Positions 1 through 64,000 of a stretch of DNA of 64,000 bases are shown piece after piece. The stretch is from Polytrichum commune. Lineage: Eukaryota; Streptophyta; Polytrichopsida; Polytrichales; Polytrichaceae. The notes under the pieces were generated by a model, which worked only from the letters and a program-made list of their open reading frames with translations, was not told the DNA's origin and did not search any database. The stretch is from the NCBI GenBank assembly GCA_950295325.1, contig OX485807.1, forward strand, positions 12,241,001-12,305,000. The letters run 5' to 3'. Position 1 is the stretch's first letter; each line of letters opens with the position of its first letter. The position numbers were made by a program, and so were the translations under genes.

Positions 1-3000
1 TCATATGTGGGAGGTGCAATGCTTGAGTCTTCACTAATTCGGTTGTTCGTTGGAATCCCATGCCTTTTGGATTCCTCCCTTCTTTCACCCTAGATGTACT
101 TATGCCATGTGTCATGTCTTTAAATCGCTTCTAGGATATGACTTTTGGGAAATCATTGTGGTGGACCTCCGATGCCTCCATGCATAATGTCTACACCCCC
201 AAATCCAAGTTTTGGGGTCGAAAGTGTTTGAAGGCAATAGTACATGAACGGAGGTTTTTGCCACAAACTTTTTCTTTGGCAAGGGGGGCGACATTGAGTC
301 CCGAGCACCTCATTTTGCTTTCAACCGCTCCTTGGTAAGTGGATCGACTCGAGTACGTTTGTAGCAAACACTTGTTGGAATGGTGTACCCGTAATGGCAT
401 GGGCCGGAAAACATATCTCAAACCACCACTGTCATATTTTCTCTTGAGATACATGTCCATGAGTCAAGTCGTCGATGTGAACCTTCTAATGGATGGAGCC
501 CATCAATGGGCGATCGTCAACGTTATTATCATATGTGTGCAACATGAAGTAATCACTCACACCATTCAATATGTTCTACTCACAATCTTATTCATCCATG
601 GCAGGGAGGTGGGGGGGGTGGCTACTATCAAATTTGGTGCAAAGGGGTTGGAGGGTCTACCCCCCCCCCCCCCTTAGCAGATTCCTATGGACAATAGGCA
701 TCCGAATAGGGGCCCTATCATGGGATTTGAGCAATGTAGAGCCTACCATCGGATTAGGTGTAGAAAGAATGGAGGGTCCTACCCCCATGGGCAACATGCT
801 TGGAAACAAGGACCATGACGTCTCATGTATCTCGTCAAGAGCATGAAGTCCAACCGGAAATTGTACATGTGGGGGAGCATTGGACATGGGGTTTCATAAT
901 CATAAAGACCGATGGGCTTAGTATCAAGATCGACCACATGATCAAAGCCCTGGTATGAATGGGCAAGATGGCAAGTAGGGCTAAAAATGGCGAGTAGCTT
1001 ATGAACCAGAGAAGTTGCAAGCAAAATGAATGATGACTTCACATAGAAAACCACTTCGAAGGGGGGGGGGGAGGAGAGGTATAAACAACATCAATGGACT
1101 TGTTTTTCTTTGGATGTAGCTCTCATAAGCAACACCAAATTGCATGCCTCACAAATTAGTCAACACACATGGCAGGGTTCGAATATGGGTTGGCATCATG
1201 ATGCATGAATTTACGTAGCCAATCTTATTTCTGCAATTTGGCGATCAACATGAAACACACGGTTTTTTTAAACATGAAGCTACATTTATTTCTTGATTAC
1301 TTGAAATTTCCATTAGGTTCAATTTGGTTTTATTTCCTTTTGCAATTCTGGTTCTATTACATTGAAGATTTTACTTCTAAGATAGAACATACAAGTAAAT
1401 GGGTTGAAGGTTTGCATTTATATTTTGCGGCAATTAAGTATAAATGAAAAGAAATCAAACTATTCCAGAAGTGTTGACATGAAAAGTTGGAAATCATTAC
1501 CAAATAATAAATGTAGCCATCCGAAGGAAACTTCTTGTGCATGTTTGAGAAAATAAAAATTTGCCTTGGTAGTTAGTGTAAGTTGTAGGGAATTCACTTG
1601 CGTTGAAGACTCTAACAACTTTTGTCTCGGGAGAGAATAAGGGAAGACAATAGAGAGGAATAAATGAGTAGTATTGGGCTAGTTTTGCTTGTTGGAAGGT
1701 ATGACATTAAAATATATTTTGTTTTTACAAAAAATATTAGATGGTGAAGTTGATATATTAAAATGGTACCAATTAGTGTTGGAATAATATCAAGTAGTGT
1801 TGAGAACTATGAAAACAAATGTTAATTTGTTGTTGTTATTTTCTACATAAATATTGAAATATTGAAAAGATTTGCACTTGATGTGCCTAAAATCATCACT
1901 TGATGTTTGGGAATAGTTTTGCGGCTCAAACTATGTTCTTTAATATATAGAAATGGAGGTTAAGCATGCAAAATGGACCTTGTAAAGTTGAATAGAGAAG
2001 AAGAGAAAAATGAAGTTGCTAGGTGATCCAGAGAGTGTTGAATGATATAGTGTATTGTGGGTAGGATCTAAAACATCTGTGAGAATCCAAACAATGTGCA
2101 ACCAAGAACCATATATTCCCTTAAAGCATATTTTCTTTACTAGTCATTGTAGATGCATATAGGGAATCTCACTAAACATAGAACACGTTTGACATGTAAC
2201 CTTCAACATATGAAAGATGGCTGACAATGCACTATCGCATTTCAAATTACAATGTCCTCTTGTTTTTTTAATACATGAATAAACTATGATATTTACTTTA
2301 AGGAACATGTTTGATAAGAAAATGTGGATCGATAATTAAACATTGAAACCAAATAAAACAAATAGCATAACCCATGGTTCAAGTAGGTGTGGTGAAGAAC
2401 ATGACATGATGAAATCTATGAACAAATGAGATGTATAAATACATTGGAATGGAAAAAGATGGAACATGTTGCCATTTTCATTAATCTATACAAAATTAGA
2501 TGTATAATGGACAACTTTTAATTTTAAATATTATAGTATGTTGTGTGAGGGCATGTTGTATTCATATGGCCACGGACACATATTCAATAAAATAATTCTA
2601 AATCACAAAACAATGCCCCGTTGAGGCCTAGTAGTTAGCCATGCCAATGGAATCTTAGACCCCAAACCATTGTAAATAATGTAAGTAGTTTCATATAATA
2701 AATGAGGTCCATGAGGTTCATTTCAAAGGCTTCCTTGTTGAACCCGTATTCTAGTATTGCCATCCCAACTTGCTAGTGGTCCATATAGATGACAATATTT
2801 AAGACTAAGTGTGATTTATTTTGCATCCTAAAATTTCTCAAGAATCCTAACAAGGAATGAGAAATAATGTTTGGTTCGCTTTTGGTGTTGGTGGCACTCT
2901 AGGGGCAGTCTACAGCCGGTATGAAGTAAGACAAATGGAATTGGTGACACTAAATAGAGTATGATGTGTGTCACAATGTGCACACCTAATGGATTTTATT

Positions 3001-4510
3001 TTATTTTCTCCTTAAGAAATGGCCGTACTATGGGCGACCGTAATCCATTCGACAGTGTGAATAGTAGGTGATTCTATTAACACACTAAGTAATTGCAACA
3101 TTCCATCACCCAACAAGAACACACGCAAAAATACATTGAAAATCATATAACGATGCAAACAAATAGAATTATTAGGAAAATTAAACTTACAATAAACAAA
3201 ATGGTGGAACATAACCTGAAAGATCCTCAGTGAATGCACATGAATATGGAGTGAAGACAATGTCTATGTGTGGGACAAATGTGTACATGTTATTGGAATT
3301 GGTGGGAAAGGAGTAGGCCCAAGGGCAAAAGAATGCCCCCCCCCCCACTCCCTTATTCAATCCTAATTTATAGCCAATTGCATGTGAACATGGATGCGGT
3401 TGGGGAGGGGTTTGAGGATATATGATTGACACACACATGTGGCTTATGGCATGACAAATGACATTGCAAAACCAAATATCAATTCATGAACACACATTAC
3501 AATATAGAAACCTAGATTAATATGTCTATCATTGCTATGCGAGTAATTCATTGTGGGCGGCCAACATCCAAGGAGGAATGACATGCGAGCATGTACATGT
3601 TGACCCAATATTTTTGGCAGCAATTGAGCATTGGCGGTGGCACAATCACACGAGGTTATGGACACAAAATGCAAATAAAATGGTAGAGCCTACCTTAGAG
3701 CACCTAAATTCAACCATGTTGAGTACACAGCAAACAAACTCATTGTTTTGTATTTGTCCAATTGTTTTGGTAAAGGTCATATCAAACTCGGAGGAACAAT
3801 TTTAACAAGCACACCATGAGATTATGATGTAATGCCACAAAGCATGGTGTGACACAACCAAATTTATAAACACCTTATTGCAATTAAATGCACCCCGACA
3901 TGATAGACGCATACCACAAATGTGTTCAACAATTCCTTAGACACTTTGGGAGCAAACATTACCCTTATTAAGCTCTTAGCATCATGACATGCACTCATTG
4001 GCACTTCAAATGACAAGGTGGGGCGTTCACAATAAACAAACCCCAAATGTCTGGAGAGTAGCCTTAGTTTAGTAAACCTAGTAATAAGGCCAGAAGGCCG
4101 TTGGTCTTGCCGGATGTAGTTGTGAAGGCAAATTTAAAGTTGGAAAGCAACCAGTGGTAGGGCTGTGCAATCACATGGGCCAAGAAATTTTCATAAAGGC
4201 ACTACAACTTGCTAACAAGCCATCGATGTCGTTGGCCACAGTCGATGGTGGCCTCCAGTGGGTCTTTACCAAAGGGTCTTACATGCCAATGTTGGTTGTA
4301 GGGAGGGCTTGCACTAATGTCCTCGGCCATATGCCAGTTGATTTTACCAAGGACGTCCATAGTAGTTCAGGCTGAATCTATTGACACAAGCATATCCCAA
4401 GTAAGATTCCCGGATCTATCTTAACATATTCCGAACCCCACCTGCCCTTCCCCCTCAATTGAATAGTATATGTCAGCTATGAGTGGTTACAAATCACAAT
4501 GTCAAAATCA
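1..4510. other. intergenic DNA, no recognisable gene
   Basis: I see no coding sequence here that I can assign to a family. The frames longer than 60 codons on both strands overlap one another and carry no recognisable motif. The stretch contains a 14-nt C run at 660-673, an 11-nt G run at 1061-1071 and an 11-nt C run at 3336-3346. It is probably old, decayed transposon sequence, but nothing seen in it proves that. Confidence 0.4.
660..673. repeat. poly-C tract, 14 nt
   Basis: Fourteen consecutive C residues, followed by TTAGC. It is one of about fifteen G/C homopolymers of 10 nt or more in this otherwise AT-rich window. Confidence 0.9.
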
Positions 4511-4908
4511 GGAGAGAAATAGATTATTGTATGCAAGCGTACCTCTCATCTATCCAACATCAAACTTGGCTCCTTATAGGTTTTGGTGCCGATGCATCTC
4601 AAATGATCTCAAGTACTCTAATTCAGGGTCTTTAATGCTAATTCCAGTGCCAAATTAAATCTAAAGAATAACATATGGGGTGCATACTAGTTTTCAACAT
4701 TATTTAGATTCCACGAGTTGTTTAGTGCACCCCCTTATTAGTGGGAATGAATCCTGAAAAAGTGACCACATTTGGTCTGAATGTGGAATATACCCAAGTT
4801 GGCAAAGTCTACTGCATCTATTTGACAAGCCATCTGAATAATGTTGTGTTTAGGGTTTTATGTTGGATGAATGAGAATTATGCTTGTATACGATGATTCC
4901 TTCTCTCC
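4511..4908. mobile_element. MITE, family 'GGAGAGAGGGAATTATTG' (copy 1)
   Basis: About 400 bp bounded by an imperfect inverted repeat. The left end reads GGAGAG...ATTATTGTATGCAAGCGTACCTCTCATC...ATCCAACAT, and the right end is its complement (ATGTTGGATGAATGAGA...TTGTATACGATGATTCC...CTCTCC). The same termini recur at 9635, 11769, 22307, 29576 and 61085. There is no coding capacity. The internal sequence also matches the other copies, for example the segments on either side of GCATACTA. The transposase that moved it is unknown. No convincing target duplication is visible. Confidence 0.65.
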
Positions 4909-5039
4909 TTGAAATCTCATAGGAAATGAGCCTTTCCGCAGCAAAAAAAGGTCTCTTGTGGGGTAGATTGGGGGTCATGGGTAAGACATTTATTTCTCCC
5001 AACATGACAAGGAGTACAGGTCATTGCCTCAACAAGGTG

Positions 5040-5450
5040 GGGTTTAGGTAGTCATTTATATGACACGTATTTAGTGGCAGTGAATTGCACTTGACACTGT
5101 ATTTAGTGTCATATGGTAACTTTTTCTAATGACAAGTTTACAAGTATTGTCATGGATGATTCAAATTCGAATGACAATCATGCCAATTATTGAAACAAGT
5201 TTCTGTGTATTTTGCATCCTAACAATTATGTAATGGGATACTATCATGGATGATTGGAATTTGGATGAAAAATCACTTTGTAAGCGACAGTAATTCCAAC
5301 ATTATAAATTCATACACCCTAACCTCCGTGACATCACCCTCAATAATGTCCCTCCCTCTCCTATATCCCAAAACCCTAGAGAATGGATGTGCTCAGTTTA
5401 AAAATCCCTCCTTGTTGTCACGTTTCCCTCCCATATATCACGGGTTTTGA
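5040..5450. repeat. dispersed repeat related to 51800-52170
   Basis: It contains segments that recur near 51800-52040: TATTTAGTGTC, a CATGGATGATTGAAATTTGG-like block, and a GTAAGTGATAGTAATTGCAA-like block. It is probably a decayed non-autonomous element of the TTTAGTG group. Neither end could be fixed. Confidence 0.4.
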
Positions 5451-5622
5451 CATTAAAACAAACCACACGTTCACATGTGTCACATTGTAATCATTGTCAC
5501 TAATGCACTGTTGACTTTGCGTTGTTCCATAATGTCATGTCATGCATCCATGTTAATATACTACATACCTCCTTAATATCACGTGCACTTTGGTTGCCAC
5601 AAAGCGTAATGCTAGGAATATA

Positions 5623-5635
5623 CCCCCCCCCCCCC
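5623..5635. repeat. poly-C tract (13 nt) followed by A-rich run
   Basis: Thirteen C residues run directly into about nine A residues, then ACTCCCCCG. No gene context is visible. Confidence 0.85.
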
Positions 5636-5962
5636 AAAAAAAAAACTCCCCCGAAAAAGGACCGTTTATTACTGATCATAACCTCATCTTCAACGATTTC
5701 CTAGAAAATTAACCCTTGTTGAAACAGTTTCTCTTTCACTGTATACAACATTCAAGCGTAAAAAAACAAACAAGGGTTTTAAGCTCATCTTAAGTCCTCT
5801 CTTTTTCAACTAACACACTCTCTGACCGCTGTCGGGCAAACCCAAAACTGCTGCGGAGTTCGGGCAGTTATCCAAAAAAAAACCCCAACCCCAACCCCAT
5901 CTGAAACTTTGTATGCCAAACTTCTTTGGATCCAGTTTGTAGTTGGTCAAATGAAATCCTGG

Positions 5963-6072
5963 GACGTCCACGTGTCATGCCAGCGTGGAAACTGCACGTG
6001 TAGCGTTAATGAGCGAATAGGAAAGGTCCAAGTGGCACCCTCAAAGGATGCTCAATGAAGGGAGGGTTTATA
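5963..6072 (+). promoter_or_regulatory. candidate promoter-like island: C-box/G-box cluster and TATA-like site
   Basis: Three palindromic bZIP/bHLH-type cores sit within 40 bp: GACGTC at 5963-5968, CACGTG at 5969-5974 (in the ABRE-like context CCACGTGTC) and CACGTG at 5995-6000. A TTTATA sequence follows at 6067-6072, and a CT-rich tract at 6139-6190 could be a leader. In plants, G-box cores near a TATA box mark light- or ABA-regulated promoters. Here no recognisable protein follows. The frame at 6375-6758 (127 codons) is rich in Met/Val from a GAT repeat and matches nothing I know. It may be a promoter relic or a chance cluster. Confidence 0.3.
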
Positions 6073-6138
6073 GGTGGTGAGGAAGTCAATAAACCATGGA
6101 GTACTAGCTAGCTACTTGGGCCCGGCCATTAAAACTTT

Positions 6139-6190
6139 TTCCCCCTCCTACTCCTACTCCTACTCCTCCTCCTCCTCCTCCACCACCTCG
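6139..6190. repeat. CT-rich tract (CCTACT/CCTCCT repeats)
   Basis: Pyrimidine-rich low-complexity run of CCTACT and CCTCCT units ending in CACCACCTCGAG. It lies downstream of the candidate promoter elements. Confidence 0.75.
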
Positions 6191-6296
6191 AGCTTGGGAT
6201 ATAAAAAATTTCGTATTACATAATATTATTTATTTCCGGGCAAGCGGGCGGGGCGGGACTCCTCCCCCTCGCCTTGCCTCGCCTCGACGGAAGGCA

Positions 6297-6342
6297 AGGC
6301 TAAGGCTAGGGCTAGGGCTAGGGCTAGGGCTAGGGCTAGCTA
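6297..6342. repeat. hexanucleotide microsatellite (GGGCTA)n
   Basis: About six to seven units of GGGCTA/AGGCTA. It differs from the plant telomere unit (GGGTTTA) and is not a telomere remnant as written. Confidence 0.85.
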
Positions 6343-6534
6343 GTAGTATTAGTGGTAGTAGTAATATTATTATTTTGTTGTCCTTTGGCTTGGGAGGGAG
6401 CCATGCACGGCCTTCGTTCCCGAGGTTTACTTGTGAGGCGGGCATTGGTGCGTGTACCATACTTTTCAAGTGGGAAGGGGAAAGTGACGTGATTGATTGC
6501 TTTTGGTACACTTCAAAACCCGGGGCCCGATTGA

Positions 6535-6592
6535 TGGTGATGATGATGATGATGATGGTGGTGGTGATGATCATGACCATGATGATGGCCCC
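6535..6592. repeat. trinucleotide repeat (GAT/GGT)n
   Basis: Runs of GATGAT and GGTGGT with a small palindrome ATCATGACCATGAT. It produces the Met/Ile-rich stretches in overlapping frames that should not be read as protein. Confidence 0.8.
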
Positions 6593-6749
6593 GGCCCTCA
6601 CTCATCCCATGCCAATCGCGGTTTTTAAGTCTTTATGGCCACCCTTGGTGGTGCTTTACGCATGGCTAAGGTGTTACTTACTAGGATTAACAAGAGACAT
6701 CAAAGCACTCTACCGTGGAGGGTGCTCCATTTCATCTCCACTCCACTAT

Positions 6750-7068
6750 GCTAAATAGGATATTTAGTGTTTGATTATGTTTAGTGTTGTTGCCACCCTA
6801 CCCTGCTCAACATTAATTTTCAGTTCTTTGACAATTAGTGTTAGATGTAAATGTGTCGCTACTTTCCCTACTGTTGCCTCCTTTATTATATCCTTTTCTT
6901 TTCATATCCTTACTAAAACTAAATTCAAACATGTAACTTCCACATATTACCATAGCTGATATTTAGTGTTTGAGTTTACATTTAATGTTACTTACTACCA
7001 TAGGGTGGTTGACATTTAGTGTACGCGTTCGTATTTAGTGTATCCAAGACTAAATATCCTACTTAGTG
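6750..7068. mobile_element. MITE with CACTAAATA-type palindromic ends (about 319 bp)
   Basis: The left end is CTAAATAGGATATTTAGTG and the right end ACTAAATATCCTACTTAGTG. The body closely resembles the element at 37330-37659: both carry TTTGATTATRTTTAGTGTTG, the CTCAACA block, the CTTCCACATATTACCATAG block and a TGTTACTTACT block. There is no coding capacity. It lies directly next to a second element at 7069. Confidence 0.7.
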
Positions 7069-7284
7069 TATTTATTCCAATTGGTGTGTGTTACTATTCC
7101 AAATTATGATGTGCTATAACTACTTTACGTGAATGTAATAGTTTATCCAGCAAAGTCATTTATCTTCAATAATGTCCAGACAACCGATTGAACTTTCATA
7201 AGTGAAAATTAAACTTTTGAGTAAGTCGTTATTGCACTGTGTAACGTTTGGATAGTAACACACACTAATTGGGGATAATTAGTG
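7069..7284. mobile_element. MITE, CACTRATTATCCC-ended subfamily
   Basis: The left arm contains TTATTCCAATTGGTGTGTGT and the right arm ACACACTAATTGGGGATAAT then TAGTG. The body shares CAAAGTCATTTAT, a GTCCAGACAACC-type block and a TTGAGTAAGTCGTTATTGCA-type block with the element at 8473-8700. It was inserted against, or is fused with, the MITE at 6750-7068. It carries no coding sequence. Confidence 0.6.
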
Positions 7285-7555
7285 TGGTGTTGGAATGTCG
7301 TTTCCACATGGAATTCAAGAGGTTCCCAACCATCGTATGTATGACACATGGCAAAATTTGAGGGGAAAAAACACTCCTTCTTTGTTGTCAAAGTGGAGAG
7401 CCCTTTGCGATATTCTCATAATATACGAACTACGCATTCAGACTGACTGGAGCAGTATGATAAGGTAGGTAAGATATTTGCTTCATGAAAACTCAAATAT
7501 TGCACATGCACACCCTCCATAACATCACAAAGCTCATTCAACCATATATCAGATG

Positions 7556-7964
7556 CACGATTAGATCACTCCATTGTCAAGTTGAACACCACGTGCGACC
7601 AAAAAAAATCTTCTTTTGGTAAGTTGCACCACCAAAATGGGTCAAAATTTTATCAAATGTTTTTCATGAGTAGATATACACAGTACCTATGACATAGTCA
7701 AAAGTGGTAACTAAATTTGATGATTTGTTTTTTTCATAAAACATACCATTTCTAACTACAATGACACAAAATTGAACTAAAACAATTACTAAAAAAATAA
7801 AGATGACTAAAAATTTCAAAAAAGTGTACAAAAGATACTATCAATGGTTATGTATATGTAGAAAAAATATCATAAATTTTAAAATTATATATGGCATGTA
7901 ATATAGGGGTAGCAAACTTTGTCCGCACGTGGTGTCAACTTGACAATGAAGTGACCTCCCCGTG
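7556..7964. mobile_element. hAT-like MITE, copy 1 (409 bp, 8-bp TSD)
   Basis: The element begins CACGATTAGATCACTCC and ends GTGACCTCCCCGTG. The arms share CATTGTCAAGTTGA and CACCACGTGCG. It is flanked on both sides by the identical 8-mer ATCAGATG (7548-7555 and 7965-7972), which is the target-duplication length of hAT transposases. A sister copy at 43640-44015 has the same arms and interior but a different 8-bp duplication. There is no coding capacity. The assignment to hAT is inferred from duplication length alone. Confidence 0.8.
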
Positions 7965-8472
7965 ATCAGATGAGCACAATTCTAATTCAATTTATGGATT
8001 CTCCGTTTATGGGGAGCACAAGAGCCGTGTTTTGTGAACTATTCGACAAGCCTAGACTATAAAATGTTATAGTTTTTTTTTTTTTAATCACAACCTTTTT
8101 CATTAAAAAGAGACCATCATCATAGGTGCTTAGTAATGTTATGTTGGTGGTTTATAAGTTGGTTTCTTTGTATATTGGCGACACTTTCGTATCCTACGAA
8201 TTGCAACCCAAAACAAATCAATTTTTTTTCCATGGCAAATTTGTTTGTTAGAGTAGAAGCCAAAGATGTATCGATGTACTTGTTTGTCAAGATTCCATAT
8301 GGGACACGGTTTTCAACCAAAGTTGGCAGTGATGCAGGATACATGTAGTTAAACTTGAAGAGCACCAATAATATCGAATAATCTTCCAAGCCTTCAACTT
8401 GACAAGGATGTAGATCGACAACACCGCAACAATGTGGGAGTTATTTCCGCTTAATATCCTTTGCCATTACTA

Positions 8473-8700
8473 CACTGATTATCCCAATTAGCACATGTTG
8501 CTATTCGGAGATATGCTTGGTAAAATATTACACTATTATTTGATGAGAACGTAATATTTTTACCAAGCAAAGTTATTCATGCTTTATGGTGTAAGAATAA
8601 CTTATCGAACTTTTGTTAGTAGAATTTGAACTCTTGAGTAAGATGTTATTGCACTGCATAACTCCAAACAAGTAACACATACTAATTGGGATAATTAGTG
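8473..8700. mobile_element. MITE, CACTGATTATCCC-ended (228 bp, TA flanks)
   Basis: The left end is CACTGATTATCCCAATTAG and the right end CTAATTGGGATAATTAGTG. Both sides are flanked by TA. The body resembles 7069-7284. TA duplication suggests a Tc1/mariner-like mover, but no matching transposase is present. Confidence 0.65.
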
Positions 8701-9634
8701 TAGTTCACTCTCGTCCTCCTCTACTTATGAGCTCTATATATATTTATGGTGTTGAAACTGAAACTGCACCCAAAATGAACACTGTAAAATCTTGCACAAT
8801 ATGTACATATTGATAATGAGAATCCACTACCTTAGCATCAAATTCCCATGTTGGTGTTTAGTTCATTTTCCAATAAAACTTCGAAACCTTGTCAATTTTG
8901 CAAAAATAATATAAATAATACATTTCATTGGTGTGTTGGGATCCCATCTCAATTGCTAACAAGAATCGTTTAAAACCTATTTGAGTCTAAGGATGGTATT
9001 ATTGCTCTATGTTTCAAACGACAGTTTTAGCACCACCTACCCTCACACATAATTGTAACAATGATTGTAAGGTACATGTTGCTAAAACCAACAACCCACC
9101 CAAAACCAACACCTTAGAAATGTGCACAATGAGTACATTTGGAGTAGGAGAATGCCCATTGGGATATTGTGTTAGTTTGTTAATAACCTACCAATAGGAT
9201 GTTGAAACTTTATAACTTTTACATACAAAATTGAAACAACATATGCTTTGATGCATTGGAATTCCTCATCAATTGCTAAAACCAACCATTTAAGATATTT
9301 CATTGTCCAATAAATAGCATATAGGATTAAAGCAACGGTTTAAGCACCATCTTACGTTTACGGGGGAAATTCGAGAAGGTGATTTGAAAAGATTATGGAT
9401 GAAAAAACTCGGATGTAATTTTTTCTTCCATTGGGGGACCCATCAAGGAGATCATTGTGGAGTTCATTTTATGACGCATCAATTTGGGAATTATTATTAT
9501 TTTTCTGCTGTGAGATAATGATGGCTAGCCGACCACGTTGTTGCTCTCAAGTTTGGAGTGTCCATGAGCCTCAATCAGTTTCCCATCACTATGAATGACA
9601 CGTGTATATATGTAACTTATCACCCTCTCATCTC

Positions 9635-9882
9635 GAGAGAGAGGGAATTATTGTATATGAGCGTACTTCTCATTCATCCAACATTATTTGTATATTAAAG
9701 AAACTTTGAAATAATATGTTATGCAATTTAGATGTTACTTTTTTAAGTTGATTTGATTATGGAGTCAATTTCAAAGACCCCGAATTAGTGTACTCGAGGT
9801 TTGTAGAGATGAATAGGCAACAAACTTGTAGGGGGTCAAGTTCTCATGTTGGATGGATGAGAGGTACCCTTGTATACGATTT
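9635..9882. mobile_element. MITE, GGAGAGAGGGAATTATTG family (copy 2)
   Basis: The left end is GAGAGAGAGGGAATTATTGT, then ATGAGCGTACTTCTCATTCA. The right arm is ATGTTGGATGGATGAGAGG, then CCTTGTATACGAT. The outermost right end is missing or diverged. It matches copies at 4511, 11769, 22307, 29576 and 61085. Confidence 0.65.
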
Positions 9883-9934
9883 GTACAAAGTGGTTAGCAC
9901 ATTCAAATCGAGGTTGTCACCATTTTCCTCATAA

Positions 9935-10200
9935 TTCTTGGAGCTCGTATGAATATCTTATTTGTTATGAAAGTGAAGATTTCATGAGCTCATCGACTGG
10001 TCATACAAGTTCCCCCAATTATGTTGACTATTGAGCCAAGTAGGGTTATCATATTTCAAGCAGACGGTCCAGTCTATGTTAAAACACATGTCTTTTTGGT
10101 GTTCTTTTTTGGTGCCACACCTAACAAGACACCACTCGAATATAGATGTTCGATTACATAAGTAACCAAATTACATACGTCTACCTTATCATAGCCCTTT
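9935..10200. repeat. dispersed repeat, 'ACACATGTCTTTTTGGTG' family
   Basis: It carries a block order seen again near 19860-20160, 21780-21920, 38860-39010 and 52460-53050: GGAGCTCGTATGAA, then GTTGACTATTG, a CATGT/CAGTC block, ACACATGTCTTTTTGGTG, and CACCACTCGAATATAGATGT followed by AAGTAACC. There is no coding frame. It may be the 3' region of a retrotransposon. The class is not determinable by eye. Confidence 0.5.
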
Positions 10201-11176
10201 CCACACTTGGACATTTAAGGTATATCTTATGACCTTAACCCTTGAAGGATGTAGGGGCCCAATGTAGTATGATGTATATACACAAATGTATTCGCGCCTC
10301 ATCTAGTCTGAAAACCAATTTCTTTTTATTTAGGGGCTTGAAACTTTGTTTAGTGCATTATCTTGTGTCAAGAAGGAAATCTAAACATATCCATATTTGA
10401 AATTGATGATGAAATTTTTAAATATGGTTTTGCATCCAAGAGCACTTGGGCTATGTAATCGTACCCAAACATCCACTTATACTTAAGGTATACAAGTTAT
10501 TTGATTAGTGCATTTGGAGTATGAGTCAATTTTAGGTAGAGTCACCTTTGACATGGTTGACTAAAAGTGGAAGTATGTAGTTCAATTACATGTATTTGTT
10601 TCTGGAGGGTCCATAATGGGATTTTGAGACCCTTTAGGGCTAAGCACTGTCAATTCCATAGACAATCTCGATTGTGGATCAAATCGGTGATTGTGTCATC
10701 CAACCACAACTGCAAATTACAAAGATTGTCATTTCAAGTTCCAAGGTCAGAGATGAGACATGAGATTAACATTGTGACATTGGAGCAATGTTTCTATTTT
10801 GTTCTTTAAATTATCATAAAAACCCTCCCAATCATACAAACTATTGACCCTAGAACGATGGCGTATATATTTTGAGCATATAGTCAATCTCCATGTAACA
10901 TGTTCATGTACCAATCAAATATTATATGAAGAAGAGTGACCACATAGGGCCCACAAACCTTATCACTTGTGGACACGAAGAGTCGCAAAATTTTGCTCTT
11001 CCAACGAGTGCTTCTTAGGCAAGGCCTACGCTCACAAGCTCATCATGTGGTTAAATCTTTACCTTTGCAATGAAATGTTTCTATTCTATATGCATCTATC
11101 TATTGCCCTACATCATGGAATGATCAAGGTATGATGAACATGCTCACATACATGTCGGTGCATGAACACCCACGTT

Positions 11177-11201
11177 TTCTTTTCTTTTCTTTTCTTTTCT
11201 A
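11177..11201. repeat. microsatellite (TTTTC)n
   Basis: About five TTTTC units followed by an ATGTGTGTGCACGTGCACGC stretch. Confidence 0.85.
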
Positions 11202-11768
11202 TGTGTGTGCACGTGCACGCACATAGCCTTGCCTTGCAAATTTTGAGGAAAGTGGCTATGCCATGATTTGGATTTGCTAATAATGTCACACTAATTGTAT
11301 GTTTCATAACTACGAGAAGTGGGTTTAGAGAGAGAAGTGCATGTTTAAGTCCCGCTTAAACATATAAAGCTACCATTTCAAATGCACACACATACCTCTT
11401 ACTTTGCACTAAGTTTGCCCCCCCCCCCCATTTTCTCACTTTTCTTCCTTCACCCTTGGTGCATGTTCTTATTCTCACAAAAACCTGTTGCCACAAGGAC
11501 GTTATTGAAAGTATGGTCCGAGCTAACCCTAAACTACCGGATGATAGTGAAAATGTACCCAAACCGAATGGAGTGGTTGGTGGTTCAATTCCTGGCAATG
11601 AAATTGTCTTTCTACTTGATGGAAAACTAGCCAGGCGGTCAAATGCCTCATATGTTCCCAAACAAACAAACTATTCCAAACAAAAAATTTGAAGAATTTA
11701 AAAAAAAAAATTGAAAGTAAAGGTTAGAGGTAAGTTCTCTTCGTTGAACTATGGAGGGTCGATCCTTA

Positions 11769-12009
11769 GGAGAGAGGGGATTATTCTATACAAGATTACC
11801 TCTCATCCAATTAATATAAAAGCATGGAACCCCTTACAGGTTGGTTGTTGATTCATTTTAAATGACCTCGACTAATTTGATTTTGGGTCCTTAGCTAATT
11901 CCAATGTCATTTCAACTCAAAAAAGCAAAATTCTAGGGTACATACTATATTAGGGTTGTTAAGTTGGATGAATGAGAAATACGCTTGTATGCAATAATTC
12001 CCTATCTCC
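11769..12009. mobile_element. MITE, GGAGAGAGGGAATTATTG family (copy 3, about 241 bp)
   Basis: The left end is GGAGAGAGGGGATTATTC and the right end ATGCAATAATTCCCTATCTCC, with the ATCCAA/TTGGATGAATGAG arms inside. This is the shortest full-looking copy and the best guide to the unit structure. The flanks are TTA on the left and TAA on the right, so a 3-bp duplication is possible but not clear. Confidence 0.65.
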
Positions 12010-12359
12010 TAATATTTACATATGTTTGTCAACGAAGCTTCATAATCTAGGAACCTTACATATGTTTCCATAAATAGATATCATGCAATTTGGAAGCTTC
12101 ATAACATTATGGTCATTTTGTTCTGAAGGACTAGGTATCACGAGAGAATAATACATGTGTTGTGCTAGCATATATATGAAATCAACTTACAAATATAAAT
12201 ACAATCATTGTTTGTTCCAAATTCACAACTTGCTACAAATAGAAAGCGAAGAATGTATGCTCATTTCATAATGTTATGGTCGACATGTATTGTCATATAT
12301 ATGTTGTATCTGTAAAGTTGTGGTTGATGGTAATAGAAGTTACCTTTATTGAAGTAGTA

Positions 12360-13390
12360 ACAAAGTATAAGTAAACATGAAAGGATTAGGGCTAGTCAAA
12401 AAAGAGGATTAGATAAGGATAAGAGAGAAGGTTCTAAGGAAGACGAATCATTGTTGAAAGAGTGGTCAGGACTTGAAGTAAGGAGGTTGAGATAGAGTGT
12501 GAAAAAACTATTTAAGAGGAGAGTAAGTAATGTTGGGGGTGACCCAATTTTGTATGAAGGTGCCTGGTTAGGTTACCACTTTCAAGGAGTGTATTGAAGC
12601 ATTCTTGAAGTGTGTGTATAAGGGAAGGAGTGTATGGTTATGTTGAATGCCTTGAATTTTGGAATGTTAGGATGATAGCATCGTCTCTTTGTCTTGAAGG
12701 GTATCTGGTAGTATTAAGGGAATTACTTAAGTAGACGAGATTTCGGTATGTCAGCCCAGTGCTACATAACTTTAGCAAGGGTATGGAATGCTTAGGAGCA
12801 AGACTTAGAATAGTGCAAGGTAAGGAGAGAACTAATGTGGGATTTGTACTACCAAGGTAGGGCATAGGTAATCAACAAGGTAATATTCAATAGGGTAATC
12901 CAACTACCGGGTGTTAGGAACGGAAGCACTAGGAGGCCCTTCCATTTGCCAAACTTAAAGCATTACATGGATTGTTAGAGTACGGTAGCCACCCGGGTAG
13001 GTGATTTCATGTAACAAATATAGAAGGTCCCAAGGTAAAGAGACAAGAAATGGCTAGTGCTGGTAGGAAGGAGGAGTTGGAAGCAACATCCAATATGGAG
13101 TCTTTGTAACTAGACCGGATGATCAATAACATAATAACCTAGGATTGGGAGGTAGGAGAGGTGGCGGTAGTAATAGTGAGGGTAATTGGTAATATACTCT
13201 AACATGTAGTCCGGTTGCCCAATAGGATAGAAACAAGAAACCGTTAAGACTTAGACAAAAATGGGCAGTATAGACAATGTTACCGATACAATAGTAGAAA
13301 TACTAAGGTGATAGAAGGGTAGAAATGCAAAAGGGATTCAAGTCCAATAAGAATACCCAGTTCTACTAGGGGTAGAATAAAACATTCTTT
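12360..13390. other. purine/TAG-rich stretch of unknown origin
   Basis: About 1 kb with frequent TAG, AGG and GGTA trimers and fewer homopolymers than its surroundings. It carries no open frame beyond 75 codons and no inverted-repeat ends that I could find. Its texture changes at both ends. It could be a fragment of an unfamiliar retroelement or transferred organelle-like DNA. Neither is shown by the sequence. Confidence 0.3.
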
Positions 13391-16300
13391 AAAAAAAATG
13401 TTTGTTATCCCAGGGTGCACTGTTCAGTAAAAACATACATCATGTCTATGCATCAATTTCATTTTAGTTTTCCAATATATGGTTTATGGTTGGACACAAG
13501 AAGAGGTCTACAAATTATAGCTAAGAAATAACAAGATGTATGTATACCCTTCAAACAAGGACAAAAAAACAAAAAATGACAAAAACAAAAAATTGGCCTC
13601 CAATACTTGTAGGCAAAATTACTTCATGTTTTCTTATTGGGATCATGGAAGACTCTTTAATTCATTGGATGTAAATTATACAAGCTTGTTTCATCATGAA
13701 TGTCATTTTTGCAAATGAAATTATTGTTTTCAAGTCTACTATGATGTGGTTGGTCAAATCATAACTCCACATTGAGCCACTGGGGTTATGATTACCCTAT
13801 TTCTATATTCAAAGTTGGTTCATGACATCAATTATATCTCTATACTCTACCTACATCCTATCTTTCAATGTATTTTGTATATCCTCCCACACTACCAATT
13901 ATTGGGGACTAATGGCCACGGGTAGATCACTCTAAGGCATTTTTGTGCACCACGTGCGGCTGGGGGTTTTTTTGTTTTGGGGCTATTTACCTTCAAGGGT
14001 TGAATTCAAGCCTCCCTATAATTACTTAAATTTCAAAAATGGCCCATTTGTTTGCACCCTTTCATTACTTATATTGTCCAAATCACTATAATTTTTTGTA
14101 CTCTATATTCCTTTTAAGTAATAAAAGCTAATCTACTTCCTAACGCAATTGACGAGTGTTGAGGGAAAGCATGGAAACAAAGAAGAGTGCAAATAATAAT
14201 ATCATTGCAAATAGAGTTATGAAGAAAACACATAGGAGACCATAGCAAAGTAATACCATTGCAAACACTGTTATGATGAAAACACATGGGAGATGCCAGC
14301 ACAAATACCATAGCTGTCATTACCATACTAAACATACCTTCTAGGATCCTTATCTTCAGCCCCTATATTAATTTTACAAAAAAGAATGACCCACGTTTTA
14401 TGTCCATCTAACTTACTTATAATGGGATTGTCTACATTTAATGGCCCCTTCATTATTTGGAATTCCTTTATAATTTTTATTCCAAATGATTTTAATCCTC
14501 TCTATATTATGCCGCACGTCGTTTTTAAAATGCACTAAGTAATCTACCCGTGCTAATGGCTTCATTGCTTTGCTAGGCCTTCTTCTAAATTTCTTAGCAT
14601 TCTCCAATGTTGCATGGGTGGAAAATGCTAGAAGACTTTACATCCCAACTTGAGCGCATTGTCACTTGCCTCAGCTGAAGCCCTACTTGACTATTTATGA
14701 TCTCCTTATATGTATGCATTGACATGAAAGTCACGTTGGCATAAGGTTTCTCATAACAATCAATGTCTTTTACTTCTTCGTTTTTTCTTCAGTAAGCTTA
14801 ATCCACACTCTTATGGTTCAAAGATGTTTTTTCAATCATGTGTGGTTATGTCCGATGTGTGTGGACTCCTATCACTCCAAATTCATCCTTTATGTCAATC
14901 GTGAAGCTCAAAAGCTTGGCAAGTGGTTAATGGCTCATAGTCAAGACAATGTCCGGGGTAATGTCTTTTGCTCAGGGGGTTCACTGGCGAAAATCGTAGA
15001 ACAACGTGCGATAAAAAATAGGGTCCAATATATTCATTGTACATAAATTTTGTAAAAAATGTACATGTAAAATAGGGGATTTTAAAATAATGAAACATGT
15101 TTACATGTAAAATACCATCATCTTATAATCTTTTATGCAAGGTAAATAACCCCCCCCCCCATAAATAGGTCCCGAACGCACGTGTATGCAAAATATAAGA
15201 GGGAGTGAACCCCCCAAGGTCTTTTAAATTACCGCATAATCTTTAATTATCATGGATTATGCTTGTGATAATCTCAAGTAAATTTTCTTACTCTACGTAC
15301 AATCATCATGCAAGTCTTCACAACTGTAATCACCACCTTCCCAGATTTTTCTCACTTCCACTAGGCTATTGGCTTTCCTCTTCTTGTTGTATTTAACTTT
15401 TCCTCGACCTTTCATTGGTCATGCTACTAATAGGTCCTCATCAATATTGCTCTTTCTTGGACTTTATCATGTATTTAACCTTCTAACAACCTTTCTCATG
15501 GCGATTAGTCTTCATTACCCTTCATAAGGCTAAGTGAACAAGTATACATGGCCATTTCCTAGAACTCCATCGTTCATTCTCTTATTGCCCTTGCTTCGCC
15601 ATTCTTACAATCGAACTGCCTCGTAGGCTATCGTTGAGATTTCCTTGATCAATCTCAATATCAACTCTCATAGCCTTTAACTTCTCACTTCCTCTCCTAC
15701 AAGGGATCATCCATCATACCATACCTCTCATATTACTCATCTTGATCATGGTATCAACTATCATTCTTCTTAATTAATGACCAAGATTAATCTCAATTTC
15801 TCACCTGAGACTCTTTCTCTTTCTCTATTTGCCTGTTGCCATTGTTTAGCGACATCTGTTCTAACTTGGCACGCACATCCTCTCAATCACCTCACTTTCA
15901 ACTTAGCACACCACTTGTACAACCTACTGGTCATAGTCTCTTTTCCAACACATTTTACAACTTTACTTACTTTAAACCATAGTTCAATAATCAACATTCC
16001 ATACACACAGACAATTGTTGAACATACATACTGAATCACTCACGTGTCAAAGTTTAATAAGAAGATTTAGGAGTCCAAATCACTCGGCACAGTCAACCTA
16101 CATCTATCCTCAAGACTTGCCTAGGATCATCCTATCAACTATACCACCGATCTCAATCACTGAGATTTGGGGTTTAAAAACCCTTTACTTTGTAACTATG
16201 CCTAATTCTACAAATGAAAAATAGCATGATTCTTCCTTGGTCAACCTTCACCTTATTGAGTCAAGAGGAAGAAGAAGGTGGTTACAAGCAATAACCAACT

Positions 16301-17479
16301 TATCACTGCAATAGCTTTCTAATGCTAATATGGATGAAATTCTAACTACCATATGTTGGATGAAAGCCATCCAAAATTGAAAATCACCTACTTTGGTTGG
16401 GCTATGGCCAAAAAATGTGGCTTACACACATACTTACATTTGTCATGTTCCCATGATATACCCACCTCCTTCCCCTACGTGGTCGGTCTTTCAAATGCAT
16501 AATGAACACATTATTGTTTACGATGCACTCCCGGAGGGGGGGGGGGGGGGCTCTTCATTGGAACCTAAATGACATGCATGGGTCACACTAAAATTAAACC
16601 CTCTAAAATGAGAACTTTATGGAGAGAAACAAATGTATATGTACTAATGGCATGCTAGAAAATCGACTCATGTGCTTTAACTAAGCTATTTAATCGAATG
16701 TGATAGATTTCTCCACTACATATATAAAATATAAAACATGATTTAAATAGGCCCTTATCATATATAATATCCACTTTTATTTTTCAATGACAAAGTCATT
16801 GAGCAAATTTTCATCCATAGCATGTAACTCAACAATTACATCAAACAAACAAAGACTAGAGCACAATAACTTAGCCACAATCCGAAGAGCAAATCTCAAG
16901 AGATCCCATGAGTTGTTCAATAGCCTCTAGTTTGTAAAAACCTAGAACCCAAATGCAAACCCCAATAACAATGGACATGGTAGTCATTGAGGAGTATTAT
17001 CATAAAACAATAATGGATAAAAACATAAATTGAATGAAACTAGCACATCTTTTGTCAAAAGAATCTCTAAACCTTAAGGGCCCCTTCATACATCTACCCT
17101 TACTTCCAAATTCTTGATATCTTTTGTAAATGCACACACTAGAGATAAATAATATCTCTCCCTTACATATATTATGTACGCCAATGCCTTAAATAATAGC
17201 CCTTCTTACACTCATGTTAGTTCATATGTGGTATGAATACTCCTTGGGAATGCACGGATGTGATGGTAAATATTGAGGGTTATAAACTAGGTGTGCATCC
17301 ACATCTTTAAACCAATGTTTTTTTGTGTAAGGAGACAAGTGAATCCTCACAATACCTACCCAAAAGGGGGGTTTTTTTGGGGGGGGGGGTCTAGGAGAGA
17401 GAAAGGTGAAAACATTGAGTATTATTGTAGAATCTAATGTTGATAATTTTAGACAAAATTACTCCCAAATGGGGGTCGA
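13391..17479. other. intergenic DNA, no recognisable gene
   Basis: No family-assignable coding sequence. It contains a C run of 11 at 15150-15160, a G run of 15 at 16536-16550, and a G run of 10 at 17380-17389 just after a seven-T run. A CT-rich zone at 15300-16230 gives spurious frames on the + strand. Confidence 0.4.
16536..16550. repeat. poly-G tract, 15 nt
   Basis: Fifteen consecutive G after CCGGA, followed by CTCTTCATTGG. Confidence 0.9.
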
Positions 17480-17720
17480 AGACCTTGAATCGGTCTACAT
17501 AGTTCATGGCATAACTTTCACATACATTATTTGCGAAGAGCCTAAACCATATGCATGGAGGCCTCAATTGTCATATCTACTAATTGCCAATATGATATTA
17601 TTTGTTATCATAAGCGATTTTTTTAAGTGAAACATTATGACATTTAGCGTAGCGCATTGAGATACTTGAGATGATAGTATTACGTATTAGTATACAAGAG
17701 GAAGATATGCTTGAGCATAC
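17480..17720. repeat. dispersed repeat homologous to 37683-38400
   Basis: It shares the block order GTCTACAT...CACTATTTGCGAAG, CCTAA, ATTGCCAATATGATRYTATT, AACATAAG, GAAAGTGAAA, TTAAGCGTAGCGCATTGGAA and GATGATTGC with the tandem pair at 37683 and 38076. It is diverged and has no coding sequence. Confidence 0.5.
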
Positions 17721-18286
17721 TAATGCCATGCGTCATTTGCGTACACGACAATCAACTTGTAGACTATTATGCAACATAGGCATACACCTCATAACATTAT
17801 TGAATGTACTCATGCCAAGATATCAATAAGTGTACTTGAACACCAAGTTTCATGAGTTGGCACTAATGGTGAACTTGTTGATCATCAATGTAACTTAGCA
17901 TACGCCTCAAAATAGGGTGAGTGGCACTATTACGCATGTGACACTAAATACCATAAATGATGTAGTGACCTTAAATTGGGATGAACCAACAAACACCAAC
18001 CCATAAGGGCCAATTTTTCAATTCCCCCCTCAATAGGTGTTTGGAAACCAAATCGTAAGCAATACCCTCAATGTAACATTTTAAATAAACACACTTGCAC
18101 ATTACACACGAAAATCTATTGTGGTCTTTAAGACACCAAGGGCTCGAAATATCACTTTTAGAGTTTTCTACAAATTCAAATCATTAAAAATGTCAAAATA
18201 ATTGCAGAATAATATCTTAGATTATCGGACACGACTCAAATTGAAGCAATTCAATTTTCAACACAAATGCAGTTTGTAAGAGTCTT

Positions 18287-18302
18287 GGGGGGGGGGGGGG
18301 GG
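18287..18302. repeat. poly-G tract, 16 nt
   Basis: Sixteen consecutive G, the joint longest G/C run in the window, about 240 bp upstream of the Mutator-like element at 18546. Confidence 0.9.
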
Positions 18303-18545
18303 AATGTCATTTTTGATTCGAGACTTTCAATGTTAAGCATTCAGGGTTTATACATGTGGGCATGTTCCATGTCCTCCAGCCACTCACGTAGTTTCAAGTA
18401 GCTTGGAGACGGGCGGTGAACATGCTAGCTCGCTTCAGGGCAAAGACCCAAAGTAGGGGTCTCTATTGGACATTGTTACTTTAACGCCTCAATACCGTAT
18501 ATAGGCCTTAAGATACATTCACCTTAGCGGGTCTTAATGTGTAAC

Positions 18546-19462
18546 GCCCTGGGCTAGATCACATCTTCATTCACCTGGTCCCCGCCCCAACCATGCCTCC
18601 TCCACTACCTTGGTCTTCTTGTCCGCACATGTGTGGGAACTCTTCCTTGTTGAGAACCAATGTGACCATACCCAATCAAAATTACAAATATTCAAGTTGG
18701 CATCACTTTCAGTACTCTCAAGTTAATTGACAAAGTTCCTTCACATGCCAAAGGAACTTAATGACTTAATATGACCGGGTATTGTCACATTAGTTCTCAA
18801 TGGGGAAGAGTTCCCACGCATGTGCACTTCACCAATTTTAATTAATTATAAATTTTAATTACTGGAATTAAATCCAATTAAATCCAGTAATTAATTAATT
18901 AATTGTGTTTGAATGCTTGTGAAAGTAGACAACATTACTAAAATATTATAAAATATACATACTAAATCAGCACACTAAATTTAAGTGTCATTTTAGAATG
19001 ACAAAGACAATTTCAAATGGTAAGTCATAAAAATTATAACCTCAATGTTAATAAGGGATTTATAATTTTATTTGACCTCCAAGTTAATTACGTGCTTCAT
19101 TGATGGTTTCACTTCCGGAATGAAATCCCAATGAATTGCTTATTTACTTGTTGGAAGTGCACATATATATTGGATTTTACACCTTGAAGGTGAAGTGCAC
19201 TCAATATGGGATTTGTAGTCAAGCGGCCTTCAAGAATGCAAGTGCAATATTTTTTTTGAAGTTGGGCGGGGTGGGCAGCAGTTTTCAGTCAGGTTCAAAA
19301 TTTTCACTGGAGGATGCCCCCGCCTGGATATGACACGCCCCATAGTTCGTATGGGGAAACTTAATGTCCACCCCACGCAGGTGCGGGCAGGAGGACCGGG
19401 CAGTGAAGGAGGTGTGGGAGGGGCGGGGCCCAGCCGAATGAAGATGTGATCTAGCCCAGGGC
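18546..19462. mobile_element. Mutator-like foldback element, copy 1 (917 bp, 9-bp TSD)
   Basis: The left end GCCCTGGGCTAGATCACATC and right end GATGTGATCTAGCCCAGGGC are exact complements. The inverted arms extend about 110 bp through GCCTCC...CACT...CCCGCACCTG-type sequence. The flanks are ATGTGTAAC on the left and ATGTGAAAC on the right, a 9-bp target duplication with one mismatch, typical of Mutator-like elements. Compared with the 343-bp copy at 22521, an extra roughly 540 bp of AT-rich DNA interrupts the right arm between about 18826 and 19370. That insert starts near GTGCACTTCACC and contains its complement near 19188, so it may be a nested element. No transposase is encoded. Confidence 0.75.
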
Positions 19463-19859
19463 ATGTGAAACATGGAGGTATATTTGCTAAGAATCTTTTT
19501 GAGTGCAATGATAGTTCTTTGTAATTAGAAGCCCGAGTAAAATTTGCACACAAGTAGGCTGCCAGGTTGTACCTCCTCATTTGCTGTGATTTGTGTGAAT
19601 CCAAGGTGGGTCCCCATGCCCGGGTCACAAAAATTTCAGTGTGCTTTTATAACTTACCCTCCCCCCTCTACAATCCAGGCAATGCAACTTTTTTTTAGGT
19701 ATCCAAAACTTGTGGGAGATTTGGAATGCTTTTCGTCGACCAATAATGTATTGAAGGTATATATATATGTGCAGTATTGGGGGCGATTGTGGGCATAATT
19801 AATGGGTCAAAATCCTAGTGTTTCCCAGTCCAACCGGTTACGTGTTGTGATCTTTCGAA

Positions 19860-20170
19860 TTTCTTTATGGATTTGAGGTATGTTTCATGGGATCCTCTAA
19901 ATGAACGGTGAACATAATCCTTGGAGCTCGTACGTATGAAAGTCGTGTCCATTGTCAACGCAAAATTTCTTTGGGTTAGTGAATGATCATCTAGGTCTTC
20001 ATGATTACGTTGACTATTACATCTAGGATCGTTCACAAGTTACGAGCATGTAGTTCAACGTCTTTTCAACGCGGAGCATTTTGGCGTCCACCCTTGTTTT
20101 CACACCGACCATACACTACACCCCACTCGGATGTGGGTGTTGTCCCATCCAAGACCAACGTGTAAATGTA
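19860..20170. repeat. dispersed repeat, 'ACACATGTCTTTTTGGTG' family (diverged copy)
   Basis: It contains GGAGCTCGTACGTATGAAAG, GTTGACTATTACATCTAGGA, TTACGAGCATGTAGT and a CACCACTC...GATGTGGGTGT block, in the same order as 9935-10200. No coding sequence. Confidence 0.45.
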
Positions 20171-20429
20171 ATCAATGGAAGCTGAGCCGGAGAGCATGAA
20201 AAACAAACCAAACAACACCCTCGTACCTTACACTGAAGCTTTAAACAAAAACAAACAAAAAAAAAACCAAAAAAACGTCACCAATTTCTTGAAGAAAAAC
20301 CCTGATAGTGCGACATTTGAGGCCCGAAACGTGATTGAGAATACGACGTTCGGATAATATATAGGACGCTTTCTTGCGTGACCACACGTGGTTTTAACAA
20401 GAAAACGGTAGAACCGTGAGGCTATGTCT

Positions 20430-20990
20430 TTTACTTTGAAAGACTACAACTGTACTTGTCCACTTTGCTCATGCCAGTCCATGGCTATTTACTATACCTA
20501 TAACCAAACCTTTCTTGGAAAAGGGAGAAACAAGGAGCAGGAATGGTCACCTGGCTACGAGTAGCAATGTATATGTTGTATAGGAAGAAGAATATGCTTG
20601 CTTGCATGCGTGCTTGCGGTTCCATTGATATTCTACCTCCTTCTTCTTCCTCCTCCTAATACTTCTTCCACTGTCTCCGAATTGTGAGGGCCACAAAATT
20701 CGCGTGGCCACCTGCAGCTGTGGCCTGTGGATGGGGAGGAACAGACAAAAGGGAGGATTGGAATGCATGCGCTTTTGAGATTGTGTTCCAATCTGTTTGT
20801 TGGAGACATTCATTCGGAGCTCAACTAAAGCCTCGTAAAAAAAAAAGATCCCCCCTAATAAGGCCACTCCACCACCGACATCGAGGGGGCTCTATTGGGA
20901 ATTGGACGAGGATTCTCACGCATTTTAGAATGCAATTTTTGGACATGGCACGAATGAACTATGAATTTTCAAAGAGTTGAATAAAAGTAT
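20430..20990. other. GC-richer stretch with overlapping frames, unassigned
   Basis: Frames of 98 codons (+, 20684-20980) and 106 codons (-, 20547-20867) overlap. Neither shows a family motif, and a CTTCTTCCTCCTCC tract explains their Lys/Arg-rich runs. I do not recognise a gene here. Confidence 0.3.
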
Positions 20991-21186
20991 GGCCCAAACC
21001 AACCCTAGCCTCTTATGTTCAAACCATGTTTAGTTTGATCAAAATTTTATAGGCATTGGTTTTGGGCAAGGATCACAAATGATTTAGATAATAATAATTA
21101 TGTCAGTTTTTTTTTATGACAAAATAGGTTGATGTTAAAGAATTGCCTCCCACCCCAACTTGAAAACTGTGACAAGACTCAAATTT

Positions 21187-21189
<3 letters not shown>

Positions 21190-21235
<46 letters not shown>

Positions 21236-21247
21236 CACACACACACA
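21190..21247. repeat. compound microsatellite (CT)n(AT)n(AC)n
   Basis: About fourteen CT units pass into AT units and then AC units without interruption. Confidence 0.95.
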
Positions 21248-21922
21248 TATTTCATACGCTCAACCCACTTTATTCAAGGATTTTCTTAACTCCAATTGTG
21301 AATTGTACTTGAAGCAACCATGGACACCACCACAATGCAAGATCATTGCCACTTACCGCATCACAAACCACAAACTTGCAATTGAAATTGGATGGTGGTC
21401 AACTTTCCCTATCTCTCGAGATAAATAGACTATGCCACTTTTGCTCTTACAATGTAGTTTAAAATGAGGCATAGTTTGTGTTGAGTGTCCCCTATATATT
21501 GTCACTAAAGAAGTTTCCATTAATACTTGAGAATGTAGTCTTAGTCCTTGCTCCCTAAATGACATGAAAGTTGAGTTTAAACGTAGACATGCCCAATCAT
21601 AAACATACAATATAGTCATTGTTTCATAACATGCCGAACATTAAAAAAATAAAAATTGAGTGGTATATCCAAATTATTATATTTTTTGAGACAATAATAT
21701 CAGAAAAATGGGATTCAAAATCAAACCTATCTTGCTTTAGTTACGATTATTAAAAATGCAGGTGTGGTGATCATTCAAATCAATGTTTAAGTCCCCTCCC
21801 TCCCTATAATGTTGATTATTAAATTTACAGTGGTGGATAAATTTTGAACATGTAATCCAATTTCTTTAAAACACATGTCTTGTTGAATGATTGTTCTTAG
21901 ATCTAACCAAACCACACACCAC

Positions 21923-21924
21923 TC

Positions 21925-21975
<51 letters not shown>
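21923..21975. repeat. compound microsatellite (AT)n(GT)n
   Basis: A short AT run followed by more than twenty GT units. It is roughly the mirror composition of the repeat at 21190. Confidence 0.95.
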
Positions 21976-21976
<1 letters not shown>

Positions 21977-22306
21977 GATTATGATAATTGACCGAATAAG
22001 GTATGCATACTAACCCACGTATAAATGAACGCCTCAAGTCTATGGTTGTTGTACTACACTTTTGTTTTGATAGTGATGGAAGTGCTTCAAAGGCATTTTC
22101 ATCCCCAAACTTTCGGGATCCACACCGCCCCTACTTATTAACTTATCACGTAGATGGTCAGCTTTTGCAGAGGGGCTCACGTGACCGATACTTTATGCAG
22201 GAAGCTGATTGCACGGGAAGAAGTTTTGATCAATAGATGAGGTGAGGTAAGGTAAGGTAAGGTAGGCGGTGCTAAATTGTCACTTTTAGCGTCGCATTGT
22301 ATCTAT

Positions 22307-23024
22307 GGAGATTGGGGATTATCATATACGAGCTTACCTCTCGTACATTTGGTATGAAACTTGACTTTTTTCTAGGGTTGTCGAGAAGAAGTCTATGAGC
22401 GATGAAAGCAGTTTTTGGTTTCTGGTGAGGTCACGTTGCCTGTGCTTTCTTGACCATCGGATTTGACAGATGTAACCCTCCTCCCCTGATCTTCTCCGTC
22501 CATTGTTGCTTATTCATCTTGTCCTGGGCCATATCACATCTTCATTTGGTTGGGTCCTGCCCTTCCCACGCCTCCTTCATTGCCCGGTCTTCGTGCTTGC
22601 ACCTACATAGGAATTTTTCTCCGTTGGAAACCAATGTGAAATACCCGGTCACTTAAGCCATCAAGCTTCTTTGATATGTGAAGGAACTCCATTAATTAAC
22701 TTGGGAATAATGAAAGTGATGTCAACTTGAATTTTGATTGGGTATTGTCACATTGGTTCCCAACGAGGAGTTCTCACGCAGGTGTGGGTAGGAAGACTGG
22801 GCAGTGAAGGAGGCGTGGGAGGGGTGGGACCCAACCAAATGAAGATGTGATGTAGCTCGGGGCATTCATCTTAAATGACCTTGAGATATAATGTATTCGT
22901 GCTCTTGGGAGCTAATTCCAATGTCAAATCAACTTTTAAAAAATGACTTCTAGGATGCATACTATTTCAAGGCTTGTATGTTGGAGGAATGAGAGCTATG
23001 TTTGCATACAATAGTCCCCTCTCA
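22307..23024. mobile_element. MITE, GGAGAGAGGGAATTATTG family (copy 5), interrupted
   Basis: The left arm is GGAGATTGGGGATTATCATA, then CGAGCTTACCTCTC. The right arm is TGTTGGAGGAATGAGAG, then TTTGCATACAATAGTCCCCTCTC. The interior resumes after the insert with CTTAAATGACC and TAATTCCAATGTCAAATCAA, as in copies 1 and 3. The Mutator-like element at 22521-22863 sits inside it, so this MITE inserted first. Confidence 0.6.
22521..22863. mobile_element. Mutator-like foldback element, copy 2 (343 bp, 9-bp TSD)
   Basis: It starts GTCCTGGGCCATATCACATC and ends GATGTGATGTAGCTCGGGGC, with about 130-bp inverted arms and a short AT-rich loop. A perfect 9-bp duplication, ATTCATCTT, flanks it at 22512-22520 and 22864-22872. 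The loop segment (AAGGAACTCC...AAAGTGATGTCAACTTGA) is present in 18546-19462 in the opposite orientation. There is no coding capacity. It is nested in the MITE at 22307. Confidence 0.85.
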
Positions 23025-23254
23025 TTCGTTCAGCATAGAAGCCATGAATGAAATAGTATGTAGCCCATACATTACTTTCTTTAAGTTGATTTGAAATAAT
23101 GAGAATAAGTTTAGAATAAATTTGCACCCTTATGGTGGGCACTTCCAATTCCACATGTAACTTTAGCTGTTGGATCGAAATGGATTTTGGTCTCCACATG
23201 TTAGCAACTTCAATTCATGACTATTGACATTTCATGTTTCTAGAATCAACCTAT

Positions 23255-23946
23255 ATTTAAGTTTAACCTCATGCCGACGGAGGCCGGAGATTGGACCGAA
23301 CTTACAGGTTAAATCTTTGAACAATGGAGACACAAGCTGGAGGACAACCTGGATACCATCCACCCTGGACAGTGGATTGGGTTCTACATGGATGGTGGGG
23401 AGGATCCTACTTTTGTCATGCAATGTGTGACCAATTTCCCACCCTTTTGCATGTAAGTACATAACCTCTTCATGCCCCTCCCTGTGCAATGCTTTACGGT
23501 TGGTACGCACTCCCGTTGCCTAAGAGAATGGGAAAAACCTACCGGGGACATGGTTGGTTTCTTTCACGAGGTTAAAATTATTCATACCACTAGAGGCTTG
23601 AAGAAAGAAGGAGAGAAGGAAGAAATCGTTTTTTTTTTTTTAATGGTAAAACGGCCACACTTAACTAGGACCCGGATATGTGGCGATGGATTGATAGATC
23701 TTGTTTTCTTAATATCACCACTAAGCTAGGTAGAGACTCCGTCATCAATAGGAACCAGGGAACCACACTCGCAGTAGTGAAATGGCAAGGGTATCTCCCT
23801 GGCAACTACAAGTTAAAGTGGTCTCAATTGTGGGATCCGCTTCGGTCCAAGAAAGAAACCATATTCATGTGGTCCATCTGGCACAAAGCAGTGGCATTTA
23901 AGCAATGCCCCTTTTGCCTCCCAAATATAAGTGGCACTTTCCGTGC
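23255..23946 (+). pseudogene. L1-type LINE fragment, proximal copy of a tandem duplication
   Basis: Read with frame changes and stops, the + strand encodes fragments similar to the C-terminal part of plant L1 ORF2: GQWIGFYMDGGEDPTFVMQC (from about 23371), a VGFFHEVKI block, then WQGYLPGNYKLKWSQLWDPL followed by FMWSIWHKAVA and QCPFCLPN. The last parts are the start of the zf-RVT zinc-binding domain found after the reverse transcriptase in plant LINEs. The reverse transcriptase itself is absent. The copy breaks off after QCPFCLPN and is followed by a second copy restarting at TGCAATGCTTTA. It is non-functional. Confidence 0.6.
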
Positions 23947-24905
23947 CCTTCCCGGTGCAATGCTTTATGTTTGGTACCCATTCTTGATGCCTTAGGGAAG
24001 GGGAAAACCCCAAAGGAGAGATGGTTGGATTCTTTCACAAGGTAAAAATCACCAGTATTGATAAAGGTCCTCAAAAATAAGGCAAGATAGAAGAAGTCGT
24101 GTTCTTCTACGGAAAAAATGGCCACCCTTGGTTGAGACGTGGATTGTTGGCGGTGGGTAGATGGACTCTGCTTCCTTAACTATACCACTAAGTTTGGCAG
24201 AGAATATGTCATCAATAGGAACCCGGGAATCACTTGTGTAGCAGAGAAATGGCAAGGTTACCTTCCGGGTAACTATAGGTTCTATTGGTCACAGGTTTGG
24301 GATCCACTTCGGTCCGGTATTGAAGCCACCTTCATGTGGTCCATTTGGCAAAAAGTTGTGGTGGTTAATAAATGAAGGGCACACATTGCACCGGCCTCCA
24401 TCTCCAGACAATGCCCATTTTGCCTCCCAAACACGAGTGAATCAATCAAACACAAGTAAGGGATTGCATTCAAGCTAGGAGAGCATGGAGATGGGCCACG
24501 TTTATCATGCATGAAATATCTAGGGTAAGAACTGGCAACTATGATAGTTTTATATGGAAGCAAACATTGTTTGGAGAAAGGATCCCCAAGAAATTCGGTA
24601 AACGTATCAAAATTTGGCACCTTCTTTGAGGTATTACACTTTGCACCATTTGGATTGAACGCAATGACAAAGTGTTGAATCGTGAACAATGGCATGAGGC
24701 TTAAGGTTAAACATAGGATTTGGGATGAATTGATCATCTATGCCAAGGCAAGGTGGGAGTGGGTGATCAATCACATTAAGATTAGTAGATTCTCAGCCGC
24801 GGCCATGCTTCAAGGTTTTGACAAAACTTGGAGTTCTAGGAATATCTTGTGTAGGAGGAACAATTTACATATTACTTGGAATTGGAAGAGGCAACGTGGT
24901 TAGGT
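23947..24905 (+). pseudogene. L1-type LINE C-terminus (zf-RVT), distal copy
   Basis: It begins with a repeat of the block at about 23477 (offset near 470 bp), carries WQGYLPGNYRFYWSQVWDPL (from about 24250) and continues past the point where the first copy ends. It runs through CPFCLPN...ES..HK..DC, the Cys/His pattern of the zf-RVT domain, then RAWRWATF, FGERIPKKFGK, KIWHLLRGIT and TIWIERNDKV. The frame closes with the last in-frame TAG at about 24901-24903. Several stops and frame changes lie inside, for example the TGA after VVVVNK at 24375. It is the 3' end of a 5'-truncated LINE. LINEs move by copying their RNA into a nicked target, and such truncation is usual. Confidence 0.65.
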
Positions 24906-25170
24906 CGGTTGGCCCCTGTTGGGTGACTGTGGAGGTTTGGGGGTTATCCTTGGCAAGTGGGGCGGGGGTGTTTCTTGGCTTGGTGGGTCCGGTGGGTTGT
25001 CTATGGTGGGGTCTTGGTGTTTTCATTTATGTGGCGGTGTTTTGCATTTAAGGGGCCCCGCCTCCCCTTGATGTGGCCGCATTTTTTTGGTTCTCAATGC
25101 ATTTGTGTTGGCCTACTATCTCCACCAAAGAAAAAGGAAAGAAAGGAAAAGAAAAAACTAGGAAGTATAC
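24906..25170 (+). other. probable 3' untranslated region and A-rich tail of the LINE
   Basis: G-rich non-coding sequence after the LINE frame ends, finishing in an A-rich stretch (AAAGAAAAAGGAAAGAAAGG and on). This is consistent with a decayed polyA tail. The exact 3' end and target duplication were not identified. Confidence 0.45.
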
Positions 25171-25227
25171 CTTTTGTTCACATGAGTTTAGACAACCATG
25201 CGGATTGTTACTTGGAGATATCACTTA

Positions 25228-25726
25228 GGGCCACTTCACACACAAGCCAAGAGCCGTGACTATGAAATCGTGTGAGTTAAAAAGAAAGTGTCCAAAGGCC
25301 ATCCCAACACACCTCCAAAATCATGTAGTGTGGTCACGGATCCTCAAGTGTAGTGTGAAGTCATATGTGACCGGGCCCTCAACCAAATGCTATTTCAATG
25401 AATTTCCATTCATGTGGGTCCTCACACATAATAAAATAGAGTAAAGCAATGGTTGTGAGCATTTCGAGTGCCATGGTCTCCCGGTTTTGTGTTAGGCCTA
25501 CCTCCAAGAGATGGTTTTTAAAAATAGTCCAAGTGACCAAGAAATGTGATCCATTGGATGCCATGTAGGAATCCATGTAGATTTTACATTCATTTTGCAT
25601 TCACATACTCCATTGGTCACTCAAGCGTAGTGTGAAGCGAACTTAAACCGGCTCCGCCTTTTCCACCAATGAGAGTGCTTGAAGTGTATTAGTCGCAGGC
25701 TCTCAATCTCGTGTGTGAAGTGGCCT
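25228..25726. mobile_element. PIF/Harbinger-type MITE (499 bp, TTA TSD)
   Basis: The left end is GGGCCACTTCACACACAAGC. The right end is complementary (CTCGTGTGTGAAGTGGCCT). TTA flanks both sides (25225-25227 and 25727-25729), the target duplication expected of PIF/Harbinger. The termini resemble those of the larger element at 33807 (GGGCCGCTTTACACAAGGAG). About 130 bp in from the left is an internal inverted copy of the terminus, TCAAGTGTAGTGTGAAGT, so the element looks like a compound of a short unit (compare 51506-51645) and extra sequence. No coding capacity. Confidence 0.8.
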
Positions 25727-25767
25727 TTAGTATACAAAGGATGAATCCTCTTTACTAGTACACACAT

Positions 25768-26504
25768 AAGGTAGAGGGTGTTGAAACCAACACCTCACCC
25801 AAAGCCAACACCTATAAATGTTTCTCAATCATGAGCACTCTATTACCTTGAACCGGGACCCATGGAAAAGGAGTGCCCTGGCCACAGAGTGAAGGGTTTA
25901 GGTGTCATAACTAGCACCACCGCATACCAGTCTCCACTACCTCCATATAGGGTAGGTAGCGCACCCCACTTTATTTGGGGTTGGTTCAAGGTGGCTTTAG
26001 GGTAGTTTGTCAATGCCTATTAAAGACATTCTATTCATGGCAAGGGGAGCGGTTTAAGCTCCTAAAGTCAAGGAGACATGCCCACAAAGCCCAAGGGGGT
26101 TAGTATGGGTAGACAAGGGGTCGAATCTGGGTAGCAAGGGGATTGGTACTCAGGATACAAGGGGGTCAGTACCCATTATGCGAAGGGATGGTTCTACAAC
26201 CGACCCTGGTGGGATCATGGAGGTGGCCATGTTAAGATTTGATCTAGCTTGGGTCTAACACCCAACTATGTTGTGTTGGTTCTAGGCAATGAAGGTGGGG
26301 GTCCTCATCATGCATGGGGCCTAAGGATCGGTTTAAGGTAGCTAGTGGTTTTGACATTGAAATTTCATCAAATATTTAATTGAGACAAAAAATCTTTCTT
26401 AGACCTATGTTTAACCCAAAGGCTAATGTGTGTGTGTACGTAAAACCAAATAGCCATATGTATCTGCAATAACTAAAAGTGTTGCGTTGAGCATCCTCTA
26501 CCTT
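25768..26504. mobile_element. non-autonomous element with AAGGTAGAGGG ends (737 bp)
   Basis: The left end is AAGGTAGAGGGTGTTGAAAC and the right end GAGCATCCTCTACCTT. Related copies lie at 27534 (internally deleted) and 40137 (left end lost). Conserved interior blocks include CTCCACTACCTCCAT, TGGGATCATGGAGGTGGCCA, ATGAAGGTGGGGGTCCTCAT and AGCTAGTGGTTTTGACTTTG. No protein is encoded. The terminal 11 bp also match the small element at 58190-58505. Flanking duplication is ambiguous (TA or AT). Confidence 0.6.
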
Positions 26505-27533
26505 ATAGATCGTATGCTACTATGCACTTTATATAACATAGCGCATAATGCAATATGTTACATTCTTGGTAAGTGGTTCAACAAATACAATCCATCATTC
26601 AATTGCAACTTTTAAGGGAATTAACCCTTGATCACTTGCATTGTCAACAATTATCACTCCCTATCCAACCTATAAATTTAAACCTAATATGGAGAGGAGA
26701 TGAGTCCTTATACCCAAAACCCTTAACCCAACTCAATTTTCTTCAAACACTCAGCAACAAAACTCTAACTTGAAATTGTCCCCAAGATTCGAGCACCTTC
26801 TGCTAGACTTTTCCAATACACATGAATGGATTCCCTAACCCCACCAACATGCTTCCTAATCAACAAAACCTCTACGCTTCAAACACCTTCACCAACTATC
26901 ACCTACCAATTATAGTAAGTCACCTCCACCCAACCTCCAGCCCACCTTCAATCAAAACTCGGGGAGAAAATTGTATCAACCTCTTAAGGTTACTTTGATT
27001 TTCTTTAGTTTTGCGTCAACCTACATCCAATCCCAAAGATTCAAAAGTGCAACATTTGTTATGGAACCAAAGTTTGAAACAAATAGCTTGAGTTAAGTAA
27101 AGGTAACCTACCGATGATCATCATTCATGTTCTTCTTCCGATTCATTTTGTACTTGGAACAACTTCTTGATTCCAAGGCAAATCCTAATGTGGGTCCCAT
27201 CACTTATGAACATTAAGTACCTCTATTATATGACTGATTAGTCCAAAAAAATGTTGTATAATGAGCGTCGTAGTTGTAGTATGGAGGTAAATTAACACTA
27301 GAAAATTTGGTTGACAGAAAATGCATCATATAGTCAAGGTGTTGTATAAACGAGTGTCGTATTATGAAGGTGAGACTGTATCTCGGAAAGCTAATAGGTT
27401 ACTGTAATTTGTTCAATCCTAGTTAATGCTTTAGTTTGAGTATCTAAACTCATAACTTTTGAAATAACAACATGATTATAGATTCAATGGTTCACACACT
27501 TGGAAGAGTGAGGAACTCACTCAAAATAACTCT
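26505..27533. other. intergenic DNA, no recognisable gene
   Basis: I see no coding sequence or clear element. The 66-codon frame at 26573-26773 has no motif. Confidence 0.4.
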
Positions 27534-27812
27534 AAGGTAGAGGGTATTAAACCCAACACCTATAAGCGCTTGCCCATCACCAACACTCCACATTGAACCG
27601 TTCCCCATGGTGCAGGATTGCCCGGGTCCATAGAGCGACGGTTGTAGTGGCGCCACCTCATACCGGCCTCCACTATTTTCATGCAAGGCCGTCATACATG
27701 GGGCAGAGGGATTGTTTAAGAAAGCTAGTAGTTTTGACTTTGAATGTTCATCAAATATTCATTTGGTGTTAATTTATTTTTCTTTATACCTATTTTTAGC
27801 CCAAAGGCAAAT

Positions 27813-27847
<35 letters not shown>

Positions 27848-27898
27848 GCAACCACATAGCCATTTGAATGTGCAATAGCTTAAAGTATTGGTAAACCC
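27534..27898. mobile_element. AAGGTAGAGGG element, internally deleted copy
   Basis: It starts AAGGTAGAGGGTATTAAACC, keeps the CCATGGTGCAGGATTGCCC, GCGCCACCTCATACC and CCTCCACTA blocks, then jumps to TTGACTTTGAATGTTCATCA and the CACATAGCCATTTGAATGTGCA region. The middle part present at 25768 and 40137 is missing. An (AT)n run at 27816-27847 lies inside. The right terminus is not intact. Confidence 0.55.
27816..27847. repeat. microsatellite (AT)n
   Basis: ATACATACAT leads into about twelve AT units, inside the deleted element at 27534. Confidence 0.9.
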
Positions 27899-28007
27899 CT
27901 AATATCCTATGCAACGATAGGATATTAGTCATGAACAATTATCTCTAGTCCCTTTGACACCATTTCAAATGGTTTTTGGATTATTTCAACTAGATTTGTT
28001 TTCTAAT

Positions 28008-28191
28008 TAGTGTGGGTTACCATTTGGGTTTACGCATTGCTATAATATTTTATTGAGAGTATAATTTTTTACCCAAATAATATAAGTAGTTAGTATGCAC
28101 ACCAAAGAACATGATGTACCTTAGTTGGTAAAAAAACAATAATATCGGTAAATATTTATAGCAACACGTAACCCAAATGATAACTCACACT
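28008..28191. mobile_element. MITE with TTAGTGTG ends
   Basis: The left arm is TTAGTGTGGGTTACCATTTG and the right arm GTAACCCAAATGATAACTCA, then CACTAA. It is the same arm design as 58832-59048. No coding sequence. Confidence 0.6.
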
Positions 28192-29575
28192 AAATAGACA
28201 AAATAGTGTACTCCTCTTGCTCATTTTCAAGTTTGCTATGTCCAGCCACATGGATAATCTTGATTTGATAGTGTTAGCTAATTTTTGGATCAATTCAAAT
28301 GGGGGAGTGTGCTCTCAACTGGTTTACAATGGAAACAATCCATGAACCAAAACTTGACATTTGTCACCTCCGCCCTCTAGGGGCAACATATCTTAAACAT
28401 GTTGTTTTGTTGGTCCCTATGTGCAAATGATTCCCAATTGATTTGAAATGTGCATGACACTCAAACGCAACATATTCTCAACATTTATTGTTGGAACTTT
28501 TTAGTTGGACATCTGTTGGTGGGTGTAAATCAATGTGGAAGGTGCGTAGTTGTGGCACCGTTGCCTCAAATTGCAAAGGTTCCCAAAAAATCACAAAAGA
28601 ATGGTTTCAAGATTTGTAAGCTTTTTTTAAAAAGGGCAACATTTTGTCATTTGGAGATGATCTTAGTGCATGTTCGATTAATTATATATATATATATATC
28701 TAAATTTTATGCCCCCTCAAGACCACTATTGACATTCTTATTATAATCCCCTACACAACAAAACTTCAACGTGGGTTGTGAGTATTCACCTCGAATTCGC
28801 AAACATCTATATGGTTGGATTTGTGTGGAAAAAACTTCAAATCTTCAGCTACGATTATTGAAATTGAGGTCATTTTTTCTAAGCAGATTTGAAGGAAATT
28901 AGGCGTGGGAACTTAGGAGTTAAGCACCCTCTCTACCTTAAGTGGAAGCACAGTACATGGGAACATTGCTGATTAGTGTAATGAAAAGAACACATATGTG
29001 CCCCGTATAAACATAGAGTAGGTCCTTGAAGGGTTACACCAGAAATTAAAGTCCAGTGTTTGGGCAGATTTTTAAGGATAATTTGTCAAAATCCTAGTGA
29101 TTCCAAGTCCAACATGTGAACGATCTTTCGCTTTTTCTTCATTAATTTGAAGTATATTCCATAGATTCCTCTTAAATGAGGGGTGAATTTTCGTGAAGTG
29201 TTGATGAACTTGAGCCGGTTATTTGTCAAACTCGACCGGTTCATTGGGAAAGTCCTATGAATGTCAGCCACCATAAAGGCCAAATTGGTCAAAGTAATAC
29301 ACCGGTCAAAGTAATACACCAGTCACCACCCGATGACAAAGAAATTTTTTTTACTTGTAGAATAGTCTTGTCAATGCTTGGAAAGAAGCAAAAGTATGGC
29401 GACCCAAAGGTCTACCCTAAAACCCAAAGCCCGGTCAAAAAAATCATTCCGAGTCCATCTAAGGACCATGCTCAATGATTAATCCCTCCGATGGTTTGGG
29501 GTTTGTCCCTAGAATCAACTACACCGATTACGGGAAATAGTGTGGTTTCCTATTCATGCAATAGTGCTATAATTC
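28192..29575. other. intergenic DNA with dispersed-repeat fragments
   Basis: No coding sequence recognised. It contains a TA microsatellite near 28684-28700, an isolated GCACCCTCTCTACCTTA end (about 28922-28939) like the AAGGTAGAGGG family, and near 29090-29230 blocks also seen at 19800-19920 (AAAATCCTAGTG, TCCAAGTCCAAC, GATCTTTCG). Confidence 0.4.
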
Positions 29576-29810
29576 GGAGGGAGGGAATTATTGTGTACGA
29601 ACGTACCTCTCATCCATCCAACATCAAAACTTCACCCCCTGTAGGTTTGTTGCCGATTCATCAAGTAGTCTAATTCAAGGTTTTGAAACTTAGTTCAGGT
29701 GTCTAATTCAGTAAAGAAGTGACATTTGGAATGCGTACTATTCCAAGTTTTCTATAATGGGTGGATGAGAGGTACACTAATATATGATATTTCTCTCTCT
29801 CTCTCTCTCC
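29576..29810. mobile_element. MITE, GGAGAGAGGGAATTATTG family (copy 4)
   Basis: The left end is GGAGGGAGGGAATTATTGTG, followed by ACGAACGTACCTCTCATCCA. The right end is GTGGATGAGAGGTACACTAA, then a (CT)n run. It is flanked by CTTGTAATT on the right. The CT run at the right terminus looks expanded relative to the other copies. Confidence 0.6.
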
Positions 29811-32800
29811 TTGTAATTCTTACTGATTAAATATTGATCACAGTAAATCTAATTTTTAGTGCAACGTTCGTATTAAAGAACAAGACCTACTTATTTGGTA
29901 AAAAATAGTTTTATAAGTACAAAACTATAACACCACATAAGCCCAAACAAATATCCACACTATCTACAATGATCAATGTAGATGTGTGCATGCCCACCTC
30001 TCCAAGTCAAGCTTAGATCAAGGGTTGCTTTCTTCTTCTCATCCTCCTTCCACAAACTCACTTTTGTTCTTCCAAACCTCGTTACAAATCCAACATCGAA
30101 AGAAAGTGTGGTATGATTCATAACACTCCCACGAACTACGTTCTCATTTGAGAAATTTGACCTAGTATAGGAACATGTGATTGGGATGCTTATGCCCATA
30201 ACATTTCATAAAACTCCAATCTATCACGTTCTCATCTAGAACTTTTGATGCAACATGGGAATGGGTATCCTAAACCGCAAACAAAGTGTATGTCCCCATG
30301 TTGGTATATTACACATACACACACACCAATAAATAGTTAAATCATTAGGTGCAACAATTCATGTCTTGTTTTATCGTGCATACTAGTGTGCCATGTAGAA
30401 ACTGAGTTCCTGTTTTGGGAGTCATCCCAACCGAACCGATTCAGGGTCTTTAGCCCAAGCGAGTTGAATGAAGCATTATAACATAGACAACTATGACACT
30501 ACTTCCATGAGGTTTGGCTTCCTCTGATGTGCAAAAAGTCCATGGAAAAATATCAATTGATGATCAATAGTATAATAATCCAATGTCATAAGAATGATAT
30601 TAAGGGCACAAAACCTCAATTTGTGACAAATCTTCAAAGAGAAAATATGTGATATTTTCAAGTGGATACATACGGGTGACTAAAATGTTTAGTATTAAGC
30701 ATGTGTCTGAGCATTGGCTTCTTGGCCATCCAAACCTAGAATATTCCATCGTATTATAAACCCCCTAAAATAATATTAAAGTTGTTGGTTTTCAGAGGAT
30801 ATCAAACCATTTTACACCTAGATGTAGGTATTTGAATGAAGTTGATTTGTGAATAAATATCAAGTCATATCTACCTTAATAACAACATTTACTTTTCCCT
30901 TCTTTTTCTCTCTCTCACTTTCAAAGCATTAAGGTAAAAGCACCTAGTCCCATCATAGACTCCAATTCCAACACCTAGTTTGATTTGAAAGGTCTATTGA
31001 AGTTATGATTTTGAAAAATTCTTTACAAATTGAATATTTTATGCTATGGTTCATGCGATCTTTAATATCATCGTGCTCATAATGTAATTGCTAATCCAAA
31101 TAAAATAATGAATAATTTGTGTTTGAATTGAACAAAAGTCTATAGTGCTCAAAGTTTCCCCGATAGGCACTTCTACATTTAGCCACAACAATATGAAAGG
31201 GTGGGCTCCAAAGTTGGATAAGCTAGTAACCGCCCTCAACAACCCGTTTTGTGTTTGGACCCACAATGACCTTCCAAGCTCCCAAGGACATGCCGTTTGT
31301 ACAGTACAACTCACCTAAGCAATGGTCTTCATGTCCATGATACACTCAATGCTAAATGTTGTGGTTAGTTGCACATCAACTGCAACCACAGGAATAAGGT
31401 ATCAGGTAACCCCGCCTGTAGTCATCGTACATGTTTTCAACCTTATTACTAGTTCATTTTCTACATGCATCACATGCCCAAGCAAAGTGTGTCACTTAAC
31501 CCCTAATGGCTAAGAAGGACTTTTTTTGTCCAATCACTCAAATCACTTTTGCCCGATCATACTAGCGTGAATATATATGTTTTACGCTATTATTTACTAG
31601 TTCAAGACATGATGGCTAAAATTTTATGTGAATGATGCTAGCTTCTTCACAAAAATGCCATCTATACAGTCATGTCCATCATTAAAGTTACGTTTTCATA
31701 TATACATATATAAGTTGTTGAATTGGGATGATCATATTTAAAGCAATGCTGGGAAGATTGTGCTTGGGCCTTTAGGGGTTACTACTTCAAAGCATTGGAA
31801 TTTTAACCTAAATCAAAGATGTTCTATAAACCACAAACTAGATACCGTATTTGGAGTCAGCATACAAAAGAGAGTTCACACAAAGTGGATTTTAGATTAC
31901 ATCCCTTTGGTTGCAATATGGATCTCTATTAGTGGTCTCTACCGATTCGTTTTAGTAGCATAACCTTTCAAGAAGTATCTAAAATTTCAAAATGTATCAA
32001 AGTTCTTTATCTCTAATTTGATTGGCTAAAAGTATGACATATGCAATTTGAAGGAAACACCCAAAATATTGATGCCATTGACCTTGTTACTTTCTTGAAA
32101 TAATAAATTCCATATCAAGGAAACTTAAAAGTTCCAACCACTTTAAAGGCCATACCTTGAAGTTGTTAAAATATAACTTTGATCCGTTAGGATTGAATGG
32201 TGTAGAACTCTCATGGACATGTATCTTTGGAAAATGCTTGCAACCATTCTCATTCTTAAACATTGAGAAACTTTAGGACTTTGTAGACCCCCCCCCCCAA
32301 CCCACACACACACAAAAAAGAAAAAAAGAAAACGGTTTATTGTTGATAGCATAACATTATTCAGATCCATAACAATGTTTTGAATTTTGCATTTCTATAA
32401 CACCTATATAACTTGAGACAACAATCTCCTTGATACACAATTGCTAATTAAATGAGTTGATTTCCAAACAATCCAACAACGAAGGTGATATGTCAAGTTG
32501 CAAGTGTCCACGATAAAGCCACATACTTTGGTCACTAAAACTTCCACTCGATGTTGAGATGTATGTAGATATATATATGTATATATATAAATAAATAAGA
32601 GAGAAAGAGAAATGCACCCACTTTAGAAGGGAGGCGGAGCATCTCAAGTGCATCACATTTCCACGTAAAGAAAGAAAAGTGACCGCCACAAAACTACCAC
32701 CGACCAAGGACAACCCCTTAGCCATGGTGGCAAAAAAACCCGGACCTAGCCCAAAATCTTCAAGTTTCACTTAACCACCTTATCATTTCTCTGACAAAAG

Positions 32801-32863
32801 AATCCTCTAACCCCCTAAGTTTGATCGAAGTTACGGGTTATTGCGGCCTCCAAATCGGACGAA
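29811..32863. other. intergenic DNA, no recognisable gene
   Basis: Frames up to about 108 codons occur on both strands without family motifs. There is a C run of 11 at 32288-32298 next to a CA-rich stretch, and a TA/AAATAAATAA low-complexity tract at 32560-32600. I see nothing else I can name. Confidence 0.4.
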
Positions 32864-33371
32864 GGGCCACTTCACACACGAGCCAAGAGCCGTGACCATG
32901 AAATTGCGAGAGCCCAAAAGAAAGTGTCCAAAGGCTGTCCCAACACACCTCCAAAATCATGCAGTGTGGTCACGGACCCTCAAGTGTAGTGTGAAGTCAT
33001 ATGTTACCGGGTCATCAACCAAATGCTATTTCAATCAATTTCCATTCACGCAGGTCCTCACACATGATAAAATAGACTAAACCAACGATTGTGAGAGCGT
33101 TCGGAGTGCCACGGTCTCCCAACGGTTTTGTGTTAGACCTACCTCCAAGAGGTGGTTTTTGAAAATAATCCAAGTGACCATGAAACATGATCCATTCGAT
33201 ACCATGTAGGAACCCATGTAAACTTTACATCCATCGTGCATTCCCATACTCCATTGGTCCCTCAAGCGTAGTGTGAAGTAGCGAACTTGGACCGGCTCCA
33301 CCTTTTCCACCAATGAGAGTGCTTGAAGTATGACGGTCACGGGCTCTTGGTCTCGTGTGTGAAGTGACCAA
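32864..33371. mobile_element. PIF/Harbinger-type MITE, second long copy (about 508 bp)
   Basis: It starts GGGCCACTTCACACACGAGC and ends TCTCGTGTGTGAAGTGACC. The interior is collinear with 25228-25726, including AAAGTGTCCAAAGGC, TCAAGTGTAGTGTGAAGTCA, CAAATGCTATTTCAAT, TGTTAGACCTACCTCCAAGA and CACCAATGAGAGTGCTTGAA. The flanks (GAA left, AAT right) no longer show a matching TTA duplication. It is non-coding and lies about 440 bp from the larger PIF element. Confidence 0.75.
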
Positions 33372-33806
33372 TAGCTTAGCATGGTCGAGTCTCCTCAAGG
33401 CCCCTTACCACAAGCCATCCATGGACGCACTCATCCCGGACGAGGTGTTTCCACTATTGAAATAATTGGTTGGGCTCCGGGACCTTTTTGGGAGCCTCGT
33501 GCAATGGGAGATGCTTTTTTCCAAGTTGTGGGAAGGAGTAAAAGAGTAGAGGAGAGTAGAGTAGATGGGATTAGATTAGATTAGACTATACTAGATTAGA
33601 CTAGACTACATGAGATGAGACCGAGCTTTAGTAGTATATATTCTGCCTGTCTGGCCTTGGATGATATTGCAGGATCTCATGGGGCTTTGTACTAAACATT
33701 CATGTGTACATCCACTTCCCCACATGGCCTCCGCTGACATGCATGAAGTTGAAAAGACTTGGTCTCCCCTCTCACACTCAGCTCGGGTTATGTTATGTGA
33801 AGCTAA

Positions 33807-33828
33807 GGGCCGCTTTACACAAGGAGTC
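33807..33828. repeat. left terminal inverted repeat of the PIF/Harbinger element
   Basis: Twenty-two bases identical to the complement of 37244-37265. It is preceded by the TAA target duplication at 33804-33806. Similarity continues weakly for a few more bases (GAGG against AAGG). Confidence 0.93.
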
Positions 33829-34048
33829 GAGGCCATCAAAAGTTGGGGCCGTTTCAACCAAAATTTCAGCCCTAATGGCCCCAAGTTTGGCCTCAAGTGG
33901 CCATTTTAATAAGAGTATAACCGGGGCCAAGACTCTTGTGTGTAAAGGCTTTGGGGCCAAAGAGTCAAGGCTATTGTATAAAGCCTTGAAAATTCCAGCC
34001 CATCTCCTTATTTCTTCTTTGTCATTTGCTCTTCTTGTTATTTTCAAG

Positions 34049-35236
34049 ATGGATGAGCATAGGCACAAGGTACTTGTGGCTCTTGTATTCTTCATGGCCA
34101 TACGGCATGTTATGGCCGTTGTTGCAATATTGCAGCAACTAGCTTTGCACCAACATTATGGTGCTATGACGATGATGTTTGCGGTTATGGTGGGGGGGAA
34201 TGGAGCTCGAAGGGGGGCACGGAGTGTTTGGATGGTTGATCGGAGGACCAATTTTATGGAGAGGCAATTATTGGGGAGTTATTCGACATATGCATTCAAG
34301 CAACATACAAGGTTACTTCCAGAGACTTTTGAATATTTGTGTGGTGTATTAGCTCCTTCATTAGTTTGATCAGATTCACACATACGATTGGCCATTCCTG
34401 TTCGAACTCGAGTTGCACTTTCACTCAATAGGCTTTGTAGTGGAAATTTGTTACGTGGGTGTGCTGAAATGTATGGTATTCATGAAAGTATTGCTTCTAT
34501 CATTGTTAGAGAATTTTGTACATCAATTGACAAACATTTGAAACCATTAGTGATTGAAAAACAATCGGCATCTACCTTGAGGAGAATGGCAGCAGAGTTT
34601 GAGGCATTAAAGGGTATACCATATGTGATTGGGGCAGTAGATGGAAATGACATACCCATCATCGCACCTCCTATAGATCCCACCTCATATTATTGTAGGA
34701 AAGGCTATTATTCAGTTTTGCTTTAAGGTATAGTTGATAGCAAATGTCGATTTTAAGACTATAACTTTGGATGGGCTGGCCGTTGTCACGATTGGACATT
34801 ATTTCAAAATTCAGACATTGGTAAAAGGATAATGAGAGGCAAGTTATTACCCTATAAATTAATCGGTGATGCCGCTTATCCAATGAGACCATGGTTTTAT
34901 TCACCTTTCAAAGGTGAAAATGAAGGGTTGCCTAGAGCAAAGTGCCACTGGAATTTCATTCAATCTTCTACAAGAATGGTTGTGGAGAGGGCTTTTGGTA
35001 TATTAAAAGGACGATGGAGAATTATTTTGAAGAGAGTCGATATGCCTTTACGACATGTACCAAATCTAGTCACAACTTGTATATGTCTCCATAATCTTTG
35101 TATCATTTACAAAGATAAATTTGATTTGGATTGGGCAAAGGAGGGTGAGAGACTGATGCAAAGAGAGAGTTTGGAGCGAATTGGGCAACTTGAGAAACCA
35201 GACATTTTCATGGCAACAGTAGACGCTGCCAAATAA
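34049..35236 (+). pseudogene. PIF/Harbinger DDE transposase (HARBI1-like), broken by in-frame stops
   Basis: From the ATG at 34049 one frame runs about 396 codons, near the usual length for Harbinger transposases, with no frameshift. It is cut by TGA at 34367, TAA at 34724, TAA at 34754 and the terminal TAA at 35234. The N-terminal part has hydrophobic helices, then FMERQLLGSYSTYAFKQHTR. A helix-turn-helix-like region follows (GCAEMYGIHESIASIIVREF). The DDE nuclease shows all three acidic residues: D198 in AVDGNDIPI, D274 in IGDAAYP and E313 in VVERAFGILKGRW. These are the DDE_Tnp_4 hallmarks. The enzyme would cut and paste the element into TWA-type targets. After 35236 the frame resumes as an acidic tail and, with one shift near 35390, ends AEEKILFPESSSDSE at 35483. 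The first frame open upstream (from 33704) lies partly outside the element, so 34049 is the better start. Confidence 0.9.
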
Positions 35237-35645
35237 ATGCATCATTTATTGGGATTGGAAGAAGGTATTATACCTATAAAGACACTCGATGAACATGATG
35301 ACATCAATGATGAAGACACTCAAGAAACTGTGGAGACAAAGAAAGAGCGAGAAAATAAGAGTGAAGAACATGCTGGTACAAGCTACTAAAGCTCATGAAT
35401 TGATGGCAAATACATTCTGGAAAGCACATTTGAGGGCAGAAGAAAAAATACTCTTTCCCGAGTCATCATCTGATTCTGAATAATAATAGAATGTAAACCC
35501 TAAACCCCTAGAGCCTAGAGTCTAGAGTTTGTCAATGAGTCTATCCATTTACCGGTCTACCCTCTCCAATAAAGCATTGGTTTTTCTCAAAATTCTTTAC
35601 CATGATAGTGTTGTTCACAACCATTTGAATAAAAATACCAAAAGT

Positions 35646-36804
35646 TTACTCCTGAAAACTCTTCTTACCGCTCTTTAGTGATGAAGTTGGAGTTGGCTCT
35701 GAAATTTGGTCTTTCTCTGGTTCTTCGGTACTATCTTCGATACAAGTAGAACCATTGGCAGATGCGGTGACATGCTTCATCACGGTACCTGTTTGATGCC
35801 ACCATTGGTTAAATGCATCATAAAATTTACATTCATGACGATCTGATCCGGAGACCCCATTCGCCATCTTATCAAACCGATATTGTTTATAAAGGACATT
35901 GAATTTTTTTTTGCATGCCTCGGCAGTTCGGTTTAATCCAGGAATTATAGCTACCATTCGTGCATGCAACTTCAACCAAACATCCACACCTGCACAGTAC
36001 ATTAGGAACCCAAAAATATGTTGATGAAGTACATGTAGGCTTGAATTGACTTCTAATTTGTGTTTTGTTTAAAAATTTCAGCAGTAATTTGTGTATAAAA
36101 ACATAGTCATTGTGAGTTTGTACATCCAAGGGGAGGGAAGAATGATGGTAGCCCGGTGTATCCAAAGTGCCTCGCGCACAAGAGGTACAACGGTGAAGTC
36201 CTCCCACCGCCTCACGGATTAACTTCCCTCCCAATGGGGGGAAAGGGGGGCTCGGGGGCTCGAGGCGAAGGGCAAGGCCTTTAAAAGGCCCAATTGGCCC
36301 AATCTGAAATATGATTTTTTTTCTCTTTTTTCTTGAAAAATTCAGCACAACAGACAAATTAAACATACCTTGTTTTTTTGCATTCTTGAGAAACTCGGGC
36401 TCCATCTCTCCACACAATGCGATCATCACCTCCACATCGGCATCTTTTCAATGCTTCTTCTCTTCTTCAGTTTCTCCCTCCTTCTCCTTATTCATAATTT
36501 TTTTTGTCACCTTATTTGCTGTTGTTTTCCTCTTCGAAGCACTAGGAGTGACAATCTGGACATCATTGTCTTCGTCATCTTGAATGACCTTCCTCTTCGA
36601 ACGAGTCAACACCATCTCTGAAATTGATGGCGGTGGGGGTGGAATAACATTTCCTACACTTGGTTGAAAAAATTGAGGCATTCCTACATGTTGCTGAAAA
36701 GAAGGATTGTAGGGCTGAAATGCGTGTACTTCGGCACTATAATACCTGTGCATTGTCTCACACTCCGATTCATTCCAACCACGAACTTTTGAGGAACCCT
36801 CCAT
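35646..36804 (-). pseudogene. Myb/SANT-like partner protein of the PIF/Harbinger element, one intron, one stop
   Basis: On the - strand, exon 1 runs 36804-36369 and exon 2 35989-35646, giving about 259 codons. The intron (36368-35990) begins GTATGT and ends GCAG, and it joins KKQ to GVDVWLK in phase. The N-terminal part has a Pro run (VIPPPPPSIS) and a basic, probably nuclear-targeting stretch (TRSKRKV; SASKRKTT). The DNA-binding region spans the splice: EVMIALCGEMEPEFL, VWLKLHARMVAIIPGLNRTA, CKKKFNVLYKQYRFDK, ending KFYDAFNQWW. In plant PIF/Harbinger elements this second protein cooperates with the transposase. A TGA at 36450-36448 sits just where the domain's first conserved Trp (after KKH) would be expected, so TGG to TGA is likely. 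The intron holds a GC-rich, repeat-like segment at about 36120-36300. Confidence 0.85.
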
Positions 36805-37243
36805 CTTAAAGCCCAAAAAAAAAAAAAAAAAACAACAACAACAACAATCGCACACGAGAACAACAATCAAACAAGCCAAAAAATGTGCTATGAGCGAAGT
36901 GATAGAGATAGAGAATGACGAGAAGAGAAGAAGATAAAGAAAGAGTGGACCAAGAAGAGCCGTTCAGATTTCTAATCCATCCTCCGGTGCTGATCTCTTG
37001 TCAAAATAATATTTTAATGAAAAAATCAAATTTTAATGAAATTTGACAATGGCCCCAAGGCAACGAACTGGCCTTCCATTCTCGGCGGACCCAATTCTTG
37101 GAGTTGGGGCCGTGTCAGATCTTGTCGTTTAAACATTAAAATCATTTTCATCCTTTCGGTCTTGACTCCTTGTGTAAAGGCCTTCGGGCTGATTTCAGAA
37201 ATTCAACCAATGGGCAACAAGGATTTGGCTTCAAAACGACCTT

Positions 37244-37265
37244 GACTCCTTGTGTAAAGCGGCCC
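37244..37265. repeat. right terminal inverted repeat of the PIF/Harbinger element
   Basis: Exact complement of 33807-33828, followed by the TAA target duplication at 37266-37268. Confidence 0.93.
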
Positions 37266-37329
37266 TAAGTTAAGTTACATTAGCCTTGCCCCCGAGACCA
37301 CTTGTGTGTAATAACGCTCTTGCTCACTA

Positions 37330-37659
37330 CACTAAATATGATATTTAGTGTTTGATTATATTTAGTGTTGTTACCACCCTATTGTGCTCAACACTAATTT
37401 TCAATTCTTTGATAAATAGTGTTGGACATAAATGCGCCGCCACCTTCCCTACCGCCACCTCCATTCTCCTTTTATCATTGTTAACTTTTTTTTCATAACC
37501 TTACTAACACTAAATTTGTGCTTGTAACTTCCACATATTACCATAGTTGATATTTAGTGTTTGAGTTTACATTTAATGTTACTTACTTTCGTAGGGTTAG
37601 TGATGTTTAGTGTATGCGTTCGTATCTAGTGTATCTAACACTAAATATCATATTTAGTG
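37330..37659. mobile_element. MITE with CACTAAATATGATATTTAGTG ends (330 bp, TA flanks)
   Basis: Each end carries the near-palindrome CACTAAATATGATATTTAGT followed by G (complement at the right end), and TA flanks both sides. The body is collinear with 6750-7068. No coding sequence. Beyond the TA, both flanks also read GTGTAATAAYGCTCTTGCT, an imperfect repeat of about 20 bp that is longer than any normal target duplication. Confidence 0.75.
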
Positions 37660-37682
37660 TAGCGTGTAATAATGCTCTTGCT

Positions 37683-38400
37683 GCTCTTGTTACGAACTAA
37701 CTTAACCCTAGTATTCCACATTCGATTAAGGTGAGTGTGTGGGTCTCTAACGGAGATTTCAAACTCCACATACACTACACTGTTTAGGTATGTAGTGTCG
37801 TGTACACTGTTTGCGAAGGGGGCTAAGCTAGATGTTTAGAGGTTCCGAAGTGCCACGTCCATTGATTGCCAATATGATGCTATTCATCAACATAAGTTAC
37901 TTTTTGAAAGTGAAAAGTTATATATACATATATTAAGTGTAGCGTATTGGAATACATGAGATAATGCCTTTGCGTTTTTTGTATTCAATGGTTATTGAGC
38001 ACATTGATGGCAAGTGTCATTTGTGTACACTTTTGTCAACTTGTAAACCACTTGTCTGCCATGACACTTTGCCGCTCTTGTTACGATCTAACTTAACCCT
38101 ATTTCAAATTCGATTGCAGGCCTATAACGGACATTTCAAACTCCACATATGCTACACCGTTTATGTATGTAGTGCCGTGTGCACTATTCGCGAAGGGGCC
38201 TAAGCTAGATGTTTGGAGGTTTTAAAGTGTCGCGTTCATTAATTGCCAATATGATGCCATTCATCAACATAGGTTACTTTTTGAAAGTGGAAATTTATAT
38301 GTATTATGGCATTAAGCATAGCACATTGGAATACCTAAGATGATTGCTTTGCGTTTTAGTACGCAAGGGGAAGATATTATTGAGGATTCCGTTTGGCGAT
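37683..38400. repeat. tandem duplication, two diverged copies of about 393 bp
   Basis: The first copy starts at GCTCTTGTTACGAACTAACT (about 37676) and the second at GCTCTTGTTACGATCTAACT (about 38069). Both carry CATTTCAAACTCCACATA-type, CTAAGCTAGATGTTT, ATTGCCAATATGATGC and GGTTACTTTTTGAAAGTG-like blocks. A third, dispersed copy lies at 17480-17720. No coding frame is preserved. The original element is unknown. Confidence 0.6.
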
Positions 38401-40136
38401 TGTAAATCATGAGGATGTCCTTTCAAGTGTCAAAGCATGCCATTAGTACGTCTACATTTGTTTTTCTTTCTAAACTTCTTGTATATAGGGGTCTTAATTA
38501 GTGACCCATTCATGTCATATAGGTTTCCAATGAAGGGTCCACCCCAATGAAGCCTTGCCATATACCACTCAAATACAAGCTTTTGCATAAGGCTAATATT
38601 TGATTAAGACATGCACACCTCAAATTAGGTACGGTATGTGACACTATTATCGACACTTCCAAATCCTCGTACAAGTTTGGGCGTTGGGTGCATTGGGAAG
38701 TTGTTTCATTCAATTAGCAAGTGCGAATCGTGAAGAATATAACTTAAAGTTTAACATTAGAGTTGATGAGGGAAAAAATATGTCAAAGCTCGAGAAGTTC
38801 AAAGTTCAAGATTCTCGACTTTCTTTCTAAGTGATCACATAGGCCCTCCTGGTTGTCTTGAGTACGGATTCTAAAATATTATACATAATTTGTGCACATA
38901 GTCCAATCTCATTGTATCCCATGTGATTTTGGTGTTTGTTCCTAATAACAAACCTTGCCACATACCACTCAATTATAGGTGTTTGATTAAGAAACCAACA
39001 TACATAAGGCCCACCTGCCTTAGCTCAAAAGCATGGTGATCATAAGTTTTTGGTATTAAAACATTTGCAATTCACATTAGGTAAGGTAAGTAGGCTCAAG
39101 CATGCCTTATTAGCCGACATCTCCTAGGATTTTAAGGGTGTAATTAGTATGAGATGATTAACCCATGATTAGGAAAAAGAATCCAACATTGCAGTCATTT
39201 GCCTCTTAAGTTTTGGAGGTCAATCATAATATTCTGAATATTATTCTGATTGTATGAGCATAAGACCTTTAAAAAACACAATCATCTTTGGATTTGTGGA
39301 ACCACAAAACTTGCAATTCATGTTAGCTAATATGCTCCTAAAATCTGTGAAGACATGTAAGATGGCATGTGCTAAGACCAACACCTATAAACACCTCCTT
39401 ATTGCAAACATTCTACTACAATCTAACTTCATTAATACGAAACTCGTTTATATGACTCCCTCGATATTACGACACATTTTTGCGAGACCAAACTTATTGA
39501 TTGAAAACTCCCTTTTTTATATGACTACGACACTTGATAATGCGATAATGCGATATTGATAATCCGGTTTGTCACGTTAAAGATGTGGTTCATGCTATAA
39601 TTGCTTTCGTCTATGTTATATACATCTAAAATACATCCATTTTCACTTGGGAACTACTTGGGAACTTCACTTATCATTGAGAATTAAATGAGAATTAGGG
39701 TTACTACTATAGAGTGGACATGATTAGGGTTAGAGTGGCCTCCTGCCTAGTATGTTGCCTTGTACTCATGGTGATATAGTATATTTTGGTGTTAATGAAA
39801 TTATTAGTTTTCAAAAGTTAGTGGGGAATTTGGATAAGATGACAGTTGCTAACTTGGGTAGGTGACTTGGGGTAGTGATCTTTGGACTCCTATTTCAAGA
39901 GTCCTATTTCTTAAGAATATTTGTATTTGTTTAGAGTTATAAGTGATTATTTCATACCATCTATATTGCTTAGACTTGTTGTATATATTTTAAAGCTCAA
40001 ATTAGTTATGTTTTCATATTTCCTTGATAATACAACAACTTTACGCCATTTGTCATATTAATGAGAAGACAACACCTCGATAATACGACTTTTGTTGTGT
40101 TTACCAAACGTGACATACTAAAGAGGGAGAACAATA
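38401..40136. other. intergenic DNA with a dispersed-repeat fragment
   Basis: No gene recognised. At about 38860-39010 there is a copy of the repeat also at 9935: GCACATAGTCCAATCTCATT, TTTTGGTGTTTGTTCC, CCTTGCCACATACCACTCAA and GGTGTTTGATTAAG. The 101-codon frame at 39254-39559 has no recognisable motif. Confidence 0.4.
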
Positions 40137-40818
40137 CGTTGAACCATTCTCCATGGTGTAGGAGAGTCCAGGCCCACGGAGTGACAATTTTGGGTGCCAT
40201 TAGTGGCGCCACCTCATGGGGGCCTCCACTACCTCCATGTAGGGTATGCAACAGGCTCCCCTCTATTTCAAGTTGGTTATAGGTGGGTTTAGGGTGCCTT
40301 GTCAATGCTTATTCTAGCCATTTCATAAACCAAAAGGGTGGGGGACAATTTTAGCGATTTATTCACAAAGCCAAGGAGGTAGGCCCACAAAGCATGAAAC
40401 GGGTCGATTACAGGTTCCCATGATGCAAAGGGGTTGGTACCTGGGATGCAAGGTGACGGTTTTGTAATTGAACCGGATGGGATCATGGAGGTGGCCAGGT
40501 GACTTTGCACATTGTTACTACTTGGCTTTGATCTAACTTGGGTCCAATACCCAACTACGTTGTCTTGGTTCTAAGCAATGAAGGTGGGGGTCCTCATCAT
40601 GTACAAGATCATCCTACATGGGACATATGGATTGGCGAAAGAAGCTAGTGGTTTTGACTTTGAATATTCATCAAATCTTCAATTGAGGCTAAAAATAAAG
40701 TTTATATGTTTATAGCTATTTTAATCCCAAAGGCTAATATGAATTCTTTTAATCTCAAGCACATAGCCTTATGCATGTGCAATAGCTTAAAGTGTGATTT
40801 TAAAGCACCCTCTACCTT
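40137..40818. mobile_element. AAGGTAGAGGG element, left-truncated copy
   Basis: It is collinear with 25768-26504 from the TTGAACCATTCTCCATGGTG block to the right end GCACCCTCTACCTT. Shared blocks include GCGCCACCTCATG, CCTCCACTACCTCCATGTAG, GGGATCATGGAGGTGGCCA and CAATGAAGGTGGGGGTCCTC. The left terminus is missing. No coding capacity. Confidence 0.6.
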
Positions 40819-42105
40819 ATACCTAATCAAGTAAGCGGCGTGACTCGAATAGGCATGTTTGTGGAAGCTATTTGTTGTTGCATGCAACTCCTTTCGAGAT
40901 TGGTGTGAGATGGTTTTTGTTTATAGAATAGGTGATGCCTTCAATCCCAACCACTTGATTACATTTTCAAGATTTCTATCCATGTCAATTGGTGGCTATC
41001 ATAGGATGCAATTTAGATCGTCATTATCACATGTCACCATACTCATGTGACATGGAAACAAGCGTCGTTCCATTGTTTATTGTGCACCTTTGAGTCTACA
41101 AGTAGGCAAATTCTCTTGTTGGCCGTTAGTCACACATGTGGACCTCACCTTAGAGATCCCATCCATCGGGTTGTGGATCTCAAGTGCTACAACGCCAATA
41201 CACTTTGAGGCATGTGGGCCTTAATGTAATCACTTTTCTTGTTCATAAATATGTATTTGAGTGTGATATGACAAGACTTGTATTGGACAAAGGACGTCAT
41301 AAGTGACATGTGTTGTGATCGGATTGGACTACGTGCTTTAAATATGAGCACCATTCTACATTCAACATTGAACACAAATGGTTGAGCCTATGTGATCATT
41401 TAAACAGTGAGATGGTCTTCACTTTAGACTCTTATAGCTTTGACATCTTTATTTCAAATTTGACGATTGAATTAACAATCTTCATTATTTGCAATTGCTA
41501 ATTGAATGGCACATTCCTTGGGCTAATCAAATGGCCATAATTGTATGTGGAGTTGGAAGTGTCTACATTAGGCCATATGCCTTACCCATTTGAAAAGTGA
41601 TGTGTACAATCTTATAGAATACACTCCAATATACGTATAAATAATTCTATATTCACACTTTAATTGTTTGGATATAAATTAAACATATTTAATTGCGAAG
41701 AAGTCACCAAGAACAAGTCACCTTGGGGTGCTCCTTTCATAAAAACCAAGAACCACATGCGGTTGAAACATACTCTAAAAACCCCCTATATACTTGTTTT
41801 TTTGGGGTAAAATTAGGCAATACACGTACAATTTCAATGATAAAAATACAAGTGAAAAATGTGTACATAAAACTATTGACATTTGTACATAGTCATTAAC
41901 ATAAGTATACAAATACACTTTCGAATAACAATGAGCCCCTATCATATGTATAATGTAAAACCCTACCATTCGTTAATAGTGTCGTTGGAGACAATTTCAA
42001 CCCCTGGATGTAACTCATATGCATTTAAGTCTACAATATATGTCATAGAGGCTAATGCAAATATTGTTTCTAAATCTATCATCAAATGATTTGTAAGATT
42101 GTAAG

Positions 42106-42122
42106 GGGGTTTAGGGTTTAGG
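42106..42122. repeat. short interstitial telomere-like sequence
   Basis: GGGTTTAGGGTTTAGGG, just over two units of the Arabidopsis-type plant telomere repeat. It is too short to claim a telomere-repair event. Confidence 0.5.
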
Positions 42123-43264
42123 GTCCAATTATTGTTGGTTCCTTTTTTATACCAACATACACCAATCTCCAAGTTTGATGGACGGTCCATCAAGTGGGCT
42201 GGATCCCTATACTTTACCCAACGTTTGCCACATTTTCTATGCGACTTATAAACTCTCCAAACAAACTAAACCTTAATTGGAGCTAATTTCTTTGGTCTAC
42301 CACATCTCTTGAGGATTCTAGCTTTAGGTGTGTTCAAAAACATACTCCACAATCACAACCAAGATTTAACATAGTGCCATGATTTGCAGCAGTGTGGGGT
42401 TTAGGCATCATATAAAATATGTCAACCTTGATATGAGTCAATTAATCTTTAGATGGAGTTGGATTGCCATTCAATTAACTAACAAGGGTATTTTTTTTTA
42501 AATCCTCCAATACCTCTACATAAGCCATAATGGACTTTACATTACATTGAAAGGACATTCAACATTTTCATTTTCATGAATTAGAACATGCAAGGCATCT
42601 TGAAGCTCCTTTGCAACTCCACATCTTCATGTAAATCATTTTCAACACGTGGTTGCATGAATTATGTCTCTATGACAACATCCTTGCACGTGTTTGAATT
42701 CTCTTCTCCAACAATGTAATTTTTTATGTGTGTGATCATGATCACACTCCTCATCCTTTTCCATACTTCCAAATAAATGAACCTCAATAAGTGAGCCTAC
42801 CATACAAATACAAATGTTGTCTATTTTCTAGGAGTCCTTCATACATGCACATAACTATGAGTTGTAATTTGTTTAGCATATATATCCGTATGTATGTATG
42901 TATATATACATAGTACCAAAAAGTTCAAATGAATACCCTTTTTGTGCACTCACGCATACTCATACATGTTATGAAAGGTGAACCCCCCGAACAAGTTTGC
43001 CCCCAAAAGACACTCATCAAGGGCCCCAAAACAAATCAAGTAATTGTATCTATAAGTAAACAAATGTTCTAAAATACCTCTATTGTATCCTATAAGCAAT
43101 AAGCTCCTTACACACCAAGTGGAGACAAACTCTTTGAGGACATCCTTCTTGACAACCTCAGGGGCCTCATCATGCAAAAGTGGAAGGGTGGTTAAGCCAA
43201 CCCTTGGGTTAGTTACCTTTTTATAAGTCCACATGGATTAGTGGTATGCATGAGTGGCTTAGAC

Positions 43265-43305
43265 ATGGTAATAAAAGAATAAAAGAATAAAAGAATAAAA
43301 GAACA
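43265..43305. repeat. short tandem repeat, AAAAGAATA units
   Basis: Four to five units of AATAAAAGAA-type sequence. No other content. Confidence 0.75.
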
Positions 43306-43639
43306 AAAAATTCACGATGTATGAATTTATCATAAAAATTTGAAGTCACTTACTTGTAGCTACTTAAATCCATCCCTAGATGCTAACCTTAAAATTACAA
43401 ATGACTTCCAAACTTGTGTCAACATTTGTCCAAAACAAACCCTATTTTCTCCCCATACCACATCCCCTCACCCCCTTGAAACAAACACTCTACTCAATAA
43501 ATAGATTGAGCTTGTGTGATTTTTGTATGCAAGACCTCAAACAAAACATAAAAGTAACCTAACCTAGCTATGTTTGGACACTCATACACCAGGCACATTC
43601 CCGGGGGGGCCTGCATTGGCCGGGCTAGTTGGGCCCCGA

Positions 43640-44015
43640 CACGGGGGGGTCACTCCATTGTCAAGTTGAACACCACGTGCGACCAAAAAAATTCTTCTTT
43701 TGGTAAGTTGCACCACCAAAATGGGTCAAAATTTTATCAATTTTTTTTCATGAGTAGATATACACAGTACCTATGACATAATTAAAAGTGGTAACTAAAT
43801 TTGATGATTTTTTTTTTCATAAAACATACCGTTTCTAACTAGAATGACATAGAATTGAACTAAAACAATTACTAAAAAAACAAAAGATACTATCAATGGT
43901 TATGTATATGTAGAAAAAGATCATAAATTTTAAAATTATATATGGCATGTAATATAGGAGTAGCAAACTTTGTCCGCACGTGGTGTCAACTTGACAATGA
44001 AGTGACCTCCCCGTG
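43640..44015. mobile_element. hAT-like MITE, copy 2 (376 bp, 8-bp TSD)
   Basis: It begins CACGGGGGGGTCACTCCATT and ends GAAGTGACCTCCCCGTG, with arms and interior collinear with 7556-7964 (for example GTAAGTTGCACCACCAAAAT, TATGGCATGTAATATAGGAG). It is flanked by GGCCCCGA at 43632-43639 and 44016-44023. It inserted into a GC-rich sequence that now reads GGGCTAGTTGGGCCCCGA before it and GGCCCCGACTGGACCCCCGG after it. No protein is encoded. Confidence 0.85.
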
Positions 44016-44023
44016 GGCCCCGA

Positions 44024-45192
44024 CTGGACCCCCGGTGTGGCAGCTCTATCACTCAAAACCAACCCCCCCACATTCTCCCTAAACCACCCTGAGGACATGA
44101 GGATGGTTCTAGGTGTGCATCGGTTACGTTTGTAAAATGCATGCATAGGGTGTATTTCTGGGGTGTGGGTGGGATTAGCACCCTCAACCCCACTCCCTTC
44201 TAGCTTATGGTACGAGCGAGCAACAAGAGACAAGTAGACTTAAACAATGCACAAGGTATTACACAAATCCTTAATGCAACTCAAAAATCATGGTAACATG
44301 AAGCCATTAAGCTCAAACCAGTCGCCAAACACTTGCAAAGCCAAGTCCAAAGCATCGGGAGCATTATAATTTGCAAGAGTTGCACCATGCATCTCAAATT
44401 ACACACTCTTGAAATTATACATTCCCGTGCTACTATTGGAACCCAACCACTCATACAAACAAAAAAATTGTGCAAAAACCACTCGTAATGTACTTCAATC
44501 CACCCACAAATGCAAACCCACCAATTAAGGGAAACCACTAGAACCCACCCACTGCTGCAAACCAAACACTCCAAGCAACTCAAAAGTTATGGTTGAGCCA
44601 AGTCAAAATTTGTAGACTTGCCAACCAAATTGCATAGACAAATGTCACCCATACCTAACTACCAAGATACAAACCTCACCATACAAAACTTGTAGCACTT
44701 ATAGAGATGAGAATCAATGCCCACCTAGCATCATCAAGCCAAGCTATTCACCATTGAGGATAATTGAAGAATGATACCACATAGCCAAAAATTACATGCA
44801 TGGTAATAACTAGCAATATGGATGCCCTTTGCAATATGACTATTATTGTTCGTGTACATTATCTTTTAAAAAATAGTTAAATTTGTAGAAAGTATGGATG
44901 AAAATGCCTACGCAAGTAGGCAAATGTTCCATCAAACTTTTGCGGAGTTTAGACTTTGAGAGTGCTACAAATCAAAAGACCCTCTTGTCTTGTATAATTG
45001 CCAAATTTGTGACTCTAAACCAATCTCCAAAATCGTTTCTCAATATCATGCTCATGGACATGGTCCTCCATAATTTGGTTTATGGCTCCACCTGATCGAC
45101 TTTTGCATTGCATTGGTGGAATTAGTTTTCATTGCCCCTTTGAACATGCTAGATGGCATGATTCAAAGCCAACATCTTAAGCAACAGAGATG
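44024..45192. other. intergenic DNA, no recognisable gene
   Basis: Overlapping frames near 43835-44233 and 44281-44583 on the - strand lack motifs, and the first runs through a MITE. Nothing nameable is seen here. Confidence 0.4.
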
Positions 45193-45196
45193 AGTT

Positions 45197-46006
45197 GGGG
45201 GCATTCACGGTTGAGGTACTACTTTTGGGACAAAGGACTTAAGGACTTAAGGACTAGTGGATTTCGGCATTTATCATGATTTACTATTATTTGATCAATA
45301 AATTTCAAATAAATAAGTAGATAGTTCATAGGCTATATCAAGAAAGATGTTATTTCTTATTAAATAATCACCAATAATAGAGAAATTCCCTATGGAATAA
45401 GTAGATAAGTCATAAAACTTGAAAAGGGGTCAAATGACTTGTTTGGGCCACATCAATGGCATTTTTTGCTATTTAGGTGTGCATTGGTGGTCAATTATTT
45501 CCTATTTTGCATCTTGGTACCTTGGTATAAGTGTCATGTGTCCATTCATATAATTTTTTTTGTCCAATTCTAATACTAGACGTTCCTTTTAGGTGTGGCC
45601 GTAATTATATGTATTTTTTGCCATGTTTGGTGCCACATGTAAAGTTGGGCAATTGGTATTCAATACATTTTTGGTTCTGTTGGTACACACTTGAACGATG
45701 ATTGTGAGGAAAAAAATTGAAATCGTTTCGATTAATTCTTGTTGTCCTTTTCATTCCTTGATCCTAAGGTGAACAATTAAGACAACACTCCTAAATGTCC
45801 TTTAAGGAATCAAAATGATATCTTAGATGACCCTATTCCTTCTAAATTAACTTTGTCGGTGTATTCAATATGGAGTATGAATTGTAGGTATGATCCAAAA
45901 TATGCTTCACAATACAAATCTAAGCATACCAAGCATGTGAAGTTATCTAAAAAAGTCCTTTTTCCGTTAGACACCCAAAAGTAGTACCCCAACCGTGAAT
46001 GCCCCC
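45197..46006. mobile_element. non-autonomous DNA transposon with about 35-bp TIRs (810 bp)
   Basis: The left end is GGGGGCATTCACGGTTGAGG, then TACTACTTTTGGG. The right end is the complement (CCCAAAAGTAGTACCCCAAC then CGTGAATGCCCCC), with one mismatch in about 35 bp. AGTT flanks both sides (45193-45196 and 46007-46010). Just inside the left end is a direct repeat of AAGGACTT. The longest frame inside (60 codons, -, 45810-45992) has no recognised motif and overlaps the right terminal repeat. A 4-bp duplication does not fit the common superfamilies, so the class is open. Confidence 0.8.
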
Positions 46007-46866
46007 AGTTAGCATTCCCCGACCTTCTTCCTAATGTAGTTGTGGTCCTTCAAATAAATGAAGTGACCCTTGAATAGTTCACATGCGCGGGGCAATAGTC
46101 TATACTAGGGGTTTTCAAACCTTAATGCATCTATGAGTGTTGATCAAATGTATCTAATAGGAAGCTCCTTAATAAGGCGGCCTTTTGCACCCTTAAAACC
46201 CCATCCATCCACCAACACCACTCATAGTTATTGCCACCTCAATTAAATTGCATAATGCATCTAAGAGGAGTCCAATAAACGAAACAAAGTTCAAAAGTGG
46301 TCGAGGTTAGAGGAAGCACACATGCACGATGCCTTAACATTGTTGACCACATTCTTGAATGCCCCCTTTCGACACTTGTTGGATGCATCCATTTCCATCA
46401 AGCATGATGGTTGCTTGGGTTGAAGCCCCACATTTGAAAGCCACCTATTTCTATACGGCTTCATTCCCATCCAATGTGTGAGGAAGGCATGTCAAAGACA
46501 TGCTATTATGCCCACAACATATTAGATTGGTTAGTGTGTTAAAAGAGGTAGGAGGGGCGCAATACAACTCATAAAATTTGCCTTTGCATACCTTCACCAC
46601 ACCTAGATAGTCACAAATAAATATGTCTCTTTGTTGGTTGAATTCGACAAGGTATTACATAGGTTCTAGTAATAAAAAAATTCCAAACAACTCAACAGAG
46701 ACATATACATCAACCAATGGGTTGTACTTACCAATGGCCTCCTCCCTTGCTACATCAATTGTGGTACCTTGAAGACCATCACAATGCATCCTATGCACCA
46801 ATATACATTATTTTGTCATCACCTTTTTTAAGGGTAAAAGCATTGACAACCAACATGTTTTTATGT

Positions 46867-47744
46867 TCTTCATAACCTTGAGAATTTTAGCTTCCATAAC
46901 ATCAAAAACGTTCTAAAAAAATGCTCACCGTGTCTCTTAGAATACCTTATAAAACACTTGTACAAGTTGTGCAACAAAGTTTCATTTGTGTCAATTACTA
47001 ACAGGTGGGACAATTCCCTCACTGCAAGATTTGTGCAATGGCTCACACAATGCCCCCCACCCGGCATGAATGTTTGGTCAATTGTAACTTGCAAATCTTT
47101 GTCACACCTAATATGGCACCAAGCACATCCACAACACCTTATTAGAATACCCTCCATGTCACTTGAACACATGACTACAAACCACATTTGATAAACTCAA
47201 ACACACATGAACAATAATGTCCAAAAAACCAACACTCCACTTAAATCATGCATACTATAAAATAGCAATGATATGAGGGAACCAAGAGTGTCCAAGGATA
47301 CATCCATATCAAAGCAATGAAATTCTACCATCAAGGTTTAAGAAATGAGAAAGGGTGAAAAGAGTTACATAAATACCTACCATTTTGTCTTAGCTCCTCT
47401 AGCCTCAACCCTCCATGAACCATCCACCCATTTACAAGGCTTGTAGTTAGTATGGTGGTTGTAGCACCTTTGATTAAGCACTCAAGAGAGAACAATGTGG
47501 GTGTGTGGTAGAAACATTTGACCACGTAGGCACAAACATATATCCAAGATTGATTATCTATTGGTATAACCCCATCAACACTCAACACAATGTATTTGGC
47601 ATTAATTGCAACATTTATGGCCCTTTGCTTTACTTTTGAATGAAGATAATCCACAATCATCCAACCATTGTCGTCCCCCAATTTTTTACTTTTTTTCAAA
47701 AAAAAATTAAGGTGAGGCGGGCATTTGGAGGACAGAGAGAGCAA
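46867..47744 (-). pseudogene. decayed hAT-type transposase fragments
   Basis: Two frames on the - strand read as successive parts of a plant hAT-type transposase. The upstream one (47744-47331) contains AKYIVLSVDGVIPIDNQSWI, with the first catalytic Asp likely at VDG (residue 57), then YVCAYVV, TLFSLECLIKGATTTI and VHGGL. The downstream one (47187-46870) contains GGHCVSHCTNLAVRELSHL, the Cys-x-x-His pattern followed by NLAV that is conserved in hAT enzymes, then TLLHNLYKCFIRYSKRHGE. The gap between them and the sequence on either side carry stops in all frames. The C-terminal dimerisation domain was not found. No terminal repeats were identified. It would have been a cut-and-paste nuclease. 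It is clearly dead. Confidence 0.7.
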
Positions 47745-49605
47745 GTCATGCCTGTAAATTTACTCCATCATGGATTGACCATGCTAAAGAAAATGGAAAA
47801 CTCTTGTAAACTGAACAACCTTATAAGCTTATCACCCTTAAATTTGATGTGCACCTGCAAAAGAAGCCAACAAGTTAGATATCCACAAAGCAAACAACTG
47901 CAACATGCACAAAACAAAACCAGCATGCACCATTGCACACTTGCATGCACCCCAAAAAAATAACAACCAAAAGGGGAAGAGAAAGTAGCCTCTCAAGAAC
48001 TATGGGGCGGTTCAAGATTTAAGAGTTGTAAATACAAACAACTTTGAGATAGCGACAAATTCTTGTTTATATAGAAAATAAATGTTTTTTCACATCCAAG
48101 TGTGGCATATCTCTTGTTTTCTAGCATTCTTTTCGAGTGTATAAGACTTGACTCTCATTACAACCGGATGACCTTTGATGGACATGCATAGATTGCATGG
48201 CATGCGATCGACAACGTAACTAGAGGTGGCTCACAACATTTCTACCCATGGACGGGCAAGCGTTCAAATATCTTGGCAGCGTTTGCTTGCATCATGAGCC
48301 TTTTTTTTTTTTTCCCTTCTAATTGATTAATGCATGAACCTTGTAATATGTGACATCTTTTACCTCAACGATTTTACCTCAACAATATGGGTGGAAGTTG
48401 AGGATAGATACATGACTCTGGGGAGCCCTCTAGACCAAATCAACTTGATAGGTGGATTAGCGAGACCAAAATTGGAGTAGTCATCTCTATGGGCCTTGAT
48501 GCCTAAGGATGAAGTTGTACAGTCGACCTTCAATTGCTTCACATTTGACATGGGTCTCCCAAATTGTGGCTACTCAAGAAATAGCTCTCCAACACCATCA
48601 ACCTCTTTGTCTACAAGGCCTTGGCCAATAACGTAGAACTTGAAGCCATGGCAACGTACACTTAACCCTCAATCCCAATATCCCAAATTACTCATCCCTC
48701 ACATCCAAAGAAAACCTCAAACCCGTGTGCAAGGAGTGAGTTGATGCAAAAGTAAATGCAAAAAGAATGCAATACAAATTGGCAAAATGTGAAAGGTGAA
48801 GGAACAGCTCCCATTTGATAGGAAATGGTGATATCACACTCAACTATTGGGCCATGGACCACAACTAGCAAATTGCCATGAAGGACACTTTAAGGCCCGC
48901 TACCACCACTAAGCAAATATGGAGCATATAGTTGCAAGATGGACAAACTTTTCGAAGCAACCAAGAATTTGGGTTTACCTACTAAACTGTGACTCCTAAG
49001 GCATCCCATGATATGTAGGATGTACATTCAAAATTCCAATGTTGTCGAAGAAACCCTTACACAATTGGAGCAAATTTGGGCAATGAAAATAAGGGATCAA
49101 TGTGCTAAGCAAGCAATGACCCATTTGTATCAGGATTATTTATTTATTTATTTATTAACATTGTAGGTGTGTGGGATGTGGCGAATCTTGAATGGAAGGC
49201 CTCCTCAACAAAGCGTGCTTCAAGACTTTCATTTTATAAAAAACACACCGAAAAGGTAACAATATAAAACTTGCCACGTGTATGTTGGTTGCTAATTCAT
49301 CCCAATCTACTCTTCCTAGAATAATTCATGGTCTCTAAACACGTCTAGGACTCAAAATGGACCAAACAACAATCAACAAGGTCAACAGTAATAATCAACG
49401 TCGTCACCCTCCCCTCCAGTAGGTGTTGTGAAGATTTCGGTGAACTAACCCATACCCTCATTCCTCTGTTGGATGCCTAAACCCTTGCCTCCAAGGAAAC
49501 AATGTACGGGTTGTTTCGCCCCAGCCGTGTTGTGAACACCCACACATGCATGCCTTTATGTTGTAAAATGTTGATTATAAAGGTGGCCAAAAACCAAACC
49601 ACATA
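47745..49605. other. intergenic DNA, no recognisable gene
   Basis: It probably includes further decayed transposase sequence next to the hAT remnant, but I cannot prove it. A T run of about 14 lies at 48300-48313 and a (TTTA)n run at 49137-49157. The frames are short and motif-free. Confidence 0.4.
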
Positions 49606-50872
49606 CAGTCTAACCTTGATAATGTCACCCTTGTTAATAGAACACCTTGATATTGTCACCTAAAAGTTTAAAACCGATTTTCATAGTGTAAAACTCCCTC
49701 ATTATTATCCCTATCACCCTTGATAATGTCACTATTTTTTTTCAAAATCCGTAGTGTAAATGTGATAATATCAAGTATGGATGGATTGTATGGGTGGGCA
49801 TGGGTTCGATATTATTGTTCATGGGTGAGCATGGGCTAAAGCAAAGCATATTGGGGGTCATTGAATGAGCTCTCATTCAATGCTTTCACCAAATGTGACT
49901 TCAGTTGTTCAACCTTTGGATCAAGGAGTGATTGCAACATTCAAAATGTGTTATAAGCGCAAGCTTGTTGCCTGGACTTTGCAACAAATTGATAACAACT
50001 CAAATGAAGATTTGGGGAAATTGAATGTTGATGTATTTCAAGCTATGCTATGGTGTGTGGTGGCATGGCATGAATTAGATGATCAAACCATTAGAAATTG
50101 TTGGAGAAAGTCCGCCATATTGCCTGCATGGTGGAATGTAGATATAAACAATCTTGATGAACGTATGAAGTCCAAAATGGAGGAAGCAACTTTGGAATTG
50201 GGTAGACTCATTGCCGCATTAAATTTGGGTTTGGATGTTGAAGGCAAGCCTGTAGAAAAGCTTTGTCCTTTGAAGTACATAAACATGGAAGGTGAAGATG
50301 ATTTTGAGGTGGAATTTTCTACTGAGGAGCTTGTGCAATTAGTGCAAGATGGCGAACAGGTTCTTGATTCCATGGAAGTGGACCCATTGATTGTTGATAG
50401 CAATGATGATGAGTCTAAAGTAGTGAAGCTAAGCGATGCACAAAAATATGCTAAAGATGTTTTGAATTTTATGGCTAGCCAAGGTTCTCAGATTTTCAGC
50501 ACTCATGAGTTGTTAGAAATGGAAAAAATCCATGACAAACTCATTAGAATTGGTGTTGCACATTTAACATCAACAAAACAATGTGACATTAGAAGCTTCT
50601 TTGTCTCTAGTGAGAGGTCTTTACCTGATCTCAATGACACATTATGATGTGCTCTTGTTGTTATTCACAATTTTGAATTAGATTTTACATTCAAAAACAT
50701 TGAAGTCTCGTATTTGTTATTTTTAAAATTTTAAAATTATATTTTGATTTTCTACATATTTTTTGATAATATCACATTATGCACAAAATGTGACATTATC
50801 AAGTATGTCACACCTTGTTTATATCACACTTTTTGGTGAAACGGAGGGTGTGACATTATCAAGGTTAGGGTG
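49606..50872 (+). mobile_element. pogo/Tigger-type element, internally deleted (1267 bp, TA TSD)
   Basis: The left end is CAGTCTAACCTTGATAATGT, then CACCC. The right end is the complement of CACCCTAACCTTGATAATGT. TA flanks both sides (49604-49605 and 50873-50874), and the CAG start is shared with pogo and Tigger elements. The core ACCTTGATAATGTCAC recurs subterminally in varied form on both sides (about 49633-49652, 49708-49732, 49758-49776 on the left; 50761-50835 on the right), which suggests multiple transposase-binding sites. The interior keeps only the 3' part of the transposase gene. Movement would need a full-length relative. Confidence 0.88.
49865..50647 (+). CDS. truncated pogo/Tigger (CENP-B-like) transposase, C-terminal 260 codons
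   Basis: The frame is open for 260 codons. It enters the DDE_1 nuclease domain near its end: NVTSVVQPLDQGVIATFK is the signature around the third catalytic acidic residue (D19 here) of pogo/Tigger and CENP-B-type proteins, normally preceded by an LPPN-type motif (here SPN). The CENP-B-like DNA-binding domains and the first two catalytic Asp residues are missing, matching the internal deletion of the element. The rest is acidic (EGEDDFEVEFSTEELVQLV). Near the end QCDIRSFF (residues 239-246) fits the PCNA-binding PIP-box consensus Qxx[ILM]xx[FY][FY]. Drosophila pogo transposase is known to carry such a motif at its C-terminus. The ATG used is simply the first in frame; the true gene started upstream. 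It is probably not a working nuclease. Confidence 0.85.
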   Translation: MSSHSMLSPNVTSVVQPLDQGVIATFKMCYKRKLVAWTLQQIDNNSNEDLGKLNVDVFQAMLWCVVAWHELDDQTIRNCWRKSAILPAWWNVDINNLDERMKSKMEEATLELGRLIAALNLGLDVEGKPVEKLCPLKYINMEGEDDFEVEFSTEELVQLVQDGEQVLDSMEVDPLIVDSNDDESKVVKLSDAQKYAKDVLNFMASQGSQIFSTHELLEMEKIHDKLIRIGVAHLTSTKQCDIRSFFVSSERSLPDLNDTL

Positions 50873-51505
50873 TAAGTTATATATTGAAGCAGGGCCTTGT
50901 ATATGATTGAGCCTTTAATAAGATTTCATTGTGAGAGTTTTGTAGGCTGAATTGTGTAAACATTTGTTTTTAATCATGTTCAACTACCTTTGTTAATGAG
51001 TTGATACTCAGTGTCAGATGAAAGAATATGATGATTGATGAGTTGACTGAGTGTATTTTATGCTTCCGAGGGGCCCCCCTCAAAACCATCGCCCTTCTTG
51101 CCCACACTGTATATACATAATAATAGCATACAAGTTTGGACAATTTGGGAAAGGATTCTAATATAATATGCTTTTATTTCGCGGCGGGTGACCCGGGATT
51201 CTGGTGGGTCACCCTAGGCTTCCGGTGGTTTGAATATAGTCAACCCCTTTCCTTTTGCCCTTCACCTCTATAAATGGGCTCAGCATTTCTCCTGAATTCA
51301 CTTATGGACCTTCTATATTCATCAATTTAAAAATAAAAGGAATGCATCGTTGGAGCTTGACAATTCTAGGTTGCGGAAAATGATTAGGAGGCTTTTTAGG
51401 GGCATTCGGAAGTTGCTTGCCTACTCTTATGCATACCATATTTAGTTGAAAGTTAGCTAGAAGAATTAGTGACATGTTGTATGGAGTGCCGACTCCAAGG
51501 ACTTA

Positions 51506-51645
51506 GGGCCACTTCACATACGAGCCAAGAGCCGTGACCATAACTTTGTGAGGGCCCAAAGGAAGAGTGTTCAAAGGCCGTCCCAACACACCTCCAAACT
51601 CTTGTAGTGTGGTCACGGATCCTCAAGTGTAGTGTGAAGTGACCC
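51506..51645. mobile_element. short PIF/Harbinger-type MITE (140 bp)
   Basis: It starts GGGCCACTTCACATACGAGC and ends AAGTGTAGTGTGAAGTGACCC. TTA precedes it and GTA follows, a duplication with one mismatch. It equals the left part of the 500-bp elements at 25228 and 32864 closed by the internal inverted terminus, so it may be the basic unit of that family. Non-coding. Confidence 0.7.
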
Positions 51646-51799
51646 GTAGCTACTTTCCTTGTCATCTGCAGAGCTTGTATGAATATCTAAGGGTTAGTTT
51701 CCATGTAGGCTGCTCGCCCACCACATTCTAATGTGACAAAGAATAAACCCACCCAAATGTAGAGGGAATTTGACGGGGTGGGCTTTGTATGTGGTGACT

Positions 51800-52170
51800 G
51801 CACTAAATATGATATTTAGTGTCGTATGGTATTTTATATCACTATGGTGACTTTTCGGAAGACATTCTTATGAAGAAGTGAGCAATTGTTGTCATAGATG
51901 ATGGATGAGTTCATCCGTTGCCCAAATCCCTACCTTCTCTTTATCAACAACTTGTGATGAAAAACTGTCATGGATGATTGAAATTTGGATGAAAAGTCAT
52001 TTGGTAAGTGATAGTAATTGCAACACTGTAAATCTGTAATCCTTGAATGAATTTACAAGAAATGACGAATAAATTTTGGGTTAACATTTAGTGTTGGAGA
52101 CACTACACCACGGTTTACAATTAGTATCGAGAAAGACAATTAGAATTGGCGATACTAAAAATAATGTTTA
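51800..52170. repeat. decayed MITE-like repeat with CACTAAATATGATATTTAGTG end
   Basis: The left end is CACTAAATATGATATTTAGT then GTCG. TTTAGTG motifs recur near 52085 and 52165. The middle matches 5040-5300 (CATGGATGATTGAAATTTGG then ATGAAAAGTCA). The ends could not be paired with confidence. Confidence 0.45.
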
Positions 52171-52459
52171 GTGTAGGTACTCCCATCTTCTCAAATCCGG
52201 GCTCACCTACTAACGTTCTCCTCTTCCAAAGAACATCTTCAATTCTTTGGTGACATGCACTTGTAGTTTGAAGATTCTTTAGTGGGTGCATGGAAGTCTA
52301 CTGGCATGTGTCCACGGCCCTCCACATTGTAACGGACATCATAATGTGGTTGGATGGCAACCTATGCTTAACTAGCATGCAAATACCTCCAACTCACTGT
52401 ATATCTAGAATCTAGTGGGCGAGCAAACTACATGGAAACTCACCCTTATTCGATCTCAA

Positions 52460-53060
52460 CGTGAAAATTCTCATACTCATCAAGTGGTCATATAGCCCCC
52501 CTAATTGTGTTGGTTATTGGATCTAGAACTGTTAATCATGTTTTGAGCATGTAAGGTTGAGGCATCTATAGTCAACTAGGTTCATTTAACCGCTCACTAG
52601 GATCACATTATACCAACATGGATGAGATTTATATTTTTTAGGCGAACAAAGTTAAGGTTTATGTGGTGGCAGCTTATGATTGTTACCATCATAAGAGTTT
52701 GGACAATTGTCATAGCCAAGGATGAGAATTTAGATGAGTTCTAATGAATTAACATACAAATCGACTATGTGTTACCTTAACCTTATCATTTTGAATTTTG
52801 TAGCAATTTCAATATTCATGATTTTTGTACATTTTCTTTAGAATTAAGCTCCCATTGTTGAAAAATCATTCCCCGCTATTACTCCTCCTAAACATATGCA
52901 AACTCTCTTATTTTATCGGTTATACATGCCGCAGCCCTAGTCCATTGTCTTTTTGATATCCATTATTGGAGCCAGACTTGACCACATATCACTCAAACAT
53001 AGGCGTCCGGTTAAGACAAGTAACCAAATTTAAGCACGTCTATATCATTGATAAGAGGTG
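52460..53060. repeat. dispersed repeat, 'ACACATGTCTTTTTGGTG' family, rearranged copy
   Basis: It contains GTGGTCATATAGCCCCCCTA, GTTGGTTATTGGATCTAGAA, TTTTGAGCATGTAAG, and after an insertion or rearrangement GTCTTTTTGATATCCATTAT then TGACCACATATCACTCAAAC and ATAGGCGTCCGGTTAAGACA. Part of this block (TTATTGGAGCCAGACTTRRC) recurs at 54093-54115. No coding sequence. Confidence 0.45.
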
Positions 53061-54810
53061 CGCTTGTTTACTTCTCGATCATACGTTGTCAATACACAAT
53101 GATTGTTGGCTCATGACTTTGCATTATATTCCATTTGTGTCTTCATGTGTATACTGTAGGCAAATTGCCAATTAGGCACACCTGTGCTAAATAGTTATTT
53201 AATATACAAAATGTTGGTCCAAAACTTAAAATTCAAATCTCAACCATTTTTATAAATTTTGGGGGTGAAATTCAGCTTGTTCACTTTAATGAATAGGTAA
53301 AAATAATCTATTCAGCATGTGGTAGGTAATTGATAAACAAGTAAAAGTAGACTAAGTTCAAGTCCAAAAATATAACATGTTGAGTTCTTTCATAAGATCC
53401 TTCAAGAGAATATGTAAAGTTGATTATGATAATATTACAATAGTATGGCCTTATTAACTAAAATAAGCCAATTGGTCCACTCAATTTAATGTAGGGAACA
53501 TGATGGGAATGTAATGATTGCTAGTTGGTACGAGAGAATACCCATTGAGGGTTCTTAAAATACAACTCAATCATTCCAATACACCCACACATGTTTAGAA
53601 AACCATGCAAATAATCAATTGTAATATGGAAGATCTCATTAATTGTGACAAAAGGATTGTCTCATAATGGCCCAATTGGCTCATTTTACTTGATAAGGCC
53701 ATTAGTTGTTTTGATTGTATTTTCACTATTCCACACACACACACACACACACATACATATTACACATTATTAAATTTTAATATCTACATCATATATTAAT
53801 AGTATAACATTAGAGTATTCACTAAGGATTCACATCTCTCATGATATTTTGATATATCAAAAGTGTATTGACAAATCCGTCAATAAAATTGAAGCAACTA
53901 GAAAGTCCAAATCTGCTTTAATATGTTATAGGTTTTCACATTGCACATTGAATCACTTATAAGATCTAGGAGAAAAACCCTCCCTTGTGAACAAGTAGAG
54001 TGGGAATAGTGTCACATATATATATAAACTCTAGAGATGAAGCCTCAGTAGTCCTCTTATGTGTATTTGTTTGTATCTTTGTAGTATGAGGTATCCGTTA
54101 TTGGAGCCAGACTTAGCCACATATCGCTTATATTTGTTTATGACACATAATCTCTTCAAACCTACTCACGTCTTGAAAATGCTTGCTACAAAGTGCTCAT
54201 ATCTTCTGCAAAAGAACTCAAAGAAGAAAAATACAAATTCAAATTCATGCCTTTTGGAGGTGGTACGCTATTTGAAATCCCAGCTTCTCTTAGTTGAACA
54301 CATTTCCAAATAAGTTCATCTTCTATGTGGAATTGAGATCCAAAACTTTTTTTTGATGACATAGACCAAGTTCTTAGTGCATAGTGTTGCAATTTCATGT
54401 TAACACCCGTATTCTTGATGACGATTTAGGATGACCTAGAGTATAACATGAACATCTCCACCTATTATCTTACAATGAAAGTATCAACATTGCATAATCT
54501 TATGTAGCGTGAGAATTTTACCACGGGTCTCTAGAGGGGATAAAAGAAAGAGGACAATGATGTCGGGCGCTTATGGACTCAAGAGGACTCTCCGAAGGAG
54601 CTAGGGTCCCGGACTAAAGAAAAAGGCTACTATAGCCTATGTGCTAAAATTCATTGTCCATATGGTGGAGGTACTTGGTGGTGAATTTGGTGCAAGTTTG
54701 CAACCGTGGTACAAATGATGTTGTTGGTGTCAAGAAGTTGTTTGTGTTCAAGCTTTGCTCAAAAATTAACATTGTTGATTTGAACATTGAGCATACTTTC
54801 CATTGATGGC
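53061..54810. other. intergenic DNA, no recognisable gene
   Basis: It contains a (CA)n run at 53733-53752 and a short repeat of the 52950 block at about 54090-54130. Frames are short and motif-free. Confidence 0.4.
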
Positions 54811-54814
54811 CTAA

Positions 54815-55310
54815 AGGGCCTCTTTACATAGAGACCAAGAGCCGTGACCATGACATTCTAAGGGTCCTTGAAAACCATCCAAAGGCCTTTCCGCAAGATA
54901 TACAAATCCATGTTTTATTTATTTATTATTATTGATGGGCTCTCATGTAAAGTGAAAGTGGATCATGTTGAGAGGCCAAAACATATGTTCGGCTTTGGGT
55001 CGTCATTATGGTAATATAATAATTCTAGGAGCCATTGACAATTTAATTGATAGTCACAACCTCTAGTTTTGCATTAAACCCACTTTTTTTTTATAGTTTA
55101 AACACAACATTTGGTAGACCATGAACTATTATCCACTTGTTGACATGTGGGATGCCATGTAGGATTTTCATCCATTCGGATTTTTTTGGTACCTCAAGCC
55201 TTTGAGGTCTAGGGCAAGGTGAACTTGGACCATCTCCAACTTCTTGACCAATCACAAAATTTGAATATCACAAGTCAATGACCGTCAAGGGTCTGGTGTA
55301 AAGTGGCCCC
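54815..55310. mobile_element. diverged PIF/Harbinger-type MITE (about 496 bp)
   Basis: The left end is AGGGCCTCTTTACATAGAGA then CCAAGAGCCGTGACCATGA, and the right end GGTCTGGTGTAAAGTGGCCCC. The GAGCCGTGACCATGA block and the CCATGTAG/CACCTTG-type order match 25228 and 32864, while the TTTACA in the terminus matches the autonomous-size element at 33807. The target duplication is unclear (AAG is possible). Non-coding. Confidence 0.6.
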
Positions 55311-58189
55311 AAGTCCTAATTGTCACACAAGCTTACAAGACATTTAGCGAGGACAATAATCGGACAACAATTTGAGAATCTACATAATTGCACATCCAAT
55401 TTGTGCATTGAGTTGCATGAGTTATCGGATTGAGTTAATAAGAAAAAAATGTTAAATCGGCCACATATTTTGTTAAAACGGCCACATGGACGCATTGCGC
55501 AGTCAGATGGCCTATCATTGATTCTTCGTCGCACACATGACAAGGAGCAATGTATCAACTTTGTGTTATATTTAATGAACTTGGCCAACTTGGATGACAA
55601 GTCATATTGATTGTGGTTGTTTTAACCAATGTGTGGTTGATTTAACAATCCCCTTGAATTATGGCATCAAGTTTTGTTCTATGTTCTATGGAAGTCGCAT
55701 TTGTAGTTGCTACATAGGCAGTTGGTAGTATGAGCTCATTCTTTGTAGTTTGTCACATGGGCAAATACTTGTGGAGATTTGTTTCTTTTATTTTGCCAAA
55801 TGGGTAGTTCAATTTAGCACATATTTTATGGTTTCCATTGCTTATAGATCGTTTCTATGGTTGTGAAAATGGGTTGCTCACTTGTATATTTGATTTCTTT
55901 TTCTCACTCGGTCTATACAGATCTCAAAAGTGCTAAATTCTTATGAAAGGAAGAAAGCATAAAACTGTTAGAGCTACTATACCTATATTTTTAGTCCATC
56001 GGAGCCTGCTCTAACCCAAAATGCATGTTGCTTAAGGAGAGGGTGAACGGACGTAGCACACCAATGTAAAAAGCACCAAAGTTTCTTCTTCTTCTTCGTT
56101 TATTTATTTATTTTTATTATTATCATTATCATTATCATTATCTCCACTTAAAGAAAATGGTAGTTTTAGTGTGAAATAATATCATATTTCAAAACCATGT
56201 AACGAACTCTTGACCATGATAAGACCAAGGGCATGTAACCAATAATAGAAATTACCATGGGTGAGCATGTTAGAATTTGGATAAGAAAGTGACATGGAAT
56301 CCTACATGTGCAAAATAGGATAGTGTTTTGTGGTCACTTGGATTTTGTGACAACAAAACCCAAATAGTTGTCTCATTCAAAAAATAAGGTCACCATGTCA
56401 CAAGAAGAACTTTTATTCGTAGTAAATTTTATTTGTGGATATATCCAAAATCGGTAAGGTGTGTTTTTAACAAAATAAAATACGTTAATTAAACTACATC
56501 CATGTTAGAGTCCACTTTACACTATGTCTTGTGTACAAGGTTTTGAAAAAAGCGATATGAATTTCTCTTGGTCATGCTCTTTGGACTAGCAACCATGACC
56601 ACGAAAAACCCTAACTCAAAGTTTCTCACAACCCTTGTACACGTGTGTAAAACGCGCCCAACCGACTCATATTGAAGTCGGTGAATCATCGATGTTCATT
56701 TTTCCTTTCCTTTGACTTCAAGGAACTCTATATAAGTTACGTGGAGGGAGAAATGCTTGCCACGGAAGTCTATAAGTTGGTGCCAATCAAGGGGCACTTG
56801 TAATGTACAATAGTATATGAGCATGGAAGGAAGCCATGAATGAAAAACGCGTGGATTGAAGCTCGGAAGTTGCGCCCGAAATTTGTGGGATGATTTTACT
56901 GCGTTCCTTGCTACAAGGTCAAACCACACAAAGGCGAGGGAGGGGGGGGGTCCACTCATAATATTCATCCCCATAGTCTACATGTTGTTAAAGTACATGA
57001 GCCTTAGTAGTATGTGGTCACTTCTCCTAATCAATGTACACCCCCTATAAGGTGGAAATATCATAAACCGTGAAAATAAGGGGATTCGCATTGAAGATAT
57101 GGTCTTAAAATCGTGAGATGATTTTCCAAGATAGAAGAGAAGGATTCATGAAGAATGCAAGTTGTTCCATATTTTTATTCCCTGTTAAATAATAATAATA
57201 ATTAAAAAAAAATCTACAATTTTTCAAAGTGGAAAGTTTGTCAATCCCCTTACTCGTTTACTAGATTCTCCTTAAACCGATCACAGTAATGCTCATTTTC
57301 ACTCAGAACATCACCTAAACCAGTTAACTCATGAGTACATTAAATTGTGATTGATGGTAGTCAAACATGACTGAATTTGGCTACACTAAGTGTACACGCA
57401 TGTGAAGCTGCCAACGTCGCAATTATCGGTTTCACATATGGCACTTCCCCATTCTGACGGAAGTCTACTGCACGGGTAGAGGGTAGTTCACGGTTTATGA
57501 TATTTCTGCATTTGTTGAGTGGTAGGTACCTTATGTGGCAAGGCTTCTAATCAAGAATAGAGACACCCCAAAACGACATGTGTCACGATGGAATTGGACT
57601 ATGTGCTCATAATATAAACGTCGTTCTTGGATTTTAGACCGATACGTGCAATTGGGTTGTCTTTTTTTTCCATGCAAATTAGCTTGGGTCAGAATTGGAT
57701 TACAATATCCTATAACTTTGTTTATTTGTGCCTACAACAATCACACTTTTTTTTTGGTTGCTATGGTAAAAATGTTGCTTGTGGAATGTCGATAAATTAG
57801 TAGGGGGTAACCTAATTGCACAAATCGGTGTAGTAAACCCATTCGAAAGGACGTGAGCATCATTAAGAAACGGAAAATCTTCACCTTCACCTCTTATAAC
57901 TCCTGCATCTCTACTTCCATGGGTTTCGCAACTTGAAATGACAATTTTCATGATTTACAATTGTTAATCGGATGACACAATTCCCAATTCAACACAACAC
58001 CCCAAAATACGTGTGGAGTTGCAAGCACCCACAATGAGGCCAATTAAGGTAGGCAAGTGTTATTTGGTTATTTCTCTTTATCAGACACTTGTGTTTAAAT
58101 TCTATGTGATTATGTGTGGATCTAAGAACATACACCATGAACACTCATAACTGAAAGAGTTTGTACTAAGTCTTTAGACTTTATGAACT
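55311..58189. other. intergenic DNA, no recognisable gene
   Basis: Frames up to 94 codons lack motifs. A TTTA/TTA/ATC low-complexity tract lies at about 56098-56147, and a 9-nt G run at 56942-56950. A stretch at about 57565-57630 resembles 41295-41370 (GTCAYGATSGAATTGGACTA and ATGAGCRCC-type blocks), so it is probably repeat-derived. Confidence 0.4.
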
Positions 58190-58505
58190 AAGGTAGAGGG
58201 GCACATTCCCGCTCGAATTTCAGATTGGCATGTTCATTGGGGAGTTATTAAGGGGGGGATCAATCTTGGAAGATGTGCAAAGTACATTGGAAATTGGACC
58301 AATTGGAATAAGTAATTTTGGATTAATATTGAATTAGTTATGAATTTTGGAAGGAGAACTCATAGGGGTACCCAAAACCACTCACCCCAAAAATGTACAC
58401 CATGATTACATAGAAATTTGAGGTACGAAGCTATAATGTACCTCTTGTTTGGATAGGTCTAGTGAGCGGTTTAAGGACCCGAGCGGGAATGTGCCCCTCT
58501 ACCTT
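58190..58505. mobile_element. MITE with AAGGTAGAGGGGCACATTCC ends (316 bp)
   Basis: The left end is AAGGTAGAGGGGCACATTCC then CGCTCG, and the right end its exact complement (CGAGCGGGAATGTGCCCCTC then TACCTT), a perfect inverted repeat of about 26 bp. ACT lies on both sides (58187-58189 and 58506-58508). The outer 11 bp match the larger elements at 25768 and 40137. No coding sequence. Confidence 0.85.
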
Positions 58506-58546
58506 ACTCTACACCCAATTGTGCACCCAATTGTGTGTGTGTGTGT

Positions 58547-58558
58547 GGGGGGGGGGGG
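58547..58558. repeat. (GT)n followed by poly-G (12 nt)
   Basis: A GT run from about 58530 passes directly into twelve G residues. Confidence 0.9.
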
Positions 58559-58831
58559 CTATGTACACATCAAGGAATCAACACACGTGAACTTTTTATA
58601 AAAAAATAAATGGAGGGAGGTTCAATTTTTGGTATGATTTATGGTAATATTCAATGTAGATTTGTTAATGCAACACAAATATCAAGACACGATTCTCATT
58701 ACTAGAAGATGGAGAATGAGAAAATCAACTGAAGGAACCCTACTTCACCTTACCAACACAAAGTTGAAAGGGGTGGAAGAAGGAGTGTTATTGTCTTTGA
58801 GTGTCTAATTGCTCAACCCATTACGTTAGTA

Positions 58832-59048
58832 CACCAAATATGATATTTAGTGTGACTTACTATTTGGATTTACACGGTGCTATATCTTTTTACTATTGAA
58901 TTTGTTTTTTACCAAGTAAAGTTGTCAATGTTCTATAATGTCCAAACTACCAATTTAACATTTTTTGGTAAAATATGAGATGTATAATAAATAGATATAG
59001 CATTGCGTAATTCCAAATAGCAAGTCACACTAAATATCATATTTAGTA
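58832..59048. mobile_element. MITE with CACCAAATATGATATTTAGTG ends (217 bp, TA flanks)
   Basis: The left end is CACCAAATATGATATTTAGT then GTGACTTACTATTTGG. The right end is CCAAATAGCAAGTCACACTA then AATATCATATTTAGTA. TA flanks both sides. It is related to 28008-28191 and, in its outer 20 bp, to 37330-37659. Non-coding. Confidence 0.75.
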
Positions 59049-59345
59049 TAGCTACCACTTGGGGCAAGCCGCATCAACGGTCAACGTGTTGATGGCTTCT
59101 CCAACTGTTGTTGATGTTATATAATTTCAAAATATATATTGAAAGCGTATTTAAAAATACATTTGAATGTTCTTTTGTTTGTGAAAGAAAAGAAAAGAAA
59201 AAAAAAAATAACGCCCGTATTTTCACACGAGCATGACTGCGAGCCCGTTGGCCTCATACTAATCACGGGGTTCCGTGATGTAGTATGTGGTTTTATGCCT
59301 CCCTTAGGAGGTGGGCTCTGGTGGTTCTCTAGAAGTCCATTTTAA

Positions 59346-60707
59346 TTAAGGTGGGGGTACGGGTGGCTGTTTATTGTCGAGTTTTCTTTTATTAAGTACC
59401 AAGTACGTGAGGTATTTAATAGCGTTTTGGTGTATGTCTTTCATGAGTTTTTTGATGTTGGATTTAGGGATTTTTAAGTCCGTTAGTTTTTGGATGGAAT
59501 GTTCGTGTATGGCTCCTCGTACTCCTGCAGTGATTGTTATAACGGGGTTGGTTTTCCAACCCTTGTTGTGGATGGCGTGATTTAGTGGGTCGTATTTGGC
59601 GTGTTTCTGTGCAATGGCTTGTTCAGGGAATCTGTCGTGGCAGTAAGTGAATTCGATAAATTGTACTGTGTGGTTGGATGATGGTAATACAGGTAGGGTG
59701 ATATGGTTTGGGGCACCGATCATGCATAAGATGTCAGGTCTAAGTTTAGCTTGACATTGGCACGGCGTTTGGGGGCATGCACATGCTAATAACCATTCTG
59801 GTACTGTGGTTTCTTGTGGCCGGTTGTTGAGATGTCCGGCATTGGCTCTTGTGAGGAACCGTGTGTGTTTGTTGGCTTGTAGTGTTTGTGTGATCAGATG
59901 TACTGCTTTGTTATGTCTTGCGATTCGGAGACCTTTTAAGTATGGGTGTTCGCATATTGATAGTAGGTGCGGCCACGTGTCTCTCTCATTTCTGTGGCAA
60001 AGTGTGCAGTTGGGGTTTGGGTGTGTAAGGGGCCAAAATATACTTTTCCTATGGTTGCCCATATATTGAGCGTATCAAAATTTTAATGTTTGGGTGATTT
60101 GGGTATATGGTATTTGGTCATTATTCCAAAAGTGATTAGAGAGTTTTTGGTTTATTTGGGTGTTTGAGAGCCATTTATCTACGTATGGGAATTTATTTAT
60201 GGCTAAGGTTGTTTCTAAGTTGTCGTGTGCTTTTGTTATGAATGTGCGTAAGTTACGGATGGCTCCGTCATGTGTGCCTGTGGGGCAGCTGGCAAGCCAG
60301 TAAGGGGTGGGGCGGGCGATGTGGATGTGTGGGGTTTGTTCTGGTTTTTCTAAGTTATTCCCTTCATTTGCTAGGGCATCGGCTAGTTCATTTCCGGTGA
60401 TGCCCGTGTGCGCTCGGACTTTATGTATGTGGATTTTGTGGGGGGTCCAGCAAATCTTCCTTACTATGGCGGCTATAAGTAGTTTGTCAGGGTGGTGGTG
60501 TTGTATGTGGTTATTTATGAGGTATATGCTGTTGAGGCTGTCGGTAAATATGTGTGATTTTGTTTGTGTGATTTTTATGTTTTTGATAGCGAGGAGTATG
60601 GCATATAGTTCGACTCTAAGTATATTCTGATAGCCTGGTAGTCGTTTGTGAATGTCTTTATTGGCATGTGTGGCTGCTCTTTTGAGAAATGGAGGGTCAA
60701 TCACCAT
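59346..60707 (-). pseudogene. C-terminal part of a non-LTR retrotransposon: RNase H, CCHC knuckle, restriction-like endonuclease
   Basis: On the - strand one frame runs about 453 codons with a single internal stop (TGA at 60077-60075). The upstream 210 codons form most of an RNase H domain: E33 in RVELYAILLA, D56 in IFTDSLNS, H100 and D110 in RAHTGITGNELAD. The first catalytic Asp lies before the break at about 60707. The downstream 238 codons hold a zinc knuckle C19-x2-C22-x9-H32-x4-C37 followed by RIARHNKAVH, then a PD-(D/E)xK-type nuclease: RPD (D110), E137 in QFIEFTY, and KHAKY (K153, K156). The knuckle, RHN and RPD/K..KY order is that of R2-type restriction-like endonuclease elements, but R2 lacks RNase H. 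Dualen/RandI elements described from green algae combine them. The reverse transcriptase is missing through 5' truncation. The strand is A/C-rich, unlike its surroundings, and decay is slight, so the insertion seems fairly recent. Confidence 0.75.
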
Positions 60708-61084
60708 TCAAGCTTGAAATGAATGCCCAACCGTGTGAGGCAACCCCATGAAGGGCCAACCATATACAGCTTGAGCTCAAGCTTCCAAGTTTGGTAGGCC
60801 AAGGTAAAAATAATAAATACAAGCCTTAATGGGTCCCTAAGATGGAGCGTGGTCCCTTCTTTGTTTTGCCTTGTTTTTCAAATTCTAACTAGAAATTGAA
60901 CTTGTAGTCATGAAACTTGACATGACTACCTACAAGTGTTCAGGCCTGAACTTGGAAAATCTATCCAAATAAATAAATAAAAACCAATCTTGAGGCAAAG
61001 TTCCACCATTTTAGACACATGTACGAGTTGAATTCTTTGAGCTTGGCCCACCAGACTTATAAGCTTAAGCTCAAGTTTGTGCGT

Positions 61085-61610
61085 GGACAATCTCATGAGA
61101 CAAGGAGAGAGGGCACAATCGTACACGAGCGTACATCTCATTCATCCAACATAAAAAGCCATGAAATGTATGCAACATGGAAGTTATTATTGGTAATTGA
61201 TTTGACACCATAATCAGCTTCAAAGATCCCAAATTTATATACCCGATGTCATTTTGAGACGGATCGGCCAGAAACCCATAAGAAGTCGAAGTTTTCCTGT
61301 TGGATGAATGCAAGGCACGCTCGTATGTGATAAATCTCATGGACAATCTCATAAGGCAAGGAGAGAGGGAACAATCGTACACGAGCATACATCTCATTCA
61401 TCCAACATAAAAACCATGAAAAGTATGCAACATGGAAGTTACTTTTGGTAATTGATTTGACACCATAATCAACTTCAAAGATCCCAAATTAGTATACCCG
61501 ACGTCATTTTGAGATGAATTGGCCAGAAACTCATAAGAAGTCGAATATTTTTATGTTGGACAAATGCGAGGTATGCTCTTATTATGTGATTACCCCCCCC
61601 CCCCCCCCAC
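61085..61610. repeat. tandem duplication of a 256-bp MITE-derived unit
   Basis: Two copies start at GGACAATCTCATGAGACAAG (61085) and GGACAATCTCATAAGGCAAG (61341). Each contains a full GGAGAGAGGG...ATTCATCCAACAT arm, a shared interior (GGTAATTGATTTGACACCAT, CGTCATTTTGAGA, CATAAGAAGTCGAA) and a GTTGGA...AATGC right arm. The two are about 90% alike by eye. The second ends at a 16-nt C run and a CT repeat. The high similarity suggests recent duplication. Confidence 0.8.
61593..61608. repeat. poly-C tract, 16 nt
   Basis: Sixteen consecutive C after GTGATTA, followed by ACTTTCTCTCTCTC, at the edge of the duplicated MITE unit. Confidence 0.9.
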
Positions 61611-61820
61611 TTTCTCTCTCTCTCTCCATGAGTGCAAGTGAAGTTAGCTACTCTAGGTTTGGCTGCAATCAGCCGGCCGCCTGGACTCTATAAGTATGAG
61701 TGACTCCAACATTGCCTTGGTATAAGTTATGTCTTCCCCTTCAATTATTGAAGAAGTAGTTGAGGCGGAGAAGTGACCCCTTACACGCTTTCCTTCCTTC
61801 CGCTTAGCCCACCTAACTTA

Positions 61821-62280
61821 GGGGCGGTTTACACTATGGACCATGAAGTCGTCCTACGGCCGTCTAAGCGATGTGATTGGACGTTGAAGTCGTCCCGGGA
61901 CGACTTGGGTTTACACCAAGGAAAAAATGGCAGAGTGACCACGGAGGTTGAGGTCCACAAATTTGTTTTTTTAAGCCTACTCTATCCACTGCCATGGTCC
62001 AACGGGTTTTCCGTTGGGACAAGCAAAAGAGGTGGTCTAGAAAAAATAGCAAGGGCCCATGTCAGAAAAATGCCGTTTTAATGATTTTTTGGGATTTTTT
62101 TAATGATTTTTTTTCCAACTTAGTTAATGACTCCACTTTTTGGTGCATGGTCATTCTTCATGGTCCACATTTGGTTTACACCTAGTGAAGGGCCCATGAA
62201 CCATGAAAACTAATATTTTAGTAACTCGGACCATGGAAGTCGTCCCATGAAGTCGTCTGGTCCATAGTGTAAACTGCCCC
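61821..62280. mobile_element. PIF/Harbinger-type MITE (460 bp, TTA TSD)
   Basis: The left end is GGGGCGGTTTACACTATGGA then CCATGAAGTCGTCC. The right end is its complement (GGTCCATAGTGTAAACTGCC then CC). TTA flanks both sides exactly (61818-61820 and 62281-62283). The motif GAAGTCGTCC occurs several times just inside each end as a subterminal repeat. The GGGGC.GTTTACAC terminus resembles that of the element at 33807. The 102-codon frame crossing it is a chance frame. Confidence 0.88.
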
Positions 62281-62283
62281 TTA

Positions 62284-64000
62284 ACAACGGAAATTGCCCA
62301 GCTCCTTTACGCGTTACACTTATTGTGACAATATCTTGGACCATACTATGAAGCTTTATGTTTCCACACTAAAAACATTGGGAATGACATGTTGGTGCAC
62401 ACTATATATCAACCCACACTATTCAATATTAGAGGTTCAAATGTAGGTGATAGTATTCTTTTTTTCTGGATTGAAGATTATGTGAATTTGAAAAATCACG
62501 ATTCTAGGGAGAGTCGGTGGGTGTATCGGTGTTGTTGGGGGGGGGGGTGACAAGTGTGACTATGAGTGCACATTGTTTTCATGTGTGGTGGTGTATATTG
62601 CAGGCCCTGTTATAGGATTGTCCAACGTAACTCACATAATACATTTTTTCATATTGTTTACTATACGTTTTGGAATGTAAACCACGTGTTCAAACTACAC
62701 AATTATAAACTGGGGATGGTAATGAGCCAAGTATCATAAAGTTGTCTTGTTTTGGACCATGGTCATGTTGATTTGGAGTTTGTTTTGTTCAAACCCATGG
62801 TGTGAGGATCCACTTGTTGTACTAAAGAGTGATAGGAACAAGGGTGATCATATTTATTGTGGAAAACAGATCTTGAATTATTTTTCAGTAACTCCGTCTC
62901 CCATCATATTTGCAACTACTTGACATTTGATGGTTTATTTGGGTGCAAACACATTGGGGGGGGGGGGCACACCTAGTGTAAAATGTTGTACATACATGCG
63001 ATATTTTACATGTTTTAGGGGGGGGGGGGAGGGTTTTATTATTTTTTGCCTACATTTTGAGGGCCCTTCAATTATGTCCTATTGGAATCCAAGTCTTTTG
63101 ATGGGCTGGTATCTTAATTGTAATTTTCGGAGCATTCATATCCATAATTGTATATTTATCTTAAGAAATGCCAAGAAAATGAAAGTAGGACTAGAAGTAA
63201 TCAAAATGTATTTCAAGATTCCAACACAAATTCACCCAAAAATCCCAACCTCTCTTGCCACCACCACAACACCCATTCGGAACTTACCAAAAGTTGTTTT
63301 AGGGTCTTTGTTTCAAAAACATCGATAACCACCATATTGTAATCTGACCGATCTACCATCGATTCCTGTTGTTTAAAAGAGAAAGAATAACAATCATATA
63401 AATTGGATGAAATTGCCAACTTTTGGATGAATATGTACAAAATTGGATGAAATGCATATACCCAACCATATTTGGCTTCGTGAATTCAATTTTAACATAC
63501 GTACTATGTGGTCTCTGTTCTATTTCTAAAAAAGAATCACATGGTGGGAAACATAGTGGACCTATTCTTTGGTGAGGAGCCCAGGCTAGAGCTCCCGGTC
63601 ACTTAAATGTTCTCCTCCTCCTAGGGTTTCCACTGCAACCCTAGTCTTTTGAATGGCGTTGTTGTGGAGTAGGTGGGTGATGCTTTGTTGATGGGCGAAT
63701 TCAACCCCTAAACGGCGGTTCACATTCCTCTACAATCATCTCCCTTCTGGTGCACTCCCAAAGTTTGTCCAATATTAGTCCAAATGTTTGTGAAGGTGGC
63801 CCTATATGATTAAGTGTCTTCCTTTGTGCATGTGTGTGAACATATGTAATTTTGGGTAGAGTGTGTATTTTATGATGAAGAAGGTTCCTTGCAAGAAGAT
63901 TGCACTAAATTCTCTACATGATCCATTAGGACCAAAGTGCCTTCTTCCGAAACTTGTTAAGTTCTTGATTCATTGTAAAGGGCAAAGCATACAAGGCCGA
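62284..64000. other. intergenic DNA, no recognisable gene
   Basis: G runs of 11, 12 and 12 nt lie at 62537-62547, 62956-62967 and 63018-63029. The 133-codon frame at 62927-63328 spans two of them and has no motif. The end of the window (63600-64000) shows CTCCTCCTCCTAGGG and otherwise nothing I can name. Any gene crossing the window edge cannot be judged. Confidence 0.4.

Follow-up and report, generated by a model that had tools for sequence, protein, structure and literature searches.

A Dualen-like LINE with two endonucleases and an extra PCIF1-like domain in the land plant Polytrichum commune

A 64,000-nucleotide stretch of the Polytrichum commune genome (contig OX485807.1, positions 12,241,001 to 12,305,000; assembly GCA_950295325.1), referred to here as the window, carries on its minus strand what is very probably a dead, 5'-truncated copy of a Dualen/RandI-like non-LTR retrotransposon, from a family that is abundant, recently active and expected to move by a dual-endonuclease mechanism. 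Longer relatives in the same genome point to a Dualen-like LINE with an extra PCIF1-like domain, a design known so far mainly from algae in the parts of the literature available to us. Within the family, the window copy is unremarkable: dead and truncated, neither full-length nor near-intact. The original prediction had called it nearly intact, but it is truncated inside RNase H, and the description fits other copies of the family instead.

The copy was recognized by two minus-strand frames, at 60707-60075 and 60074-59346, separated by a single stop codon (60075-60077) at which several siblings are open (e.g., L002 and L004). The protein of the first frame matches the Pfam RNase_H family (PF00075) over residues 16-116 with an E value of 3.8e-13. 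The first 21 or so codons of this frame are host flank, open by chance; homology to sibling copies begins near 60647, and the start of the element is placed at about 60643. An exact 9-bp repeat, TTCACAAAC, is found at 60652-60644 and again at 59185-59177, where its two Ts could equally be tail. Since the repeat brackets both ends, the extent of the element is set at 59186-60643, as also traced by BLAST against the full-length or long copies L009, L013 and L014. Because the truncation falls inside RNase H, the remaining part of that domain (60360-60643) lacks the first catalytic Asp, found in YTDG in full-length copies, and retains the E, D, H and D residues. The second frame has no Pfam match at E ≤ 1, but it is far beyond chance, as all 150 of its scored matches in the genome have E values of at most 1e-123. 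It encodes a CCHC knuckle of the form CX2CX9HX4C (59952-60008; C23-C41 of its protein), followed by RHN, RPD, FIEF and KHAKY, the last of the form KX2KY, which make up the core of a putative restriction-like endonuclease (RLE; 59439-59927). The ORF2 stop codon lies at 59346-59348, where the feature had originally been ended; the element continues to about 59186 through a structured 3' UTR (59204-59318) and a T-rich tail (59186-59208), consisting of a T-run and then CTTTT repeats like the tails on other copies. Thus, the two frames with their single stop, the RNase H and the knuckle and endonuclease motifs of the original prediction are all present, while its boundaries had to be redrawn at both ends. 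Elsewhere in the window, 62536-63031 has three runs of C, each about 11-12 bases long, inside 500 bases.

The genome assembly comprises 407.8 Mb in 64 contigs, nearly all of it in seven contigs of 42-78 Mb; gene-family matches include 70 for GRAS, 22 for DYW deaminase and 1 for K-box, where one gene may give several. GRAS and DYW families mark land plants, and the small DYW and K-box numbers together with seven chromosomes resemble a moss. A 5.8S pattern had no match in the genome. A genome search with the second frame gave 6,480 rough first-look candidates, among which 150 were scored. These have 74-100% protein identity to the window copy, are distributed over all seven large contigs, and include divergent subfamilies and decayed members. 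An exact signature of the 3' UTR occurs 364 times in the genome, compared to 0 for the reversed pattern. The full-length element is about 12 kb and consists of ORF1 followed by ORF2. In copy L009, ORF2 is open for 2,372 aa. ORF1, counted from the first ATG in joined adjacent stretches, has 1,294 codons in F09 (L016 joined to L009) and 1,497 in F13. DNA similarity between subfamilies is no longer seen in the 5' portion of ORF1, some of which may be leader, and four pieces of two ORF1s matched no Pfam family above cut-off (best E 0.0099). The full-length copies F09 and F11 (L019 joined to L011) are 98.6% identical across 11.9 kb; a third, C1, is about 100% identical to F09 in the two stretches compared, its first 700 nt and the PCIF1-like region. 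Since three full-length copies at different sites are 98.6-100% identical where compared, the family has moved recently; taken together, its copies indicate abundance and recent activity in the land plant host. The F09 and F11 subfamily carries a tandem duplication of the N-terminal ORF2 block that holds the 2A-like motif.

The same distribution bears on whether the element represents contamination or a recent horizontal transfer from another organism. A foreign origin had been proposed from the A/C-rich coding strand, and no Dualen from a land plant was found in the literature surveyed, insofar as its texts were accessible. However, the composition is a family-wide trait, the copies are diverse (down to 74% protein identity among the 150 scored), and copies on all seven large contigs, among them divergent subfamilies and decayed members, render contamination or recent transfer scarcely credible. 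Nor were relatives found in viral_contigs with RLE, PCIF1-like or RT queries, or in genome_contigs and phages with the RLE query alone, by short-peptide-pattern scans that distant relatives can escape. An ancient transfer would be compatible with all of this.

ORF2 is read in the order 2A-like motif, AP-endonuclease (APE), R2-like reverse transcriptase (RT), PCIF1-like domain, RNase H, knuckle and RLE. The Pfam families Exo_endo_phos(_2), RVT_1, PCIF1_WW and RNase_H appear in that order in all three ORF2s scanned. PF14529 and PF03372 lie N-terminal to PF00078 in each of them, PF03372 falling below cut-off in one; the APE region of L009 submitted alone gave E values of 4.4e-8 and 9.6e-6, both above cut-off. 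Residues that we take to be those of the APE motifs can be read in one ORF2 protein. RNase H (PF00075) matched with E values of 1.3e-14, 2e-16 and 4e-15. A G-D-x-x-x-N-P-G-P motif occurs upstream of APE in six of seven loci (five joined copies and L014), the seventh, L015, having only an unrelated NPGP; what we presume to be the canonical 2A form was found in F12 only. One locus, L012, has an internal deletion within RT. Purifying selection was examined by pN/pS in six pairs of four copies, with F13 contributing without part of its APE and with synonymous sites near saturation. The ratios were 0.27-0.39 for APE, 0.11-0.14 for RT, 0.23-0.31 for the PCIF1-like region, 0.08-0.17 for RNase H and 0.16-0.20 for the knuckle plus RLE, and constraint was weaker in the N-terminal part (0.44-0.53, three pairs). 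On these ratios, both endonucleases are under purifying selection.

The C-terminal region was compared among nine aligned copies, including L013. There is no variation among the nine in the Cys and His residues of the knuckle, in RHN, in FIEF, or in the two K and the Y of KHAKY, and the Asp of RPD is retained in eight, L013 having N. In the passages on RLE motifs in PMC5678591, the knuckle is given as CX2-3CX7-8HX4C, the first helix has an RH, KX2KY begins with the catalytic K, and there is a GXW motif. By comparison, the family's knuckle is one residue longer, and no W for GXW was seen. Searches of PDB sequences with the RLE returned R2Bm chains alone, weakly (E 1.1-1.7). With hhalign, collinear matches were obtained to two R2 pieces, picked because they already aligned to the family: one with P 1.5e-5 over 45 columns (probability 80%), the other with P 1.4e-4 over 58 columns (52%). 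A single-sequence AlphaFold2 prediction of the RLE frame had a mean pLDDT of 34. At the level of motifs, then, the C-terminus qualifies as an R2-type restriction-like endonuclease with a CCHC knuckle.

An alternative would be that this is a plant L1-type LINE that has acquired an RNase H and has a degenerate C-terminal zinc region merely resembling an RLE. RNase H does occur in plant L1 elements, according to the portion of PMC4640811 consulted, and APE together with target duplications is L1-like. The RT speaks otherwise. Against the PDB, the ORF2 RT matches R2 proteins with an E value of 1.3e-39 and no L1 at E ≤ 1, whereas for two L1-type LINEs from the same genome the situation is opposite, L1 ORF2p being best (1.3e-53 and 7.5e-59) and R2 weaker; the family RT is therefore not L1-like. 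The RNase H of the family retains a His, but the archaeal-type RNase H of plant L1 has an Arg there (PMC4640811, same portion). The near-complete invariance of the RLE residues and the purifying selection on that region are also contrary to a degenerate remnant, as is a 3' end made of structured UTR and (CTTTT)n rather than poly(A) to an L1. An L1 origin is accordingly very improbable, and recovery of full-length copies, a check proposed with the original prediction, gave an architecture that is not that of a standard L1 or RTE element. An L1-type LINE is also found at L117 (G000:C5:10509000-10516000), with an ORF2 of 1,845 aa and an RT nearest to L1 ORF2p.

In the three whole-ORF2 scans, PCIF1_WW scored 25.5-27.4 bits, below its curated cut-off of 31.1, but when the region was extracted, PF12237 matched in six of six members (best E 4.1e-9; 31.7 bits for the first member). 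A genome search with the region gave 150 scored matches among 2,324 candidates, which makes it a regular part of the family. Searches of the PDB with a single PCIF1-like sequence or with a profile returned no PCIF1 chain at E ≤ 10, so the homology is one drawn from Pfam. PCIF1 methylates cap-adjacent adenosine and has an NPPF motif. Since the equivalent stretch here, aligned by eye, reads AFPT, catalysis by the PCIF1-like domain is doubtful. One could imagine a cap-binding, perhaps catalytically dead module, recruited from a cap-adenosine N6-methyltransferase of the PCIF1 family, that recognizes the capped 5' end of the element's own RNA, so that full-length RNA would be marked for reverse transcription while two unrelated endonucleases would cut one strand each; we offer this as a speculation and think it unlikely. 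A LINE with a PCIF1-like domain was not described in the literature surveyed, to the extent that its texts were accessible.

At the 3' end, the copies share a structured UTR. Tails were found in 66 of 67 loci parsed (L025 being missed), and 50 were aligned, the other 16 comprising L021 and L056, which are odd, and further occurrences of identical tails. Four helices were kept, in which 98.5% of 1,372 cells pair, while slid structures pair at just 28-44%. Both sides of a pair have changed in 110 cells, compared to 36.7 in shuffles, with none of 500 shuffles reaching 110. The number of helix pairs showing a double change is only weakly above the shuffles (11 compared to 9.0; 17 of 500), and the number of further pair types, 22, is below the shuffle mean of 24.5. 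A model built from the 50 sequences, the window copy among them, matches the window at 59204-59318 with 124.8 bits, its sole match there at E ≤ 0.1; Rfam had nothing at gathering scores in six loci. Downstream of the last hairpin come a T-run, (CTTTT)n and then varied flanks. A SINE sharing the LINE tail was considered among 28 truncated copies and rejected; two locus pairs shared upstream sequence, and a common head was lacking.

Those 28 are the copies, from 40 tail loci fetched, that are truncated within the fetched stretch; 27 of them could be parsed (L102 was dropped). Direct repeats of at least 9 nt lie near both ends in 12 of the 27, where 2.3% of a mismatched-pair control reach at least 8 nt, and the other 15 have no clear duplication. 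All four full-length copies with 5' ends fetched (F09, F11, F13 and C1) have repeats of 11-12 nt abutting the tail; these include Ts shared with the tail, and that of C1 is ambiguous in that the satellite in which it sits offers other matches. This satellite (C1:44779700-44780200, L076, and L027) is a tandem one with units like TTGGTTTAGTGTAGG. Varied 3' flanks across 55 copies compared (the junction is not visible in L038 and L059) indicate dispersed sites and not one rDNA site. Immediately before the left duplication core, 12 of 15 rows have a T and the other 3 a C (the L001 row left out), which fits an A-ended primer pairing with a U-rich tail. The element at L014 (G000:C6:36433700-36443099) has on its two sides a direct duplication of 477 bp with 2 differences (reverse-complement positions 353-829 and 8684-9160), unusually long for a target duplication.

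The 5' ends suggest an RNA that begins at the ORF1 ATG, on the basis of one subfamily. F09, F11 and C1 share sequence from the ATG onward, within one base, so the RNA may begin there with A and without a 5' leader. Between the left duplication and the ATG there is an unrelated stretch of 60 nt in F09 and 54 nt in F11; in C1 it would be 16 nt, taking the 11-nt repeat there as the duplication. In F13, 123 nt precede the ATG, with an uncertain element boundary. A conserved 5' leader in full-length copies was considered and rejected: the leaders differ among three near-identical copies, and two of the four contain pieces that recur in the genome. For F09, part of the stretch has 37 further matches (40 scored of 582 candidates); for F13, 41 nt are found again at one place on C3. 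Twelve of the F09-type places, when aligned, show that the F09 piece derives from the interior of a dispersed repeat. Our reading is that the 5' stretches are filler left by end joining or template switching. The dispersed repeat that was the source of the F09 junction filler (L120-L131) has 37 matching places among the candidates scored.

The family thus combines features of several known systems. R2 elements have a structured 3' UTR, as here, and are RLE-only elements inserting at one rDNA site. The family resembles them in its RT, nearest to R2 in the PDB, its CCHC knuckle and its RLE with RH, RPD and KX2KY, but it differs in having APE, RNase H and ORF1, and in using dispersed sites with short duplications. 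With plant L1 it shares an N-terminal APE, target duplications and 5' truncation, as well as the RNase H of some L1 elements; it departs from them in an RT that does not match L1, in the presence of the RLE and PCIF1-like domains, and in the CTTTT tail. Dualen is said to have been described originally by Kojima and Fujiwara in 2005. Chlamydomonas Dualen encodes a cysteine protease, which may or may not be defining; no protease family appeared in Pfam scans of three ORF2s and four ORF1 pieces, which a divergent domain could escape. This result, the closeness of the RT to R2 and the extra PCIF1-like domain would favor a separate lineage related to the R2 group, with its own assembly of APE, RNase H and RLE and an ancestry apart from algal Dualen/RandI. 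Such a history would leave the mechanism unchanged and overlaps with the interpretation of a Dualen/RandI-like element. We consider it a real but lesser possibility, since the unusual domain set of Dualen recurs in a green-plant host, for which vertical inheritance is the simpler account. Because the likeness is one of domain design rather than of an RT tree, and because the protease of Dualen was not found, we do not file the family as a Dualen member; the best reading of its sequence is that it works like a dual-endonuclease LINE.

In the passages available to us, Dualen/RandI is placed in green algae (PMC4438587, PMC3747384), reported in Chlamydomonas relatives (PMC8226300), and described as expanded in most cryptophytes (PMC12747079). 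The likeness to it consists of an APE and a PD-(D/E)XK endonuclease encoded together (for Dualen, PMC3636483), RNase H in the same ORF (PMC4640811), and, as in green-algal RandI, a non-poly(A) 3' repeat tail (PMC3747384), each as given in excerpts of those papers. The land plant host is a difference. The PCIF1-like domain between RT and RNase H, the 2A-like motif, the length of about 12 kb and the large ORF1 may be further ones. Oomycete Utopia, from a group with U2 genes as target, also has RLE and RNase H, but its RNase H is upstream of RT, according to the same part of PMC4640811, and here it is downstream, with APE in addition. The combination of APE, RT, RNase H and RLE in full-length copies upholds the original suggestion of a Dualen-like or new lineage in a land plant, though not its foreign origin.

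A most likely route of insertion can be proposed from what the copies display, namely their domain order, purifying selection, RNA structure, duplications, tail-target pyrimidine match, truncation and filler. We infer that the ORF2 protein binds the structured 3' UTR of its own RNA. One endonuclease would nick the bottom strand at dispersed sites, an A-ended primer would pair with the U-rich (CUUUU)n tail, and reverse transcription would start. A staggered second cut would give the short duplications, mostly of 7-17 bp. Synthesis that stops early would leave a 5'-truncated copy, and filler would enter at the 5' end by end joining or template switching. Both endonucleases presumably cut, perhaps one strand each, with the PCIF1-like domain contributing in some conjectural role.

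The position of Dualen, with both nucleases, has been used to argue that RLE gave way to APE in the evolution of LINEs (PMC4640811). A 2022 review gives the LINEs of land plants as L1 and RTE, and mentions neither Dualen nor RandI (PMC9033089). A Dualen/RandI element in a land plant was likewise not reported in the literature surveyed, which mostly consists of texts outside subscription. The present family would widen the land-plant list beyond the L1 and RTE of that review. Should Dualen-like elements that keep both nucleases under selection be thriving in a land plant, the arrangement becomes studiable in a multicellular host with young copies, and the family would permit matched tests of which nuclease nicks what, of how the site is selected by a structured 3' UTR and tail, and of what the PCIF1-like domain does in a retrotransposon.
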